Part shown: positions 1-64,000 of the stretch, piece by piece
Numbering within the stretch: the stretch's first letter is position 1
Layout: each line of letters begins with the position of its first letter
From: Pseudomonadota bacterium
GTDB lineage: Bacteria > Desulfobacterota > Desulfovibrionia > Desulfovibrionales > Desulfomicrobiaceae
Direction of reading: 5' to 3'
Length of the DNA stretch: 64,000 nucleotides
Assembly (NCBI GenBank): GCA_018902545.1
Contig: JAHIQM010000013.1
Location: 1-64,000 of the forward strand
Translations under genes and position numbers: made by a program
Notes under the pieces: model-generated
What the model was told of the DNA's origin: nothing
Database searches by the model: none
What the model saw: the letters and a program-made list of their open reading frames with translations, nothing else

Positions 1-114
1 AGGCTGCACTACAACTCCGTTCGCCCGCACTCAAGCCTGAACAACATGACGCCCGAACACTTCTGTCGGCAGTATGGAAAAAACTTGAACCGTGGGGAAA
101 CCCTCAAGAATTGA
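1..114 (+). CDS. IS3-family transposase OrfB, C-terminal fragment
   Basis: The open frame from base 1 reads LHYNSVRPHSSLNNMTPEHF and on to a TGA at 112-114. The Y-N-x-x-R-P-H-x-x-L pattern is the hallmark of the C-terminal end of the DDE integrase core (rve_3) in IS3 OrfB proteins, just after the catalytic glutamate. Only 37 residues are inside the window, so the gene may be intact upstream. Followed within 30 bases by the likely right end of the element. Confidence 0.75.
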   Translation, partial: RLHYNSVRPHSSLNNMTPEHFCRQYGKNLNRGETLKN

Positions 115-140
115 GTGGTCCGAAGTTTCCCGGCAGGTCA
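1..140 (+). mobile_element. Right end of an IS3-family insertion sequence (partial)
   Basis: The window opens inside the last part of an IS3-type transposase and, after its stop, reaches a sequence ending in ...GGCAGGTCA at 140 that looks like a right terminal inverted repeat (IS3-family ends finish in CA). The left end and most of the element lie outside the window, so neither the target duplication nor the matching left repeat can be checked. Confidence 0.6.
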
Positions 141-219
141 AGGCGGTCCGACTGACCGGGATGAACTCCGGCGATCTCATTCAGACTACCGGCTGTGCCT
201 ATTGAGGATTTAATGTGTC

Positions 220-2514
220 ATGAATAATAATCTTCTGTCTCCGGAAGAGTTGGTTTTTTTCTCATTTCCTTTCTTGAATGCCTCAGGAAAATTGGAAAAT
301 TTTCCTTTGCGTCGCGTCTCTTTCGACCTGGATGACTTTCTCCATCTCTTGCCTGTTGACTCTTGCGTTGTGATTTGTACTTCCGACCAAAGCGTCCGGA
401 ATTTTCTTGCCACATTGGAAAAACAGACACGCCGTGCAGGCAATAGGCTTGTGCTTGATGGTGGGGAAGAAGACTGGAAGTGCTGGGCCCAGGCGAAAAA
501 CTATGTACGTGCAGAGACAATTTTCACTGCCGAGGGGAAGATCAATCCTTCGGCATTGGATCGTTTTCGGGATGAAGCGGTGGGCGACGCGTCCAAGGTT
601 TGTCATGTCCATGCGCTGCATTCTTCTCAACTGCTTAAGGTCGGTCATGGAAGTCAGATGTCGGCGCAGGCCGCAGAGCACAACCTGAACATGGTATTCT
701 TCACGCTCTTCCGTGCCCCCTTGCAACCCGAAGCATTAGGCGCTCTGCTGACATCTCCCGGCGTGATCATTGACTCCAATCTTTACCTGCCACCCGATTC
801 ATCCTCCGAAGCAAACAGGCATCCCGAGGCAACGCCCTCGGCCGATTCGGTTCTAGACTGGTTTGTCGAGTATCACCGATTGGCCCAGAAGAATGTTTTC
901 ATGGAAGAAATTCTGAGCGATCTGGAAACCCCGGTATTGGGCGGATACGCCGATGGGCGCATTCTGGGTGGGAACGAGGCTTTTCTCAATCTTTGCGGAT
1001 ATTCGCGATACGACCTTGTGACACGGAACTGGACAATCGATCTTGCAAGCCTGGATTTTCAGGATTTACAGGAAAAGGTTTTCGCATCGCTCCTTGCCAC
1101 TGGCCGCACGCAAGAACTTCATACTGAGTTGCAGACGTTCAGTGGGGCGTGTGTGCCCTGCAATGTCAGCGTATTCTTGCACAAGGATGAAAAAGGCCGC
1201 CCGCTTTATTTCTCCGCGCATTACAATCCGGAAACGAGTTCTCCCGACTCGATACGTTCGGAAGCAACGTCAAGTCATATTTTTTCCGACAGCCTTCTGC
1301 TCGCCCTGAAGCGGTCGATCAGGCACCCGGACTACGCTTTCGCCGTGCTGGTCATGGGGATTGACAATGCGGCGCAGGTTCTTCTCCAGATCGAGGATCA
1401 GAAGACATTTTTTGAACTGCTCGCAAAGAGGACCGTTAACTGTCTGCGCACGCTCGATATTCCGGCATATATGGATTCCGAGCAATTTTTCATATTGCTG
1501 GACAATGTCACGGATGTCATCGGAGCCGTCCGCGTCGCCCAGCGCATTCAAGAGGAAACAGCCAGGGCGTTCAGGCTTGGCCAGAGCGAACTGCGCGTGA
1601 CGTGCAGCTTTGGCGTGGTGATGGCTCCCGGGAATTATACGGACGAAAAAGACATCCTGCAGGATGCGCAGACCGCGTTGAGTCGGGCCATGCAGAGGGG
1701 CGAGCGGCAGATCGTGATCTTTGACGATCGGCAGAACAGCCAGGCCGTGCAGTTTTTGCGGATCGAGAGCGGTCTGCGCAGCGCGCTCCTCGATAATGAA
1801 GTGTGCATGCACTATCAGCCGATAGTGCATCTCGGGACCGGGACGATCAGTGGAGTCGAGGCCTTCATGCGTTGGAATCACAAACGCAAGGGGCTGCTGC
1901 GGGCTGAATGGTTCCTGCCTTTTGCGGAGCACAGCGACGTTGTTTTCGAACTCGAAGCGTGGGCGGTTCGAAGGGCCTGCTCGGCCTTGAAGCGTTTTCA
2001 GCAGGTGATGGGGGAAAAGTTCTTTCTGGGCCTCAACATTTCTCTGAAAAATGCCCTGCGCCTCGGCTTTCTTGAAGAATTGATCGAGGTTGTTCTCGAG
2101 CATGAGCTCAGTCCCGCATCCATTGTTCTGGAAGTGCGCGAGCAGTGGCTGAAATATTTCGCGGAACGCTTTTCAAATGTTTTTGCGGAGGTCAACAAGG
2201 CCGGGGTGGGCATCGTCGTGGACCATTTCGACGCGACCCATATCTCGCTTGCGGACCTGCATCGATTTCCGCTGAGCGGGCTCAAGCTGGACACTTCTCT
2301 GCAGAACGATCCGAGCGTGCTTGCAAGCCTCTCGTCCATCGCGAGAGGTACGGGGCTGATTCTCGTAGCCCCTTGCGTCGAGGACGCGACGCGCTTGCAG
2401 TCACTGCAGGATCATGGCTGCACATATGCCCAGGGCGATGCCCTGGCGCCGGTCATGGACGAGGCGGCCCTGCTTGATTGTCTGCAACATAAACCTGCTC
2501 TAGGCATAGGGTGA
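220..2514 (+). CDS. PAS / degenerate GGDEF / degenerate EAL protein
   Basis: A 764-residue protein built like a cyclic-di-GMP turnover enzyme. The N-terminal 220 residues match nothing I recognise; a PAS domain follows (about 230-345), then a GGDEF-fold domain (about 360-515) and an EAL-fold domain (about 520-760). Both output domains have lost key motifs. GGDEF is replaced by DSEQF. In EAL the signature is VEAFMRW (near residue 547), and the metal-binding DDFG stretch reads VDHFDATHISL. It is therefore likely a non-catalytic nucleotide sensor or scaffold rather than an enzyme (inference). No transmembrane segment is seen. It is followed 5 bases later by an intact diguanylate cyclase, which it may control. 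Confidence 0.85.
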   Translation: MNNNLLSPEELVFFSFPFLNASGKLENFPLRRVSFDLDDFLHLLPVDSCVVICTSDQSVRNFLATLEKQTRRAGNRLVLDGGEEDWKCWAQAKNYVRAETIFTAEGKINPSALDRFRDEAVGDASKVCHVHALHSSQLLKVGHGSQMSAQAAEHNLNMVFFTLFRAPLQPEALGALLTSPGVIIDSNLYLPPDSSSEANRHPEATPSADSVLDWFVEYHRLAQKNVFMEEILSDLETPVLGGYADGRILGGNEAFLNLCGYSRYDLVTRNWTIDLASLDFQDLQEKVFASLLATGRTQELHTELQTFSGACVPCNVSVFLHKDEKGRPLYFSAHYNPETSSPDSIRSEATSSHIFSDSLLLALKRSIRHPDYAFAVLVMGIDNAAQVLLQIEDQKTFFELLAKRTVNCLRTLDIPAYMDSEQFFILLDNVTDVIGAVRVAQRIQEETARAFRLGQSELRVTCSFGVVMAPGNYTDEKDILQDAQTALSRAMQRGERQIVIFDDRQNSQAVQFLRIESGLRSALLDNEVCMHYQPIVHLGTGTISGVEAFMRWNHKRKGLLRAEWFLPFAEHSDVVFELEAWAVRRACSALKRFQQVMGEKFFLGLNISLKNALRLGFLEELIEVVLEHELSPASIVLEVREQWLKYFAERFSNVFAEVNKAGVGIVVDHFDATHISLADLHRFPLSGLKLDTSLQNDPSVLASLSSIARGTGLILVAPCVEDATRLQSLQDHGCTYAQGDALAPVMDEAALLDCLQHKPALGIG

Positions 2515-2519
2515 AACTA

Positions 2520-3392
2520 ATGAAATCAAAAGATTTGAAAAAAATCGCTTCCGACAAGAAAATTTTGCTCGGACAAGTGCTGAAGAAGAATGAAAAAATC
2601 AAAAGATCGGTCAAGAAGGCTGCCGGTGACCTCACCTTGGTTAATAAAGTCCTCAAGCAGGACAAGGTCACTGTTGAGGTTATGGAGCAGGCCCTCACTC
2701 AGAATAAGGATGTTGAACACAAGGTTACGAAAGCGGCAGAAGATTTGAGAATAGTTAACGTGAAACTCGCCAATGAAATGGCTGAGCGGATGGTTATCGA
2801 ATCCGAACTGGTCGTTACGAAGACCGACTTGGCCGAAGTGCGCGAGGATTTATCAAAAGCCGAAGTGGACGTCGAAATAGCACAACAGCTTGCGCTTCAG
2901 GACGTACTCACCGCCCTTCCGAATCGTGCGTCGTTTGAACAGGGTCTCGAGCACGGGCTGACCCAGGCAAAACGGCACGGTTGGAGACTCGCCGTCCTCT
3001 TTATTGATATCGACAAATTTAAAACTATCAACGACTCTTATGGTCACAGCATGGGAGACCAGGCGTTGCTGACGGTGGCAAACCGTTTAAAGTCATTTGT
3101 CCGCGGTGGAGACATGGTCAGTCGCTGGGGAGGCGATGAATTTGTGTGTCTGCTGCTGGAAATCAAGCAAGACGCGGACGTGACTCGCCTTGCAGAGAAG
3201 TTGGTAAATCGGATTGCAGAACCTTGCGAGTTTGATGGGACGGTTCTTTCCATAACAAGCAGTATTGGTATCGCCATGTATCCTGAAGATGGAGAAACGG
3301 CAGACATTCTTTTCAAAAATGCCGATACAGCAATGTACAAAGCCAAAGGAACAGAGAACCGGGTTGTGCTGTTCCGGACCATCCCTCATTAG
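2520..3392 (+). CDS. Diguanylate cyclase with N-terminal coiled coil
   Basis: Makes cyclic-di-GMP from two GTP. The first 120 residues are charged, Lys/Glu-rich and heptad-like, probably a coiled-coil dimerisation segment with no recognisable sensor domain. The GGDEF domain fills the rest: DALTALPNRASFE-type start, DIDKFKTINDSYGH, and an intact signature SRWGGDEFV. An RGGD motif sits just upstream, at the position of the RxxD product-inhibition site. The ATG at 2520 is preferred over the GTG at 2511 because AGGG lies 8 bases before it. It is coupled to the preceding degenerate GGDEF/EAL gene, so the two probably act together. Confidence 0.9.
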   Translation: MKSKDLKKIASDKKILLGQVLKKNEKIKRSVKKAAGDLTLVNKVLKQDKVTVEVMEQALTQNKDVEHKVTKAAEDLRIVNVKLANEMAERMVIESELVVTKTDLAEVREDLSKAEVDVEIAQQLALQDVLTALPNRASFEQGLEHGLTQAKRHGWRLAVLFIDIDKFKTINDSYGHSMGDQALLTVANRLKSFVRGGDMVSRWGGDEFVCLLLEIKQDADVTRLAEKLVNRIAEPCEFDGTVLSITSSIGIAMYPEDGETADILFKNADTAMYKAKGTENRVVLFRTIPH

Positions 3393-3737
3393 CCCCATGC
3401 GGAGCAATTGCGAGAGCTGCTCAAAATACTCCGTTTGCCAGATTGCCAAAACCGTCCGAGGTCACTAACCTGCAAGACTGACACAAAGACCACGGACCGG
3501 ATTTGCTTGCGTAGAATCTCCATGAACTGCTCCTTGCCCATGTTGTCCCCAACCAATGCCCCCTTTGTCGTCATGCCTTCATGAGCAGCGAAGTCAAAAA
3601 AGGAATGTCAGACTTTCTTGAGGCGCACGGAAAAATGTATGACAGTTGCGCACAGTAGGTAGTTGCGTTGCCAAGAGTTACGGAATGTGTAAAGCTTCTC
3701 CAACGTATTCAATGCTTTTCATTGCGGGGGAACCGGC
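3393..3737. other. Non-coding gap after the diguanylate cyclase gene
   Basis: About 345 bases with no convincing gene. Very short frames exist (a Cys-rich 23-residue frame from 3397; a 25-residue frame from 3581; a 61-residue frame on the minus strand 3389-3574), but none has a convincing ribosome site or recognisable family. No clear terminator hairpin was found. It should contain the promoter of the corrinoid operon that begins at 3738. Confidence 0.5.
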
Positions 3738-4424
3738 ATGACGGAAGAGACTCCCATGGGTCTGGAAGCGAACAGGGAAGCCCTGTACGCACTGATGCTT
3801 GAAGCGGAACGCGAAAAGGCTCTGGCCATGCTGCTGGATCATGCGCGGCGGCACGGCTTTCAGTCGGCGGTGAGCGAGGTGCTCGAGCCTGTGCTGGAGA
3901 GGGCCGGAGAAGCCTGGCTGCGGGAGAATTTGTCTCTGGCCCAGGGCTATGTGGCCGGGAAGATAGCCGAAGATCTCCTGGTCGCCGCCGCCGAAATCGG
4001 CGGGGACCTGAAGCTTGACGTGAAGGGGCCCGTGGTGATTGGCAATGTGGAGGACGACTATCACTCTCTGGGCCGCAAGATGGTTGCGGTTTTTTTGCGC
4101 GCCGCCGGGTGGAAGGTCATCGATCTTGGCAATGACGTTGCTCCGAGTCAGTTTGTGGACGCAGCCGTGGAGCATGGAGCGCGGGTCATCGGGGCCTCGG
4201 CCATGATGCTGACTACGGCCGAGAACGTCCGCCACCTTCGCACCGAGATCGATGCCCGCGGAATGGGCGGCAGAGTTCAGCTGGCCGTGGGAGGGGCGGT
4301 CTTCAAGCTGCGTCCGGATTTGATGCAGGAGGTCGGCGGAGACGGGACCGCCTCCAGCGCCATCCAGGCTCCGGAGCTTTTCGAGCGGCTGTGGGCCCAA
4401 AGCCTCGAGGCGGAAGGGGCATGA
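3738..4424 (+). CDS. Methyltransferase corrinoid protein (B12-binding)
   Basis: A 228-residue protein of the MtaC/MtbC/MtgC type that carries a methyl group on its corrinoid cofactor. The N-terminal about 90 residues form the helical cap domain; the C-terminal Rossmann-like domain has the cobalamin motif DYHSLG (near residues 105-111; the His is the lower cobalt ligand), followed by GASAMMLTT and VAVGGAVF. It is the first gene of a tightly overlapping operon: its TGA overlaps the ATG of the next gene, a UroD-type methyltransferase. No substrate-specific methyltransferase (MttB/MtaB type) is next to it, so the methyl donor is unknown. GGGGGAA precedes the start. Confidence 0.9.
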   Translation: MTEETPMGLEANREALYALMLEAEREKALAMLLDHARRHGFQSAVSEVLEPVLERAGEAWLRENLSLAQGYVAGKIAEDLLVAAAEIGGDLKLDVKGPVVIGNVEDDYHSLGRKMVAVFLRAAGWKVIDLGNDVAPSQFVDAAVEHGARVIGASAMMLTTAENVRHLRTEIDARGMGGRVQLAVGGAVFKLRPDLMQEVGGDGTASSAIQAPELFERLWAQSLEAEGA

Positions 4425-5440
4425 CCGGCATGGAGCGCGTACTCTGCGCCCTGCGCGGTGAGCCAGCGGATCGCCGCGCCTTCACTCTGGCCCTGAGCCT
4501 CTACGGGTCCAGGCTCTCCGGATGCCCGACACGCGAGTACTATTCCGAGCCTGTGCGGTATCTGGAAGGGCAGCGCGAGGTCGTGCGTCTTATGGACCCG
4601 GACATAGTCTTTGCCCCTTTTGCACTGCCCTTCGAAGCCCTGGCTTACGGCGGGGAAGGGATCTGGCTGGACAGGTTTCCGCCCAACGTCCGCAAGCCTC
4701 CATTTCGGGAGCACGGCCAGGTGCGACCTTTGGGCGATGACCTGCTGCGCAGTCCCGGAGTGGCTTACCTGATCGAATCCACCCGCCTGCTGGCCGAAGA
4801 GTTCGGGCCGGACAAGGCAGTCTGCGCCGTAGTCACCGCGCCCGTGGACCTGCCGGCCATGCTGCTGGGCATCGAGACCTGGCTTGAGACCCTGCTTTTT
4901 GACCATGAGCGCGCCGCACACCTCATGGACTTGGCCACGGAGCACTTCCTGCGCCTGACCGGAGCCTGTTTCGCCGCTGGGGCCTCCTTCGTGGCCGTTC
5001 CGGTCATGTTCGCCAACCTGCGCCTGGTCACCCCGGCCCTGCTCGAAAAAAACATCCTGCCCGAGCTGGCCCGGGCCTTTGGCCAGGCCAAGGGCCCGCT
5101 GGTCTACCATCACGGCGGCAACCGCATCCTCGACCATCTTGGACTTTACTCGAATCTGCCGGGAGTGGCAGGTTTTCTCTTCGATCCTCGCGATGATCTC
5201 GCGCATGCCAGGGAGACGTTGGGCTTAGGGCGGCTCATGCTCGGCAACGTGAATGGCCCCGGCTTGGCGCGCATGCAGCCCGGCGATGCCTACGCATCCG
5301 TCTCGGCCATTCTGGCCAACCGGGCCGGCGACAGGAATTTCGTGCTTGCCTCGGCGCACGCGGATATCCCCTTCGACACCAACCCTGACACGCTGCTGGC
5401 CGTGCGCCGGGCGGTGGTAGATGCCGGAGCGGTCGCATGA
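4421..5440 (+). CDS. Uroporphyrinogen decarboxylase-family methyltransferase with altered zinc site
   Basis: A 339-residue URO-D family protein related to MtaA/MtbA, which move methyl groups between a corrinoid protein and a thiol. The ATG at 4421 overlaps the previous stop (ATGA) and is preferred over an upstream GTG. In MtaA-type enzymes zinc is held by His-x-Cys and a second Cys in a PGCG-like loop. Here the first motif reads YHHGGN (His230, Gly where Cys is expected) and the second reads ASAHADIP (His313 where Cys is expected). The metal site is therefore His-rich or lost. This is seen directly in the sequence; its consequence is unknown. Partner genes are the corrinoid protein, DUF1638 and a sensor kinase. 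Confidence 0.85.
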   Translation: MTGMERVLCALRGEPADRRAFTLALSLYGSRLSGCPTREYYSEPVRYLEGQREVVRLMDPDIVFAPFALPFEALAYGGEGIWLDRFPPNVRKPPFREHGQVRPLGDDLLRSPGVAYLIESTRLLAEEFGPDKAVCAVVTAPVDLPAMLLGIETWLETLLFDHERAAHLMDLATEHFLRLTGACFAAGASFVAVPVMFANLRLVTPALLEKNILPELARAFGQAKGPLVYHHGGNRILDHLGLYSNLPGVAGFLFDPRDDLAHARETLGLGRLMLGNVNGPGLARMQPGDAYASVSAILANRAGDRNFVLASAHADIPFDTNPDTLLAVRRAVVDAGAVA

Positions 5441-6004
5441 AAGATATCCTGGCCATAACCTGCGGCATTTTCCAGGCAGAAATGGCCGCGCTTGCACCCC
5501 GATTTCCCCGCCTTCGGTTCGTGCATGCCGATTCCATGCTGCACATGCGCCCGGATCTGCTCCAGACCCACATCGATGATCTGCTCGCCGAGCATCCGTC
5601 GGGCAAGGTGCTCTTCATCTATGGCGACTGCACTCCGCGCATCGTCGAGCTGTGCCGGCAGCCCGGTTTTGCCAAGACCTCGGGAATCAACTGCTGCGAA
5701 ATCATGCTCGGCCGTGAGGAATACCGGCGACTGCGCAAGGCCGGAGCATTTTTTTTCCTGCCCGAATGGAGCATGCGCTGGCGACAGGTCTTCGAGCGCG
5801 AGCTGGGCTTTGCCGGCGGACGCGGAGCCGGAGAAATGCTGCGCGAAGTGCACAGTCATCTCATTTACTTGGACACCGGCGTCATGCCTGTGCCACAGGC
5901 GCTTTTGCAGGAAATCAGTCGGGAACTTGTGATGCCCGTGACCGTCCTGCCGACGGGGCTTAACCAGCTGGAGCAGGCTGTCGAAGCCGCACAGGAGAGA
6001 CTCG

Positions 6005-6012
<8 letters not shown>
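5437..6012 (+). CDS. DUF1638 domain protein
   Basis: A 191-residue soluble protein matching the DUF1638 pattern: ITCGIFQAEM near the start, then FIYGDCTPRIVELC and INCCEIMLGREEY. Several cysteines (in CGIF, DCTP, ELC, NCCEIM) could bind metal. DUF1638 proteins are commonly encoded with corrinoid proteins and methyltransferases, but no biochemical role is established to my knowledge. It overlaps the methyltransferase gene by 4 bases and the sensor kinase gene by 8 bases, so co-translation is very likely. Confidence 0.8.
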
Positions 6013-8041
<2,029 letters not shown>

Positions 8042-8110
8042 TCAGCGCCTTAAATCTTACGGCGGGAGCTGTGCCGCATGAATTGGCTCCAAAGCATTTC
8101 GTACAGGAAT

Positions 8111-8138
8111 GAGTATGGAGTATGGAGTTTGGAGTTTT
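8111..8138. repeat. Four tandem heptamers (GAGTATG / GAGTTTG type)
   Basis: Reads GAGTATG, GAGTATG, GAGTTTG, GAGTTTT back to back. The first two units are identical and the later ones diverge. It is a short low-complexity repeat just outside the large inverted repeat; it may be slippage-derived. Confidence 0.8.
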
Positions 8139-8159
8139 TTGGTTTTGGGGTTGGCGGTC

Positions 8160-8332
8160 GCCCTGCGGGTTGATCCAGGCAAGGCCCGCCGGAACTCCTT
8201 CTCCGGCCTCGTAGAGTTGAATCGTTGCGTGCCGGGCGGTTGATTGGGGCCGGGCGCTTGGCAACGATTCAACAAACGATGCCTGGCTCAGTCAGACAGC
8301 CGGCACCCCTTGCCCGGATCAACCCGCAGGGC
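8160..8332. repeat. Large nested inverted repeat, MITE-like or giant stem-loop
   Basis: Outer arms are a perfect 17-base inverted repeat (8160-8176 and 8316-8332, GCCCTGCGGGTTGATCC). Inside them the arms remain partly complementary (GGCAAGG and CCGG blocks). An inner perfect 13-base inverted repeat GTTGAATCGTTGC pairs 8216-8228 with 8261-8273. The whole could fold into one long hairpin of about 170 bases. It has no coding capacity. Size and symmetry fit a non-autonomous miniature element, but no target duplication was recognised. Confidence 0.75.
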
Positions 8333-8449
8333 TTGGTTGTGAGAGGGCGTGTTGCCGGAAGCAGTGGACAAGATGGGTTTGGGTTGGATCAAATGTTGGG
8401 TTCGAGTGCGGCAATCTGTTTTTTAGGTGTTCGAGACAGGAAATTGAAA

Positions 8450-8482
8450 ACGGGGGCCTCGGCGTTGTGCCGAAGCCCCCGT
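8450..8482 (-). terminator. Rho-independent terminator of nrfHA
   Basis: Stem ACGGGGGC(C/T)TCGGC at 8450-8463 pairs with 8469-8482 around a 5-base loop, with one mismatch. On the minus strand it is followed by TTTTC. It lies 23 bases beyond the nrfA stop. Confidence 0.85.
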
Positions 8483-8504
8483 CATGATTCGGGCTATGCG
8501 AGGT

Positions 8505-10070
8505 CTAGCTGGCGGCAGGAGCCGGGAGCAGGCGTTTGTTGCCTTCCCAGACTTTCTCGGCCTTGGGGGTGAGTTTCAGGTACTGCAGCCATTTGTGGCT
8601 GGCCAGGTGCTCGGGGTCCATCTGCAGTTCGCGGCTGTGATTGAGGATGGGGGGCACCAGTTCGTTGATGTCTCCAGACAGAGCTTCGGCCGTGGTGAAG
8701 GCCGCCGCCTGGACGGCGATGTCCACTGCCTTCTGGCTGTACTGCTGGGATTTGGCCAGGGTGTCCAGGGCCTTGGTCGGATTGTGGAAACCGGCGCTGT
8801 TCTCGGCGGAGACGTAGTCCCAGAAGAACTGTCCCTTGCGGCACATCTGCCGGGCGTCGATCATGAGCTGGTCGAAGTTGGCAGGCTTTTCGCCCTGGAA
8901 CTCGGCGGCCATGCGGATGGCCTCGTGCGCCTTGATGGAGATTTCCTGGGCGATCATGAGCTGGTCCCAGACCTTCTGCTGGCTGAAAATGACGCGCTGC
9001 TTGAGGTAGTCAGGGGTCTTGTCGGTATGGCACTGGCGACAGGCCTTCATGTCCACGTCCTTGAGGGGCGAGGTCCACTGGTGGTTGGAGATTTTCTTTT
9101 TCCCGTCGAGGCGCAGGTAGTTCATGTGACAGTCGGCGCAGGTCACGCCGGCCGCTCCATGGGAACCGTCCTCCCACATCTCGTATTCGGGGTGTTGGGC
9201 CTTGAGCATGGGGGTCTGGGACACGGGATGGACCCAATCCACGAAGTTGCCTTCGAAACCGGGCGTGGTCGTGTCGCCATGAGTCTTGTAGTATTCGAAC
9301 ATTTCTTCGGGGTTTTTGCCCAAGCTCCAGGGGAAGACGGGCTTTTTGGCCGCGCCGAAACCCTTGTCCTGAAAATAGTATTCAACGTGGCACTGGCCGC
9401 AGACCAGGGCGCGCTGCTCATTGCGGGACATGGTCTTGAAATCCTTGCCCTCGGCTTTGAGATAGTCCTGCAGGGGCACGGAGTAGAGGCGCAGCTCCAT
9501 ATTGGCCGGGTCGTGACAGTTGGCGCAGCCGATGGTCAGGTCCTCCATGTCGATATTCTCGCGCAAAGAATTGAAATCCTTTGCCCAGAAATCGTCGCCA
9601 CCGTTATTTTTTACCATGTCGTTCATGTTGGTGACCTTGCAGTTGTAGCAGGTCGCGGGGAGCCCACCTTTCTCGTCATAGCGGTTGATGCGGTCGATGT
9701 GCAGGATGTCCTTGACCGCGTAGGTGTGTCCGCGGGCGCGGCGGTACTCGTAGCTGAAGGGGTAGCCGAGCCACAGGTTTTTCAGATAGGGCTGGGCGTG
9801 TTTGTAGCCCTCGGGCAAGGGGTTTACTCCATCGTTCTTGCTGTGGGGGACGGACCCGCCGTACTCGGTCATGGCCTTGTCGTCGTTGTTGCGCAGGTAT
9901 GTTTCGTAGTGCAGCGGGAATTCGGCCTTGAAGGCGGAGTTCTTGGTTTCTTCCGACGAAAGTTTAGTCTTGAATTCCGGGGTCTTGGGCTCCGATACAT
10001 CGGAACAGCCGGACAGGGCCAGGGCCAGACCCAGGGCCAGGGTGGTCAGAATGGTCTTGGTGCTACGCAT
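8505..10070 (-). CDS. nrfA: Ammonia-forming cytochrome c nitrite reductase catalytic subunit NrfA
   Basis: Reduces nitrite to ammonium with six electrons in the periplasm, and detoxifies nitrite in sulfate reducers. The 521-residue precursor starts with a lipoprotein-type signal (LALGLALALSGCSD). Five heme sites are visible: the diagnostic active-site CYNCK (CxxCK), then CANCH, CGQCH, CADCH and CRQCH. Likely catalytic partners are the Arg in ELRLYS, the Tyr in CHVEYYF and the His in KAQHPEY. The length is normal for the family. The start overlaps the end of nrfH. A strong terminator follows. Confidence 0.98.
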   Translation of the reverse strand: MRSTKTILTTLALGLALALSGCSDVSEPKTPEFKTKLSSEETKNSAFKAEFPLHYETYLRNNDDKAMTEYGGSVPHSKNDGVNPLPEGYKHAQPYLKNLWLGYPFSYEYRRARGHTYAVKDILHIDRINRYDEKGGLPATCYNCKVTNMNDMVKNNGGDDFWAKDFNSLRENIDMEDLTIGCANCHDPANMELRLYSVPLQDYLKAEGKDFKTMSRNEQRALVCGQCHVEYYFQDKGFGAAKKPVFPWSLGKNPEEMFEYYKTHGDTTTPGFEGNFVDWVHPVSQTPMLKAQHPEYEMWEDGSHGAAGVTCADCHMNYLRLDGKKKISNHQWTSPLKDVDMKACRQCHTDKTPDYLKQRVIFSQQKVWDQLMIAQEISIKAHEAIRMAAEFQGEKPANFDQLMIDARQMCRKGQFFWDYVSAENSAGFHNPTKALDTLAKSQQYSQKAVDIAVQAAAFTTAEALSGDINELVPPILNHSRELQMDPEHLASHKWLQYLKLTPKAEKVWEGNKRLLPAPAAS

Positions 10071-10539
10071 CGGCGGCGCTCCTTTTGGCTACGGGGATTT
10101 TCGGGGAATGGGGTACGTGGCGGTGGCAATCAGTGCAGAACTGCTTGCTCTGCATGATCACGGTGGACGTGGTCGCATCGTGGCAACGCTGACAGTTAGC
10201 CTGGGTCACATCCTTGGTTTCTTCACCCGGATGGATGAGGTCCGGGATGTTCTTGGTCGCCGTAGCCAGGATGTCACGCGCCCCCTCCTTGGTCTTGAAG
10301 GGGATCTTGGCCGCCAGGTTATGCGGGGCGTGGCAATCGTTGCAGGCCAGTTTGGCATGGACCGAAGTCTTGTGCGTCAGGGCCGCCTCGGCCATGGAGT
10401 GGCAGCTGCCGCAGAAGCTGGCCTGGTCTGTGGCCGTCATTGCCAGGGCCACCCCGACCGTGACCACGATGCCCGCGATGGCCGGAGCCAGGGCTAGCCG
10501 CCATCCCCGCCCGCTGGGTGCATCTTTTTTTAGGTTCAT
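10063..10539 (-). CDS. nrfH: Cytochrome c nitrite reductase quinol-oxidising subunit NrfH
   Basis: A 158-residue NapC/NirT-type tetraheme anchor that takes electrons from menaquinol and hands them to NrfA. One N-terminal membrane helix (about residues 12-32) is followed by four CxxCH sites: CGSCHSM (the Met is the family's unusual heme 1 ligand), CNDCH, CQRCH and CTDCH. The ATG at 10539 was chosen because CAGGAGG lies just upstream; a longer frame exists but lacks this. It overlaps nrfA by 8 bases. The arrangement nrfH-nrfA, without nrfBCD, is the type known from Desulfovibrio and Wolinella. Confidence 0.97.
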   Translation of the reverse strand: MNLKKDAPSGRGWRLALAPAIAGIVVTVGVALAMTATDQASFCGSCHSMAEAALTHKTSVHAKLACNDCHAPHNLAAKIPFKTKEGARDILATATKNIPDLIHPGEETKDVTQANCQRCHDATTSTVIMQSKQFCTDCHRHVPHSPKIPVAKRSAADA

Positions 10540-10783
10540 ACTTCCTCCTGCTCCTGTTCGTGTACAGTGGAACCGTTTGCCTTGCCTGAACACCGTCAGG
10601 TCCAACAGGCGCTAACATTTATGTATGTAGGTTGCCTATTACAAAACTCCGAAAAGGGGCAGTAAAAGTTGTAACAGGATTGAAACCTGTGTATCTGCAT
10701 CATCCGTGAGCGGCGGCCGGAGACTGAATTCGGCAATCGCCCTGATTTTGGATGAACTTCAATAATTTTAAAGGGATGAAAGA

Positions 10784-11467
10784 ATGGCGCAACAACGGAT
10801 TCTCATAATTGATGACGACCCGGACATTGTTAAAACCGTGTCCGCCAATCTTGAACTGGATGGTTTTTCCGTGATCAGCGCCGGGTGCGGAAACGATGGG
10901 CTCACCGCCGTGCAGAAACATGCGCCTGATCTCGTGCTCTTGGACCTGAACCTGCCGGACATCGATGGGATCAAGGTCTGCCAGATTTTGCGCCGGGACA
11001 ATGACGTGCCGGTGATCATGCTTTCGGCCCGCGACACGGTGACCGACAAGCTTCTGGGTCTCGAGTGCGGGGCCGACGACTACCTCGTCAAACCTTTCAA
11101 TGCGTTGGAGCTTTCAGCCAGGATACGAACCGTGCTGCGCAGGGTCACGCGCAGCAAACCGGTCAATGGGCGCGGCAGCGTTGTTCTCGATTATCGGACC
11201 CATCAGGTTACGGTTCTCGGACGCGAGGTCGGGCTGACTCGAACCGAATTCTCATTGCTTGAACTTTTCGTCTCTCATGCCGGAGAGACCCTGTCCCGGG
11301 ATTTCATCCAAGCCCAAAACTGGGGAGAGTCCCAACTCTACACCCACAGCCGGGCCGTTGACGTGCACGTGCAGCGTCTGCGCAAGAAGATCGAGCTGAG
11401 CCCGCAGGCACCCCGTTTCATCCTGACCGTGCCCGGTGTAGGCTACAGGTTTGATCTCAATCCATGA
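10784..11467 (+). CDS. OmpR/PhoB-family response regulator
   Basis: A 227-residue DNA-binding response regulator. The receiver (1-120) has IIDDDPD, phospho-acceptor Asp in LLDLNLPDIDG and the Lys in YLVKPF. The winged-helix effector (130-225) ends GVGYRFDL as in the PhoB family. It is divergent from nrfHA across a 244-base region, so it may control nitrite reduction (inference). No kinase is directly adjacent; the heme-binding histidine kinase at 12182-13792 is the nearest candidate partner. The upstream gap contains a short inverted repeat ACAGG-N7-CCTGT around 10674-10690. Confidence 0.92.
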   Translation: MAQQRILIIDDDPDIVKTVSANLELDGFSVISAGCGNDGLTAVQKHAPDLVLLDLNLPDIDGIKVCQILRRDNDVPVIMLSARDTVTDKLLGLECGADDYLVKPFNALELSARIRTVLRRVTRSKPVNGRGSVVLDYRTHQVTVLGREVGLTRTEFSLLELFVSHAGETLSRDFIQAQNWGESQLYTHSRAVDVHVQRLRKKIELSPQAPRFILTVPGVGYRFDLNP

Positions 11468-11562
11468 CTGCGGGCTGACGCTGATTTCGATCCCTGTCTG
11501 CAAAACAATGTCTTTTATGGGGTTCGGGCGTAAGAACGGGCCCTTTTTCAGGAATTTTGGAC

Positions 11563-11587
11563 AAAAAAAAGCCCGTCAGAGACGGGC
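11563..11587 (-). terminator. Terminator of the RRM protein gene
   Basis: Perfect stem GCCCGTC/GACGGGC (11571-11587) with a 3-base loop. On the minus strand it runs straight into eight T residues. It lies 24 bases after the stop of the RNA-binding protein gene and could also slow transcripts from the response regulator on the other strand. Confidence 0.9.
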
Positions 11588-11611
11588 TTCATTGAGATCG
11601 TAGTGTCCAGC

Positions 11612-11875
11612 TTAGTAGCGGGGACGGCTCTCACGGGGCTGAGCTTCGTTGACCTTCAGGTTGCGGCCCTGGCAGTCGGTTCCGTTCAGCGCCTGAATGG
11701 ACTTGCGGGCGCCTTCGTCGTCCATTTCCACGAATCCAAAGCCACGGGAGCGGCCGGTTTCGCGATCTTCAATTACGTGGGCCGAGCTGACCTGACCGTA
11801 CTGAGAAAACATGGCATGCAGATCTGCATCAGTGGTCGACCAGGACAAATTTCCAACATAGATGTTCTTAGACAA
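11612..11875 (-). CDS. RRM-domain RNA-binding protein
   Basis: An 87-residue single RNA recognition motif protein. RNP2 is NIYVGNLSW and RNP1 is RGFGFVEM; a short Arg/Pro-rich tail follows. Such small RRM proteins in bacteria are linked to cold and RNA chaperoning. The start is placed at a TTG (11873-11875), because the homologous domain begins exactly there and GGAG sits 8 bases upstream; an in-frame ATG far upstream would add an unrelated 46 residues. Its long leader and strong terminator suggest a monocistronic, post-transcriptionally regulated gene. Confidence 0.9.
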   Translation of the reverse strand: MSKNIYVGNLSWSTTDADLHAMFSQYGQVSSAHVIEDRETGRSRGFGFVEMDDEGARKSIQALNGTDCQGRNLKVNEAQPRESRPRY

Positions 11876-12181
11876 GACAGTAACTCCAAAGAAAAAAAAG
11901 TAAAAAGAAAAACTTTGCTCCTGCGGGAAACAGCTACCCACAGGCTTGCGAAATAATGAAGTAGGATCCAAGAGTGAATTCAAGCTTTCATTTTCGCCAA
12001 AGTCAGTAGTCACTAGGTGGGGCTGGACTTGGTGTCAACGTTTATTATTTTTATCTTGTCACGAAAACACTGCTTTTTGTTGGAAATTGTATCTAATGGG
12101 CTTGAATAGATAACCTAATTATTTTTTAAGTATTTTTAAAATTTCAGTATGCCGGACTGCCGGCACTGCGCGTTCCTGTTC
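11876..12181 (-). other. Long AT-rich 5' leader and promoter region of the RRM gene
   Basis: About 300 bases without a gene between the RRM start and the end of the sensor kinase gene. It is clearly more AT-rich than its surroundings and includes a pyrimidine-rich stretch just before the ribosome site on the minus strand. With the promoter proposed at 12010-12038, the leader would be about 130 bases long, as is common for cold-responsive RNA-binding protein genes (inference). Confidence 0.5.
12010..12038 (-). promoter_or_regulatory. Candidate sigma70 promoter of the RRM gene
   Basis: On the minus strand a consensus -35 TTGACA (12033-12038) is followed by a 17-base spacer and TAGTGA (12010-12015). 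The -35 is perfect and the -10 is weak. Confidence 0.45.
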
Positions 12182-13792
12182 TTAATCAGCCGTTTTCTTT
12201 TCCGGCAGCGCGAAAGTGAAGACGCTTCCTCCTTCGGGGTTGTCCTCGACCCAGATCCTTCCTCCGTGGCCACGCACGATCTGGTTGCAGATGGCCAGGC
12301 CAAGCCCCGTGCCTCCGGGTTTGTCCGCGCGTCCCGAAGAAGGTGCGGTGTGGAATTTCTTGAAGATCGCCTCCCTGTCGCCTGCGGGGATACCGGGACC
12401 CTGATCCCGGACCTGTACTTGAATCTCCCCGTTTCCGCGCAGGACGGCGAAGCTGACCAGTCCACCTTTGGGCGAATACTTGATGGCGTTGTCCGTCAGG
12501 TTGACGATGACCTGCTCGATGCGCTCCACATCGATATCGGCTTTCATGGGGCCGGGGGGGAGGAAGTGCAGTCGCAGTTCGTGCTCTTCCGCCAGCGGGG
12601 CCATGATCTCCACAATTTCCCCCACAAGTTCGGACAGGTCCGCTGGGGCGAAGTTCCACCGGACCTTGTCCGCCTCGATGCGCGTGATGTCGAAGATGTC
12701 TGTGACCAGGTGCACCAGGCGGCGCAGGTTCTTGTCCATGATGTGCAGGTAGTCCTGCCTGTCGGAGACCGTCTCCGTGCGCCGAAGGTAGTCCAGTCCG
12801 CCGCGGATGGAGGTCAGGGGGGAGCGCAGTTCGTGCGACATGGTGGCCAGAAAGTCACTCTTCAGGCGGTCCAGGGTCTTGAGCTCCTCATTGGCCAGGG
12901 CCAGTTCGCTGGTGGCGCTCTGCACTTCTTCCTCCAGGCGGTTGCGCCCTTCCTCCAGCTTGCTGCTCATGGTGCCGAGGGCCTGCCCGACCCGGTCCAT
13001 TTCCACGCTGCTGCCGATGCGGATCGGTCCCGGGAATTGCCCCTTGCTGATGCCGTCGGCCACGGACTCAAGGGTGCCGAGGGGCTTTAGCACCAAATGG
13101 CGGACCAGGAAATACAGGGTCAGTACCGTGAGGATGATGAGCGCCGAAGCCGAGGTGAAGAGCTGCATCCTGCTGCTTTTCAAGGAATCGAGCACGTGCT
13201 GCACGGGTAGATGGATGCTCAGGCAGCCGCTGACGGTGCCGCTGGTGTAGTTCTTGTGGCAGGACAGACAGGTCTCATCGACGTAGAGGGGCGCCGAATA
13301 CTGGAACACCGCTTCCCCGTCGTGATCGGCGAGCGCATAATATTCGGCTCTGCCGTCCTGGGAAAAACTGTTGATGGCCGCCAGTTCAAACTCGTTGGGC
13401 CTGTTTTCGGGGTTCATGGGCGCGATGCCCGCCAGTCGGAAGCGGTACAGGTTCTGGCGGTAGGAGTAGAGGGAGAGCTGCTTGGTGACCATGGACGGGG
13501 TGAAACGCTGCATGATGCCGCGTTCCGTGGGCAGCAGATCGGAGTAGAATCCTCCGCCTCCCTGCGCCCCGGGAGTGTCCGTGCGCAGGTAGATGCCCTG
13601 GCTGTCGGAGACCCACTGCCGGGTCAGGATGATCTGCCGGGTCAGGAGCCGCGCCTGATTGACTACCTGGGTCCAGGCCTGCCGCTCTTCGGATACGCCC
13701 TGCCACAGAAAGATGATGCCCAAGAGAGGCACGACGATACAAATGATGGCCGACACGAACTTGAACTGCAGCGAACCCCTCAAACCGCGCAT
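12182..13792 (-). CDS. Membrane sensor histidine kinase with periplasmic heme-binding (DUF3365-like) domain
   Basis: A 536-residue two-component kinase. Helix 1 is at about 12-32 and helix 2 at about 211-232. Between them is a periplasmic domain of the DUF3365/Tll0287 type holding one c-type heme site, CLSCHK (175-179). A HAMP-like linker and coiled coil follow, then HisKA with MSHELRSPLTSI (His320), N box NLTDNAIKYS (431-440), G1 DQGPGIP and G2 GTGLGLAI. The heme implies sensing of redox state or a small ligand. A good ribosome site (GGGAGGAC) supports the start. The partner could be the OmpR-type regulator at 10784, separated by the RRM gene. A terminator-like hairpin precedes it. Confidence 0.92.
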   Translation of the reverse strand: MRGLRGSLQFKFVSAIICIVVPLLGIIFLWQGVSEERQAWTQVVNQARLLTRQIILTRQWVSDSQGIYLRTDTPGAQGGGGFYSDLLPTERGIMQRFTPSMVTKQLSLYSYRQNLYRFRLAGIAPMNPENRPNEFELAAINSFSQDGRAEYYALADHDGEAVFQYSAPLYVDETCLSCHKNYTSGTVSGCLSIHLPVQHVLDSLKSSRMQLFTSASALIILTVLTLYFLVRHLVLKPLGTLESVADGISKGQFPGPIRIGSSVEMDRVGQALGTMSSKLEEGRNRLEEEVQSATSELALANEELKTLDRLKSDFLATMSHELRSPLTSIRGGLDYLRRTETVSDRQDYLHIMDKNLRRLVHLVTDIFDITRIEADKVRWNFAPADLSELVGEIVEIMAPLAEEHELRLHFLPPGPMKADIDVERIEQVIVNLTDNAIKYSPKGGLVSFAVLRGNGEIQVQVRDQGPGIPAGDREAIFKKFHTAPSSGRADKPGGTGLGLAICNQIVRGHGGRIWVEDNPEGGSVFTFALPEKKTAD

Positions 13793-13848
13793 GGTTTGTC
13801 CTCCCTGTCGGAAGATGAGCCCAGATGCATGTCCGCGTCAACATTTTC

Positions 13849-13882
13849 CACGATTCCCACCAGGTCCCTGGCGGGAATCGTG
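13849..13882. terminator. Hairpin between the TauE and sensor kinase genes
   Basis: Stem CACGATTCCC-CCAG pairs with CTGG-GGGAATCGTG (13849-13882) around a short loop. The T-rich flank (TTTGTTTTT) is on the plus-strand side, while the genes on both sides are on the minus strand, so its terminator role is uncertain. It may be a processing or attenuation hairpin. Confidence 0.5.
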
Positions 13883-13894
13883 ATTTGTTTTTGC

Positions 13895-14842
13895 CTAGAA
13901 AAGGAAACCGATGACGTAGCGCCCGCCTGTGAAAGTCAAAATGAAGGCGAGAATCCACTTGATGACTTTGGCCGGGACGAATTTTTGCATCCGTGCCCCG
14001 GCATACATGCCGATCATGCCTCCAACGCCCATGAGCACGCCCAGCAACCAGTCCGGGGCCACCGACATGCTGGGATACCAGGGAGCAAGGAATTGATAGA
14101 ATCCCGCAGCCACCACAGAGGTCAGGAATGTGCCCATCAGGCACGCCCCCGCGATGGTGTAGACCGGAAGGTGAAACACGGCCACAAAGAAGGGCGCGAT
14201 GATCGCTCCGCCGCCGATTCCGTACATGCCTCCCACCACGCCGACGATGGCGCTCAGCCAGAAGATTCCCATGGTCGGAGCGGTGATGACCTCACCGTAA
14301 AATGAGTATTCGATCTTTGTCAGTCCGAAATGGTTGATCGCGATCCTGGGCAGCTGTTCCCGGGAATCGGCTTCTTTTTTGCGGAATCGGGCGACCAGTT
14401 CCTGGAAGCGTTTTTCCGATGCGGCCTTGTCCGTACCCGGGACAGGCTTTGCAAGCAGTGAGCGGACCATAAGGAAGCCGATGTAGAGCAGGACCAGGCC
14501 GGCAAAGGCCTTGAAATGGCCCGGGTCCGGGAGATAGCGCACGCGCAGGAGTACGCCGATGATCACTCCCGGCACGGTCCCGGCGATGACCACCCATGTC
14601 AGCGGCCAGACCATCCGGCCTTCACGGATGAAGCGACAGACCCCGCTGGGGATGGCGACGATGTTGAAGAGGTGGTTGGTGGCACTCACGGCGGGCGTCG
14701 TGAAGCCGAGGACGCTCATCTGGAAGGGCAGCAGCAGGTTGGCTCCCGACACGCCGCCCATGGAGCAGACAAAGGCCACAAGGAACCCGGCGGCAAAGGG
14801 TATCCAGGGGGCGACTTCAATTCCGGCGACTGGAAAGAGCAT
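13895..14842 (-). CDS. TauE/SafE-family membrane anion exporter
   Basis: A 315-residue polytopic membrane protein (about eight helices) of the TauE/SafE (DUF81) family, which export sulfite or organosulfonates. N-terminal FLVAFVCSMGGVSGANLLLPF and second-half GIGGGAIIAPFF are the two repeated GG-containing helices of the family. The start was moved to the ATG at 14842, because AAGGAG lies 7 bases upstream. A hydrophilic cytosolic loop of about 50 residues lies in the middle. Sulfite or another sulfur anion is the plausible substrate, but specificity cannot be read from the sequence. Confidence 0.85.
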   Translation of the reverse strand: MLFPVAGIEVAPWIPFAAGFLVAFVCSMGGVSGANLLLPFQMSVLGFTTPAVSATNHLFNIVAIPSGVCRFIREGRMVWPLTWVVIAGTVPGVIIGVLLRVRYLPDPGHFKAFAGLVLLYIGFLMVRSLLAKPVPGTDKAASEKRFQELVARFRKKEADSREQLPRIAINHFGLTKIEYSFYGEVITAPTMGIFWLSAIVGVVGGMYGIGGGAIIAPFFVAVFHLPVYTIAGACLMGTFLTSVVAAGFYQFLAPWYPSMSVAPDWLLGVLMGVGGMIGMYAGARMQKFVPAKVIKWILAFILTFTGGRYVIGFLF

Positions 14843-15144
14843 GGGGGGACTCCTTATGGTTGAAGTTGGCGGTTTCGTGCGCCGGTCAGGCTCCTGCGAT
14901 GGTGCCGACTGCCAAGGTTTTAATGACACGAAAAATAGTATTTACATGTCAGTAATTACGTGTCCCGCCTTGCCGCGTCAATAAACTTCTCGGCTAGACT
15001 TCGCCATGTCCCTGTTTTACCTTAAAAACGAGTTATCCTCTCTTCCTGTTGCCCGAATTCTGGATTGCGTATGAGGCAAGGAATTTTCGTGCGGAACAGT
15101 TTTGTGTTTTATTCATCCGATATTACAGATTTTTTGAGGATCGC
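14843..15144. other. Divergent promoter region between tauE-like and kef-like genes
   Basis: About 300 bases, AT-rich in the middle (around 14920-14960). It includes a pair of inverted TGACACG/CGTGTC blocks (about 14925-14961) that could be an operator. No gene or terminator was recognised. Promoters of both flanking genes must lie here. Confidence 0.4.
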
Positions 15145-17145
15145 ATGAGCGTCGAAATACCCATATTGACCGATGTGGTGATGATTTTCGGGCTGTCCTG
15201 TGCTGTAATCGTCGCCAGCCACCGCTTGCGCATTCCTCCCGTGATCGGGTTTCTCCTGACCGGCGTGCTGGCGGGGCCGCATGGGCTTGGACTTGTCGAT
15301 GATCCTCACCAGGTCGAGATATTCGCCGAGATAGGGGTGATTCTGCTCCTTTTCGTCATCGGCATGGAGCTGTCCCTGGGTGAACTGCAACGGCTCAAGA
15401 AACCGGTTTTTGTGGGCGGGGCGGCGCAGGTTCTTTTGACCATCGCCGTGCTGGAATTGCCTTTCGTGCTTTTTGGCGTGGGCCTGGGCAAGGCGTTGTT
15501 CATAGGCTTCCTGGGCGCCCTTTCGAGCACGGCCATCGTGCTCAAGCTGCTGGGAGAAAAGGCGCAGCTGGGAGCCCCGCACGGCCGGATCTCCCTGGGC
15601 ATGCTCATTTTCCAGGACGTGGCCGTGGTGCCCATGATGCTGCTCATCCCGCTGCTCGCCGGCACGGCGGACAATCCCTGGTTTTCCCTCGGAGGGTTGC
15701 TGGTCAAGGCCGCTGTGGTTGGCGTGGTGCTGCTGGTGCTGGCCAGGAAGGTCATCCCTCGGGTGCTGGAGGCGGTCATCCGCACGCGCAGCCGCGAGCT
15801 TTTTCTCATGACCACGCTTGGCCTGTGCTTCGCCATCGCCCTTTTGACCTCCAGCGTGGGCCTGTCCCTGTCTCTGGGCGCTTTTTTGGCCGGGCTGATC
15901 ATGAGCGAGTCCGAATACAGCCATTCCGCGCTGGAAGGGGTGCTGCCCTTTCGCGACGTGTTCACGAGCATCTTCTTCGTGTCCATCGGCATGCTCCTCA
16001 ATCCAGCCTTTGTGATCACGCATCTGCCCCAGGTCCTCGGTTTGGCCGGAGCCATCCTGGTGCTCAAGACAGCCTTGGCCGCCGTGGCCGGGAGGCTGCT
16101 CGGGTATCCCTGGCACGTGGCCATTCTCGGAGGGCTGTGCCTGTGCCAGATCGGCGAGTTTTCCTTTGTGCTGGCGGGCGTGGGCATGAGCAATAATCTC
16201 CTAACACCCATGGAATACCAATATTTTCTGGCCGTGGCCATTATGACAATGGCCGTGACGCCTTTTCTCATCGCCGCCGTTCCGGCTATATCCGGGCGGC
16301 TGCTGAAACTCATGCCTCCGGGTTTGCAAACCGCCCTCCTCAAGGAGGAGCATTCGGACCAGCGCGACCACCTCATCATCGCGGGTTTTGGCCTCGGCGG
16401 ACGCCATCTGGCAAGGGCGGCCAAGGCGGCGGGCATCAACTACGTCATCCTGGAGATGAACCCGGACACGGTGCGACGGGAAAGGACCAAGGGAGAGCCC
16501 ATCATGTACGGCGACGCCTCCCAGGGCGCGGTGCTGGAGCACATCAATGTTTCCAAAGCCCGCATCCTGGCCGTGGTCATCTCCGACCCGGCCGCCATCG
16601 GCCGCATCGTGGCCACGGCCCGGGCCCACAACCCGGCCCTGCACATCGTGGTGCGCACCCGCTTTGTCAGCGAAATCGAGCCGCTCATGCAACTCGGTGC
16701 GCAGGAGGTCGTGGCGGAGGAATATGAAACCTCCGTGGAGATGTTCATCCGCGTGCTGTCCACCTATCTGGTGCCCAAGGGGGATATCGAGCGCTTTGTG
16801 CGCGAGATCAGGGCCGAAGGTTACGGCATGCTCAGGCGTGCCATGCTCAACACCGCCGACGTCTGCAGCCTGGGGGGAACCTGCTCGTCCTTTGGTGCGA
16901 CGGTGCTCACGGTTGTTCCGGGTGCCTACGTGGAGGGCAAAAGTCTCGTGGAATCGAGGTTGCGCAAGGAACACGGTCTGACCGTGGTGGCTGTGCAACG
17001 CGACGATAAGGCCCAAATCAACCCCGACCCCAGCCTCGTGTTCATGGCTGGGGATCGGGTGCACGTTTTCGGGGAGCAGGAACTGATCTCGGAAAAGGCC
17101 GGACTTTTTATCGGCCAGGGTGATCAAAGGAGCCAGCCAGACTGA
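15145..17145 (+). CDS. Kef-type monovalent cation:proton antiporter with TrkA domains
   Basis: A 666-residue CPA2-family transporter. About twelve membrane helices (1-385) include GALSSTAIVLKLL and GAFLAGLIMSES typical of the family. A TrkA-N (RCK) Rossmann domain follows, with IAGFGLGGRHLARAAK (about 410), and then a TrkA-C domain at the end. It probably exports K+ or Na+ in exchange for protons under nucleotide control. The ATG at 15145 begins the first helix and follows GAGG; an upstream in-frame ATG would add 32 non-membrane residues. It resembles YbaL/KefB, but the subtype cannot be fixed. Confidence 0.9.
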   Translation: MSVEIPILTDVVMIFGLSCAVIVASHRLRIPPVIGFLLTGVLAGPHGLGLVDDPHQVEIFAEIGVILLLFVIGMELSLGELQRLKKPVFVGGAAQVLLTIAVLELPFVLFGVGLGKALFIGFLGALSSTAIVLKLLGEKAQLGAPHGRISLGMLIFQDVAVVPMMLLIPLLAGTADNPWFSLGGLLVKAAVVGVVLLVLARKVIPRVLEAVIRTRSRELFLMTTLGLCFAIALLTSSVGLSLSLGAFLAGLIMSESEYSHSALEGVLPFRDVFTSIFFVSIGMLLNPAFVITHLPQVLGLAGAILVLKTALAAVAGRLLGYPWHVAILGGLCLCQIGEFSFVLAGVGMSNNLLTPMEYQYFLAVAIMTMAVTPFLIAAVPAISGRLLKLMPPGLQTALLKEEHSDQRDHLIIAGFGLGGRHLARAAKAAGINYVILEMNPDTVRRERTKGEPIMYGDASQGAVLEHINVSKARILAVVISDPAAIGRIVATARAHNPALHIVVRTRFVSEIEPLMQLGAQEVVAEEYETSVEMFIRVLSTYLVPKGDIERFVREIRAEGYGMLRRAMLNTADVCSLGGTCSSFGATVLTVVPGAYVEGKSLVESRLRKEHGLTVVAVQRDDKAQINPDPSLVFMAGDRVHVFGEQELISEKAGLFIGQGDQRSQPD

Positions 17146-17242
17146 GAAACGTTGCGCCAGGGCCTTTGTTTCCATATCAGGAAGGTCTGTTTTCCAACCA
17201 CGCCACGCGCCTGCGGCGCGTACAACCTGATCGAGTTGTGCC

Positions 17243-17938
17243 ATGAACAAGGAAGTCGTCCATCTGCTGCGCGAGGTCGCCCTGGGCATCCTGCCCATCA
17301 GTCTGGTCGTCTGCCTCCTGCAAGTGACCCTTTTGCACATGCCGTGGGATGTTTTTGTCCGCTTTGCCCTGGGTGCGCTCTTTGTGGGCGGCGGCCTGTT
17401 TTTCTTTCTTCTGGGGGTCAGGACGGGGCTGCTGCCCATGGGCGAAATGATCGGCGCGGAGCTGCCCAAGAGCGGTTCCGTGAAATACCTTGTGTTCATG
17501 TCCTTTGTGCTGGGCACGGCCATCACGGTGGCTGAGCCGGATGTGCGCGTGCTGGCGCATCAGATCGATTTCGTTTCCGCCGGACTGGTTTCGCGCAATA
17601 TCCTCATTTTCGTGGTCGCCCTGAGCGTCGGGGTCTGCGTGGGCGGTGCGGTGCTGCGCATCGTGCTGGGCGTGCCCATCGTCAAGGTGCTGGTGGCCGG
17701 GTATGCCGTCATTCTGATCCTGTCCTTCTTCACCCCGGAGAGTTTTCTGCCCATCGCCTACGATGCCGGAGGCGTGACCACCGGGCCGGTGACGGTGCCA
17801 TTTATCATCGCCCTGGGACTTGGGACAGTAGGTGTGTTGCGCGGGAGAAATTCCTTCAGCGACGGCTTCGGCCTCGTGGGCCTGGCTTCCATCGGTCCCG
17901 TCATCGGGGTCATGATCCTGGGGATGATCTACGGATGA
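17243..17938 (+). CDS. DUF1538 membrane protein, first copy
   Basis: A 231-residue polytopic membrane protein of family DUF1538, function unknown. Signature stretches are GVRTGLLPMGEMIG, TVAEPDVRVLA and DAGGVTTGPVTVPF; the last resembles a pore-lining or ion-binding re-entrant loop. It forms a module with a second DUF1538 gene (ATGA overlap) and a PII-like gene. The three-gene arrangement suggests a transporter made of two homologous halves and gated by a PII-like protein (inference). Confidence 0.85.
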   Translation: MNKEVVHLLREVALGILPISLVVCLLQVTLLHMPWDVFVRFALGALFVGGGLFFFLLGVRTGLLPMGEMIGAELPKSGSVKYLVFMSFVLGTAITVAEPDVRVLAHQIDFVSAGLVSRNILIFVVALSVGVCVGGAVLRIVLGVPIVKVLVAGYAVILILSFFTPESFLPIAYDAGGVTTGPVTVPFIIALGLGTVGVLRGRNSFSDGFGLVGLASIGPVIGVMILGMIYG

Positions 17939-18663
17939 ACATACTCTGGGATTTTCTGGACTTCAGGCATGTGGCCCTTGAGCTGCTCATGGCCTTTGCT
18001 CCTCTGGTGCTCTTTTTCGCCTACATGCAGCACCGCTCGCTGCGCCTGCCCCGGTCCTACGCGCTGCGGCTGATGAAAGGGGTGGCCTTGTCCTATCTTG
18101 GGCTGGTCCTGTTTCTGCAGGGCGTGACCCAGGGATTCCTGCCGGCGGGCACCGAGATTGGCCTCATCATTGGCGGGGCTCCCTGGCGCTGGGCGCTGGT
18201 TCCGCTGGGCTTCTTTTTCGGCCTTGCGGCCACGGCGGCGGAACCGGCCGTGCGCGTCCTGGCCATCGAGATGGAAAAGGCGTCGGGCGGGTCGGTCAGC
18301 CAGAAACCTGTGCTGGTGACCCTTTCCCTTGGTGTGGGAGTTTTCGTGGCCCTGGCCATGTTCAAGCTCCTGGCCGGGATTTCCATTATCTGGTTCGTTG
18401 TGCCAGGATACCTCCTGGCCTTGATCATGACCCGTTTTTCCACGCCGTCTTTCATTTCCGCGGCGTTTGACGCAGGCGGTGTGGCCACCGGCCCCATGAC
18501 CGTGACCTTTGTCATGGCCATCGCTCTTGGCGCAGCCGGAGCCCTGGAAGGCCGGGATGCGGTGGCCGACGGGTTCGGGCTCATCGCCCTGGTCGCCCTG
18601 GCCCCCATTCTTTCCGTGATGACCCTCGGGATTCTCTATTCCCGCAAAAGGAGCGGCGTATGA
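17935..18663 (+). CDS. DUF1538 membrane protein, second copy
   Basis: A 242-residue membrane protein homologous to its upstream neighbour: GVTQGFLPAGTEIG, TAAEPAVRVLA and DAGGVATGPMTVTF repeat the same landmarks. The two proteins likely form a heterodimer, comparable to DUF1538 proteins that carry both halves in one chain. It overlaps the preceding gene and the following PII-like gene by 4 bases each. Confidence 0.85.
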   Translation: MNILWDFLDFRHVALELLMAFAPLVLFFAYMQHRSLRLPRSYALRLMKGVALSYLGLVLFLQGVTQGFLPAGTEIGLIIGGAPWRWALVPLGFFFGLAATAAEPAVRVLAIEMEKASGGSVSQKPVLVTLSLGVGVFVALAMFKLLAGISIIWFVVPGYLLALIMTRFSTPSFISAAFDAGGVATGPMTVTFVMAIALGAAGALEGRDAVADGFGLIALVALAPILSVMTLGILYSRKRSGV

Positions 18664-18998
18664 ACGTACTGGAAAATTTCGATTGTATCGTGACCATCGT
18701 CAACAAAGGGCACAGCGAGCCCATCGTGGACGCCTCCCGCAAGGCCGGCGCCGAGGGGGGAACCATCATTTTCGGTCGGGGCACGGGCATCCGTGAGGTC
18801 AAATCCATTTTGGGCCTGGCCATCGACCCTGAGAAGGAGATTGTGCTGACCCTGGTCAAGTCCGAGATGAGCCTGCACGTTCTGCAGGCCATTGTTCATG
18901 CGGGCAACCTTGAGAAGCCGGGCACGGGCATCGCCTTTATCCTTCCGGTCAAGGGCGTGGCCGGAATCTGCCATCTGAACTGTCCGCCGTTCAAATGA
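18660..18998 (+). CDS. PII-like regulatory protein
   Basis: A 112-residue protein with a PII (GlnB-like) fold: the strand-helix pattern DCIVTIVNKGHSEPIVDASRKAGAEG, then GTGIREVK, and the B-loop-like region KPGTGIAFILPVKGVAGI. The T-loop is shortened and lacks the uridylylated Tyr of classical PII. It is therefore a PII-like signalling protein rather than GlnB/GlnK. It is co-translated with two DUF1538 membrane proteins and probably regulates them, much as SbtB or GlnK bind their transporters (inference). Confidence 0.85.
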   Translation: MNVLENFDCIVTIVNKGHSEPIVDASRKAGAEGGTIIFGRGTGIREVKSILGLAIDPEKEIVLTLVKSEMSLHVLQAIVHAGNLEKPGTGIAFILPVKGVAGICHLNCPPFK

Positions 18999-19087
18999 GC
19001 CGTGGCCGGGTCTGCGACGCAAAATTTAAATCCGATCGGAAGACCTGAGATTGAGGCCCCGGTTCGGGGTTCCGGGCTTTGACGCGG

Positions 19088-19123
19088 GAACGCGCCCTCT
19101 TCGTTTGCGAGGAGGGCGCGTTC
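19088..19123. terminator. Bidirectional terminator between convergent genes
   Basis: GAACGCGCCCTC (19088-19099) pairs with GAGGGCGCGTTC (19112-19123) around a 12-base loop. It lies between the plus-strand PII-like gene and the minus-strand DUF4139 gene. T-runs are weak on both sides, but the stem is long and GC-rich. Confidence 0.75.
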
Positions 19124-19148
19124 TGGTTTGAGGAGAGCGGCGGTGGGT

Positions 19149-20678
19149 TTACCACCTCCAGCCCGGGTCGATGGGCAGGTCTTCCGGGGCGTCGAGCCTG
19201 AGGTCCAGGGAGATGACGGTCTCCGCGCCAGCGGCGATGGTGCTGTTCCAGGCCAGAATTTGGGGATCTTCTTCCTTCAGCGGTTCCGGCTTGGCCGTGA
19301 ACGTGAGGTTGATGCGCTCGTCGCGGGGCAGGGGGCGCGGTTCCTCGATGCGCACCTGCGCCGGGCGATCGGCGGCGTTGCGCACGGTCAGGGTCCACTG
19401 GCGTACAAAGGTTTGCTTTTGCCTGAAGATTCCTTTTTCACCCGTCTTTTTGTCATTCAGGGTCGTGGTGCAGGTCAAGAGCGGGTCCGTACCAAAGAAC
19501 AGGGTCGCCTCACGTCCGGAGAGGGAGAACTGGCGCTGGTCGACCATGGCTCCGTCGATGAAGAAGAAGGCCGTGCCGGGGGGCAGTTCCTTGGGATCGG
19601 TGAATTCGGCCCTGGCCTGGATGAAAGCCTTGGAGTCAAGGCTGGGCCTGATCAGGTGCGTGAAGCTGGCGGGCCATGCCCCACGCTCGATCTCGAATAT
19701 GCGGGTGTCACCGGCCGGAAGTGATTTCTGGCCCATGTCCCAGGCGGCGTATGTGGTGTGACGAACCTGCACCGGTTCGGGCGGGGCGGCGGCAAGCATC
19801 TCGTCGGCGGCTCCGGCGCGCATCTCCATCATGGCCGGTGCGGCCATGACTTTGCCGAAGATCTGCAGGGGGCCTATTTCCCAAGGAGGCAGGTTTGACG
19901 GTTCGGCCTGGGTCTCGGGCTGCATGGTGGCCAGAAGCAGCCTGACATCACTCCAGTCCTGCCCCGAACGTTGCCAGACCTTGGCCTGCCAGGAAAAGTC
20001 GATGTTGCTGCGGGCCGGGGCTGCCTCCAGACGGTAGAGCGGAGCCCAGCCGCAGTCGCGCAGGGTGTAGGCGTATGCCAGTTCCTTGGGCGCAGGTCCG
20101 GCAACGAGGATGCTCACCTCCCAGACTGTGCGTCCCTGGCCCACGGCGTCGGCGATCTCTTTTTCCACCCAGACGATTTTCGTGTTCAGCTCTTCGAGGC
20201 GGGTTTCCAGGGCCTGTGCGGCGGCGGTGTCTTCGCGCAGGGCCGTGCCCATCGCCTCGGCCAGTTCACGCATTGCGGCCACGGTCTTTTCGCCGGGCAG
20301 GGTCTGGGCCTTCCAGAAGGCCATGCGTCCGCGCACGCCTTCGAGCTCTGACAGGACCGCGCTGCGCTGCGCCTTCAGTTCCTCCAGGCGACGGTTGAGC
20401 GGCTCTATGGCGCTCTGGTTCTGTTCGCGGCGGGTATTCCAACTCAGGTCGGCGATGGTGGCTTTGTCCGCCAGTCGGCCGAAGCGCAGGCTGCCCGGAT
20501 CAGCCTGGCCGGGCAGGATCAGGATGCTGGTCGAGAGGCCCGCTTCTTCGCCAGGTGTCGGCGTCACTGCCGTAACTTCCTCGACTTGGGCCGAGTTCGG
20601 AAAAAGGGTCACCTGCACCGGCGCGGCCCAGGCCCCAACGGGGAGCACGAGCATCAGCATGGTCAAGATTCTGGTCAT
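19149..20678 (-). CDS. DUF4139 (MuiA-type) secreted protein
   Basis: A 509-residue protein with a cleavable signal (residues 1-19, ending WAA). It has the DUF4140 N-terminal part, a coiled-coil middle (about 90-175) and a DUF4139 beta-rich C-terminal half (about 200-509, ending with a WNSTIAAG stretch). Members are annotated as mucoidy-inhibitor homologues; the molecular function is unknown. AGGAGG precedes the ATG. A hairpin separates it from the upstream oxidoreductase gene, so it may have its own promoter. Confidence 0.8.
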   Translation of the reverse strand: MTRILTMLMLVLPVGAWAAPVQVTLFPNSAQVEEVTAVTPTPGEEAGLSTSILILPGQADPGSLRFGRLADKATIADLSWNTRREQNQSAIEPLNRRLEELKAQRSAVLSELEGVRGRMAFWKAQTLPGEKTVAAMRELAEAMGTALREDTAAAQALETRLEELNTKIVWVEKEIADAVGQGRTVWEVSILVAGPAPKELAYAYTLRDCGWAPLYRLEAAPARSNIDFSWQAKVWQRSGQDWSDVRLLLATMQPETQAEPSNLPPWEIGPLQIFGKVMAAPAMMEMRAGAADEMLAAAPPEPVQVRHTTYAAWDMGQKSLPAGDTRIFEIERGAWPASFTHLIRPSLDSKAFIQARAEFTDPKELPPGTAFFFIDGAMVDQRQFSLSGREATLFFGTDPLLTCTTTLNDKKTGEKGIFRQKQTFVRQWTLTVRNAADRPAQVRIEEPRPLPRDERINLTFTAKPEPLKEEDPQILAWNSTIAAGAETVISLDLRLDAPEDLPIDPGWRW

Positions 20679-20697
20679 AAGTCCTCCTGCTGACGAG

Positions 20698-20724
20698 AAC
20701 GGCCGACATGTGAGGTCGGCCGTT
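20698..20724 (-). terminator. Hairpin after the persulfide reductase gene
   Basis: AACGGCCGAC and GTCGGCCGTT form a perfect 10-base stem with a 7-base loop (20698-20724), directly after the minus-strand oxidoreductase stop. The T-run is TTTT on the plus side and short on the minus side, so termination strength for the minus-strand gene is uncertain. Confidence 0.65.
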
Positions 20725-20728
20725 TTGG

Positions 20729-22447
20729 TTAGTCGTCTTTGCCCGGATCGAATCCGGTCTGCTTGATGAAGCCCATGCCGCCCTGCAGGTTGACCGGGTC
20801 CGTGAACCCGGCTTGGCGCAAGGCGATCTGGGACTCGTAGGATCTGTTGCCCGCGTTACACAGGAGGACAATCTTCCTGTCCTTGGGGATCTCGCCCAGC
20901 CGCTGGCGGATCTGGCCCTGGGGGATGTTCTTCCAGTGATCGGGGTGCCTGGTGACGTAAGGCTCGGCGTTCCCCCACTCGCGAGTGTCGATGCAGAGCA
21001 GGTTTTCCTTGGCCCGGTTTTCCCAGAGGCGGGCGAACTGGTCCGGGGGAATGGGGCTGCACAGCCCGGTAAGGATGTTCTCGGCGGCGTTGGCCGCGGC
21101 GTTCAGCACATCCATGGCCGAGCCGTAGGGCGGCGCGTAGGCCAGTTCCATGTTGGCGACATCACGCAGGGTGGGGCGGTATTTGAGGATGGCGGCCATG
21201 GCGTCGATGCGGTCCTTGAGGGAGTCCCCGTTGTGGCAGGCGCCCTGCAATCCCAGGACTCGGCCGGAGGGGCGTTCGACCACGATTTCAAGGCTGACCA
21301 TGTCGTGTTTGGGGAAGAAGTGGGAGTGGTCGCTCATGATGACCTGGGTGCTGAAGGCGTCGAAGCCTTCGCGCAGGGCCACGGGCAGGGAGAGGCCCGT
21401 CCCGCCGAAGCCGTAGTCGAAGAGCTTGATGATAAAGGTGCCCAGGGCTCCGTCAAAGGTTTCACGTCCCCCTGCGACGTTGGTGCCGATGACACGGCCC
21501 TGGCGGTTGGCCATGGAGCCCAGGGGATAGTAGCCAAGCTTGCCCGTGACCAGGTTTTCGATGACCACGCAGTCGCCGCCAGCGTAGATGTCCGGGTCCG
21601 AGGTCTGCATGGTCTTGGAGACGATGATGCCGCCCCGGTCGGAGCAGAGCAGGCCGGCCTCGCGGGCCAGGGTGTCATTGGGGATCACGCCTACGGCCAG
21701 GATGACCAGGTCGGCGTTGATGGTGCGCTTGTTGGTCACCACGCGGGCGACCTTGCCGTCCTCACCCTCGATGGCCTGGACCATTTCCGACGTGTGGACC
21801 GTGACTTCGTGCTCCTCCAGGTGCTTGCGGGCGATGGCGGCCATGCTCGGGCTCAGGAACCCGGGCATGATCTGGTCCGCCACCTCGACCACAGTGGTCT
21901 CGATGCCCCACATGTCGGCGAATGATTCGGCCATTTCCAGGCCGATGAAGCCTCCGCCGACGATGACGGCCGAGCCGACGCTCCCCGCGGCGACCTGGTC
22001 TTTGATGCGGATGGCCTCGTCCAGGGTGGCCACGTTAAAGACGTTGCCCAGCTCGCGCCCTGGGATGGGCAGCCTGCGTGGGGTGCTCCCCGTTCCGAGA
22101 ATCAGCTTGTCGTAAGGCAGCGTGGACTGGGCGCCGTCCTTGGATTGGACCAGGACGGTTTTAGCCTTTCGGTCGATGGACTGGGCGCGGGTCTCGGTCA
22201 TTACCTTGAAATCTTTGCATGACTGGAAGAATTTCTCGTCACGGACCATGTGGAAGCTCGTTTCCTGCAGCTGTTTGTGGTCGCTGACATCGCCGGACAC
22301 GTAGTAGGGGATGCCGCATCCTCCGTAGGAAATGAGCTTGCTGGCATCGACCATGGTCACTTCGGCATCGGGGACAACTCTCTTCAGGCGGCATGCGGCC
22401 TTGGGGCCAAGCGCCACACCGCCGATGACTACGACTTTGAGGGACAT
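20729..22447 (-). CDS. CoA-disulfide / persulfide reductase with C-terminal rhodanese domain
   Basis: A 572-residue fusion. Residues 1-440 are an FAD- and NAD(P)H-dependent pyridine nucleotide-disulfide oxidoreductase of the CoA-disulfide reductase group, with VVVIGGVALGPKAA for FAD and a single active Cys44 in SYGGCGIPYY. Residues about 470-572 are a rhodanese domain with loop Cys in LLCNAGNRSYE (near 530). This domain order matches NADH-dependent persulfide reductases (Npsr-like), which release sulfide from CoA- or protein-bound sulfane sulfur. The ATG at 22447 follows AAGGAG. It lies downstream of the cytochrome/CCG complex genes and is likely part of the same sulfur metabolism. Confidence 0.9.
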   Translation of the reverse strand: MSLKVVVIGGVALGPKAACRLKRVVPDAEVTMVDASKLISYGGCGIPYYVSGDVSDHKQLQETSFHMVRDEKFFQSCKDFKVMTETRAQSIDRKAKTVLVQSKDGAQSTLPYDKLILGTGSTPRRLPIPGRELGNVFNVATLDEAIRIKDQVAAGSVGSAVIVGGGFIGLEMAESFADMWGIETTVVEVADQIMPGFLSPSMAAIARKHLEEHEVTVHTSEMVQAIEGEDGKVARVVTNKRTINADLVILAVGVIPNDTLAREAGLLCSDRGGIIVSKTMQTSDPDIYAGGDCVVIENLVTGKLGYYPLGSMANRQGRVIGTNVAGGRETFDGALGTFIIKLFDYGFGGTGLSLPVALREGFDAFSTQVIMSDHSHFFPKHDMVSLEIVVERPSGRVLGLQGACHNGDSLKDRIDAMAAILKYRPTLRDVANMELAYAPPYGSAMDVLNAAANAAENILTGLCSPIPPDQFARLWENRAKENLLCIDTREWGNAEPYVTRHPDHWKNIPQGQIRQRLGEIPKDRKIVLLCNAGNRSYESQIALRQAGFTDPVNLQGGMGFIKQTGFDPGKDD

Positions 22448-22551
22448 AAGGAACTCCTTGGAAAATTGATGTATTACAGATGACAAGACTGCAGCGTTCT
22501 CGCCGCATCAGTCTGCGCCGGAAAACAGGGCATGGCGCAAGGCCTGGAAAA

Positions 22552-22595
22552 GGACCGGGGTCATCCGTACCCATGGCTGCGGAAAGGCCCGGTCC
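22552..22595 (-). terminator. Possible terminator of the CCG-complex operon
   Basis: GGACCGGG (22552-22559) and CCCGGTCC (22588-22595) form a perfect 8-base stem with a long (28-base) loop. On the minus strand it is followed by TTTTCC. It lies 60 bases after the stop of the CCG-domain gene and before the start of the reductase gene. Confidence 0.45.
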
Positions 22596-22654
22596 GCTTT
22601 GGGCGGGATGTCGGGAAAATCACGGTGCGGCCCCTGTGTGACGTCATTGCGGCC

Positions 22655-23896
22655 TCATGCCTCGTCCAGATCGATGGCTTCGGCCAGGTAAGCGCTGAAA
22701 AGCTCGATTTTAGCATCCACCTCGTAGGCCTTGCACGTTTCCTGGATGCCGTCCTCGCAGTTGTGGCAGGCCACCACCACCAGGGATGCGCCCGTTGCCC
22801 TGATACATTCGGCCTTGGCCTTCATGGCCGCGATCTTGCGTTTCTTGTATTCCGGCATAAGCCCCTGTCCGCCACCGTTACCGCAGCAGTACGTGGCGTT
22901 GCCGGCCGGGTGCATTTCACGGAAATCCGTGGCCACGGCGGCCATGAGCTGCCTGGACTGTCTATACATGCCGGCGTTGCGGATGAAGTTGCAGGAGTCC
23001 TGGAAGGTTACCGGCACGGTGTGAAATCCCTTTTTCAGCTTCAGCCTGCCCGTAGCTAGGCCGTCCGCCCAGACCTTGATGGGCGGAGTGGCCTCGAAAC
23101 CAAGCGTCCTTTTCAACCAGAGTGGCGCCTCGAACCCGAGAGCCTTCATGGAGTGGCCTCATTCGGCGGTGATCACCGCCCTGACCTTGAGGGCTTCCGC
23201 CGCGGCGATGACATTGCCAGCCAGTCGGGACGCTGCCGGGACGTCGCCGGCGAAGAGCCCGAGGTTGGTGGAGTCCCAGGCCCGGGTCGACAGGGTGAAA
23301 TCGACTCCAGCAGCGTTGTACAGCTTCAGGTAGTTGTACAGGTTCTGAGGGTAGAATTTGATGTCGCGTGGATGAAAGGTCAGCAGGTACTCGGCCCCTT
23401 CCCGGTCCATGGGAGCCTCTGCATCAGGCATTTCCTGCTGCAACTCCTCAAGCTGCCACTCCACGGTGTCTACGAAATTTTCTTCCGTCACGGCAAGGTT
23501 GTTGCCGAACTCCAATGCGTTTTGCAGGCCGCTGGCCAGTCCGCTCGGAGTCATGCCCATGGCGGCGGCCACTCCCCGGGCCGCGTGGACCAGGGCGGCG
23601 ATGCCGATGCCGTGAGGACAGTACATGGTGCAGCGCTGGCACATGGTGCAGGTCCCGTAGCAGACGTCGCGCAGTGTCTCCAGCATCTCCATGGTCACCT
23701 TGCCGCGCCTGCGGTACAGGTCAAGAAGCGGCTTGATCCTGTAGGACGGCACGTGCTCCGGTCTGGGATCGGAGGCATAGTAATGGCAGCCCTCAGCGCA
23801 CATGCCGCACCGGGAGCAGATGGACAGCCACATTTCAAGCCGGGCTCCGGCCTTTTCCTTCATGGTCCTGTCGAGAATGTCCGCATCAAAATTCAT
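22655..23896 (-). CDS. CCG-domain Fe-S oxidoreductase (DsrK/TmcB/HdrD-like), predicted selenoprotein
   Basis: Read as one 413-residue protein with an in-frame TGA (23159-23161) decoded as selenocysteine at residue 246. The N-terminal half has two ferredoxin sites, CSRCGMCAEGC and CTMCQRCTMYC. The C-terminal half is a CCG domain with CCGNGGG and CHNC. The sequence around the TGA reads VITAE-U-GHSMKALGF; relatives have Cys here (ECGHA type), a ligand of the catalytic non-cubane cluster. A SECIS-like hairpin follows at the right distance. The first CCG domain is otherwise degenerate. It forms a complex with the upstream cytochrome b-like and tetraheme subunits, probably exchanging electrons with a cytosolic disulfide. 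The alternative is a nonsense mutation giving two fragments, but both halves stay in frame and conserved. Confidence 0.82.
23127..23161 (-). promoter_or_regulatory. UGA codon with bacterial SECIS-like hairpin
   Basis: After the UGA (23161-23159), 15 bases lead to GCUCUC (23143-23138), a 6-base loop GGGUUC (23137-23132) and GAGGC (23131-23127). The stem pairs with a single bulged U, and the apical loop starts 21 bases after the UGA and begins with GG. A bulged U and a GG(U) loop 16-37 bases after the UGA are the known requirements for SelB recognition in bacteria. Confidence 0.75.
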
Positions 23897-23922
23897 GTTT
23901 TATCCGCCAATTGGATATGCGA

Positions 23923-24579
23923 TTACCAGGGGCCCACTTCGCGCTTGCCGAAATCGCTTCCGGTGGCTGCGCGGGAAACGAAGAAGAGGGCCATGTGGGT
24001 GAGTTTGGTGAACGGGGCCACGATGAGCACCGCGTGAGCGCTGAGAACGTGCAGGGTCAGCATCAGCAGGGATTCGCCCCATTGCTGGTGGGCCGCAAAT
24101 CCCGTGAGCAGCGGCAGGGCGACGAGGCCCAGGACCGCCAGGTCCTTGCCTTCGGTCAGGCCTTTGAGCGACGGATGCAGCAGTCGTTTTCCAGCCAGGA
24201 AGGCCAGGCTGGCCAGGGCCAGAACGGTCAGTCCGTCGGCCCATGCGTCGGGGATGGTCGGCCATGAGAGTCCGAAACGTTGCTCCACCATGACCACGTG
24301 CGCCGAAAAGAAGAGTCCGACGACGAGCAGCGGGATGTGCAGCCCGAAGCCGGCCAGGGTGGACCAGGGACTGCTGCGGGCGGTACGGTTCAGGGGCAGG
24401 AGAAAGTGCACGATGGAGGCCAGAGCCCAACCGGGCCGGAAATCCGCCGGCAGGCCCTGGCGCGCTTTGGACATGAGAACCCGGTAGCGCACCAGCCTGT
24501 AGGCGAGGCCGCAGAGGAAAAATGCGCTGGAAAACCAGAGCATGGGGCCGGTGGCGAAGTCGTAGACGGCGCGGATCAT
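23923..24579 (-). CDS. Cytochrome b-like (NarI/DsrM/TmcC-type) membrane subunit
   Basis: A 218-residue membrane protein with about five to six helices and several His in or near helices (VHFLLPLNR, LHIPLLVVG, SAHVVMV, LHVLSAHAV, LTHMALF) that could bind b-type hemes and menaquinone. It links the periplasmic cytochrome to the cytosolic CCG subunit. The ATG at 24579 overlaps the cytochrome stop (ATGA); an upstream start is possible but would add a basic stretch. The gene order here is cytochrome - membrane - CCG, unlike the tmcABCD order I know, and no tmcD-like gene is seen. Confidence 0.82.
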   Translation of the reverse strand: MIRAVYDFATGPMLWFSSAFFLCGLAYRLVRYRVLMSKARQGLPADFRPGWALASIVHFLLPLNRTARSSPWSTLAGFGLHIPLLVVGLFFSAHVVMVEQRFGLSWPTIPDAWADGLTVLALASLAFLAGKRLLHPSLKGLTEGKDLAVLGLVALPLLTGFAAHQQWGESLLMLTLHVLSAHAVLIVAPFTKLTHMALFFVSRAATGSDFGKREVGPW

Positions 24580-24983
24580 CGGGGTTGCCGTTCTTGTCCG
24601 CGGACGTGGCATTCCCCGCAGGTCACCGGGGCCTTCGGACTTTGCTCATGACACCCGACGCACTGGCCGTGCCAGGCTTGACGCAGGCCGAGCCTGCCCC
24701 GGTCCCCAGCTTCGTGGCAGGCCGAACAGCGAGTCTGCATGTCGTGTTCCCAGATGTTCTGGCCGTTTTCGTAGCTGTGGTGGCAAAGGGTGCAATCCAG
24801 GTCTTCGGCGTGCCGGTCGTGGTCGAAGGGAACTCCTGGTCTCTGGGGCGCCTGGAAGGCCGGATCGAGCAGAAGTACAGGCTGCGCGACGCAATCCGCT
24901 GTCGGCACGACGACCGCGAGGGCGAGCGCGAGGAAACCAAGGCGGAAAAATCGCGCCAAATACGTGCTGGTCTTGGTTTTCAT
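24576..24983 (-). CDS. Periplasmic tetraheme cytochrome c (class III / TmcA-like)
   Basis: A 135-residue precursor with signal peptide (about 1-32). Four CxxCH sites: CTLCHH, CSACH, CVGCH and CGECH, with HDRHAEDLDC supplying extra His ligands typical of cytochrome c3. It probably carries electrons from periplasmic hydrogenases or formate dehydrogenases into the membrane complex encoded by the next two genes. The ATG at 24983 is preferred to a TTG two codons upstream. Divergent from an Rrf2 regulator gene across 229 bases. Confidence 0.88.
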   Translation of the reverse strand: MKTKTSTYLARFFRLGFLALALAVVVPTADCVAQPVLLLDPAFQAPQRPGVPFDHDRHAEDLDCTLCHHSYENGQNIWEHDMQTRCSACHEAGDRGRLGLRQAWHGQCVGCHEQSPKAPVTCGECHVRGQERQPR

Positions 24984-25212
24984 GTGCAAGAAGGTATGGT
25001 TGCGACGCTTTGAGCGGCAAAAACAGGGTAAGGGTTCATGCTCTGCGGTTCCAGATTTTCAGCGAAAAGAATTGCCGTTTATTAGCCCGTATGTTTTTAA
25101 TAGGCAAGCGAATGGGGGGAGATGCACGAGTTGCGGGACCGTGTTTGACGTAATGCGATCCTTGTCATAGCTTCAATCCAGTAATCCATAACCTCCGCAA
25201 AGGTATTTTTTC

Positions 25213-25671
25213 ATGAAAATTTCCGCCCGTTCCCGCTACGCCACCCGTATCCTCATCGATCTGGCCATGAACGACGACGACGCGCCGGTTCGAACCACCT
25301 TCATTTCGGAGAGGACGGGGATCACAGTTCAGTTCATCGAGCAGATCCTCAAACCGTTGCGGCAGGCCGAACTGGTCGTCAGCAAGCGCGGAGCTACCGG
25401 CGGGTATCACCTGAACAAACCGGCAAGCGAAGTATCCCTCGGCGAGATTGTGCGCACCATGGAAGGCTCTCTTTCCTTGACGGATTGCTGTGATGATGCC
25501 GAATTGTGCTCGCGTACCGACATCTGCCTCACGCGCGACGCCTGGAAGCGGATCAGCACGGTGCTGGCCAACGCTCTCGACTCGATCAAACTGTCCGATA
25601 TCATTGACGGTCTCCCCCCGCAATGCGAGAGCCTCAAGGGTGACCTGGACGATATCAGGACGGTGTGCTGA
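25213..25671 (+). CDS. Rrf2-family transcriptional regulator, first copy
   Basis: A 152-residue winged-helix regulator. The DNA-binding part begins MKISARSRYATRILIDLA with GATGGYHLNKP in the wing. Cysteines in CCDDAELCSRTDIC lie where IscR/NsrR/RsrR proteins hold an Fe-S cluster, so redox, NO or sulfur sensing is likely. It is divergent from the cytochrome/CCG complex genes, which may be its targets. A possible promoter TTGACG-N17-TAGCTT lies at 25145-25173. Confidence 0.9.
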   Translation: MKISARSRYATRILIDLAMNDDDAPVRTTFISERTGITVQFIEQILKPLRQAELVVSKRGATGGYHLNKPASEVSLGEIVRTMEGSLSLTDCCDDAELCSRTDICLTRDAWKRISTVLANALDSIKLSDIIDGLPPQCESLKGDLDDIRTVC

Positions 25672-26101
25672 TTCTCCGCGCACCCTTTCGCCCGCGCTGA
25701 CCGGGTTCGCCGTAAAACCTGCCCGTTTCCTGCAGCTCCATCACCCTGCAGCCCGTTTTCGCCTTCAATCTCCCGCCTCACAGACTTTTCGTCCCTCCAC
25801 TCCTGTCTTGACAGGAAGAGTGGCCTGCGACTAATTCGGACTTGTTTTATCTAAATTGAAGATGTCCGAAATGGAATTGCCAGCTTTCGCGGCGGAGTCC
25901 TTCAACGCCTGGCGATGACCTCTTCGACGCTCTGATTTTCAAGCGTCGTCGGTGGTTCAGCCGTTGCCGGGACTTGTCTGCGGGAACGCCTGAGTATTGC
26001 CAAAAGCCAAGAGGCAAGACCGCTGACGGGCGATACGAATCCATTGCGGCATCTTCAGACAGTCATGGGAAACATCTCAAATCTGATCAGCGGAGTATCC
26101 G
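25672..26101. other. 430-base gap between two Rrf2 genes
   Basis: No gene is supported. The gap holds a promoter with palindromic operator (25808-25857) and, in the 240-base leader that would follow, a small hairpin CGACGCT/AGCGTCG (about 25926-25949). The long leader could carry a regulatory RNA structure. No terminator for the first Rrf2 gene was found. Confidence 0.5.
25808..25857 (+). promoter_or_regulatory. Sigma70 promoter with overlapping Rrf2-type palindrome, copy 1
   Basis: Perfect -35 TTGACA (25808-25813), 17-base spacer and CTAATT -10 (25831-25836). The imperfect palindrome AATTnnGAC-N7-ATCnnAATT (25833-25857) overlaps the -10, as expected for repression. The same arrangement recurs upstream of the SQR gene (26636-26685). 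It lies 240 bases before the second Rrf2 gene. Confidence 0.75.
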
Positions 26102-26548
26102 ATGCGCATTTCGACTACGACTCATTACGCCTCCCGACTGTTGCTGGATCTGGCCCTGCATGCTGATTCGGCGCCCGTGCCCGCCTCCAAGCTGGCGGAG
26201 CACACCGGCATCCCCGTCAAATTCGTCGAGAAGATCGTCAGGCCGCTTAAAGCGGCGGGTTTCGTCAGAAGCGTCCGCGGGGCCATGGGAGGCCACGCCC
26301 TGAACTGCCAGCCCAACGACATCACCCTGGGCAGCGTGGTGCGCCTCATGGATGGCGGCATCCGCCTGTCGCAGTGCAGCGGCAGCGACGCCAACTGCAA
26401 TGCCTGCCACGAATGCAAGACCCGCGAGGTCTGGCGCGGAGTGACCGAAAAACTGGAACGCGAACTCGATTCCATCACCCTGGCGGACATGCTCGGCAGT
26501 CGAAAGCCCGGCTGCTGGCACATGGCCATGACCGGTACTGAAGGGTAG
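26102..26548 (+). CDS. Rrf2-family transcriptional regulator, second copy
   Basis: A 148-residue paralogue of the gene at 25213 (MRISTTTHYASRLLLDLALH start, SVRGAMGGHALN wing). The sensor loop is richer in Cys: LSQCSG, NCNACHEC, and a further Cys near the end (KPGCWH), again suggesting an Fe-S cluster or thiol switch. It is preceded by the operator-bearing promoter at 25808, so it is probably autoregulated, and it likely controls the SQR operon through the same operator (inference). Confidence 0.9.
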   Translation: MRISTTTHYASRLLLDLALHADSAPVPASKLAEHTGIPVKFVEKIVRPLKAAGFVRSVRGAMGGHALNCQPNDITLGSVVRLMDGGIRLSQCSGSDANCNACHECKTREVWRGVTEKLERELDSITLADMLGSRKPGCWHMAMTGTEG

Positions 26549-26858
26549 AAAACACCCTTTCGAGTAGGGAAATTGAACATGATTTCCTTTTGTTACGGTG
26601 AGATGAAGTTTTTGTGAAAAAGTCCACAAAATGCCTTGACAGGAACAATGGACTGCCTCTAATTCGGACTGGCTTTGTCTAAATTGATCTAATCAAGTAT
26701 AGACTAGTCTGGATTACATGTTGTTGCCGTGCCGGTACTTCCGGCCGCGAAAGTGACTTTTTCACGCCAAGAACTCGGGAGTCTCGGTCCCCCGCGAAGC
26801 TTGAGAACCAGGAATCCGATTTGTTTTATTATATTATTCATTCAAGGAGAGCCTCATT
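26549..26858. other. 310-base promoter/leader region of the SQR operon
   Basis: No gene is supported. Contains the second promoter/operator copy (26636-26685), a perfect 10-base palindrome AGACTAGTCT (26701-26710) and a leader ending in a strong ribosome site CAAGGAGAG before the SQR start. Confidence 0.6.
26636..26685 (+). promoter_or_regulatory. Sigma70 promoter with overlapping Rrf2-type palindrome, copy 2
   Basis: TTGACA (26636-26641), 17-base spacer, CTAATT (26659-26664). The palindrome AATTnnGAC-N7-GTCnnAATT (26661-26685) overlaps the -10, and its half-site core is perfect apart from the two central nn positions. Most bases are identical to copy 1, including GGAA after the -35 and CTAATTCGGACT. 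Confidence 0.8.
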
Positions 26859-28097
26859 ATGAAGAAACTGCTCATTCTCGGTTCCGGCTCCGGTGGAACC
26901 ATGGTCGCCACAAAAATGCGCCACAAGCTCCCAGAAAGCGAATGGGAGATCACGGTCATCGATCGTGACTGGCAGCACCACTACCAGGCCGGTTGGCTGT
27001 TCGTGCCTTTCGGAGTTTACACTCTCAAGGATTGCATGAAGCCCAAGGCAGACTTCATCCCCAAGGGCGTGAAGCTGGTCATGGACAGCATCGAGAATAT
27101 CGATCCGGCCAAGAAAGTCGTCAAGTGCAAGAACGGCTCCTATTCCTACGACTGGGTCGTCGTGGCCACCGGCTGCCGCATCTGCCCCGAGGAAGTGGAC
27201 GGCATGATGGACGACTGGGGTGGCAACATCCATAATTTCTACACCCCCAACGGCGCTGAGGCTCTGTTCAAGAAGTGGAAGAACATGAAGGAAGGCCGCA
27301 TCGTTCACCACATTGCCGAGATGCCCATCAAGTGCCCTGTTGCTCCCCTTGAGTTCGTCTATCTGGCCGACTGGTTCTTCACGCTCAAAGGCGTGCGCCA
27401 GAACATCGAGATCGAGTTGGTCACCCCCCTGACCGGCGCCTTCACCAAGCCCGTGGCCGCCAAAATCCTCGGCAAGGTTTGCGAAGACAAGAACATCAAG
27501 ATCACTCCGAACTTCGTCGTCGACAGCGTCAACGTCGGCAACAAGACCCTCGAATCCGTGGCCGGTGAAGAAGTGCCCTACGATCTGCTCGTGGCCATTC
27601 CGCCGAACTTCGGCCAGCAGGTCATCATCGATTCCGGTATGGGTGACGCCATGGGCTATGTCGAAACCGACAAGCACACCTTGAAGGCCAAGAACTTCGA
27701 AAACATGTACGTCATCGGAGACGCCACTAACGTACCCACCTCCAAGGCGGGCAGCGTAGCGCACTATCAGTCCGACATCGTGGTTGATAACCTGGTCCGC
27801 GAAATGGAAGGCGAAGAACCGGAACCGGCTTTCGACGGCCACTCCACCTGCTTCATCGTCTCCGGCTACGAGCAGGCCTACCTCATCGACTTCAACTACG
27901 AGGTCGAGCCCCTGCCCGGCAAATATCCCTTCCCCGGCATGGGACCCTTCTCCCTGCTCGGCGAGTCCCACATGAACTACTGGGGCAAGATGATGTTCAA
28001 GTGGATTTACTTCGACCTGATGCTCAAGGGCAGCGAGCTGCCGCTCGAACCGCAGATGTTCATGGCCGGCAAAATGCGTCACTTGGCCAAAGCTTAA
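26859..28097 (+). CDS. Sulfide:quinone oxidoreductase-type flavoprotein
   Basis: A 412-residue FAD protein. ILGSGSGG binds FAD at the N-terminus, GDATNVPTSKAGSVAHYQ is the C-terminal FAD/quinone-site motif, and Cys159 (in IKCPVAP) and Cys331 (in GHSTCFI) match the pair of redox cysteines that carry polysulfide in SQR. It oxidises sulfide and passes electrons to the quinone pool at the inner face of the membrane. The C-terminal part is amphipathic. Strong ribosome site AAGGAG. Followed 12 bases later by DUF1641, a frequent companion of SQR-like proteins. Probably repressed by the neighbouring Rrf2 protein. Confidence 0.9.
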   Translation: MKKLLILGSGSGGTMVATKMRHKLPESEWEITVIDRDWQHHYQAGWLFVPFGVYTLKDCMKPKADFIPKGVKLVMDSIENIDPAKKVVKCKNGSYSYDWVVVATGCRICPEEVDGMMDDWGGNIHNFYTPNGAEALFKKWKNMKEGRIVHHIAEMPIKCPVAPLEFVYLADWFFTLKGVRQNIEIELVTPLTGAFTKPVAAKILGKVCEDKNIKITPNFVVDSVNVGNKTLESVAGEEVPYDLLVAIPPNFGQQVIIDSGMGDAMGYVETDKHTLKAKNFENMYVIGDATNVPTSKAGSVAHYQSDIVVDNLVREMEGEEPEPAFDGHSTCFIVSGYEQAYLIDFNYEVEPLPGKYPFPGMGPFSLLGESHMNYWGKMMFKWIYFDLMLKGSELPLEPQMFMAGKMRHLAKA

Positions 28098-28109
28098 GCG
28101 GGGTGATTC

Positions 28110-28763
28110 ATGAACATGTCTAAAGAAGATCTCATACTGCAGCGTCTCGAGGAGATCGAGACCAAACTGGCATTGGTGCATGAGCGCGCCGTCGTCAGCC
28201 AGAATTTCTGGCACGACATGCAGCCGGTCATGAACGACGCCTTCAAGGTCATGCTGCACGAACTCGGCGACATCGAGACGGGTTTCCAGATGGAAGACCT
28301 GTTCGTGCTGCTCAAGACCTCTCTTCGCAGCGTCAACAACCTGACCTACACCCTCAACCAGCTTGAAACCCTCATCAACCTGTGGAACACCGCTGAACCG
28401 CTGATGAAGAGCACGGTGCCCAAAGCCATCGCGTATCTGGGCGAACTGGAGCAGAAGGGCGTCTTCCGTACGTATGAGGCTATGCTCAACCTGCGCGCCA
28501 AGGTCGCCCAGGAATACGGGCCCGAGCAGATCGAGGAGATGGGCGACGCTTTCGTCTTCCTCATCGGCATGCTGGGCAAGCTGTCCGATCCCAAGGTGCG
28601 CATGATGATCGAAAAGGCTTCCGATGCCTTCACCACCATGGATCTGGACAAGGCGGAGCCCTGCGGACCCATCGGCCTCATACGGGCCATGTCCAGCCCC
28701 GAGGCCAAGCAGGGCCTGGCCGTCATGGTCGAGATGACCAAGACTCTCGGCAAGCTGCGCTGA
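28110..28763 (+). CDS. DUF1641 protein associated with SQR
   Basis: A 217-residue soluble, mainly helical protein of family DUF1641 (FHDMQPVMND-like start; LGKLSDPKVRMMIEKA and GPIGLIRAMSSPEAKQGLAVM near the end are typical). No catalytic motif is seen. It is often encoded next to sulfide:quinone oxidoreductases or formate dehydrogenases and is presumed an accessory or membrane-docking factor (inference). Twelve bases after the SQR stop, so co-transcribed. Confidence 0.85.
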   Translation: MNMSKEDLILQRLEEIETKLALVHERAVVSQNFWHDMQPVMNDAFKVMLHELGDIETGFQMEDLFVLLKTSLRSVNNLTYTLNQLETLINLWNTAEPLMKSTVPKAIAYLGELEQKGVFRTYEAMLNLRAKVAQEYGPEQIEEMGDAFVFLIGMLGKLSDPKVRMMIEKASDAFTTMDLDKAEPCGPIGLIRAMSSPEAKQGLAVMVEMTKTLGKLR

Positions 28764-28859
28764 ACTGAATCTCAAACGGGGGGCTGCCTTCGCGGCTTCC
28801 CGATACTTGCGAACACAAACCCGGACGCGTCAGCGCCCGTGGTTAGGGAGGATCCAGGA

Positions 28860-29213
28860 ATGTCAAAGAAGATTCTCATCATCGATGATGATCCCGAAAT
28901 TCTGGTGTATCTGAAGGAACTCTTCCAGGACAACGGGTACGAAACTGTCACCGCTTCCAACGGAGTACAGGGCCTGGAGAAGGTTCGCGCCGAGCGGCCG
29001 GACCTGATCACCCTGGACATGGATATGCCCGAAAAGGGCGGGACCCTGTTCTATGCAGGCATGCGCCAGGACGAGAGTGTGCGGGAGATCCCCGTCATCG
29101 TCGTCAGCGGGGTCGGTCCACGCCCACCGGCGTTGAAGAAAGGTGTGCCCGTGGTCTCCAAACCCATCGATAACGGCAAGCTGATGCAGCTGGTCGATGA
29201 AGTCCTGAAGTAA
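28860..29213 (+). CDS. Single-domain response regulator
   Basis: A 117-residue receiver-only protein: IIDDDPEIL, phospho-acceptor Asp in TLDMDMPEKGG, VSGVG, and Lys in VVSKPID. No output domain. GGGAGG precedes the ATG at 28860. It probably relays phosphate or acts by protein contact with the two kinases encoded just downstream. Confidence 0.92.
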   Translation: MSKKILIIDDDPEILVYLKELFQDNGYETVTASNGVQGLEKVRAERPDLITLDMDMPEKGGTLFYAGMRQDESVREIPVIVVSGVGPRPPALKKGVPVVSKPIDNGKLMQLVDEVLK

Positions 29214-29227
29214 TTAATGATGATTCC

Positions 29228-29268
29228 CACGACGGGCCGCCGGCGATTTGCGACGGCGGCCCGTCGTG
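29228..29268. terminator. Strong hairpin between receiver and kinase genes
   Basis: A perfect 15-base inverted repeat CACGACGGGCCGCCG (29228-29242 with 29254-29268) around an 11-base loop. No T-run follows, so it may be a partial terminator or a hairpin reducing expression of the kinases. Its presence argues that the kinase starts after it, at 29280. Confidence 0.6.
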
Positions 29269-29279
29269 CTTCATACACC

Positions 29280-31232
29280 ATGCAGACACCGCCAGAACAT
29301 ACTACCCCGCCGGCACACGCCAAGCTCACGGTGCTCATCGTCGATGACGAGCCGGACATCCGCGAGCTTCTTTCCATGCTCATTGCGGATCTCGGATACG
29401 CGACCATCACGGCCCATGACGGGCTTGATGGCCTGGAAAAATTCCGATCCGCTTCCCCGCACATAGTGCTGACCGACATCAAGATGCCCGGCAAGGATGG
29501 GATCGCTCTCCTGAAGGACATCAAGGGCCTGAACGCCGAAGCGGAAGTCATCATGATCTCCGGTCACGGCGATATGGTGCTGGCCATTCAGAGCCTCAAG
29601 CACGACGCGGCGGACTTCATCACCAAGCCCATTGACGAGGAGCTGCTTGAGATCGCCCTGGCCAAGGTTTCGGAGCGGATATTGCTTCGGGAACAGGTCC
29701 GCGAGCACACAAGAAATCTCGAACGGCTGGTGCGGGAGAAATCCGCCGCCTTGGTGGAAATGGAGCGCAGGCTGGCCGCCACGCAAGTGATGGAGAGTAT
29801 GGGGAAAGCTTTCACCATTCTGTCCGGGGCCGCGCCCGAGGGGAATTATTTTTTCGAACTGCCTTTTTTTGTGGCCATACATGACGGCAACTGCAACGTG
29901 GTCACCGTCAACGAGGTCTATCAGGCGCGTTTTGGTCGTCGCGCCGGCCTCCGAAGCTGCAGCGTGTACGAACGCTGCGGAAGCGAGAATTGGGTCAGCC
30001 CTGTGCGCGAAGCTGCGGAAAAACAGTCCAGCGTGCATCGTGACGAGATCATGATCGCCGAGGACGGCACAAGGGTACCCGTGCTTTCCCATGTCTCGCC
30101 CGTGGTCGGTTCCGGGGGAGGGATCGAGCTGCTGCTGGAAGTCGCCGTGGATGTCTCCGAGATGCGCCGCCTACAGGACGAACTGTCCCGCACGCAGCGC
30201 AAGTTCGAACACTTCTTCGACACCGTGCCCTGCTCCATTACCGTGCAGGACCGCAACCTGCGTATCGTCGAAGCCAACGCCACTTTCCGCCGTGACTTCG
30301 GCTTGCCCGAGGGGCGCACCTGTCACGACCTCTACAAGCGCAGCGACACCCCCTGCGAAACCTGCCCGGTGCTCGCAACCTTCGGTGACGGGACTGCGCA
30401 TCAGTTCGAGACCGTCGTGACCACCACCACGGGCCGCCGGCGCAATATCCTGGTCTGGACCGCACCCCTGACCGGCGCCGGTGGAGAAGTGGAGCAGGTT
30501 CTGGAGGTGGCCACTGATATCACCCAGATCCGTGAGCTGCAGGATCATCTCTCATCGCTGGGCATGATGCTCGGCTCCATGTCCCACGGCGTCAAAGGTA
30601 TGCTCATGGCCATAGACGGCGGCGCATATCGGGTGGACAAGGGCATCGAGACGGGCGACTTGGAGCGTATCGCCGCCGGTTGGAAAACCGTGCGCCACCG
30701 GCTGATCCACATGCGCAAGACCGTGATGGACATTCTCTATTATTCCAAATCCCGCGAGCCGGAGCTTGCCCCGCACTCCCTGGCAGCCGTGGTCGCCCAC
30801 CTGGCCGAGACCGTGGCCGTCAAGGCCGGTCAATCAGGCATCGCATTCCACAGCGACTATCTGGGCGTGAACGGTCATGTGAGCATCGATGAAATTGCCT
30901 TTTCCTCGGCCATGACCAACATCCTGGAGAACGCCCTGGACGCCTGCCGGCTTGACACCGGCAAGAAGGGGCACCGCATAGAATTATCCGCAGCCGTGGA
31001 CGGGGATCGCGCCATAATCACGGTGCGCGACAACGGCATGGGCATGGATCGCGAAACCATGGACAGGATGTTCACACTTTTCTTTTCTTCCAAAGGAGCT
31101 CTGGGCACAGGCATCGGCATGTTCGTCACGCATCAGATCATCAGCGGCCATGGCGGAACAATCGAAGTGGATTCGGCCGTCGGAGCGGGCACGACTTTTC
31201 GCGTCTCCCTGCCTCTGGTGGACGGTTCCTAG
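29280..31232 (+). CDS. Hybrid REC-PAS-PAS histidine kinase
   Basis: A 650-residue cytosolic protein. Receiver domain first (about 15-130; VLIVDDEPD, LTDIKMPGKDG, ITKPID), then two PAS domains (about 180-300 and 300-420). A kinase core with unusual H box SMSHGVKGML (His near 435) and an HATPase (ILENALDAC, GTGIGMFVT) complete it. The second PAS has a Cys-rich signature CHDLYKRSDTPCETCPV that may bind metal or an Fe-S cluster. The same pattern is present in the next kinase. The start is taken at the ATG after the hairpin; a frame from 29217 would put the hairpin inside the gene. Confidence 0.85.
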   Translation: MQTPPEHTTPPAHAKLTVLIVDDEPDIRELLSMLIADLGYATITAHDGLDGLEKFRSASPHIVLTDIKMPGKDGIALLKDIKGLNAEAEVIMISGHGDMVLAIQSLKHDAADFITKPIDEELLEIALAKVSERILLREQVREHTRNLERLVREKSAALVEMERRLAATQVMESMGKAFTILSGAAPEGNYFFELPFFVAIHDGNCNVVTVNEVYQARFGRRAGLRSCSVYERCGSENWVSPVREAAEKQSSVHRDEIMIAEDGTRVPVLSHVSPVVGSGGGIELLLEVAVDVSEMRRLQDELSRTQRKFEHFFDTVPCSITVQDRNLRIVEANATFRRDFGLPEGRTCHDLYKRSDTPCETCPVLATFGDGTAHQFETVVTTTTGRRRNILVWTAPLTGAGGEVEQVLEVATDITQIRELQDHLSSLGMMLGSMSHGVKGMLMAIDGGAYRVDKGIETGDLERIAAGWKTVRHRLIHMRKTVMDILYYSKSREPELAPHSLAAVVAHLAETVAVKAGQSGIAFHSDYLGVNGHVSIDEIAFSSAMTNILENALDACRLDTGKKGHRIELSAAVDGDRAIITVRDNGMGMDRETMDRMFTLFFSSKGALGTGIGMFVTHQIISGHGGTIEVDSAVGAGTTFRVSLPLVDGS

Positions 31233-31249
31233 GATTATTGCGCGGCATC

Positions 31250-33544
31250 ATGGCACCCGCACCTCGTCCCCGTCTCTCTCTTACCATCAGATGCAGCCTC
31301 ATGGCGCTGTTCCTCGGCCTGACCTGCCTGGGCGCTTTTTTCGTCGTGTCCCGGGACAACATGCGCGAGGCGGCGCTCGAAGACGCCGTCCGCACTGCAG
31401 ACCGGGCATCCGTTTTTCTTGTGCGCAGCATGGAACGCATGATGACACAGGGCGCGGGTCGGGAAGATCCGGGCGAAGCCGTGCGGGGTTTTCTGAATGA
31501 CTTCAGCGAAAACGCTGACCTGACGGTGCTTGTGCGCAATAAAAAAGGTCTGGCCACCCTGGCTGCCCCGAGGGGTCTGGAAGGGGGCGTGACGACAGGA
31601 GCAGGGCGGGAATGTGTCGCCTGCCACAAGGATGCGAGCATGCCCGCACGTCCCGGCGAAGCGCCGGATTTCGCCATGCTGGAAGATCCAGACACCGGCT
31701 CGTTGACTCTGATCCGCGCCGTTCCCTCCCGCGAAGACTGCTTCACCGCATCCTGCCACGCCCGGGAGCAGGGTGCGCGGGTGCTCGGCACAATCAGCCT
31801 GACCTTTTCTGTCCCGTCTGCGACGGCACACTGGATCGCTCCCCTGCGGTTGGGATTTCTGCAATCATTGCCTGCTCTTATGATCGTCGTGGCGGGCTTT
31901 GCCTTCTGGTTCTCACTGCGTCTGGCCAGACCCAAGGCCATGATGGAGACCGCCCTGCGGAATAAATCCACAGGGGCTCCCTGGCGCGATCTTGATCCTG
32001 ACAAGGCGGGGGAGTTTCGCGACCTGGTTGAATTCTTCAATTCCATCGCCCACTCGATTCGGCAGCGGCAGCACGAGATGGATGAGAACCTGTCCATGTA
32101 CCAGAGCCTCTTTGAAGGAGTGCCGTGCCTGATCACGGTTCAGGACCGGAATCTGCGCCTGCTCAAGTATAATAACTTGTTCGGGGAGCATTTCGGGGCC
32201 AGGCCCGTGGAGCACTGCTACAAGGTCTACAAGGGCCGGGACTCGAAGTGCCTGAATTGTCCCGTGGAGAAGACCTTCCAGGACGGGAAATCGCATACCA
32301 CTGAAGAGAGGGGCGTCTACAAGGACGGTTCGCCGGCCCACTGGATAGTTCGTACCGCCCCGGTGCGGAACAGTCGTGGGGAAATCACTGCGGTCATGGA
32401 GATGTGTCTGGACATCACGGACCGCAAAAGGCTGGAGGAAAAGCTCAGGAAATCGGAACGCACCTATGCCACGATATTCGATAACATTCCTGTGGCAGTC
32501 TTCGAACTCGACGCCGAAAATCTTGAAGTGCGCAACTGCAACCGCAAGATGTCGCAACTCTACGGCTACTGCAAGGGAGAGGTCATCGGCAAATCCTTTG
32601 CCAACCTGTTCGCTCGGGGCACAAGTCTGCATCCTGAGGAATTCCGCGTCCAGAAGAGGGTCCCCCAGGCCACCCACATCGACAAGGAAGATAAGGAATT
32701 TTTCGTATCCATAGACATCTCCCGCACGCTCCTGAACGGAGACGACATCATGCTCGTGGTGGTAACCGATGTCACCGACCGCATCCGGGCCGAGCAACAG
32801 GTCATCCAGTCCAGCAAGATGGCCACCCTCGGCGAGATGGCCGCAGGAGTGGCCCACGAACTGAACCAGCCCCTGGCAGTGCTCAAGATGGTGGCCAACT
32901 TTTTCGTACGCAAGGCGCGCAGAGGGGAACTGCCGGAGTCCGAAGACCTGCAGCGTATGACCGACAAGATCGTGGGCAACGTGGATCGGGCGACCAAGAT
33001 AATCGAACATATGCGGGAATTCGGGCGCAAGCCGAACCTGCAGAGCACAGAAGTCCTGGTCAACGAGGTCATGCAGCGTGCCTGTGATTTTTTCAGCGAA
33101 CAGCTCAAGATCCGGGACATCGTCATCAACTGGGAGCTCGATGCGCAGCAGCCCCCTGTGCTCGCGGATCCGAACCGGCTCGAACAGGTGTTCATCAACC
33201 TCCTGGTCAACGCCCGGGACGCCATCGACGACAAATGCTCGGAACGGCAGTGCACCCCGCGGGACCGCATCATTACAATGCGCACGCGCTCCAATACCCG
33301 CCACGTCGTCGCCGAGGTCGTGGACACGGGCCCCGGGATTCCCAAGGATGTCGTGGCCAGGATCTTCGAACCGTTTTTCTCCACCAAGGAGGTCGGACGA
33401 GGTACGGGCCTGGGCCTGTCCATCTGCTACGACATCGTCACCGACTACGAAGGCACAATTCACGCCTTCTCCAAGCCCGGACACGGTGCCCGCATCGTGG
33501 TCACCCTGCCCATCGCCGAATCCGTCAGGAATGGAACGCATTGA
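31250..33544 (+). CDS. Membrane histidine kinase with di-heme-type periplasmic domain and PAS domains
   Basis: A 764-residue kinase. Helix 1 is at about 12-33. The periplasmic domain has CVACHK (122-126), a c-heme site, and CFTASCH (164-170), a CX4CH variant heme site. Helix 2 is at about 205-225, followed by PAS 1 with the CYKVYKGRDSKCLNCPV Cys signature, PAS 2, HisKA with AAGVAHELNQPLAVL (His near 538) and an HATPase (FINLLVNARDAID, GRGTGLGLSI). It should sense periplasmic redox state or a heme ligand and, through the PAS Cys cluster, a cytosolic cue. ATG 31250 is preferred to a TTG four codons upstream. Confidence 0.9.
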   Translation: MAPAPRPRLSLTIRCSLMALFLGLTCLGAFFVVSRDNMREAALEDAVRTADRASVFLVRSMERMMTQGAGREDPGEAVRGFLNDFSENADLTVLVRNKKGLATLAAPRGLEGGVTTGAGRECVACHKDASMPARPGEAPDFAMLEDPDTGSLTLIRAVPSREDCFTASCHAREQGARVLGTISLTFSVPSATAHWIAPLRLGFLQSLPALMIVVAGFAFWFSLRLARPKAMMETALRNKSTGAPWRDLDPDKAGEFRDLVEFFNSIAHSIRQRQHEMDENLSMYQSLFEGVPCLITVQDRNLRLLKYNNLFGEHFGARPVEHCYKVYKGRDSKCLNCPVEKTFQDGKSHTTEERGVYKDGSPAHWIVRTAPVRNSRGEITAVMEMCLDITDRKRLEEKLRKSERTYATIFDNIPVAVFELDAENLEVRNCNRKMSQLYGYCKGEVIGKSFANLFARGTSLHPEEFRVQKRVPQATHIDKEDKEFFVSIDISRTLLNGDDIMLVVVTDVTDRIRAEQQVIQSSKMATLGEMAAGVAHELNQPLAVLKMVANFFVRKARRGELPESEDLQRMTDKIVGNVDRATKIIEHMREFGRKPNLQSTEVLVNEVMQRACDFFSEQLKIRDIVINWELDAQQPPVLADPNRLEQVFINLLVNARDAIDDKCSERQCTPRDRIITMRTRSNTRHVVAEVVDTGPGIPKDVVARIFEPFFSTKEVGRGTGLGLSICYDIVTDYEGTIHAFSKPGHGARIVVTLPIAESVRNGTH

Positions 33545-33651
33545 GAATGGTTCCGTAGCATCCGTCGGATTTGAGGTCATCGATTCCTGTTGTTTTCACC
33601 CCGTTGTCCATTCCCCATTTTTCGCTGCCGGCGCGGCCTGCTTCTTGAGGC

Positions 33652-33679
33652 TTGCTTTTAAGCGGGGTGGCATTAATAG
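33652..33679 (+). promoter_or_regulatory. Candidate promoter of the clpS/clpA operon
   Basis: TTGCTT (33652-33657), 16-base spacer, TAATAG (33674-33679), within the 218-base gap that precedes the operon. Both hexamers are imperfect. Confidence 0.35.
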
Positions 33680-33762
33680 TTCCCGGTCGAAGGGGCGGTC
33701 GATGTGAATTGCCGCTTCGGACACGACCGGGTTTCCGGAACATCCAATTACGAGGAGTGACA

Positions 33763-34065
33763 ATGGCTGAAACCATCGACGACATTTCCATAGACTGGAC
33801 CGATGAAGAGGGTGTCCAGAAGGTCCGGGAGCTCAAAAAGGAAGTTCTGACCCGCGGTGCCTGGGCCACGGTGATGTTCGCCTATCAGGAAGTGGGGCGC
33901 GGCGAAGAGGAATTCGGGCCGGTCAAGTTCAGGGTCGGGCGCTACCAGAAACGCAACGGCCGATTTTCCCCGCATTCCAAGTTCAATATTTCCTCGGTCA
34001 AGCAGGCCCGGCAGGTCGTCGAAATTCTGCAGACCTGGATAAACGAGTACGGTGAAGATGAGTAG
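33763..34065 (+). CDS. Small conserved protein of unknown function, first gene of clpSA operon
   Basis: A 100-residue acidic/basic mixed protein (MAETIDDISIDWTDEEGVQK start; GRYQKRNGRFSPHSKFNISS middle). I recognise it as a conserved small protein of this bacterial group, but know no function. The RYQKRNG...SKFNISS stretch is basic and could bind nucleic acid (inference). The ATG at 33763 follows GAGGAG; a longer frame lacks a ribosome site. It lies 14 bases before clpS, so an operon is likely. Confidence 0.7.
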   Translation: MAETIDDISIDWTDEEGVQKVRELKKEVLTRGAWATVMFAYQEVGRGEEEFGPVKFRVGRYQKRNGRFSPHSKFNISSVKQARQVVEILQTWINEYGEDE

Positions 34066-34079
34066 GGCCAGGGTGCGTC

Positions 34080-34394
34080 ATGACCGAACCATTTGAGGCT
34101 CCGGGTTCAGACCCCGGATTGCTGGTCGAGGACCAGCTGCAGGAACCCCGGCAGTTCAAGGTGTTGCTGCATAATGACGATTATACGCCCATGGACTTTG
34201 TCGTGGAAGTACTTATGAACGTGTTCGGCAAGACGGATGCCGAGTCGTTCTCCATCATGATGAGTGTTCACGAGAAGGGGATCGGCTTGTGCGGAATCTA
34301 TACGGCCGAGGTCGCGGAAACCAAGGTGCAGCTTGTGCATCAAATGGCCAAGGCGCGGTCTTATCCCCTGCGCTGTTCCATGGAAGAGGTGTAA
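34080..34394 (+). CDS. clpS: ATP-dependent Clp protease adaptor ClpS
   Basis: A 104-residue adaptor that binds N-terminal destabilising residues and delivers proteins to ClpAP. The core motifs are LLHNDDYTPMDFVVEVL (substrate pocket), VHEKGIGLCGIYTAEVAETK and the end SYPLRCSMEE. The flexible N-terminus is about 20 residues. It abuts clpA with no gap and shares an operon with aat, which creates N-degrons. Confidence 0.97.
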   Translation: MTEPFEAPGSDPGLLVEDQLQEPRQFKVLLHNDDYTPMDFVVEVLMNVFGKTDAESFSIMMSVHEKGIGLCGIYTAEVAETKVQLVHQMAKARSYPLRCSMEEV

Positions 34395-36623
<2,229 letters not shown>

Positions 36624-36627
36624 GCAC

Positions 36628-37365
36628 ATGACCGTCTTCGCCCTGCCCGCCCAGCCCCTCTTCCCTGACCCGGCCCACGCCGACGAGGATGGGCTGCTGG
36701 CCGTGGGCGGGGATCTTTCTCCGCAGCGGCTGCTCATGGCCTACGCCCAGGGCATCTTTCCCTGGTACAGCGAGAATTCCCCCATCCTGTGGTGGAGCCC
36801 GGACCCCCGGCTCGTGCTGGAGCCCGGGCGTATCCATGTGCCCGCCCGCCTGGAGCGTGTCCTGCGGCAGGGACGTTTCGTCTTCACCCTGGACACGGCC
36901 TTCGAGACGGTCATTGGCGGCTGCGCCCAAACGCCCCGCCAAGGAGCGCACGGGACCTGGATCGTGCCGGAGATGCTGGCCGCATATTGCCGGCTGCACG
37001 AGCTTGGTTTCGCGCACAGCATCGAGGTCTGGTCCGGCGGAAAACTGGCCGGAGGCATGTACGGGGTGGCCCTGGGCGGGGCCTTTTTCGGCGAGTCCAT
37101 GTTCTACCGCGAGCCCGACGCCTCCAAGGCCGGGCTGGTCACCCTGATGCGGGCCCTGCATGGAGCCGGGTTCGCGCTTTTCGACTGCCAGCAGACCACC
37201 GCGCACATGCTGCGCTTCGGCGGGTTCGAAGTGCGGCGAGTTGAATTTCTTTCCCGCCTGGAGCGGGCCATGAGGTTGCCCGCGCCACGCGGACCCTGGA
37301 GCCTGCGGGATGGCGCCCTGGTCGCCCGGGACCCTAATACATGTAACGGAGCAAGCAATGACTGA
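36628..37365 (+). CDS. aat: Leucyl/phenylalanyl-tRNA-protein transferase
   Basis: A 245-residue enzyme that adds Leu/Phe to N-terminal Lys/Arg of proteins, marking them for ClpS/ClpAP. The family pattern is complete: FPDPAHADEDGLLAVGGDLSP, AYAQGIFPWY, WWSPDPR, HGTWIVPEM, ESMFYREPDASK and FDCQQTTAHM. The ATG at 36628 lies 4 bases after the clpA stop; a longer frame would overlap clpA. Together with clpS-clpA this completes the bacterial N-end-rule pathway in one operon. Confidence 0.97.
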   Translation: MTVFALPAQPLFPDPAHADEDGLLAVGGDLSPQRLLMAYAQGIFPWYSENSPILWWSPDPRLVLEPGRIHVPARLERVLRQGRFVFTLDTAFETVIGGCAQTPRQGAHGTWIVPEMLAAYCRLHELGFAHSIEVWSGGKLAGGMYGVALGGAFFGESMFYREPDASKAGLVTLMRALHGAGFALFDCQQTTAHMLRFGGFEVRRVEFLSRLERAMRLPAPRGPWSLRDGALVARDPNTCNGASND

Positions 37366-37891
37366 ATTCGCGCACGGAAATGAGGAAGATTGGGAAGGGC
37401 GTCCGAGCAAGTCGCAGCTCAAGCGGGACATGGTAGCCCTGCAGGAGCTCGGGGAAAGCCTCATCGCCCTGGCCCCGGAACAGCTGGAACGACTCGATCT
37501 GCATGAGGACCTGGTGGAGGCCATCCGTTTCTTCCATACCCTGAAGGACAAGGAGGCGCGGCGGCGGCAACAGCAGTTCATCGGCACGGTCATGCGCAAG
37601 ATCGATCCCGTGCCCCTGCGAGAGGCCCTCGATGAGTTGGATCAGCTCCGCTTTCATCAGGCCGAGGCCTTTCACCAGCTCGAGATATGGCGGGACGCGT
37701 TGGTGGACGGGGCCGGGGACGGGGATGTGCTGACGGAGATGGTCGGGCGTTTTGGGCTCGATCCCCAGAAATTGCGCCAGCTTTCCAAGTTGGCGGCGGT
37801 GGAGAAGGCGGCAGGCAAACCGTCCAAGAACGGTCGCGCCCTGTTCCGGATGCTGCGCCAGAGTTTCGAGCGCGAGCAGGCCGGGAATTAG
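37358..37891 (+). CDS. darP: DarP/YjgA family ribosome-associated protein (DUF615)
   Basis: A 177-residue protein of the YjgA/DUF615 family, now described in E. coli as a 50S assembly factor. Diagnostic parts are PSKSQLKRDMVALQELGE, RRRQQQFIGTVMRK and the C-terminal LRQLSKLAAVEKAAGKPSK. The ATG at 37358 follows GGAG and overlaps the end of aat by 8 bases. Probably the last gene of the clpS operon. Confidence 0.9.
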   Translation: MTEFAHGNEEDWEGRPSKSQLKRDMVALQELGESLIALAPEQLERLDLHEDLVEAIRFFHTLKDKEARRRQQQFIGTVMRKIDPVPLREALDELDQLRFHQAEAFHQLEIWRDALVDGAGDGDVLTEMVGRFGLDPQKLRQLSKLAAVEKAAGKPSKNGRALFRMLRQSFEREQAGN

Positions 37892-37898
37892 CAGCCTG

Positions 37899-38387
37899 CT
37901 AGCTCTGGGAAGAATCTGGAGCCATGGGTTTGTGCTGGCTCAGGTCGTAGAGTCCGTGCACGGAGAAGGGCAGGGGATAACGGGGCACGATTTCAAAGCG
38001 GATGCGGCCGATGTCCTTGCCTTCGGGCATGGAGCTTAAAGGGAGCAGCCCCCCGGGCACGGGGAATTCGAGGGAATTGACGCTGATGCGGGTCAGGCGG
38101 TCGGCGTAGCGCGTGGCGAGATAGGCTACGATCTGATCCATCTCTTCCCGCGTGAAGGATTCGAGCACCACGGCCCGGCTGTTGCCTCTTCCCGCGCCGG
38201 GTTCGTTTACAGGTTCTTCCCGTACCAGTTCGGGCCACAGGTAACCCTCTGCCTCCGCAGTCCAGTCGGGGCGGAAGAGGTGCACAAGGACATCGCGCCG
38301 GCCCTTGAAGGTCCGGATGCAGATGGTGGCGACATGTCCGCGCGGGCAGAGGTGCGCGGTTTGTGATTCCTGCCGAACAATATCCAT
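37899..38387 (-). CDS. Uncharacterised protein
   Basis: A 162-residue soluble protein I do not recognise. It starts MDIVRQESQTAHLCPRGHVAT and has one CPRGH motif, then a globular region with hydrophobic strands. It ends with an unstructured MAPDSSQS tail. A good ribosome site (GGGAGG) supports the start. It is convergent with darP and divergent from the phosphodiester glycosidase-like gene. Confidence 0.65.
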   Translation of the reverse strand: MDIVRQESQTAHLCPRGHVATICIRTFKGRRDVLVHLFRPDWTAEAEGYLWPELVREEPVNEPGAGRGNSRAVVLESFTREEMDQIVAYLATRYADRLTRISVNSLEFPVPGGLLPLSSMPEGKDIGRIRFEIVPRYPLPFSVHGLYDLSQHKPMAPDSSQS

Positions 38388-38550
38388 GAAACCATCCTCC
38401 CTGGACGGGTTGTAAGCGCCGGTTTTGGAAGGCTTCTAGCATGTTTTGGGACGGGCTTCAATGCCGCTTGTCCCGTTCTGCTTGAAATGATTCCGCTTCT
38501 GTGAAATGTAATTGCCAGCCGGGGCCTCGGGCCTCCTGGGAGCACAACGC

Positions 38551-39381
38551 ATGTCCGCCTTTCTTGTTCGCGCCGTCCTTGCCCTTCTGGTCATCTGCCT
38601 TCCGCTTGCTCCCGCGCACGCGGAGGAATGGCGGGTTTTGGCGTCCGGGCTGGAGTTGCGCGAGTTCCTGATTCCCGATCAGGTCGGCGACCTGGAGGGA
38701 CGGCAGGGCGGCATGGCGGTCCTGCGCATAAACCCCGACATGTACCACGTGCGTCTGGGTTCGGCCCTGAACAGCGGCCGCATGCGCAGCATGCAGGAAT
38801 GGTCCCTCCATTCGCGGTTCGTGGCGGTCATCAACGCGGGCATGTTCCGGGCCGATGACCGCATGCGCAGCACAGGGTACATGCGCGACGCGAGCGTGGA
38901 GATCAATCCCTACATTCATCCGAACTACGGTGCTTTTCTGGCCTTCCAGCCACGGAAATCGTCCCTGCCCCCGCTGCGCTGGGTGGACCGCAAAAGCGAT
39001 CCGGATTGGCAGGACGTTCTCGCGGACTACGACGGGATCATCCAGAACTACCGCCTCATCAGCAGGGAGCGCGAGAACCTCTGGGAACAGAGCCCGAGCC
39101 GCCATTCCGGGGCAGCCATCGCCATGGACCGGGACGGGCGTCTGCTCTTCATCCATTGCCGCCCCCGGCTGTCCATGTACGAGTTTGCCCAGGCCCTCCT
39201 TGATCTGCCCCTGGACCTCATCGGAGCAATGTACGTCGAAGGCGGGGCCGACGCGGCCATGTATATCGACGTGGACGGCTACGTGGGACGCTTCGTAGGC
39301 GAGTACCGGTCCGATTTTTTTCAAGGCAGCAACAGAAATTTCTGGCCCGCGCCCAACGTGTTGGGCGTCCAGCCGAGGTAA
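38551..39381 (+). CDS. Exported phosphodiester glycosidase-like protein (DUF2233/NAGPA)
   Basis: A 276-residue secreted protein: signal peptide 1-25 ([15 protein letters not shown]), then the NAGPA/DUF2233 fold with [25 protein letters not shown] and EGGADAAMY. Relatives cleave phosphodiester-linked sugars; the substrate here is unknown. The ATG at 38551 begins the signal peptide; an upstream in-frame ATG at 38512 would bury it. It is 43 bases upstream of uvrB. Confidence 0.82.
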
Positions 39382-39424
39382 GTCTCTCATGGCCCCGGGC
39401 CCCGGCCCGGCGTGCAGGTTATCC

Positions 39425-41434
39425 ATGTCCCTCTTTCAGCTTGAATCCGAATATGTCCCGCGCGGCGACCAGCCCGCGGCCATCGATGCCCTCTGCTCGG
39501 GCATCCTGCAAGGCGTGCGCGACCAGGTGCTGCTCGGCGTGACCGGGTCGGGCAAGACCTTCACCATGGCCCACGTCATCGCGCGTCTGGATCGTCCGGC
39601 CCTGATCATGGCCCCCAACAAGACCCTGGCCGCCCAGCTCTACAACGAGTTCAAGGGCCTCTTCCCGCGCAATGCCGTGGAATATTTCGTCAGTTATTAC
39701 GACTACTACCAGCCCGAAGCCTACCTGCCGCATTCCGACACCTACATTGAGAAGGATTCGGCCATCAACGACGACATCGACAAGCTGCGCCACGCCGCCA
39801 CCCATGCCCTGCTGACCCGCCGCGACGTGGTCATCATCGCCTCGGTGTCCTGCATCTATGGTCTGGGCTCGCCTGAATACTACGCCAAGATGGTCATTCC
39901 GGTCGAATGCGGGCAGCACGTGGCCATGGAGACGATCATCGGGCGACTGGTGGACGTGCAGTACGAGCGCAACGACTACGATCTGCACCGGGGCACTTTC
40001 CGCGTGCGCGGAGATGTGCTGGAGATCATCCCGGCCTACGAGCACGAGCAGGCCCTGCGCCTGGAATTTTTCGGAGACGAGATCGACGGGATCTACGAGA
40101 CTGATCCCCTTACCGGCGAGGTGTTGTCGCGCATTCAGAAGACGGTCATCTATCCGGCCAGCCATTACGTTTCGGACCGGGACAATCTGGTGCGGGCCAT
40201 GGTCGACATCCGCGAGGAGTTGCGGCAGCGCCTGGAGTATTTTCAGGGCAAGAACATGCTGGTTGAGGCGCAGCGTCTGGAACAAAAGACCCAGCTTGAC
40301 CTCGAGATGATCGAGGAGATGGGATACTGCAACGGGGTCGAGAACTATTCCCTGCATCTTGATGGGCGCAGGACCGGCCAGCCGCCGGCCACGCTCATCG
40401 ATTATTTTCCCAAAGATTTTCTGCTCTTCATGGACGAATCGCACATCTCCGTGTCGCAGGTCGGGGCCATGTTCAAGGGCGACCGCTCGCGCAAGCAGAC
40501 CCTGGTCGATTACGGATTTCGTCTGCCTTCGGCTCTGGACAACCGGCCCCTGAACTTTGACGAATTTCTGGAACGCATCGGCACCACCGTCTTTGTCTCG
40601 GCCACGCCCGCCCCCTGGGAGCTGGAGCGGGCCGAGGGCGTGGTGGTGGAGCAGATCATCCGGCCCACGGGCCTGGTTGATCCCGAGATAGAGGTCGTGC
40701 CGACGACGGGGCAGATGGATCATCTCATGGAGCAGTGCCTGGCGCGCATCGCCGTCAACGAACGGGTCATGGTCACGACCCTGACCAAGCGCATGGCCGA
40801 GGACCTGACCGAGTTCCTGCAGGCCCGGGGCGTGCGTTCACGCTACCTGCACTCGGACATCGACACCCTGGAGCGGGTGGCCATCATCCAGGCCCTGCGC
40901 GCCGGAGAGTTCGACGTACTGGTCGGCATCAACCTGCTGCGCGAGGGCCTTGATATACCGGAAGTCTCTCTGGTAGCCATGCTCGACGCGGACAAGGAAG
41001 GTTTTCTGCGCTCGGCCCGGTCCCTGATCCAGACCTTCGGCCGCGCCGCGCGCAACGTGAAGGGCAAGGTGCTGCTCTACGCCGACACCGTGACCCGCTC
41101 CATGGCCGAGGCCATGGGCGAGACGCAGCGGCGCAGGGAGCGGCAGACCCTCCACAACGAGGAGCACGGCATCACCCCGCAGTCCATCCGCAAGTCGTCG
41201 GAAAACGTCCTTTACGACCTGCACCAGGATATAAAGGAGCTGGAGAGGGCGGCTGAACGCGGTGCGGATTACGACCCCGGCCCCGAGAACGCGGCCAAGG
41301 AAGTGGCCCGCCTGGGGCGTGAAATGCGCAAGGCGGCGGAAATGCTGGAATTCGAGGAGGCGGCCCGTATCCGGGACCGCATCAAGACCCTGGAGAAACG
41401 CTACGACCTGCATGAGTCGAGGGCAACGCGATGA
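39425..41434 (+). CDS. uvrB: Excinuclease ABC subunit B
   Basis: A 669-residue nucleotide excision repair helicase-like protein. Walker [11 protein letters not shown], the beta-hairpin region [21 protein letters not shown], helicase motif VI region QTFGRAARN and a C-terminal UVR domain ([20 protein letters not shown]) that binds UvrC. The length is normal. The start at 39425 ([10 protein letters not shown]) matches the family; the longer frame adds a Pro-rich stretch. Confidence 0.98.
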
Positions 41435-41483
41435 TGACATGCAGTCCCGGGAGACATGGATTGAGCAAGGACGGATTTCACGT

Positions 41484-43334
41484 ATGACTCTGCCTCTAAA
41501 CCTTCCTTCCGAAGCGCATCGGCTGGTGGAACGCCTGACCGAGTACAACGAGGCCTACCGCCGTGGCGCGCCTCTGGTCAGCGACGGCCAGTACGACATG
41601 CTGCTCGCGCGGTTGCGGGAGATCGACCCAGACAATCTTTTTCTGCACCGGGTCGAACCCGAGACGTTTTCCGGCAAGCGCGAAATCCGCCATCCAGTGC
41701 CCATGCTCTCCACGGACAAGGCCTACACTCCCCAGGAGCTGGAGCGCTTCGTGGCCCGCGTGGAAAAGGAAGCCGCCGAGATCGGGGTGAGCGGAGTGCG
41801 CTACCGGGTCACGCCCAAGCTCGACGGGCTGGCCGGCCGCGATGATGGAACCTATTTTGTCACGCGCGGCAACGGCGAGAGCGGCTACGAGGTCAGTTCG
41901 GCTTTCGCCAAGGGCATGATCCCGCTCGGCGGCCGGGGCAAGGGCGTGGGCGAGATGGTCATTCTGCAGAGCTATTTTCAGGAGCACCTTTCCGACGCCT
42001 TCGAGCATCCGCGCAATCTGGTGGTCGGCATCGTGTCCTCGGACACGGTCAACGAACTGGCGAAAAAAGCCCTGGCCGACGAGGCCGTGCATTTTGTGCC
42101 CTATTCCGAGCTACCGAGCCGGGTGGTCGGCGGGGCGGAGCTGCTGGCCCTCATGGACGACCTCACGGACGAGCTCTCGGCGCAGATGGACTACCCCCTG
42201 GACGGGATGGTGGTGGAGGTGGTCGACGAGGACGTGCGCCGGACCATGGGCGCCACCAGCCACCACTACCGCTGGCAGATCGCAGTCAAGCGTAAGGGCG
42301 AAACGGCCCTGACCGTGGTGCGCGAGGTGGTCTGGCAGGTCGGCCGTACCGGCAAGGTCACCCCTGTCCTTATGGTCGAGCCCGTGAACGTGTCCGGAGC
42401 GACCATCCGCCGGGTCACGGCCCACAACGCCGGTTTGCTGGAGAAGAAGGGTCTGGGGCCGGGCGCAGAGATCGAGATCATCCGCAGCGGCGAGGTCATC
42501 CCCAAGGTCGAGAACGTGCTCGTCCCGGCCGCGACCGCGCTGCCTTCAGCCTGTCCGTCCTGCGGGACGGTTCTTGTGCGCGAGAACGATTTTCTGATCT
42601 GCCGCAACGAACACTGTCCGGATCAGGTCGTGCAGACCATCGAACACTGGTTCAAAACCTTGGGCAATGCCGATTGGTTCGGCCGCAAAACCGTGGAAAA
42701 GCTGGTCCGTTCAGGTTATGACAGTCTTGAAAAGGTGTACGAGCTGGGCGAAGAAGAATTTCGGGCCATGGGTTTTGGCCCCGTGCTGTCGGGCAATCTG
42801 GCCGAAGCCGTGTACCTGAGCCGCACCCGCGAAGTCGAGGACTGGCGGTTCCTGGCCGCCCTGGGCATTGAGGATCTGGGCAAGGGCGACAGCCGCAAGC
42901 TGTTGGAGCAGTTCCGCCTGCAGGACCTGCCGGCCGTCAGCCGGGAGCAGATCGAGGCCGTTCACGGTTTTGGCACCATCACGGCCGACTCCATCGCCAG
43001 GGGACTTGAGCGCGTGGCCCCGACCTTGCGCCATCTGCTGGACCTGGGCTTTCGGATCATGCCCACCGGTGCGGCGCGCGAAAAGGTCACGGACAGCCCC
43101 TTGGCCGGCAAGCATGTGGTTTTTACCGGCAAGATGCACGGTTCCCGCGAGGACATGCAGGAACAGGCCCGCGTCCAGGGGGCGCTGGTGCAGAGCGCGG
43201 TCAATTCCAAGACCGATTTGCTGATCTGCGGCGAAAACGTCGGGGCGGCCAAGCTCGCCAAGGCCCGCCAGTTCGGAACGGTGATCCTGCAGGAAGATGA
43301 ATATCTGCGCCTCATTGGCGCACAAGGGCAATAA
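41484..43334 (+). CDS. Divergent NAD-dependent DNA ligase (LigA-like)
   Basis: A 616-residue protein with the LigA layout: Ia-like region (HPVPMLSTDKAY), nucleotidyltransferase core, OB fold (VGRTGKVTPVL, AEIEIIRSGEVIPK), a Zn finger (CPSC ... CRNEHC), HhH region and a BRCT domain (KHVVFTGKMHGSRED to the end). The adenylated lysine motif KLDG is present (Lys112), and the motif V lysine is kept (Lys269 in AVKRKG). Motif IV, normally DGVVxKV, reads DGMVVEV: Glu245 replaces an essential Lys. The RGEV region is also weak (VGEMVI). It is about 55 residues shorter than E. coli LigA. It may be a second, specialised or inactive ligase. Confidence 0.85.
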   Translation: MTLPLNLPSEAHRLVERLTEYNEAYRRGAPLVSDGQYDMLLARLREIDPDNLFLHRVEPETFSGKREIRHPVPMLSTDKAYTPQELERFVARVEKEAAEIGVSGVRYRVTPKLDGLAGRDDGTYFVTRGNGESGYEVSSAFAKGMIPLGGRGKGVGEMVILQSYFQEHLSDAFEHPRNLVVGIVSSDTVNELAKKALADEAVHFVPYSELPSRVVGGAELLALMDDLTDELSAQMDYPLDGMVVEVVDEDVRRTMGATSHHYRWQIAVKRKGETALTVVREVVWQVGRTGKVTPVLMVEPVNVSGATIRRVTAHNAGLLEKKGLGPGAEIEIIRSGEVIPKVENVLVPAATALPSACPSCGTVLVRENDFLICRNEHCPDQVVQTIEHWFKTLGNADWFGRKTVEKLVRSGYDSLEKVYELGEEEFRAMGFGPVLSGNLAEAVYLSRTREVEDWRFLAALGIEDLGKGDSRKLLEQFRLQDLPAVSREQIEAVHGFGTITADSIARGLERVAPTLRHLLDLGFRIMPTGAAREKVTDSPLAGKHVVFTGKMHGSREDMQEQARVQGALVQSAVNSKTDLLICGENVGAAKLAKARQFGTVILQEDEYLRLIGAQGQ

Positions 43335-43351
43335 AACACGAGGAGTCTGAC

Positions 43352-44137
43352 ATGAGCATTCCAGTCATCATCATGGGCGCCAATGGGCGGATGGGTTCGA
43401 CCCTGGTCCGTTTGGCCATGGAGTCCGACCAGTTTACCTTGCAGGGGGTTGTGGAGCGGGCCGAGTTCAGCAAGGGGCTGGAACTTCTGGGCTGCCCGGT
43501 GGCGAACGAGCTGAAAGATCTTCTGCCGTCCTGTCCCGGTGCCACGGTCATCGACTTCACTGCTCCGGAAGTGAGCCTGAGCTCCGCCCGCAAGGCCGCT
43601 GCAACCGGCAATCCCATTGTCATCGGCACCACCGGGCTGTCTGCCGACCAGTTGGCTGAGCTTGAGACCCTGGCCGCGACCATCCCGGTCTTCTGGTCCC
43701 CGAACATGTCCATCGGCGTCAACGCCCTGGTCCGTATCCTGCCCATGCTGGAGCGCATCCTGGGCGAAGCCTACGACATGGAGATCACCGAGATTCACCA
43801 TCACCACAAAAAGGACGCGCCCAGCGGCACGGCCGTCAAGCTGGCCCAGGTTCTGGCCCAGTCGCGGGGCTGGAACATGGATGAGGTCGGCAACTATGGC
43901 CGTCAGGGGATTATCGGCGCGCGGCCGGAAAAGGAGCTGGGCGTGCATGCCCTGCGCGGCGGCGATGTAGTCGGCGATCATACGGTCTATTTCTTCGGCC
44001 CCGGTGAGCGCGTCGAGGTCACCCATCGCGCCCATTCGCGTGAAAACTTCGCTCGCGGCGCCCTGCGTGCCGCGGCCTGGCTGGCAGGCCAGAAACCCGG
44101 CCGGCTCTATTCCATGGGCCAGCTCCTGGGAGAATAG
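43352..44137 (+). CDS. dapB: 4-Hydroxy-tetrahydrodipicolinate reductase
   Basis: A 261-residue NAD(P)H-dependent enzyme of lysine and diaminopimelate synthesis. GANGRMGSTLVRL binds nucleotide, IGTTGLSADQL and PNMSIGVNALV are core motifs, and EIHHHHKKDAPSGTA is the DapB signature with catalytic His and Lys. ACGAGGAG precedes the ATG. It ends directly against the MoxR gene. Confidence 0.97.
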   Translation: MSIPVIIMGANGRMGSTLVRLAMESDQFTLQGVVERAEFSKGLELLGCPVANELKDLLPSCPGATVIDFTAPEVSLSSARKAAATGNPIVIGTTGLSADQLAELETLAATIPVFWSPNMSIGVNALVRILPMLERILGEAYDMEITEIHHHHKKDAPSGTAVKLAQVLAQSRGWNMDEVGNYGRQGIIGARPEKELGVHALRGGDVVGDHTVYFFGPGERVEVTHRAHSRENFARGALRAAAWLAGQKPGRLYSMGQLLGE

Positions 44138-45040
44138 ATGGTCAGCACCCTGCGGCAGGCCCTGGATCTGCTCGGCGGCGTGGTCCTGGGCAAGGACACG
44201 CAGCTGCGTCTCTCCCTGGCCTGCCTCCTGGCCCGTGGGCACCTTCTCATCGAGGACATCCCCGGCATCGGCAAGACGACCCTGGCCAAGGCCCTGGCCG
44301 TGGTGCTGGGCCTTGAGTTCAAGCGCGTGCAGTTCACCAACGATCTTCTGCCCGGAGACGTGCTGGGGGTCTCGGTCTTTGACGCGGCGCAGTCCACCTT
44401 TGTCTTCCATCCCGGACCGGTCTTCACCAACGTGCTCCTGGCTGACGAGATCAACCGGGGTACTCCGCGCACCCAGAGCGCATTGCTTGAGGTCATGGAG
44501 GAGCAGCAGGTCAGCCTGGACAACAGCACCCGACTGCTGCCCCGGCCTTTCTTCGTGCTGGCCACGCAGAACGCCCTGGACCAGGCCGGGACCTACCCCC
44601 TGCCGGAGTCGCAGCTGGACCGCTTCCTGTTCCGCATCAGCCTTGGCTATCCGGACCTTGATTCGGAGCTCGAACTCCTGGGCCGCAGTCAGAACGCCGG
44701 CCGTCCGACCCTGCCCGAGGCGGTCAGCAACGCGGGCGAGGTGCTCGATCTGCAGGAACGGGTTGATCACGTTCGCACCAGCGGTCCGCTGCTGCGCTAC
44801 GTGCGCGACCTGCTGGATTGGACCAGGACGGGCGGACGGTTCGTCAACGGTCTTTCGCCCCGTGCTGGCCAGGCCCTGGTCCGCGCCTCTCGCGCCTGGG
44901 CCTTTCTCGAAGGCCGCGACTTTGTGCTGCCCGAGGACGTGCAGGCCGTCTTCCCGAGCCTTGCCGGGCACCGGCTGCGCTCAGCCGACGGGTCGGGCGT
45001 CGATCCGGCCGCCATTCTGGACGCGGTGCCCATCCCCTGA
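44138..45040 (+). CDS. MoxR-family AAA+ ATPase
   Basis: A 300-residue AAA+ chaperone-like ATPase. Walker A is EDIPGIGKTTLAKAL, Walker B LLADEINR, sensor 1 VLATQNALDQAGTYPLPES, and an arginine-finger region follows (PESQLDRFLFRI). MoxR proteins act with DUF58 and VWA proteins in assembling or activating complexes. Here the DUF58 and transglutaminase genes follow, the classical set. The start abuts the dapB stop. Confidence 0.95.
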   Translation: MVSTLRQALDLLGGVVLGKDTQLRLSLACLLARGHLLIEDIPGIGKTTLAKALAVVLGLEFKRVQFTNDLLPGDVLGVSVFDAAQSTFVFHPGPVFTNVLLADEINRGTPRTQSALLEVMEEQQVSLDNSTRLLPRPFFVLATQNALDQAGTYPLPESQLDRFLFRISLGYPDLDSELELLGRSQNAGRPTLPEAVSNAGEVLDLQERVDHVRTSGPLLRYVRDLLDWTRTGGRFVNGLSPRAGQALVRASRAWAFLEGRDFVLPEDVQAVFPSLAGHRLRSADGSGVDPAAILDAVPIP

Positions 45041-45062
45041 GCATCGCGCGGGGAAAAGAAGC

Positions 45063-46004
45063 ATGATCAGGTTCATCCGCACATTGATCCAGGCGCGGCA
45101 GCGCGCGCCCTTGCCTCTGCGCCTGACCCGGCGGCGGATCTACATCCTGCCCACCAGGGCCGGGATGGTCTTCGCCTTTTTTCTCCTGGCCATGCTGGTC
45201 GCGGCCATCAATTACACCAACAATCTCGCCTTTCTGCTGACCTTCCTGCTGGGCAGCATCTCCATCCTCTCCGCCATTCACGCCTACGCCAACCTGGCCG
45301 GATTGGAACTGGAGTCCGCCCGCCTGTTCCCCGCCTATTGCGGCGATGACGCGCGGCTGCAACTCTTCTTCCGTGCCGGGGGGCGGGAGCGTAGGCGTCT
45401 TGGAGTGCGTGTCGGCACCGCCGAGGACAGTTTTTCCATGCCGGCCAGGGCCGGGCGGGAAATGGACCTGAGCATCCCCACTTCACGGCGCGGGCTTCGG
45501 CCGCTGGGGCAGGTGGTGATCAGCACTCGCTATCCGCTGGGCTTGTTCCGTGCCTGGTCCCCCCTCATCCTGCCGGTAACCGGTCTGGTCTATCCCTGCC
45601 CCCTTGCGGCGGACAGGATGGATTGGCGCAGCCTGCACGGGGAAGGGGACGAGGGCGCGCTGGGAACCGTCAGCCAGTCCGGCGAGTTCGGCGGCGTGCG
45701 GCCGTATCGGCCCGAGGACGGTCTGTCCAGAGTGTCCTGGAAAGCTTCGGCCAAGGGGGGCGGGCTGTTCGCCAAGGAGTTTCGCTCCGGGGTGGCCCGA
45801 ACGGTAGTTTTTGACTGGTACGAAATCCGGGTTTCGGACTACGAGGAGCGCATCAGCCTGCTGGCCGGGCTGGTGCGGGAGGCTGAGCGCCAGGGATTGA
45901 GCTATGGCCTGCGCCTACCGGGCCTGGACATCGCGCCGGGCAGCGGCATGTCGCAGGCCCATCGCTGCCTGGAAGCCCTGGCCCTCATGCCGGAGGGGTC
46001 ATGA
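45063..46004 (+). CDS. DUF58 membrane-anchored protein
   Basis: A 313-residue protein with two N-terminal helices (about 36-75), then a soluble part containing the DUF58 signature VRPYRPEDGLSRVSWKASA. It is the usual partner of MoxR ATPases. The ATG at 45063 was chosen because the earlier in-frame region is the MoxR gene read in another frame. The end overlaps the transglutaminase gene by 4 bases. Confidence 0.9.
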   Translation: MIRFIRTLIQARQRAPLPLRLTRRRIYILPTRAGMVFAFFLLAMLVAAINYTNNLAFLLTFLLGSISILSAIHAYANLAGLELESARLFPAYCGDDARLQLFFRAGGRERRRLGVRVGTAEDSFSMPARAGREMDLSIPTSRRGLRPLGQVVISTRYPLGLFRAWSPLILPVTGLVYPCPLAADRMDWRSLHGEGDEGALGTVSQSGEFGGVRPYRPEDGLSRVSWKASAKGGGLFAKEFRSGVARTVVFDWYEIRVSDYEERISLLAGLVREAERQGLSYGLRLPGLDIAPGSGMSQAHRCLEALALMPEGS

Positions 46005-47938
46005 TCCACGACAAGCGCCGCTTCAGCATCACTCTGCTGGCCCTGGCCCTGGCCTTTGCCCCGCATCTGCCGCACGTTCCGATTTTTGTCGGTATTTTTG
46101 TCTGTGCGGCCTGGGGCTATGCCCTGGGCATGCAATACCGGGGCTGGCCCGTGCCGCCCCGCTGGCTGCGCGTCGTGCTGGCTTTGGGCTGTCTGGCCCT
46201 GGTTCTGTTCACGTATGGGCGCTCCTTCGGGCGCGACGCCGGGGTGGCCCTGCTCTCCCTCATGCTCGGGCTCAAGGCCGTGGAGAGCAAGTCCGTGCGC
46301 GACATGCTCGCTCTTTTGTTTCTGGCCTATTTTGTGGTCGTGACCAACGTCCTTTATTCCCAGACCCTGGTCATGAGCGCCTACATGTTTTTTTCCGTCA
46401 TGGCCGTGACCGCGGCCCTGGTCCACCTGCATTCCGGCGAATCACGGCTGCTGCCGGACCTGCGGCGCGGCGGGCTGTTGCTGGTGCAGGCCCTGCCCCT
46501 GGCCCTGCTCCTTTTTGTCTTTTTTCCCCGCCTGCAGGGCGCCCTGTGGGGCGTACACGACCAGCGCGACGAGGGCGTCAGCGGATTCAGCGAGACTCTG
46601 GAGCCGGGCTCCGTGGCCAATCTGTCCCTGTCACGGGAGGTGGCCTTTCGGGTCGATTTTCCAGGGCCCATTCCCGATCGGGACAGTCTGTACTGGCGCG
46701 GACTGGTTCTGGACAGTTTTGACGGCCTGACATGGTTTCGCGACCTGCCTGTCGAACTTGCCCAGTCACGTTCGGAGAATTTTTCACAGCAGGCAGTGCC
46801 CTACACTCTGACCCTGGAGCCGCACAACAAGGAGTGGATTTTCGCACTCGACCTGCCTGTTTTCGCCCCCCGAGGCACGGTGCTGCGTTCCGACCGCACC
46901 CTGGCCGGCATGCGCATGGTCAGTTCGCGGTCGCGCTTTGAACTCGTGTCGGATCCTGCGCCGGAGCAGACACCCCTCCCCGGTCCGGCGTGGATTGCCC
47001 TGCCCGAAGACGGCAATCCCCGGTCGCGTGATCTGGCCAGGCAGTGGAAGGATTCGGGCCTGTCCCCGGCCGAGATGGTCGCAGCAGCGCTTGAACTTTT
47101 CCGCGAGGGCGGTTTCGTCTACACCCTGCGTCCCGGTGCCATGGCTGCGGACATTGTCGATCAGTTTTTGTTTGCAACCCGGCAGGGATACTGCGAACAT
47201 TACTCCTCGGCCATGGCCTTTCTGCTGCGCGCGGCCGGGGTGCCGGTGCGGGTCGTGGTCGGGTACCAGGGCGGGGAGGAAAACCCCATGGGCGGCTACC
47301 TCATCGTTCGCCAGTCCGACGCCCACGCCTGGGTCGAGGTCTGGGTGGACGGGCGCTGGCAGCGCGTGGACCCGACCTCCGTAGTCGCGCCGCAGCGGCT
47401 GGTGACGGGGGTGGAATCCTTTGTGCCTCAGGGACAGGGGGTGCTGCTGCCTGAAGGGATCCGGGCCCTGCGCCAGGTGGGGCGGTTTTTCCAGCTCGGC
47501 TGGGACGCGGCCAACAATTCCTGGAACCAGTGGGTACTTGGATTCAGCCACGAGCGGCAACGGGGCCTGTGGGAGCGTCTGGGCATCGACCCGACCACCA
47601 TTGCCGGGGCCGGGAAACTGGCGGCCTTCCTGGCTGCGGGGCTGTGCCTGACTCTTGGTGTGGCGTTCGCGGTCATGCTGCGATCGCGGCAGGGGGAGCG
47701 CGATCAGGTTGCGCTTCTCTACGGCCGTTTTTGCCGAAAGTTGGCCGCCATCGGCCTGGCCAGGAAACCGGCCGAGGGGCCGCATGACTATGCCGGACGC
47801 ATCGGCAGACAGCGCCCTGATCTCGGGCAGGCAGCGCGGGACGTCATCGATGCCTACGTGGCCCTGCGTTACAGAGGCAGTGGGGATCCGGCGGCTTTCA
47901 AACGATTGATTGAAGAATTTACGGGGAGAACGTTCTGA
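46001..47938 (+). CDS. TgpA-type transmembrane transglutaminase-like protein
   Basis: A 645-residue protein. About six N-terminal helices (DUF3488, 1-185), a large outer domain and a transglutaminase core with Cys in GYCEHYSSAMAF, His in SDAHAWVEVW and Asp in RVDPT form the catalytic triad. One more helix follows near 545-565, then a C-terminal DUF4129-like cytosolic tail. It is related to Pseudomonas TgpA. Part of the MoxR-DUF58-TgpA module. Confidence 0.92.
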   Translation: MIHDKRRFSITLLALALAFAPHLPHVPIFVGIFVCAAWGYALGMQYRGWPVPPRWLRVVLALGCLALVLFTYGRSFGRDAGVALLSLMLGLKAVESKSVRDMLALLFLAYFVVVTNVLYSQTLVMSAYMFFSVMAVTAALVHLHSGESRLLPDLRRGGLLLVQALPLALLLFVFFPRLQGALWGVHDQRDEGVSGFSETLEPGSVANLSLSREVAFRVDFPGPIPDRDSLYWRGLVLDSFDGLTWFRDLPVELAQSRSENFSQQAVPYTLTLEPHNKEWIFALDLPVFAPRGTVLRSDRTLAGMRMVSSRSRFELVSDPAPEQTPLPGPAWIALPEDGNPRSRDLARQWKDSGLSPAEMVAAALELFREGGFVYTLRPGAMAADIVDQFLFATRQGYCEHYSSAMAFLLRAAGVPVRVVVGYQGGEENPMGGYLIVRQSDAHAWVEVWVDGRWQRVDPTSVVAPQRLVTGVESFVPQGQGVLLPEGIRALRQVGRFFQLGWDAANNSWNQWVLGFSHERQRGLWERLGIDPTTIAGAGKLAAFLAAGLCLTLGVAFAVMLRSRQGERDQVALLYGRFCRKLAAIGLARKPAEGPHDYAGRIGRQRPDLGQAARDVIDAYVALRYRGSGDPAAFKRLIEEFTGRTF

Positions 47939-48168
47939 TGGAAGAAAACAAAGGCGCTCTGGTGCCGGTGGAAAAGACGGACGAGCCTTCCCCCACTCCG
48001 GTGGAGCAGGAGTATGAGCATGCCAAGGCCTATTTCAAGGAGTCTTCGGTCCAGGCGGTCAAGGTCAATGCGGCGCTGCTCACGGTGCTCGGGTTGTTCG
48101 TGCTGCGGGGAATCCGGTATGCGTGGGAGGCTTTAAGCTGCCATTTCCCCTGGCGCAAAAAAAAATAA
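47938..48168 (+). CDS. Small single-helix membrane protein
   Basis: A 76-residue protein, acidic and Pro-rich in the first 30 residues, with one membrane helix (about 45-62, VNAALLTVLGLFVLRGI) and a basic tail ending FPWRKKK. I know no family for it. The ATG overlaps the last base of the transglutaminase stop codon, so it is translationally coupled and probably belongs to that complex. Confidence 0.7.
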   Translation: MEENKGALVPVEKTDEPSPTPVEQEYEHAKAYFKESSVQAVKVNAALLTVLGLFVLRGIRYAWEALSCHFPWRKKK

Positions 48169-48169
48169 A

Positions 48170-48185
48170 GGCGCCCGCAGGCGCC
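48170..48185 (-). terminator. Terminator between convergent genes
   Basis: GGCGCC-CGCA-GGCGCC forms a tight 6-base stem. On the minus strand it is followed by TTTATTTTTTTTT, a strong T-run that terminates the chalcone isomerase-like gene. Confidence 0.8.
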
Positions 48186-48192
48186 CCGGAGA

Positions 48193-48756
48193 TCAGCGTA
48201 CCCCAAGTACGCCGGCCTTGAATTTTTCGCCTGGCCCGGGCTTGGGTCCGATCCAGCAGGCCAGCAGGGCGTCGCTAAAGTCCTTGCCCGCAATCACGCC
48301 CTTGACCTGGCCGCGCACCACGACGGAGGTCCCTTGCGCCGGGTCGTACAGACAGTCCAGGGTTTCGCCCTTGTCCATGGTTTCCATCATGCCCGCGAGG
48401 GTGGCGAAGCGCTCTTTGAGGGACGCGTCGGCGTCCGGGGTGTTGGCCGCGAGACCTTCCAGCCAGGCCCCGGAAATTTTTTCGGCCTCGACCTTGCGCA
48501 AGAAGTGCATGGTCATGGCCCGGGGGGCGTCCGCGGCCAGGATTTCTCCGGCGTCCGTGGAAGGCGAGGCCAGATAGAGTCCGGCGGCGTAGACGTCGAA
48601 AAAGGTGAAGGTGCGCATGCCCAGGCCATTGAGGCTCAAGGTGGACTCACCCAGAGTGATCTGGTCGGGCAGGGTGACATCTCCGATGCGGCCGCCTGAG
48701 GCAGGGGATGCCAGGCACAGGGTGAAGAAGCAGATGAAGATGTATTTGCGGATCAT
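48193..48756 (-). CDS. Chalcone isomerase-like exported protein
   Basis: A 187-residue protein with signal peptide (1-21, ending ASG) and a chalcone isomerase-like domain: LNGLGMRTFTFFDVYAAGLYL and the C-terminal ALLACWIGPKPGPGEKFKAGVLG are characteristic. In bacteria these proteins are periplasmic, do not act on flavonoids and have unknown function. Divergent from the phosphoesterase gene. Confidence 0.85.
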   Translation of the reverse strand: MIRKYIFICFFTLCLASPASGGRIGDVTLPDQITLGESTLSLNGLGMRTFTFFDVYAAGLYLASPSTDAGEILAADAPRAMTMHFLRKVEAEKISGAWLEGLAANTPDADASLKERFATLAGMMETMDKGETLDCLYDPAQGTSVVVRGQVKGVIAGKDFSDALLACWIGPKPGPGEKFKAGVLGVR

Positions 48757-48882
48757 GAGTGGTTCCTTTACTGTTATTTACTTGAAATACTGAGAGTATA
48801 TTGGTGTGTCCCGATCAATGCTGAGTGCGTGCTTAACATTGGTCGCGCAAAATGAAAAGAGGGCTGCCTCAACGGAGATTGC

Positions 48883-49602
48883 ATGCTGGTTGCGATTCTT
48901 TCGGACATCCATGGCAACATCGAGGCCCTGGACGCCGTCTGGCTTGACATGGCCCCCCTGCAGGTCGAACGGGTGGTTTGCCTGGGGGATGTGGTCGGCT
49001 ACGGGCCCAATCCGGAAGAAGCCGTCATCTCCGTGCGTGAGCGCGGCGTGCTGTGCTGCATGGGCAACCATGAGCTGGGCCTCGTCAACGCTTCGGAGCG
49101 GGCCTGGTTCAATACCACGGCACAAAAGGGCCTGGGCCTGACCGCGAGCCTGTTGTCTTCGGAGAGCTTTCAATACATGGCTTCCCTGCCGCGTTTCGTG
49201 TGTCTGGCCGAGGCCAGGTTCGTGCATGGGTTTCCCCCCGACAGTGTGACTACGTACCTTTTCGATGTCGACGAGGAAGAGCTGGCGGCCTGGTTCGGAC
49301 GGGGCGAGGCGCTGACTTTTGTCGGCCATACCCATGACCTGGGCCTGGTCAGCTGGAACGGGACCGAAGTGGTGCGTCGGGATCTCGTCCGCGAACGCTT
49401 TTTGTTGGACGGGAGCCCCTGCCTCGTCAACGCAGGCAGCGTGGGGCAGCCCCGGGACGGGAACAACAACGCCAAGTATCTGATCTGGGATACCAAGACG
49501 GGTCTGATCGAGGTCCGCTTCGTTCCCTACGACATTGAACGCACCGTCGCCAAGATCCGCGCGAGGGGCTTTCCCGAGTATTACGCCACGAGGCTTTGGT
49601 AA
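48883..49602 (+). CDS. Calcineurin-like metallophosphoesterase
   Basis: A 239-residue YfcE/MJ0936-type phosphoesterase with the dimetal motifs SDIHGNIEAL, CLGDVVGYGPNPEE, GNHE, VGHTHD and a final NAGSVGQPRDG. It acts on a small phosphodiester or a phosphoprotein; the substrate cannot be inferred. Two bases separate its stop from the Ser/Thr kinase start, so the two genes are probably a signalling pair. Confidence 0.9.
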   Translation: MLVAILSDIHGNIEALDAVWLDMAPLQVERVVCLGDVVGYGPNPEEAVISVRERGVLCCMGNHELGLVNASERAWFNTTAQKGLGLTASLLSSESFQYMASLPRFVCLAEARFVHGFPPDSVTTYLFDVDEEELAAWFGRGEALTFVGHTHDLGLVSWNGTEVVRRDLVRERFLLDGSPCLVNAGSVGQPRDGNNNAKYLIWDTKTGLIEVRFVPYDIERTVAKIRARGFPEYYATRLW

Positions 49603-49604
49603 CC

Positions 49605-50876
49605 ATGAAGATTGGACGTTATGATATCCTGGGCCCTCTTGGCCGGGGCGGCATGGGCGGGGTCTACAAGGTCGGACACCGGGCTCTGGGCCGGGTCATG
49701 GCCCTGAAGCTGCTTGAGCCTCACGAGCTCTTGAGTGAGCTTATGGGCGAGGATAAGGTTCGTGAGGCTTTTCTGCGTGAGGCGCGACTCATGGCCGCTT
49801 GCGACCACCGCAACATCGCCGCGGTCTGGGACCTGGACGAGGATCAGGGACGGCCGTTCATGGTCCTTGAATATCTGTGCATGAATGTGGGGACCCTTGT
49901 CGGCGAGGGGCGCGTGGTGGAGAACGCCACGCGTGTCGTGCCTCCTTTGACTGCGCTCGATTTCGTGCGCCAGACTCTCGACGGGCTGGAGTACTTGCAC
50001 GGCCGGGGCATCGTTCATCTCGACGTGAAGCCCGGCAATCTCATGCTCGGAAGCGACGGGACCATCAAGCTCATCGATCTTGGACTGTCGCGGCTGAGCG
50101 GTGAAGCGTGGGTCAAGCCCCGGGGGCTGAAAATCGGATCGCCCTACTACGCCTCCCCGGAACAGGAGGCCAACCCCGAGAAGGCCGACGAGCGGGCCGA
50201 CCTGTATGCTGCCGGAGTGGTTTTGCACCGTTTGGTCACGGGTTTGTTGCCCGTGGAGGGGATGGTTGATTCGCCTCTTTTTTCCACAGCGTGGCGGATT
50301 TTTTTTTGGCGGGCCCTGGCTGTCGATCCGGCTGCGCGGTATCAAAACGCCGGGAGCATGCGCGACGCTCTGGAAGAGGTGGAAGCGGAGCTGCGGCAAG
50401 GGGCAAGCAATGACTGCGTGCTGGTCGAACCCGAGTGCGCAGTCATGGGCGCATTGCGCTCCACGCCGGTGCGTACAGGGGTGAAGCCGCGTCCTTTTGA
50501 TTTTCTGGACGAACTGTACCGGCCTTTGAAATTTCATGAGACCGAACTCGAAGAGGTCGCGGACGGCTGGCTGGATCGCTGCTCCGGGCTGGTCTGGGGC
50601 CCGGTCTCACCCTGGCCCATGACCTGGGACGAGGGCATGGCCTCCGTGGTCGATGATTGGCGGATGCCCACGGTGGAGGAGGTTGTCTCCTTGCTGCGAC
50701 CCGGGCAGGGGTTGGGAGAATTCTGCCACGAGCCCTTTGGAGACAGGTATTTGTGGGTCTGGACAGGGGACAGGCGCAGCTATACATCGGCCTGGTTCGT
50801 CGACGTGGGAGGGGGCGCGGTGCTGGCTCAGGATCGGAGTTGCCGGTTTCATGTGCGGCTGGTGCGGTCTGCTTGA
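49605..50876 (+). CDS. Ser/Thr protein kinase with C-terminal DUF1566 (Lcl-like) domain
   Basis: A 423-residue Hanks-type kinase. The Gly-loop is GPLGRGGMGGVYK, the catalytic loop HLDVKPGN (Leu replaces the usual Arg) and the metal loop DLGLSRLSG (Leu for Phe of DFG); the activation segment ends GSPYYASPEQ. Residues about 315-423 are a Trp-rich DUF1566 domain (WRMPTVEEV, AWFVDVGGG), found on surface or effector proteins. No membrane helix is seen. Genetic coupling with the phosphoesterase suggests reversible phosphorylation. Confidence 0.9.
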   Translation: MKIGRYDILGPLGRGGMGGVYKVGHRALGRVMALKLLEPHELLSELMGEDKVREAFLREARLMAACDHRNIAAVWDLDEDQGRPFMVLEYLCMNVGTLVGEGRVVENATRVVPPLTALDFVRQTLDGLEYLHGRGIVHLDVKPGNLMLGSDGTIKLIDLGLSRLSGEAWVKPRGLKIGSPYYASPEQEANPEKADERADLYAAGVVLHRLVTGLLPVEGMVDSPLFSTAWRIFFWRALAVDPAARYQNAGSMRDALEEVEAELRQGASNDCVLVEPECAVMGALRSTPVRTGVKPRPFDFLDELYRPLKFHETELEEVADGWLDRCSGLVWGPVSPWPMTWDEGMASVVDDWRMPTVEEVVSLLRPGQGLGEFCHEPFGDRYLWVWTGDRRSYTSAWFVDVGGGAVLAQDRSCRFHVRLVRSA

Positions 50877-50904
50877 AGACAGGGGGGCCGGGGCGGTCAC
50901 GTCC

Positions 50905-51000
50905 CGTAGGGGCAGGCCTATGTGCCTGCCCAATCTCGGTGGTTGGCCAGGGCGGTCACGTTGGGCCGAAGAAGGGCGGGCACGCAGGGCCGCCCCTACG
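50905..51000. repeat. MITE/REP-like palindromic repeat (about 96 bp)
   Basis: The ends are an imperfect 27-base inverted repeat (50905-50931 and 50974-51000; 22 of 27 positions match). CGTAGGGGC starts each arm, then a GG-CC-rich stretch with GTGCC. It sits in the gap between the Ser/Thr kinase and LysE genes and has no coding capacity. Just outside and inside it a short GGGCGGTCACGT sequence is repeated (about 50892 and 50951). Such GTAGGGGC...CCCCTAC elements occur in many copies in other genomes, so more copies are expected here. Confidence 0.75.
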
Positions 51001-51088
51001 TGTCGTTGATGCGATGATTTGATTCCAGGCCGATGGATGTTGGGGCGAAAAATTTTTCGCCCATCAGGAAATTTAAAGACAGCAGGGG

Positions 51089-51736
51089 ATGCGCGTGGAC
51101 AGTGGTTTTTTGCAGGTTTTTGCGGTGGGGGTGGCCGTGGCGGTGGCGCCGGGGCCGGATTTTTTCATGGTGCTGCGCAACAGCCTGTCCCGCGGGCGTC
51201 TGGCCGGGGTGATGACCGCCCTTGGCATCGGGTCCGCCCTGGTCGTGCATGTGCTGTATTCCGTGCTCGGTCTTGCGCTGGTCATCGCTTCCAGTCCGGC
51301 CGTGTTCGGACTGATCCGCATCTGCGGAGCCCTGTATCTGATCTCCATCGCGGCGCGGTGTCTGTTCGGCAAAAAGGCGGCCATGCCGGAAACGTGCGTT
51401 CAGGCCGGGCATATGGATGCAACGGACTCACCCCTGCGCGGCTGGCGGGAAGGGTTCTGGTGCAACCTCTTGAACCCCAAGGCCGCCCTCTTTTTCCTGA
51501 GCATCTTTTCCCAGTTCATGACCCCCGATACTCCGAGCTACCTGCGCTGGGTCTATGGGGCCGAGGTCATTGTCATCGTCACGGTGTGGTTCGTGCTCCT
51601 GGCCCTCTTTTTGTCCACGGGTCGCATGCGCAGCATGTACGCGGGAGTGGCGCGATGGATCGACGGAGGCGTGGGCGTGATTTTTGGCGGGGTCGGGTGC
51701 TCGATTCTGGTGCAGGAGGCGCGGCGGGTGTTCTGA
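51089..51736 (+). CDS. LysE/RhtB-family amino acid exporter
   Basis: A 215-residue membrane protein of six helices. The family start VAVAVAPGPDFFMVLRNSLSRG and the mid-protein GFWCNLLNPKAALFF are diagnostic. It exports an amino acid or related compound; the substrate is unknown. It is followed by a strong terminator. Confidence 0.92.
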   Translation: MRVDSGFLQVFAVGVAVAVAPGPDFFMVLRNSLSRGRLAGVMTALGIGSALVVHVLYSVLGLALVIASSPAVFGLIRICGALYLISIAARCLFGKKAAMPETCVQAGHMDATDSPLRGWREGFWCNLLNPKAALFFLSIFSQFMTPDTPSYLRWVYGAEVIVIVTVWFVLLALFLSTGRMRSMYAGVARWIDGGVGVIFGGVGCSILVQEARRVF

Positions 51737-51772
51737 AGGCCGAGTCCAGGGCTGTTCGAAGATTCAGAGAGT

Positions 51773-51809
51773 GGGCGGCATGGCGGTGATTCGCCATGCC
51801 GCCCGTTTT
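51773..51809 (+). terminator. Terminator after lysE-like gene
   Basis: A perfect 13-base stem GGGCGGCATGGCG with CGCCATGCCGCCC (51773-51804) and a 6-base loop, followed on the plus strand by GTTTTGTTATTT. It lies between convergent genes and may also affect glcB. Confidence 0.85.
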
Positions 51810-51810
51810 G

Positions 51811-53964
51811 TTATTTGGCCTTTCTCTCTCTTCTTTTGGCGTGCAGGATGGGCTCAGTGTAGCCGCTCGGCTGCTCGCGGCCTTTGAAGATCAGGTCGCA
51901 GGCGGCCTGGAATGCTATGCTGGCGTCGAAATCCGGGGCCATGGGGCGATAGGAGGGGTCTGCTTCGTTCTGGCGATCCACCACTGCGGCCATGCGCTCC
52001 AGGGTGGCCCGGATCTGCTCCATGGTGCACAGGCCATGGTGCAGCCAATTGGCGATGTACTGGCTGGAGATGCGCAGGGTGGCGCGATCTTCCATCAGCC
52101 CCACATCCGTTACGTCCGGCACCTTGGAACAGCCGATGCCCTGGTCGATCCAGCGCACCACATAGCCGAGGATGCCCTGACAGTTGTTGTCCAGTTCGCG
52201 CTGGATTTCCTCTGCCGACAGGGAATGTTCAAGCAGGGGCAGGGTCACGAGGTCATCCAGATTGGCCCGCTTCCTGCCCTGCAGTTCGGCCTGGCGGGCA
52301 AAGACATCCACCTCGTGGTAATGCATGGCGTGCAGGGTCGCCGCCGTGGGCGACGGCACCCATGCGCAGTTGGCCCCGGCCAGCGGGTGCCCCTGCTTTG
52401 TTTCGACCATCTGTCTCATGCGGTCGGGCATGGCCCACATGCCCTTGCCGATCTGGGCCTTGCCTGAAAATCCGCAGGCCAGGCCCGTGTCCACGTTCCA
52501 ATCCTCATAGGACAGAATCCAGCTGGCGTTCTTCATGGTCGCCTTGGGCACCATGGGACCCGCTTCCATGCTGGTGTGGATCTCGTCGCCGGTGCGGTCC
52601 AGGAAGCCGGTATTGATGAAGATGATGCGATCCTTGGCCACGCGGATGCATTCGGCCAGATTGACCGAAGTGCGGCGTTCCTCGTCCATGATTCCGATCT
52701 TCATGGTGTGGCGGGGGAGGTTCAGGGCGTCCTCCACGCGATCAAAGAGATCGCAGGCAAAGGTGACTTCCTCCGGACCGTGCATCTTGGGTTTGACGAT
52801 GTAGATGCTGTCCGCGCGGCTGTTGCGCAGGAAGCCGAGTCCTTTGAGATCATGCATGGCCACCAGTCCGGTGACCATGGCGTCGAGGATGCCTTCAAAG
52901 ACTTCGTCGTGGCCCAGCAGCACCGCGTCCGTGGTCATGAGATGCCCCACGTTGCGCACCAGCAGCAGACTGCGGCCCGGCAGGGTAAGGACGGAGCCGT
53001 CGGGCGCGGTGTAGGTGCGGTCCTGATTCAGGCTGCGGCTGACGGTTTTTCCGCCTTTGGGAAAGGAGGCCCGCAGGTCGCCGCGCAGGAGTCCGAGCCA
53101 GTTGGCGTAGGTCTGGGCCTTGTCCTCCCCGTCCACGGCGGCGATGGAGTCCTCGAAATCGACGATGGTCGTCATGGCCGATTCCAGCACCACGTCCTTG
53201 ACGCCTGCGGGATGGGCCTTGCCTACAGGATGGGTGCGGTCGAAATGCAGTTCGATATGCAAGCCGTTGTTTCTGAACAGGAGAACATCGGGGGAGAAAC
53301 CGGCAAAGGCTTCGGGGAGTTGCAGCGCGGTCACGCCGTCAGAAAGATGGATTTCGACGCTCCCGCCCTTGTCCTTGCGCACCAGACGGTACTCTTGCAC
53401 ATCACGGTGGCTGCCCCTGGCCAGGGGCAAGGCCTTGTCCAGGAAGCGGGATGCAAATTCCATGACCCTGGCCCCGCGCACGGGGTTGTATGCTCCGTCC
53501 CGCGTCGCACCATCGTCCTCGGGCAGCACATCCGTTCCGTACAGAGCGTCGTAAAGACTGCCCCAGCGGGCGTTGGCCGCGTTCAGAGCGTAGCGGGCGT
53601 TGGTGGCCGGGACCACCAGTTGCGGCCCGGCGATGGAGGAGATCTCAGGATCAACTCCGGAAGTTTCGATGGAGAAGGGCAGGCCTACGGGCACGATATA
53701 ACCGATCTCCCGCAGAAACTGCTCATAAGCGACGGCGTCATGAGGCCTGCCCTTGTGCCGCTTGTGCCACGAATCGATGGTGTCCTGCATGTACTGGCGC
53801 TTGGCCAGCAACTCGCGGTTGCGCGGTGACAGGTCGTGCAGAATTTTTTCCAGGGCGGCCCAGAATGCCGTATTCGTCACGCCGGTTCCGGGCGTGGCTT
53901 TTTCGTGTATCAGATCATACAGAGGCTTTGCGACGTGCAATCCGCCGACAGGAACGTAAGTCAT
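51811..53964 (-). CDS. glcB: Malate synthase G
   Basis: A 717-residue enzyme condensing glyoxylate and acetyl-CoA to malate. The family landmarks are all present: [59 protein letters not shown] and [21 protein letters not shown]. Length matches isoform G. No isocitrate lyase or glycolate oxidase gene is in the window, so it may handle glyoxylate from another route. Convergent with lysE-like gene; upstream gap of about 220 bases to YjbQ. Confidence 0.97.
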
Positions 53965-54188
53965 GGGCTGCTCCTTAGTTTATATGGAAATTGGTCCTAC
54001 CAATATCAGGGAGCAGGCTTTGGGTCAACGATGATCCGCAAGATCGCGGGTCCGCAAGACAGGCTTCCTGAACGCGTGTTTCCAGGGAGTTGGCAAGATT
54101 CTTTCATATTCAGCGCAGTATTCGCCCCGGCCGTGCCTGGATTATGGCGGCGGTGGCCGGAAACGGATCGAACAACACGGAGGAAATC

Positions 54189-54605
54189 ATGAAAAGCTAT
54201 CGTAAAGAACTCTGGTTCCAGGTGCCCACGCGCCGAGCCTTCATCAACATCACGGGCGATGTCGAACAATGTCTGGCCGAAAGCGGGATCAGTGAAGGGC
54301 TGGTGCTTGTCAACGCCATGCACATCACCGCCTCGGTTTTCATCAACGACGACGAGTCCGGCCTGCATCACGACTATGAAAAATGGCTGGAAAAGCTGGC
54401 GCCCCACGAGCCTGTCTCCCAGTATCGTCACAACGTGGGCGAGGACAACGCCGATGCGCACATGAAACGCCAGATCATGGGCCGCGAGGTGGTTGTGGCC
54501 GTGACCGGGGGGCGGCTCGATTTCGGGACCTGGGAGCGGATATTCTACGGGGAGTTCGACGGGCGCAGGAAGAAGCGCGTGCTGGTCAAGATCATCGGAG
54601 AATGA
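54189..54605 (+). CDS. YjbQ-family protein (UPF0047)
   Basis: A 138-residue small protein of the YjbQ/UPF0047 fold, typified by [25 protein letters not shown] and [12 protein letters not shown], and the C-terminal [13 protein letters not shown] with metal-binding His/Glu residues. Some members show weak thiamin-phosphate synthase activity, but the true role is unclear. The ATG at 54189 follows GGAGG; the longer frame adds an unlikely N-terminus. Confidence 0.9.
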
Positions 54606-54631
54606 GTCTGCATTGCGCTTGCGCAGCACAA

Positions 54632-54663
54632 AACGCCTTCCGCATCACAATGCTGAAGGCGTT
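54632..54663. terminator. Terminator between convergent YjbQ and superoxide dismutase genes
   Basis: AACGCCTTC (54632-54640) pairs perfectly with GAAGGCGTT (54655-54663). On the minus strand the stem is followed by TTTTGTG, so it probably serves the superoxide dismutase gene. Confidence 0.7.
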
Positions 54664-54686
54664 CTGTCGTTTGCGGAGGGTGAAAA

Positions 54687-55397
54687 TCAGCCCAGGTTTT
54701 TGGCCGCGAACTCCCAGTTGATCAGCTTCTCCTGCACGGCCTTGACGTAGTCGGCGCGGCGGTTCTGGTAGTCCAGGTAATAGGCGTGTTCCCAGACATC
54801 GATGGTCAGCAGTGGTTTTAGGCCGCTGGTGATGGGTGTATCCGCGTTCATGGTGTTCATGACCTTGAGTTTGTCGCCATCAGACACCAGCCAGGCCCAT
54901 CCGCTGGCGAAACGTCCGACGGCGGCGGCGCTCAGTTCCTTCATGCACGTGTCCAGATCGCCGAAGGAATCGTTGATCTTGTTTTTCAGATCGGAGGGTG
55001 GCGTCCCTCCGCCCTTGGGGGAAAGGCTCTGCCAGTAAAAGGAGTGGTTCCAGGTCTGGGCGGCATTATTGAAGATGGCGGTCTTGTCCGCTTTGCCGCT
55101 GGTTTCGGTGATGATCTTTTCCAGCGGCATGTCCGCGAATTCACTGCCCGCGATGAGTTTGTTCAGGTTGTCTAGGTAGCCCTTGTGGTGCTTGCCGTAA
55201 TGAAAGCCGATGGTCTTGGCTGAAATGACGGGTTCAAGGGCATTTTCCGCATAGGGCAGGGCACCGAGTTCAATGGGCGCGGACCAGGCGAGGCCGCGCA
55301 GCCCGCCCAGAGTAAAGAGGAGGGCGGCGCTGGAAGTGGCTGCCAGAAATTTTCGGCGACTCAGACCGCGCGAAGGTTCCAGAGGAGAATTGTTCAT
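54687..55397 (-). CDS. sodB: Iron superoxide dismutase with Tat signal
   Basis: A 236-residue precursor. The N-terminus [17 protein letters not shown] is a twin-arginine signal, so the enzyme is exported to the periplasm. Metal ligands: His in [10 protein letters not shown], His in WNHSFYW, and Asp/His in [22 protein letters not shown], with Gln near the metal, points to iron rather than manganese. It removes superoxide formed when oxygen meets reduced periplasmic cytochromes. Preceded by a 254-base gap. Confidence 0.95.
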
Positions 55398-55651
55398 GGC
55401 TGTACCTCGGATGTGGGTGACGTTTCGGACAAATTGTGTGAATTTCGGATGCCGTGGGAAGCACTGTCTGCATTTCTGCCAGCACGTCTTCCGGGTGCGA
55501 GTTCACGGAATACTTTCTTTGCCCGTATCGTGTTTTGAAGGCTCAAGGCAAGCGGGATTGAAATTTATATCGGTCGGAGTAAGCGGATTGGGCCTTGAAA
55601 TGCGAATGGCCGCGCGAGGCGGCCATTGCAGAGTAGGGCAAGGTGGGGAGG

Positions 55652-56248
55652 CTAGAAGAAAATCAGCCCCTGGATAAGTCCTATCGTTGCTCCCAGCACC
55701 GCTCCCACCACTTCGATAAACCTGAATTCCCTGGCCATGATGGACATGAGCAGGACTTCAAGTCGCTCCATGGACAGGTTTTCGATCTTCTCCTGAAGGA
55801 GTTTCCTGAAATCCAGGGTGTTTTTCAGTTCACCGGCCGCTGTTTCCAGCAGACCCGGCACGATGCGGTCTAACTCCTTGTCCAGCAGGCCTTTGATCTT
55901 ATTCAGCATGGGGCCGTCCAGGAACATGGCGACCATGGGGTTCAGGGCCCCAAGTCGCTTGGACAGGAATTCGGTAAACCCTTCCTGGATCTTGTCCTTG
56001 AGTTTGGCCGCGAATTCCGGGCGGTGCATAACGCTCTGGATGTCGTCGTGGGACAGCAGTTCGCCTTCGATGACGGCGGCCAGGTTCATGGCCAGGGCTT
56101 TCTGGCGCTTGGGGAAGATGCCTTGCACCGTCAGGCTGCCGATCTGCACCGGACGGCGTGGGTGGAAGAGCATCTTGATGGCGATGAAATTGGTGATCCA
56201 GCCGATAAAGGCGCAGATCACGACTGAAAAGCACAGCTTTAAAAGCAT
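55652..56248 (-). CDS. DUF445 membrane-associated protein
   Basis: A 198-residue protein with a helix at each end (residues 3-20 and about 178-197) and a helical soluble middle (GIFPKRQKALAMNLAAVIEG, the DUF445 signature). The core GWITNFIAIKMLFHP is highly typical. Function unknown; relatives are membrane or spore-associated. It is followed by no terminator that I can identify. Confidence 0.88.
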   Translation of the reverse strand: MLLKLCFSVVICAFIGWITNFIAIKMLFHPRRPVQIGSLTVQGIFPKRQKALAMNLAAVIEGELLSHDDIQSVMHRPEFAAKLKDKIQEGFTEFLSKRLGALNPMVAMFLDGPMLNKIKGLLDKELDRIVPGLLETAAGELKNTLDFRKLLQEKIENLSMERLEVLLMSIMAREFRFIEVVGAVLGATIGLIQGLIFF

Positions 56249-56296
56249 GAAAATCTCCGGCTCGGGAACTCTTTTCTCCGCGCGCGTAGCGCGTCC

Positions 56297-56740
56297 CTAT
56301 TCCTCGCTGGATGGATCCTGCTGGTCCATGGTGCGGGGGATGTCGCTTCTGAGCGTGGCCTTGATCTGCGCGGTGAAGGCCCCCAGGCCTTGGATCTGGA
56401 TGCCGTCGAGCATTTCGGATTCCGATTCGATCTTGGAGCACTCCTTGGCGCTGGACCAGATGAGGTGGATGCCTGCAGTCTGCTTCACGCCTTTTGCGTT
56501 GGCCAGTTCGATGACGGCCATGGCGTTGGAGCGACGGACCTGCTTCTTGACCTGGGCGGGCAGGGCCGGGACCTTGAGCAGGTCGTTTTTGGACAAAAAA
56601 ATGTAAGTCAGGGTCATGCTCGGGCTGGACATGGCCTGGTTGCGAAAGCCGCTGTCCACGCTTACACTCTGCTCCTGGGCGGATTTTATCATGTGGAACA
56701 GGTCACCGGCGATGCTCTGGGCGTAGTTCTTTTCAGTCAT
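56297..56740 (-). CDS. Uncharacterised protein
   Basis: A 147-residue soluble protein starting MTEKNYAQSIAGDLFHMIKS. The start at 56740 has GCGAGG upstream, whereas a longer frame from 56773 has none. No family recognised; no Cys clusters, helices or signal. It sits in a run of minus-strand genes (MIF-like upstream, DUF445 downstream). Confidence 0.65.
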   Translation of the reverse strand: MTEKNYAQSIAGDLFHMIKSAQEQSVSVDSGFRNQAMSSPSMTLTYIFLSKNDLLKVPALPAQVKKQVRRSNAMAVIELANAKGVKQTAGIHLIWSSAKECSKIESESEMLDGIQIQGLGAFTAQIKATLRSDIPRTMDQQDPSSEE

Positions 56741-56829
56741 GGATACCTCGCGTTGGATGGGGCCGGGCACCAAACGTCCCGGCGCCCGGCTCCTTTACAC
56801 GAGGCAACTGCGTCAGGCAAGACGCCGGA

Positions 56830-57171
56830 TCAGGCGAAGGTCCGGCCGTCCCAGGCCCACTTTCCGAGGTCCGCATCCATGAAGACGATGTAGACGCGTT
56901 GGCTTTCGATACCAAGTTCCACCTGCATCATTAGCGTCAATTCTTCGGCCAGCTTCCGGACCAGGTCGTCCTTGAGGCCCAGTGCGCGAAGCTCCACGTG
57001 TGCCACCGGTTCGTCGTTGCCCCCGAAAAACATGGGCGCTTCGTCTCTGATCATCACCATCATGTACGTTTCGGCTTTGCCAAGCTCTGTGCAGACGCAG
57101 TCGGAAAGGGTGCGCATGAGCTTGCTTTTGTCCAGCACACGCACGTTTGTCGTAAGTTCAAGGCAGGGCAT
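56830..57171 (-). CDS. MIF-like tautomerase
   Basis: A 113-residue protein of the macrophage migration inhibitory factor/phenylpyruvate tautomerase type. The catalytic proline follows the initiator (MPCLELTTN), MFFGGNDEPVAHVEL matches the family middle and WAWDGRTFA matches the C-terminal WNxSTFA end. Its substrate is unknown; bacterial members tautomerise phenylpyruvate analogues in vitro. GAGAAAAC precedes the start. Confidence 0.88.
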   Translation of the reverse strand: MPCLELTTNVRVLDKSKLMRTLSDCVCTELGKAETYMMVMIRDEAPMFFGGNDEPVAHVELRALGLKDDLVRKLAEELTLMMQVELGIESQRVYIVFMDADLGKWAWDGRTFA

Positions 57172-57272
57172 GTTTTCTCCTTTAAGTTATTGCACCACCC
57201 AGAAGGTGCAGTCTTTGGCAAGATGGGTGACCTTTGTCAGGCGTTGGGCATGCCTTCCTCCTGCGTCCGGCC

Positions 57273-58223
57273 CTAGGCGTGGTTGCGCAATTTGAGTTCA
57301 ATGGGGTGGGGCTTCAGGTAGGTCTGGTCCTGCAGATAGAATTCCTCGTACTTGAGCACATAATGATTGAGCAGGGTCACCGGGACAATGAGCGGCAGCA
57401 CGCCGTGGGCGTACTGGTTGATCAGGTCGAGCAATTCCTGCTTTTCATCCGGAAGAAGGTCGTTCTTGAAGTAGCCCATGATGTGCTGCAGCACGTTGCG
57501 GTGCTTGGGCGGCGTGGCCTTCATGCGCATGGCGTTCATGAGGTATTCGTGGTAACTCTTGAAGAGTTGCTCTTTGGGCATAGCCTTGCCACCCGCCACC
57601 AGCCGCCCCATGGCCCGGTAGATTTCCGGGCTGTGGGCCAGGAGCTGGAGTTTGTGGCGGGTATGGAAGGTGACCAGATTGCCCAGGCTCTGGCCGCCCC
57701 TCAGCATGTCGCGGTAGCGGCGCAGCACGAAGATGCGATCGATGAAATTTTCTCGCAGGAGCACATCGTGCAGGCGACCCTCCTCCTCCACGGGCAGAAG
57801 GGGGAAGTGCTTCATGAACATGCTCGCGAAGATGCCGACAGACTGGCCGGCCAGATTACCCGACTCCGAATAGACCTTGACCCGCTCCATGCCGCTGGAC
57901 GGTGATTTGCTTTTGAAGACGAAGCCGCACAGCCCCTCGCTTTCCAGTTCCGGCAGGCGTGCGGCGGCCCACTCCTGCATGCGCCGGGTGTGGTCAATGC
58001 CGGTTTTCTGGGTCAGCAGGCGCGGGGATTCGGGGTCGCCAACCAGACGCATGGCTTCGCGCGGAATGGGCAGGCCACACTCAACCTCCGGACAGACCGG
58101 GACGTACTCCACGTATTCGCCCAGGGTCCGGGTCAGAAAGGGGTCGTGCTTGTGCCCCCCGTCGTAACGGACCTTGTCCCCGAGCAGGCAGCGGCTTATT
58201 CCCAGGCGGATAGGTCGGTTCAT
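57273..58223 (-). CDS. DUF523 / DUF1722 fusion protein (YbgA-like)
   Basis: A 316-residue protein: DUF523 (1-150) with RLGISRCLLGDKVRYDGGHK and FVPVCPEVECGLPIPRE-type Cys motifs, then DUF1722 (about 190-310). The role of this widespread fusion is not established; DUF523 Cys may bind an Fe-S cluster. AAGGAGAA precedes the ATG at 58223. Confidence 0.9.
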   Translation of the reverse strand: MNRPIRLGISRCLLGDKVRYDGGHKHDPFLTRTLGEYVEYVPVCPEVECGLPIPREAMRLVGDPESPRLLTQKTGIDHTRRMQEWAAARLPELESEGLCGFVFKSKSPSSGMERVKVYSESGNLAGQSVGIFASMFMKHFPLLPVEEEGRLHDVLLRENFIDRIFVLRRYRDMLRGGQSLGNLVTFHTRHKLQLLAHSPEIYRAMGRLVAGGKAMPKEQLFKSYHEYLMNAMRMKATPPKHRNVLQHIMGYFKNDLLPDEKQELLDLINQYAHGVLPLIVPVTLLNHYVLKYEEFYLQDQTYLKPHPIELKLRNHA

Positions 58224-58344
58224 GATATTCTCCTTGCTGGAGGCGGCTGCCTCACCCCGAGGACGCTCCAGCCTTGATTCGATTTTCGTAAAATATTCTC
58301 CAATTACCGCCCTTCTGTCCAGGATGAGGTGGTTTAAAATAATC

Positions 58345-58833
58345 TCATCCCAGCCCGATGTGGGTCAGCTGCTGGAAATTATTGACCAGCTGATAACTGT
58401 CGACTTTAAGCTCCATGACCGCGCTGTCCGGTGCGGCCGCGAAGGCGCTCAGGTTTGGATGCCTCTGCGAAAAAAGGGTCACCGCCTGATGCTTGCGCTC
58501 TGCGTCCAGTTCCGTGGCAAACGCCGTCACGGTCACGGCCTGGGCACTGACTGGGTCGGTTGGTTCGTTGCGCGCCGTGCTGACCAGAAAGGACACGTTG
58601 GGGTTGGCGGTCATGTTGTCGAACTTCGTGGTCTGACGGGGCGTGACCACGATCAGGGTGCGCAGGTCTTGCGCGATCGCGAAAGCCATCTGGCTGCAGA
58701 GGGGAATGTCCATGAAGGAGGTGCACAGCACGCCTGCGCGCTGTCCGCCCAGGATTGTCTCCAAGGTCTTGCGCGCCTCGGCGTCGGCCAGGGTGGTTTC
58801 TTTTGAGTGCGGTTTGGTCATCAGATTCGACAT
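58345..58833 (-). CDS. FMN-binding split-barrel (pyridoxamine phosphate oxidase-like) protein
   Basis: A 162-residue protein with the split-barrel pattern AGVLCTSFMDIPLCSQMAFA, RTLIVVTPRQTTKFDNMTANPNVSFL and a C-terminal PDSAVMELKVDSYQLV. It probably binds FMN (or F420/heme) and acts as a small oxidoreductase. The start overlaps the end of the upstream SDR gene by 13 bases, so the two are co-translated. Confidence 0.85.
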   Translation of the reverse strand: MSNLMTKPHSKETTLADAEARKTLETILGGQRAGVLCTSFMDIPLCSQMAFAIAQDLRTLIVVTPRQTTKFDNMTANPNVSFLVSTARNEPTDPVSAQAVTVTAFATELDAERKHQAVTLFSQRHPNLSAFAAAPDSAVMELKVDSYQLVNNFQQLTHIGLG

Positions 58834-60341
58834 TGTGATCCCTCCTTAGGTGGGGTGACGGGTCCGGACAGGATTTTTCCGCCGATTTTGCGGGCCAGGG
58901 CGGTGAGCATGCCCCGGAAAAGTGGACCGTGCACGGGTATGAGCGGATACCAGTAGACAATGCCCCACAGTCCCCTGGGCAGGAAGCGGGCGCGCAGGGT
59001 CAGTCTTGTGCGCCCCGGGCCTTCTTCCTCCACGTCGAACTGCAGCAGCGCCTCGCCTGGCAGCTTCATCTCGGCCAGCAGGCGCAGGCGGCGGCGCTCT
59101 TCGACCACCAGCACCCGCCAGAAATCCAGGGCGTCCCCGACGCGCAGTTCATCGGGATGACGCCGCCCGCGACGCAGTCCCGGTCCGCCGATGAGTTTGT
59201 CAGCCATGCCCCTGAATTTCCACAACAGGTTTCCATACAGCCAGCCCTCATCTCCGCCAAGCCGCACAAGCACGGCCCAGACCTGGGCCGGGGTGGCGGC
59301 CAGGGTCAGGGTATGCGCCGATTCAAGCACCGTTCCGCCCGCATAGGGAGCGTCTCCGCAGTCGATCCACTCGGGCACTCGCTGCGCCCCCGCGTCGGAC
59401 CAGCAGGTCTGGGCCTCGTGCCGCACCGTGCGGTCCAGGGCCCTGGTGATGGCCTCCTCGGCCGTGAGCAGCCGGGCCTGGACAAGCTCGCGGATGCTGT
59501 TTTCGCGGCACACGACCTTGTTGCGCAGGCCCTCGGCCAGGGGCCGCGCCAGGCTGGAGGGAACCGGAGTGACCAGCTGGATCCAGTAGGAGGAGAGCTT
59601 GGGCGTCAGCACCGGCACCGGGATGATGATGCGGGGCCGCAGGTGCGCCACGCGGGCATAGACGTCGAAAAGTTCGCGATAGCTAAGGATGTCCGGACCG
59701 CCGATGTCCATGGTGCGTCCGGATGTTTCGGGCCGTTCCAGGCAGCCGACCAGGTATTCGAGCACATTGGTCACGGCGATGGGCTGGCACAGGGATTTGA
59801 CCCATGCCGGGGTGATCATGATCGGTAGGCGCTCGACGAGGTAGCGCAGGATTTCAAAAGACGCGCTGCCCGACCCGATGATCATGGCCGCTCGCAGCCA
59901 GGTCAGAGGGACCGGTCCGCTGCGCAGGATTTCACCGACCTCCATGCGCGATTTGAGATGCTCGCTCAAATCCTTGTCCATGTCACCCAGTCCGCCCAGA
60001 TAGAGGATTCGTTCAAGACCTGCCTCCTGGGCAGCGTCGCGCATGATCAGGGCCGCGCGCTTGTCGCGCTCCTCGAAATCCTTGACCCCGGGGTGCATGG
60101 AGTGGACCAGGTAGTATGCGGCGTGGCATCCCCGCATGGCCTCGGTCAGCGCCGCCTGGTCCAGGGCGTCCGCCTGGACCGGTTCCACGTTCGGGTGGGC
60201 GGCGAAAGACCTGCAGCGCAGTTTCTCAGGATTGCGCCCCACGGCGCGTACATTCCAGCCCTTTTCAAGCAGGGCCGAGACCAAGCGGCCGCCGATGTAC
60301 CCTGTCGCTCCAAGCACGGCCACGGTGCGGTTATGCTCCAT
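58821..60341 (-). CDS. SDR/atypical NAD(P)-binding protein fused to DUF2867
   Basis: A 506-residue protein. Residues 1-300 form an extended Rossmann domain with VAVLGATGYIGGRLV and RILYLGGLGD; it lacks the usual Tyr-x-x-x-Lys pair I would expect at the active site. The C-terminal about 180 residues (SAHTLTLAATPAQVWA onward) are a DUF2867 domain, a lipid/ligand-binding helix-grip-like fold. Likely a reductase or epimerase of a hydrophobic compound; substrate unknown. Co-translated with the FMN-barrel gene. Confidence 0.88.
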   Translation of the reverse strand: MEHNRTVAVLGATGYIGGRLVSALLEKGWNVRAVGRNPEKLRCRSFAAHPNVEPVQADALDQAALTEAMRGCHAAYYLVHSMHPGVKDFEERDKRAALIMRDAAQEAGLERILYLGGLGDMDKDLSEHLKSRMEVGEILRSGPVPLTWLRAAMIIGSGSASFEILRYLVERLPIMITPAWVKSLCQPIAVTNVLEYLVGCLERPETSGRTMDIGGPDILSYRELFDVYARVAHLRPRIIIPVPVLTPKLSSYWIQLVTPVPSSLARPLAEGLRNKVVCRENSIRELVQARLLTAEEAITRALDRTVRHEAQTCWSDAGAQRVPEWIDCGDAPYAGGTVLESAHTLTLAATPAQVWAVLVRLGGDEGWLYGNLLWKFRGMADKLIGGPGLRRGRRHPDELRVGDALDFWRVLVVEERRRLRLLAEMKLPGEALLQFDVEEEGPGRTRLTLRARFLPRGLWGIVYWYPLIPVHGPLFRGMLTALARKIGGKILSGPVTPPKEGSQCRI

Positions 60342-60473
60342 GCGTCAACTCCTCATAATTTTTGATATTAAAATAGTTCTTTCATGGCGTCTGGCAACCG
60401 TCTTTACTCGCGCGAGCAAGCAACTTATGGTTTCAAGTGATGCGTTTTTAATGTTTTCACCAATGAGGTTGTC

Positions 60474-61949
60474 ATGAATATACATGTATTACGGGATAGT
60501 GGCGAGTCGAAAGATGCCGTTTTGCTCATGTTTCGCGCCGAAGGGGCGGCCTGGAGCGAGGAGGATCGGCTAGTGGCGGGAATTGCCGGTCCGGATGCGC
60601 AGATACCCTTTTCCGGGAAGGCCGGGCGGACCCGGCTCTGCTTCGGTTCGGCCGGGAGGTGTCTGCTGGTGGGCCTGGGCAAGGCCGACGATCTCGACCT
60701 GGACGGATTCCGCGCCGCCGTGGGCGTGGCAGTGCGCGCGGCGGCCGGGCAAGAGATTTCTTGTCTGGCCGTGGATTCCGCACATCTGGATCGTCTGGAA
60801 CTGGGCGAAGACCTGACGCTGGAATGCGTGGTGGCCGCGCGCTTGGCCGGGTACCGTTTCGTGGCCTTCAAGTCCGATCCCGGGGACGAGGATTGCCCTT
60901 CAAGCCTGTTGATCAGGAGTGACGACGCGGACATGGAGGCAAAAGTGGCCCGGGCCCTGGCCGTGGCGGATGGGGTCGTACTGGCCCGCGACCTGGTCAA
61001 CACTCCGGCCAACGTGGCCACTCCCGAATACCTGGCCGGGGTGGCCCGCGACCTGGCCGCAGAGTTCGGCTTTGGCGTGCAGGTTTTTGGTCCCGAAGAG
61101 ATCGTGGGCATGGGCATGGGCTCCTTTGCCTCGGTTTTTCGCGGCAGCGATACCCCCGCACGGTTCATCGTCCTTGATTCGGCTCCAGGCAGCGAGGACA
61201 AACCCCTGGTCTTCGTCGGCAAAGGTGTGACTTTCGACACTGGGGGCATCTCGCTTAAGCCTCCGGCCAAGATGCATGAAATGAAAGGGGACATGGCCGG
61301 AGCCGCCGCTGTACTCGGATTTTTTAAGGCTCTCGGGCAAGCGGGAGGGAGCGTGCGGCGAGTGGTGGGGCTTTTGCCCTGCACGGAAAACGTGCCGGGC
61401 AGCAGGGCCACCAAACCCGGCGACGTGGTCACGGCCATGAACGGCAAGACGATCGAGATCCTGAATACCGACGCCGAGGGCCGCCTCATCCTGGCCGACG
61501 CCCTGGCCTACAGCGCCCGCTTCGAGCCGCAGATCCTGGTCGATCTGGCCACCCTGACCGGAGCCTGCCTCGTGGCCCTGGGCACCAAGGTGGCCGCCGT
61601 CTTCGCCACCACGGCGGAACTCGACCTGCGCATCCGCGAGGGCGGCAGTCGGGTGGGCGAAAGATTCTGGCCCATGCCGCTGTGGAAGGAATACGGCGTG
61701 CCTCTGAAAGGAGAAGTGGCGGATCTGAAGAACATCGCCACACGGGAAGGGGGTGCGATCTACGCGGCCATGTTCCTGAAGAACTTCGTGCCCGAAGGCG
61801 TGGACTGGGCCCACCTTGATATTGCGGGACCGGCCTGGACCGACGAAAACGCGTCCATCTTCAGGCCCGGCGGGACGGGGTTCGGGGTGCGGACGTTGTG
61901 GGAGCTGGTTGAGGCGTATGATGGGCGCGAGGGGGAGATGGCGCTTTAG
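60474..61949 (+). CDS. pepA: Leucyl aminopeptidase PepA
   Basis: A 491-residue M17 metallopeptidase. Metal and catalytic motifs are KGVTFDTGGISLKP, MKGDMAGAAAV and NTDAEGRLILADAL, with lysine and arginine active residues in them. It is a hexameric cytosolic aminopeptidase; E. coli PepA also binds DNA. It is divergent from the SDR/DUF2867 gene and convergent with the AOR gene. Confidence 0.97.
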   Translation: MNIHVLRDSGESKDAVLLMFRAEGAAWSEEDRLVAGIAGPDAQIPFSGKAGRTRLCFGSAGRCLLVGLGKADDLDLDGFRAAVGVAVRAAAGQEISCLAVDSAHLDRLELGEDLTLECVVAARLAGYRFVAFKSDPGDEDCPSSLLIRSDDADMEAKVARALAVADGVVLARDLVNTPANVATPEYLAGVARDLAAEFGFGVQVFGPEEIVGMGMGSFASVFRGSDTPARFIVLDSAPGSEDKPLVFVGKGVTFDTGGISLKPPAKMHEMKGDMAGAAAVLGFFKALGQAGGSVRRVVGLLPCTENVPGSRATKPGDVVTAMNGKTIEILNTDAEGRLILADALAYSARFEPQILVDLATLTGACLVALGTKVAAVFATTAELDLRIREGGSRVGERFWPMPLWKEYGVPLKGEVADLKNIATREGGAIYAAMFLKNFVPEGVDWAHLDIAGPAWTDENASIFRPGGTGFGVRTLWELVEAYDGREGEMAL

Positions 61950-62029
61950 CGCGAGAACGGGTTGAGCCGGGGGCCGCTGAACCTCTGCCGCCAGCGGACA
62001 TCGTGAATATTCATGTGCTGCCTCTGAAA

Positions 62030-62059
62030 AATGGGCCGGGAACATCGTCCCGGCCCATT
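62030..62059. terminator. Bidirectional terminator between pepA and AOR
   Basis: AATGGGCCGGGA and TCCCGGCCCATT (62030-62059) make a perfect 12-base stem with a 6-base loop. On the minus strand it is followed by TTTTTC, so it terminates the AOR gene well. Confidence 0.9.
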
Positions 62060-62063
62060 GGTT

Positions 62064-63815
62064 CTAGTTCTTATCCTCGCCGCGGCTCATCTCGATAATG
62101 GCCTTGGCATACGCCAGCCGCAGGTTTTCAAGGTATTCAGGATCGGCCTGACCCTTCCAAGTGCTGACTTCCATGAAGCGTTTGGGGATCTTGACCGTCA
62201 TGGGGTCAAAGCCCCCTGCGGCGCGGGCCTGCCAGCGCAGTTTCTGGAGGAAGGTTCCGGCTTCGTCCAGATTGTCGGCCAGCTCGCTCCCGCCAAGTAC
62301 GGTCAGGCACTGGCGCAGGGTTTCTGGGTCGTAGACCTTGCGGGCGAAGAGGCAGGCCACCATGGAGGTCAGGATGACGCGGTCGCGTTCGTCCTCCAGC
62401 AGGAAGGCCAGGGCCTTGTCCACGTCCTTGGGGGCGTTGGATTGGTCATAGGTATAGGCACCCGTGTCCAGATGCGAGTGACGCAAGCCCAGGGATTGTG
62501 CCACGTAGAAAACCTCGCCCGTGGCGTACCCGGCCATCTCCTGGCCCAGAACGCAGGCAAAATCCGCTCCCCCGTAATGATTGGCTGCGGCCATGGTTCC
62601 GGCCGCCAGGATTTTCCAGAACTCGTTTTCCGCTCCGGCCAGCATGTGCACGGCTTTGAGGTATCCCTGGACTTCGCCAAAGCGCAGGTCGATGCCGGTC
62701 TGCTCCGTCGTGACCACGCCCTTTTCAAGCGCCTCCGTGGCCCAGGCCAGGGCCACGCCGCCGCTCATGACATCAAGGCCTGCCTTCTCAACTTCGTCCA
62801 TGACCGTCAGCACTTGGGGTGCCTGGGTCAGGCCGAGCATGGAGCCCGTGGCGAAGATGGGCTCGTAGTCGTAGCCGACCTGGCGGTAGACGTAGCGGTT
62901 GTCGCGGTGGAATTTCTCGCGCACGAAGCCGATGTGGATGCAACCCACCGGGCATCCGGCGCAGGCGGCGTTCCTGAGCAGGGTGTCGTCGGCGAAGCGC
63001 TCGCCCGTGATGCCCTCTATGCCGGGATCTGACGTGGCCTGCAGGTTGCGCCAGGGCAGGGCTTTGAGCTCGTTCAGGGCTTCGAGGTTCGAGGCCGTGC
63101 CCAGGTTGTGGTACTTGCGCATCATGTCCGTGTCTGTGAGCCTGCGGAAGATGTCCTTGTACAGGGCCGGGTACTGCTTGCCCTCGGGCTGGTCCAGGGA
63201 GTTGTTGCCCTCGACGACAATGGCCTTGAGGTGTTTGGCACCCATGACCCCGCCGCCGCCGAGCCGCCCGAAGTGGCGGTAGGTGTCCACGTTGATGCAG
63301 GCCATGGCCGACTTGTTCTCTCCGGCCGCACCGATGCGCATGATCGTCCGGTGCCCGGAGCCTTTGAGGATGCTGCGCAGCAGCTTGCCTGTGGCCAAAG
63401 CGTCCTTGCCCCACAGATATCCGGCGTCCATGAACTCGATGATGTTGGCACCCAGATGCAGCACCGTGGGGCGCTCGGAGCGCCCGATGATCACCAGCGC
63501 GTCGAGCCCCGCGAAGCGCAAAGCCAGGGCGCTGCGGCCTCCGGCATGCGATTCGGCGTACTGTCCGTGCAGGGGCGAGGTGAAGGCGCAGACCGTCTTG
63601 CTCATGAGCGGGAAATAGCCGGTCAGGGGGCCGATGGTGAAGATCAGGGGCTGCGCGGGATCGTCCCATGCCAGTTCCGGCTTGGCGTAATCGAGGTGAA
63701 GCTTCGCGGCCAGCCCTGAGCCGCCGAGATATGTCGCGACGCCGGGAATGCTGCGGATGGTGGAGCGACCCGAGGACAGATTGACTTCCAGTATCCTGAA
63801 GGTTTCGGTGATCAT
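62064..63815 (-). CDS. Aldehyde:ferredoxin oxidoreductase (tungsten pterin)
   Basis: A 583-residue AOR-family enzyme that oxidises aldehydes to acids with ferredoxin. Cluster-ligating Cys are in AACAGCPVGCIHIG (near 283-291), with a fourth in VACLFARKVYD. The N-terminal pterin motifs are GGSGLAAKLHLDYA, HAGGRSALALRFAGLDAL and GHRTIMRIGAAGEN. The substrate range cannot be read. The ATG at 63815 overlaps the stop of the upstream dicluster ferredoxin gene, its likely electron acceptor. Confidence 0.95.
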   Translation of the reverse strand: MITETFRILEVNLSSGRSTIRSIPGVATYLGGSGLAAKLHLDYAKPELAWDDPAQPLIFTIGPLTGYFPLMSKTVCAFTSPLHGQYAESHAGGRSALALRFAGLDALVIIGRSERPTVLHLGANIIEFMDAGYLWGKDALATGKLLRSILKGSGHRTIMRIGAAGENKSAMACINVDTYRHFGRLGGGGVMGAKHLKAIVVEGNNSLDQPEGKQYPALYKDIFRRLTDTDMMRKYHNLGTASNLEALNELKALPWRNLQATSDPGIEGITGERFADDTLLRNAACAGCPVGCIHIGFVREKFHRDNRYVYRQVGYDYEPIFATGSMLGLTQAPQVLTVMDEVEKAGLDVMSGGVALAWATEALEKGVVTTEQTGIDLRFGEVQGYLKAVHMLAGAENEFWKILAAGTMAAANHYGGADFACVLGQEMAGYATGEVFYVAQSLGLRHSHLDTGAYTYDQSNAPKDVDKALAFLLEDERDRVILTSMVACLFARKVYDPETLRQCLTVLGGSELADNLDEAGTFLQKLRWQARAAGGFDPMTVKIPKRFMEVSTWKGQADPEYLENLRLAYAKAIIEMSRGEDKN

Positions 63816-64000
63816 GCTTGCACCTCCACCATCTCAAGGCAGTCGTGGGGACAGAATTCCACGCAGCTGCCGCAATGGATGCAGACATAGGGCCGATCCT
63901 GGCGGTCCTGGGCGATGGCGTCCACCGGGCAGGCGGCCACGCATTTGCCGCATTGGATGCAGAGCTTCTTTAGCTGGGTGACTCCGCCGCCTTTTCGCTG
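63812..64000 (-). CDS. Dicluster [4Fe-4S] ferredoxin-type protein, C-terminal part (runs off the window)
   Basis: The last 62 residues are in the window; the start lies beyond 64000. Two complete 4Fe-4S motifs are visible: CIQCGKCVAACPVD and CIHCGSCVEFCPHDC. The stop codon overlaps the AOR start (ATGA), so it is translated with AOR and probably accepts its electrons. Total length is unknown. Confidence 0.85.
   Translation of the reverse strand, partial: QRKGGGVTQLKKLCIQCGKCVAACPVDAIAQDRQDRPYVCIHCGSCVEFCPHDCLEMVEVQA

Follow-up and report, generated by a model that had tools for sequence, protein, structure and literature searches.

Does the TGA codon that interrupts an iron-sulfur protein gene in this stretch of DNA (the window, 64,000 nucleotides in full) end one gene, disable it, or encode selenocysteine (Sec)? 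The minus strand carries the gene, from 23896 to 22655; a preliminary description of this DNA had placed it correctly but left the strand unstated. Without read-through the list of open reading frames contains two separate frames at this place, of 245 aa and 164 aa, the pair of truncated genes that had been foreseen for conventional annotation. Plain ORF calling splits such subunits, so a clade of this kind is easily overlooked in surveys of respiratory complexes. When the TGA is read as a residue, codon 246, it joins 245 and 167 codons into one frame of 413 codons (MNFDADI...TAE-U-GHSMKAL...), and a second TGA, at 22655-22657, is the terminal stop of the same gene.

The translation of this frame bears out the proposal that the TGA splits what is otherwise one continuous protein, since Pfam recognizes a dicluster ferredoxin in its N-terminal part (Fer4_8, residues 24-97) and a CCG domain in its C-terminal part (PF02754, residues 296-381, over the cut-off). 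Its best NCBIfam match is HmcF, with 343 bits over residues 2-410 against an equivalog cut-off of 750, and the second is TmcB, with 292 bits against 735. Scores this far under the cut-offs suggest, as far as sequence models can tell, that the 413-aa protein represents a separate branch.

From the conservation of the TGA, coding selection on both sides of it, a downstream hairpin, and the Sec machinery of the genome, all of it sequence evidence, we infer with high confidence that UGA codon 246 is decoded as Sec to give one full-length subunit of 413 residues. SelB and tRNA-Sec would decode the codon, directed by the hairpin that lies just downstream. The features of the locus are collected in Table 1.

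Table 1. Features of the interrupted gene and its surroundings, in positions of the window
Feature	Position	Strand	Basis
CoA-disulfide reductase/NADH oxidase-like protein with C-terminal rhodanese domain	20729-22486	-	
B-subunit gene, predicted Sec-containing double-ferredoxin and CCG Fe-S protein, Tmc/Hmc-like, 413 aa	22655-23896	-	read-through translation, Pfam, NCBIfam
SECIS-like hairpin, GGCUCUCG-GGUU-CGAGG(C)GCC	23124-23144	-	fold, compensated pair among 16 orthologs, greater strength than Cys paralogs show
UGA codon 246, predicted Sec, in E-U-G-H (relatives E-C-G-H)	23159-23161	-	alignment of orthologs and relatives
C subunit, TmcC/HmcE-like membrane anchor	23923-24612	-	NCBIfam TmcC 194 bits (cut-off 240), HmcE 169.6 (cut-off 275)
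A subunit, TmcA-like tetraheme class III cytochrome c, four CxxCH	24576-24989	-	NCBIfam TmcA 101.7 (cut-off 114), Pfam Cytochrom_CIII
Rrf2-family protein, divergent from the A-C-B genes, possible regulator	25213-25671	+	TIGR00738 and PF02082 over cut-off
Second Rrf2-family gene	26102-26548	+	
Type III sulfide quinone reductase (SQR), match to a selenoprotein-subtype model, by eye a Cys version	26859-28097	+	NF049943, 680.7 bits (cut-off 525)

Conservation of the UGA codon and of the protein around it

Orthologs were found in 18 of the 348 genomes of the order (E <= 1e-100), in 7 of its 59 genera. The TGA is present in all 18, within E-U-G-H each time (17 full-length genes and one fragment), although several of these orthologs are near relatives and hence not independent observations. 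The ten named records that carry the gene are metagenome-assembled genomes, with labels that include Desulfovibrionales, Desulfovibrio sp. and Humidesulfovibrio.

To place the codon within the wider family, 65 proteins were aligned, the window's own included. These were drawn from 89 extracted sequences, leaving out second copies (L108-L112, L114 and one L113 row), near-identical HmcF- and TmcB-like rows, L107, and L056; the last of these is cut by a contig end and was left out of the hairpin and selection counts too. Column 246 holds Cys or Sec in 65 of 65, and E245, G247 and H248 are likewise invariant, as are C302, C337, C338, C377, C380 and the eight ferredoxin cysteines. The preliminary description had matched the TGA to the Cys of an ECGHA-like motif and had proposed to check homologs at this column; the alignment agrees, with no relative carrying any residue other than Cys or Sec. 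The ECGH cysteine is common to the DsrK-, TmcB-, HmcF- and HdrD-like subunits aligned. Such subunits probably exchange electrons with thiol/disulfide carriers in sulfate reducers. In the five rows that we take to be DsrK from their size, the column is Cys in every case and the motif reads ECGHM. The more distant CCG proteins L107 and L135-L137 lack the ECGH motif.

The TGA recurs at the same column in three more groups: L078-L080, L095, and the HdrD-like L096-L105 together with L113. In a sample of the phylum, 26 of 395 genomes gave a match (E <= 1e-95), and a TGA was present in 5 of the 26 matches listed, the window's own among them. By these alignments Sec is predicted at this column in at least three distinct regions of the family's tree. 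The exact exchange of the ECGH cysteine for Sec in several groups marks the residue as likely to be redox-active.

Selection on the coding sequence extends across the codon. In nine chosen ortholog pairs, several with dS values above 1, dN/dS was 0.08-0.16 before the TGA and 0.06-0.26 after it, and the two values were of the same order in 9/9. In another reading the locus would encode two proteins, a 245-aa protein ending at the TGA and a 164-aa protein started by translational coupling at an ATG four codons later. That ATG is found in 8 of 17 orthologs, the window's included, but the remaining nine have Ile or Leu at the codon, and their first possible start lies 15-27 codons past the TGA; because the ATG is present in only 8 of 17, a restart there is not conserved. 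Moreover, the aligned Cys relatives are single proteins, and the invariant Cys/Sec residue sits at the very point of the break, which makes two separate products very improbable.

The downstream hairpin and the selenocysteine machinery

The predicted Sec reading requires a decoding apparatus, and its parts were found in the window's genome (22 contigs, 99.8% complete): selA (569.6 bits), selB (360.9 bits, on the window's own contig), tRNA-Sec (selC, 87.4 bits where 47 is the gathering score), and selD (331.7 bits). The preliminary description had predicted that the CCG Fe-S subunit of a cytochrome/membrane redox complex contains Sec, and had pointed to these genes as a check; their presence and the Cys/Sec column both support it. 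The selD gene has one internal TGA of its own, in ..AAG-U-AAK.., followed by what looks by eye to be a hairpin-forming sequence.

In the interrupted gene, the apical loop of the hairpin, GGUU, starts 22 bases after the UGA; for the hairpin in general a loop at 22-23 bases from the codon is given. By itself the hairpin of the window is no more stable than chance would make it (z = +0.71, with 150 of 200 shuffled sequences reaching its fold energy or a better one); single-sequence stability was thus dropped as proof of a SECIS element and a comparative control was used in its place. When the whole 54 bases from the UGA are folded, the best structure includes the apical hairpin for 10 of 17 orthologs; for the other seven the stem is taken up in pairing with the region of the UGA. 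Bases close to the UGA lie inside the ribosome during decoding, so bases 15-40 were folded by themselves. These give a mean of -12.2 kcal/mol for the 17 orthologs and means of -12.5 (n=3), -12.6 (n=1) and -11.4 kcal/mol (n=11) for the other Sec groups, against -6.1 (n=16), -6.3 (n=15) and -5.3 kcal/mol (n=17) for 48 Cys paralogs, among which single sequences reach -11.2 kcal/mol. As background, 8.1% of 4574 codon positions in ten genes of the window reach -9.0 kcal/mol.

The ortholog sequences also point to a maintained stem. The loop reads GGUU or AGUU at one place in all 16 aligned orthologs, and the pair that closes it (columns 25/30) is G-C in seven, A-U in nine and broken in none; L041, whose 54 bases are those of L040, was left out of the ortholog hairpin alignments and of both trees described below. 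Over 14 distinct rows, the six-pair stem forms 89.3% standard pairs, with a covariation score of 0.218 that 0 of 500 shuffles reached. Related sequences inflate covariation tests of this kind, two of the five measures were not above shuffles (both-side changes, 179/500; further pair types, 500/500), and 9 of the 14 rows leave the outermost pair, 20/35, open. The partner base in the closing pair is the silent third position of a Phe codon, which is TTT in 9/9 genes with A opposite and TTC in 8/8 with G; TTT is used in 21 of 154 cases elsewhere in the first set of genes and in 47 of 120 in the second. A Leu codon in the stem is CTC in 17/17 genes, compared with 199/676 elsewhere. Only these codon-specific tests are reported, because a windowed measure of synonymous conservation ranked other parts of the gene above the hairpin region, which is not one of its best-conserved stretches.

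Bacterial SECIS elements generally have a G within the first two bases of the loop, and the loop found here fits that plan. Of the hairpin first proposed for the locus, the loop that starts with G has held, whereas the bulged U has not: this base, the 21st from the T of the TGA, is predicted to pair with G, and all of the 16 aligned orthologs but the window's, 15 in number, have C in its place. As judged from sequence comparison, it is the comparative evidence that raises the hairpin above chance, and not its own stability.

The hairpin and the machinery also weigh on the possibility that the UGA is read through as Cys or Trp, without Sec. Relatives do have Cys at this position, but the hairpin is stronger in the genes with the TGA, the genome has the full Sec machinery, and a TGA also acts as the terminal stop of this very gene, so that we regard such read-through as scarcely probable. 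Least credible of all is a pseudogene or sequencing error, with the TGA as a nonsense mutation or base-calling fault in one genome: the ORF list does give two separate frames, but the TGA occupies the same codon in 18/18 orthologs from seven genera, purifying selection continues downstream, and the machinery for Sec is present.

Structure and the putative role of Sec246

An AlphaFold model of the 413-residue protein (mean pLDDT 93.5, pTM 0.91) finds its best solved match in EtfD of Mycobacterium smegmatis (PDB 9ojn; Z 28.5, rmsd 2.9, 382 residues), with further matches to an integrative LutA model (Z 22.3) and to HdrB chains (Z 19.9-20.7); a sequence search of the PDB matched no DsrK structure. 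The geometry of Sec246 relative to the cluster, as proposed here, rests on a profile alignment to EtfD. In this alignment Sec246 corresponds to Cys581, His248 to His583, and C302/C337/C338/C377/C380 to C637/C672/C673/C709/C712 (numbers counted along the alignment). According to the EtfD report (PMC13083937), the five second-domain cysteines and His583 hold a noncubane [4Fe-4S] cluster, and Cys581, Cys503, Cys538 and Cys584 hold a linear [3Fe-4S] cluster. The five noncubane cysteines and the histidine have counterparts in the window's protein, whereas the first-domain ligands of the linear cluster are conserved only at the Cys/Sec position. Since the 65 relatives have no invariant Cys between residues 93 and 246, and position 249 (the counterpart of Cys584) is A, S, V, E or T and Cys in 0/65, the first CCG cluster site appears from the alignment to be gone, with Sec246 as what is left of it.

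This correspondence changes the part that Sec may play. The preliminary description made it a ligand of the catalytic cluster; its choice of residue stands, but its assignment of a ligand role is weaker, as the EtfD counterpart Cys581 holds the linear cluster. Direct ligation of the noncubane cluster by Sec246 would agree with the invariance of Cys/Sec in all 65 proteins and with its distance of two residues from His248, whose counterpart His583 is a noncubane ligand. However, Cys581 binds the linear cluster, the other cysteines of the linear site are not conserved here, and five second-domain cysteines already match the noncubane set, and direct ligation is in our judgment unlikely. A free redox partner beside the noncubane cluster is a more likely role for Sec246 than that of ligand, and by the model and alignment we put its chances at about even. 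More tentatively, and with the balance somewhat against it, Sec246 and His248 may together cap the single noncubane cluster, so that a disulfide or persulfide is split between Fe and Se. If true, this would be a hybrid active site, in which a membrane respiratory complex contains a noncubane centre of selenium and iron; selenium is visible by EXAFS or 77Se EPR, unlike sulfur, and offers an experimental handle.

With Sec246 as a redox partner, a working scheme can be outlined in which assembly of the complex, cluster type, Sec role, substrate, and direction of electron flow are all predicted. The complex in this genome would comprise A, a periplasmic tetraheme cytochrome c3, C, the membrane anchor, and B, the Sec protein, as the cytoplasmic subunit. 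The two ferredoxin-type clusters would exchange electrons with the periplasmic cytochrome (or quinone) pool, and from these clusters electrons would move onward to the noncubane [4Fe-4S] cluster at C302, C337, C338, C377, C380 and probably His248. Sec246, two residues from His248, would face this cluster as its redox-active partner and would attack (or release) a disulfide or persulfide substrate.

Related systems, gene neighborhood and history

Sec in CCG proteins with a UGH motif has been known since 2006, and the new part is a Sec clade in a Tmc/Hmc-like membrane setting. The survey of Zhang et al. (2006, PMC1794560) gives five cases of an Fe-S oxidoreductase GlpC selenoprotein, three in Syntrophobacter fumaroxidans and one each in Desulfotalea psychrophila and Desulfovibrio vulgaris. 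A 2026 review (PMC13188914) gives the motif of this selenoprotein as UGH, and PMC9312934 includes the same selenoprotein in its list. PMC2702500 counts HdrD4 and HdrF2 among the selenoproteins of Desulfobacterium autotrophicum and gives HdrF2 a CCG region. No B subunit of Tmc/Hmc type with Sec is described in the accessible portions of the literature on TmcB, Hmc, Tmc and GlpC with selenocysteine, which extend to neither Table S3 of PMC2702500 nor Table S4 of PMC4287179; a literature search on DsrK with selenocysteine found none.

The known UGH family of GlpC/HdrD-like proteins has the U-G-H motif and an occurrence in Deltaproteobacteria in common with the 413-aa protein. Some of its members belong to an hdrA-frhD-frhG-frhA operon, which is absent at the window locus, where the neighbors are TmcC-like, TmcA-like, CoA-disulfide reductase-like, Rrf2, and SQR genes. 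Compared by motif and setting, our L096-type group, double-ferredoxin and CCG proteins encoded beside HdrA- and HdrB-like genes, is probably this known family (WP_174406253.1, PTHR43551). It was found in 97 of the 348 genomes of the order (E <= 1e-70), mostly with the TGA; 16 of the rows listed lack the stop, two of these being fragments that fall short of the column. Its proteins are 25-28% identical to the 413-aa protein, have a soluble Hdr-type setting in contrast to the membrane anchor and cytochrome c found here, and form a clade separate from that of the window's protein in both trees.

Each of the named Cys subunits resembles the window's protein in part. TmcB (NF045724) has the same domain order and TmcC- and TmcA-like companions, but TmcB-like rows carry Cys in ECGH; the gene order here is A-C-B, unlike that of Tmc, and the same genome has a separate Cys TmcB-like gene (L106). 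HmcF (NF045711) is the best NCBIfam match, but the score is below the cut-off, and the cytochrome here has 4 CxxCH motifs compared with the 16 hemes of HmcA; a Cys relative in the same genome (L032) is presumably HmcF itself. DsrK (NF045796) again shows the same domain order and ECGH, but matches the 413-aa protein with 184.7 bits against a cut-off of 400 and has Cys in all five presumed rows. Because all complex-specific NCBIfam models match below their cut-offs, the names Tmc and Hmc are used loosely here.

Neighborhoods were compared by tblastn, because most of the frames that simple ORF calling gave in this GC-rich DNA were shadow frames, and that calling was left unused. In 20/20 ortholog loci, several of which are one genome seen twice, the gene immediately upstream of the Sec gene is related to the anchor gene. 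For 6 of 17 orthologs a multiheme cytochrome gene was found upstream at a distance of up to about 1.5 kb, and in one of them (L041) it seems to be frameshifted; subunit A is therefore not a fixed part of the complex. The TmcA-like cytochrome gene of L057 (4970-5316) seems to be frameshifted, with two overlapping tblastn pieces and two CxxCH in the main frame, which could be an assembly error.

Two Rrf2-family genes stand in tandem between the A-C-B and SQR genes of the window, and one or two Rrf2-like genes, 38-48% identical, lie beside the Sec genes of L042, L043, L044 and L057. On the other side, the CoA-disulfide reductase-like protein carries the motif CGIP, by eye the Cys version of a family whose Sec form has UGxP according to PMC13188914. 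It had no tblastn match in the other ortholog loci, many of which offer only about 1.5 kb of flank, and for want of such matches it was not counted as part of the complex. The same review gives HxxU as the motif of the type III SQR selenoprotein; in the SQR frame of the window, which has no internal TGA, this position reads HSTC by eye, again a Cys version, as it does in the SQR of L057. Three genes lying close together thus come from families with Sec forms, and one alone has a TGA. The CoA-disulfide reductase and SQR neighbors hint at persulfide chemistry, with only the SQR found beside another copy of the Sec gene (L057).

Within its own family, sampled in 22 genomes, the gene was found in the window's genome only, the next best matches being 38% identical, and its copies in another family are 78-81% identical to it. 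The flanking genes are kept in L057: the SQR (92% identical), a DUF1641 gene (76%), response-regulator and histidine-kinase genes (73%, partial), and, as weaker matches, two Rrf2 genes (38-44%). Because of this identity across families and the flanks kept in L057, sequence comparison suggests that the block was transferred horizontally.

The Sec clade was recovered with support of 100/100 in a first tree (16 rows) and 99/100 in a second (11 rows), from which L107 and L135-L137, without ECGH, were left out. On the first tree at least four changes involving Sec are needed, one of them due to L107. The second tree was rooted on the DsrK rows and its count of groups sets Sec against these rows only; its backbone is unresolved, and the first tree warns of long-branch attraction. 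The Sec genes of L078-L080 and L095 are nested among Cys relatives in both trees. A single origin of Sec common to this clade and the HdrD-like group was considered, and with the backbone unresolved it is neither shown nor excluded.

Cys and Sec versions may also stand side by side. The L113 stretch, which belongs to a different genome of the phylum, encodes a Cys Tmc/Hmc-like B subunit (4674-5915) and a Sec HdrD-like protein (8370-9575) about 2.5 kb apart, with an HdrA-like gene at 59-1543. One genome carries the Sec HdrD-like gene twice, with equal scores and on separate contigs (C166:14571-15812 and C304:13375-14616).
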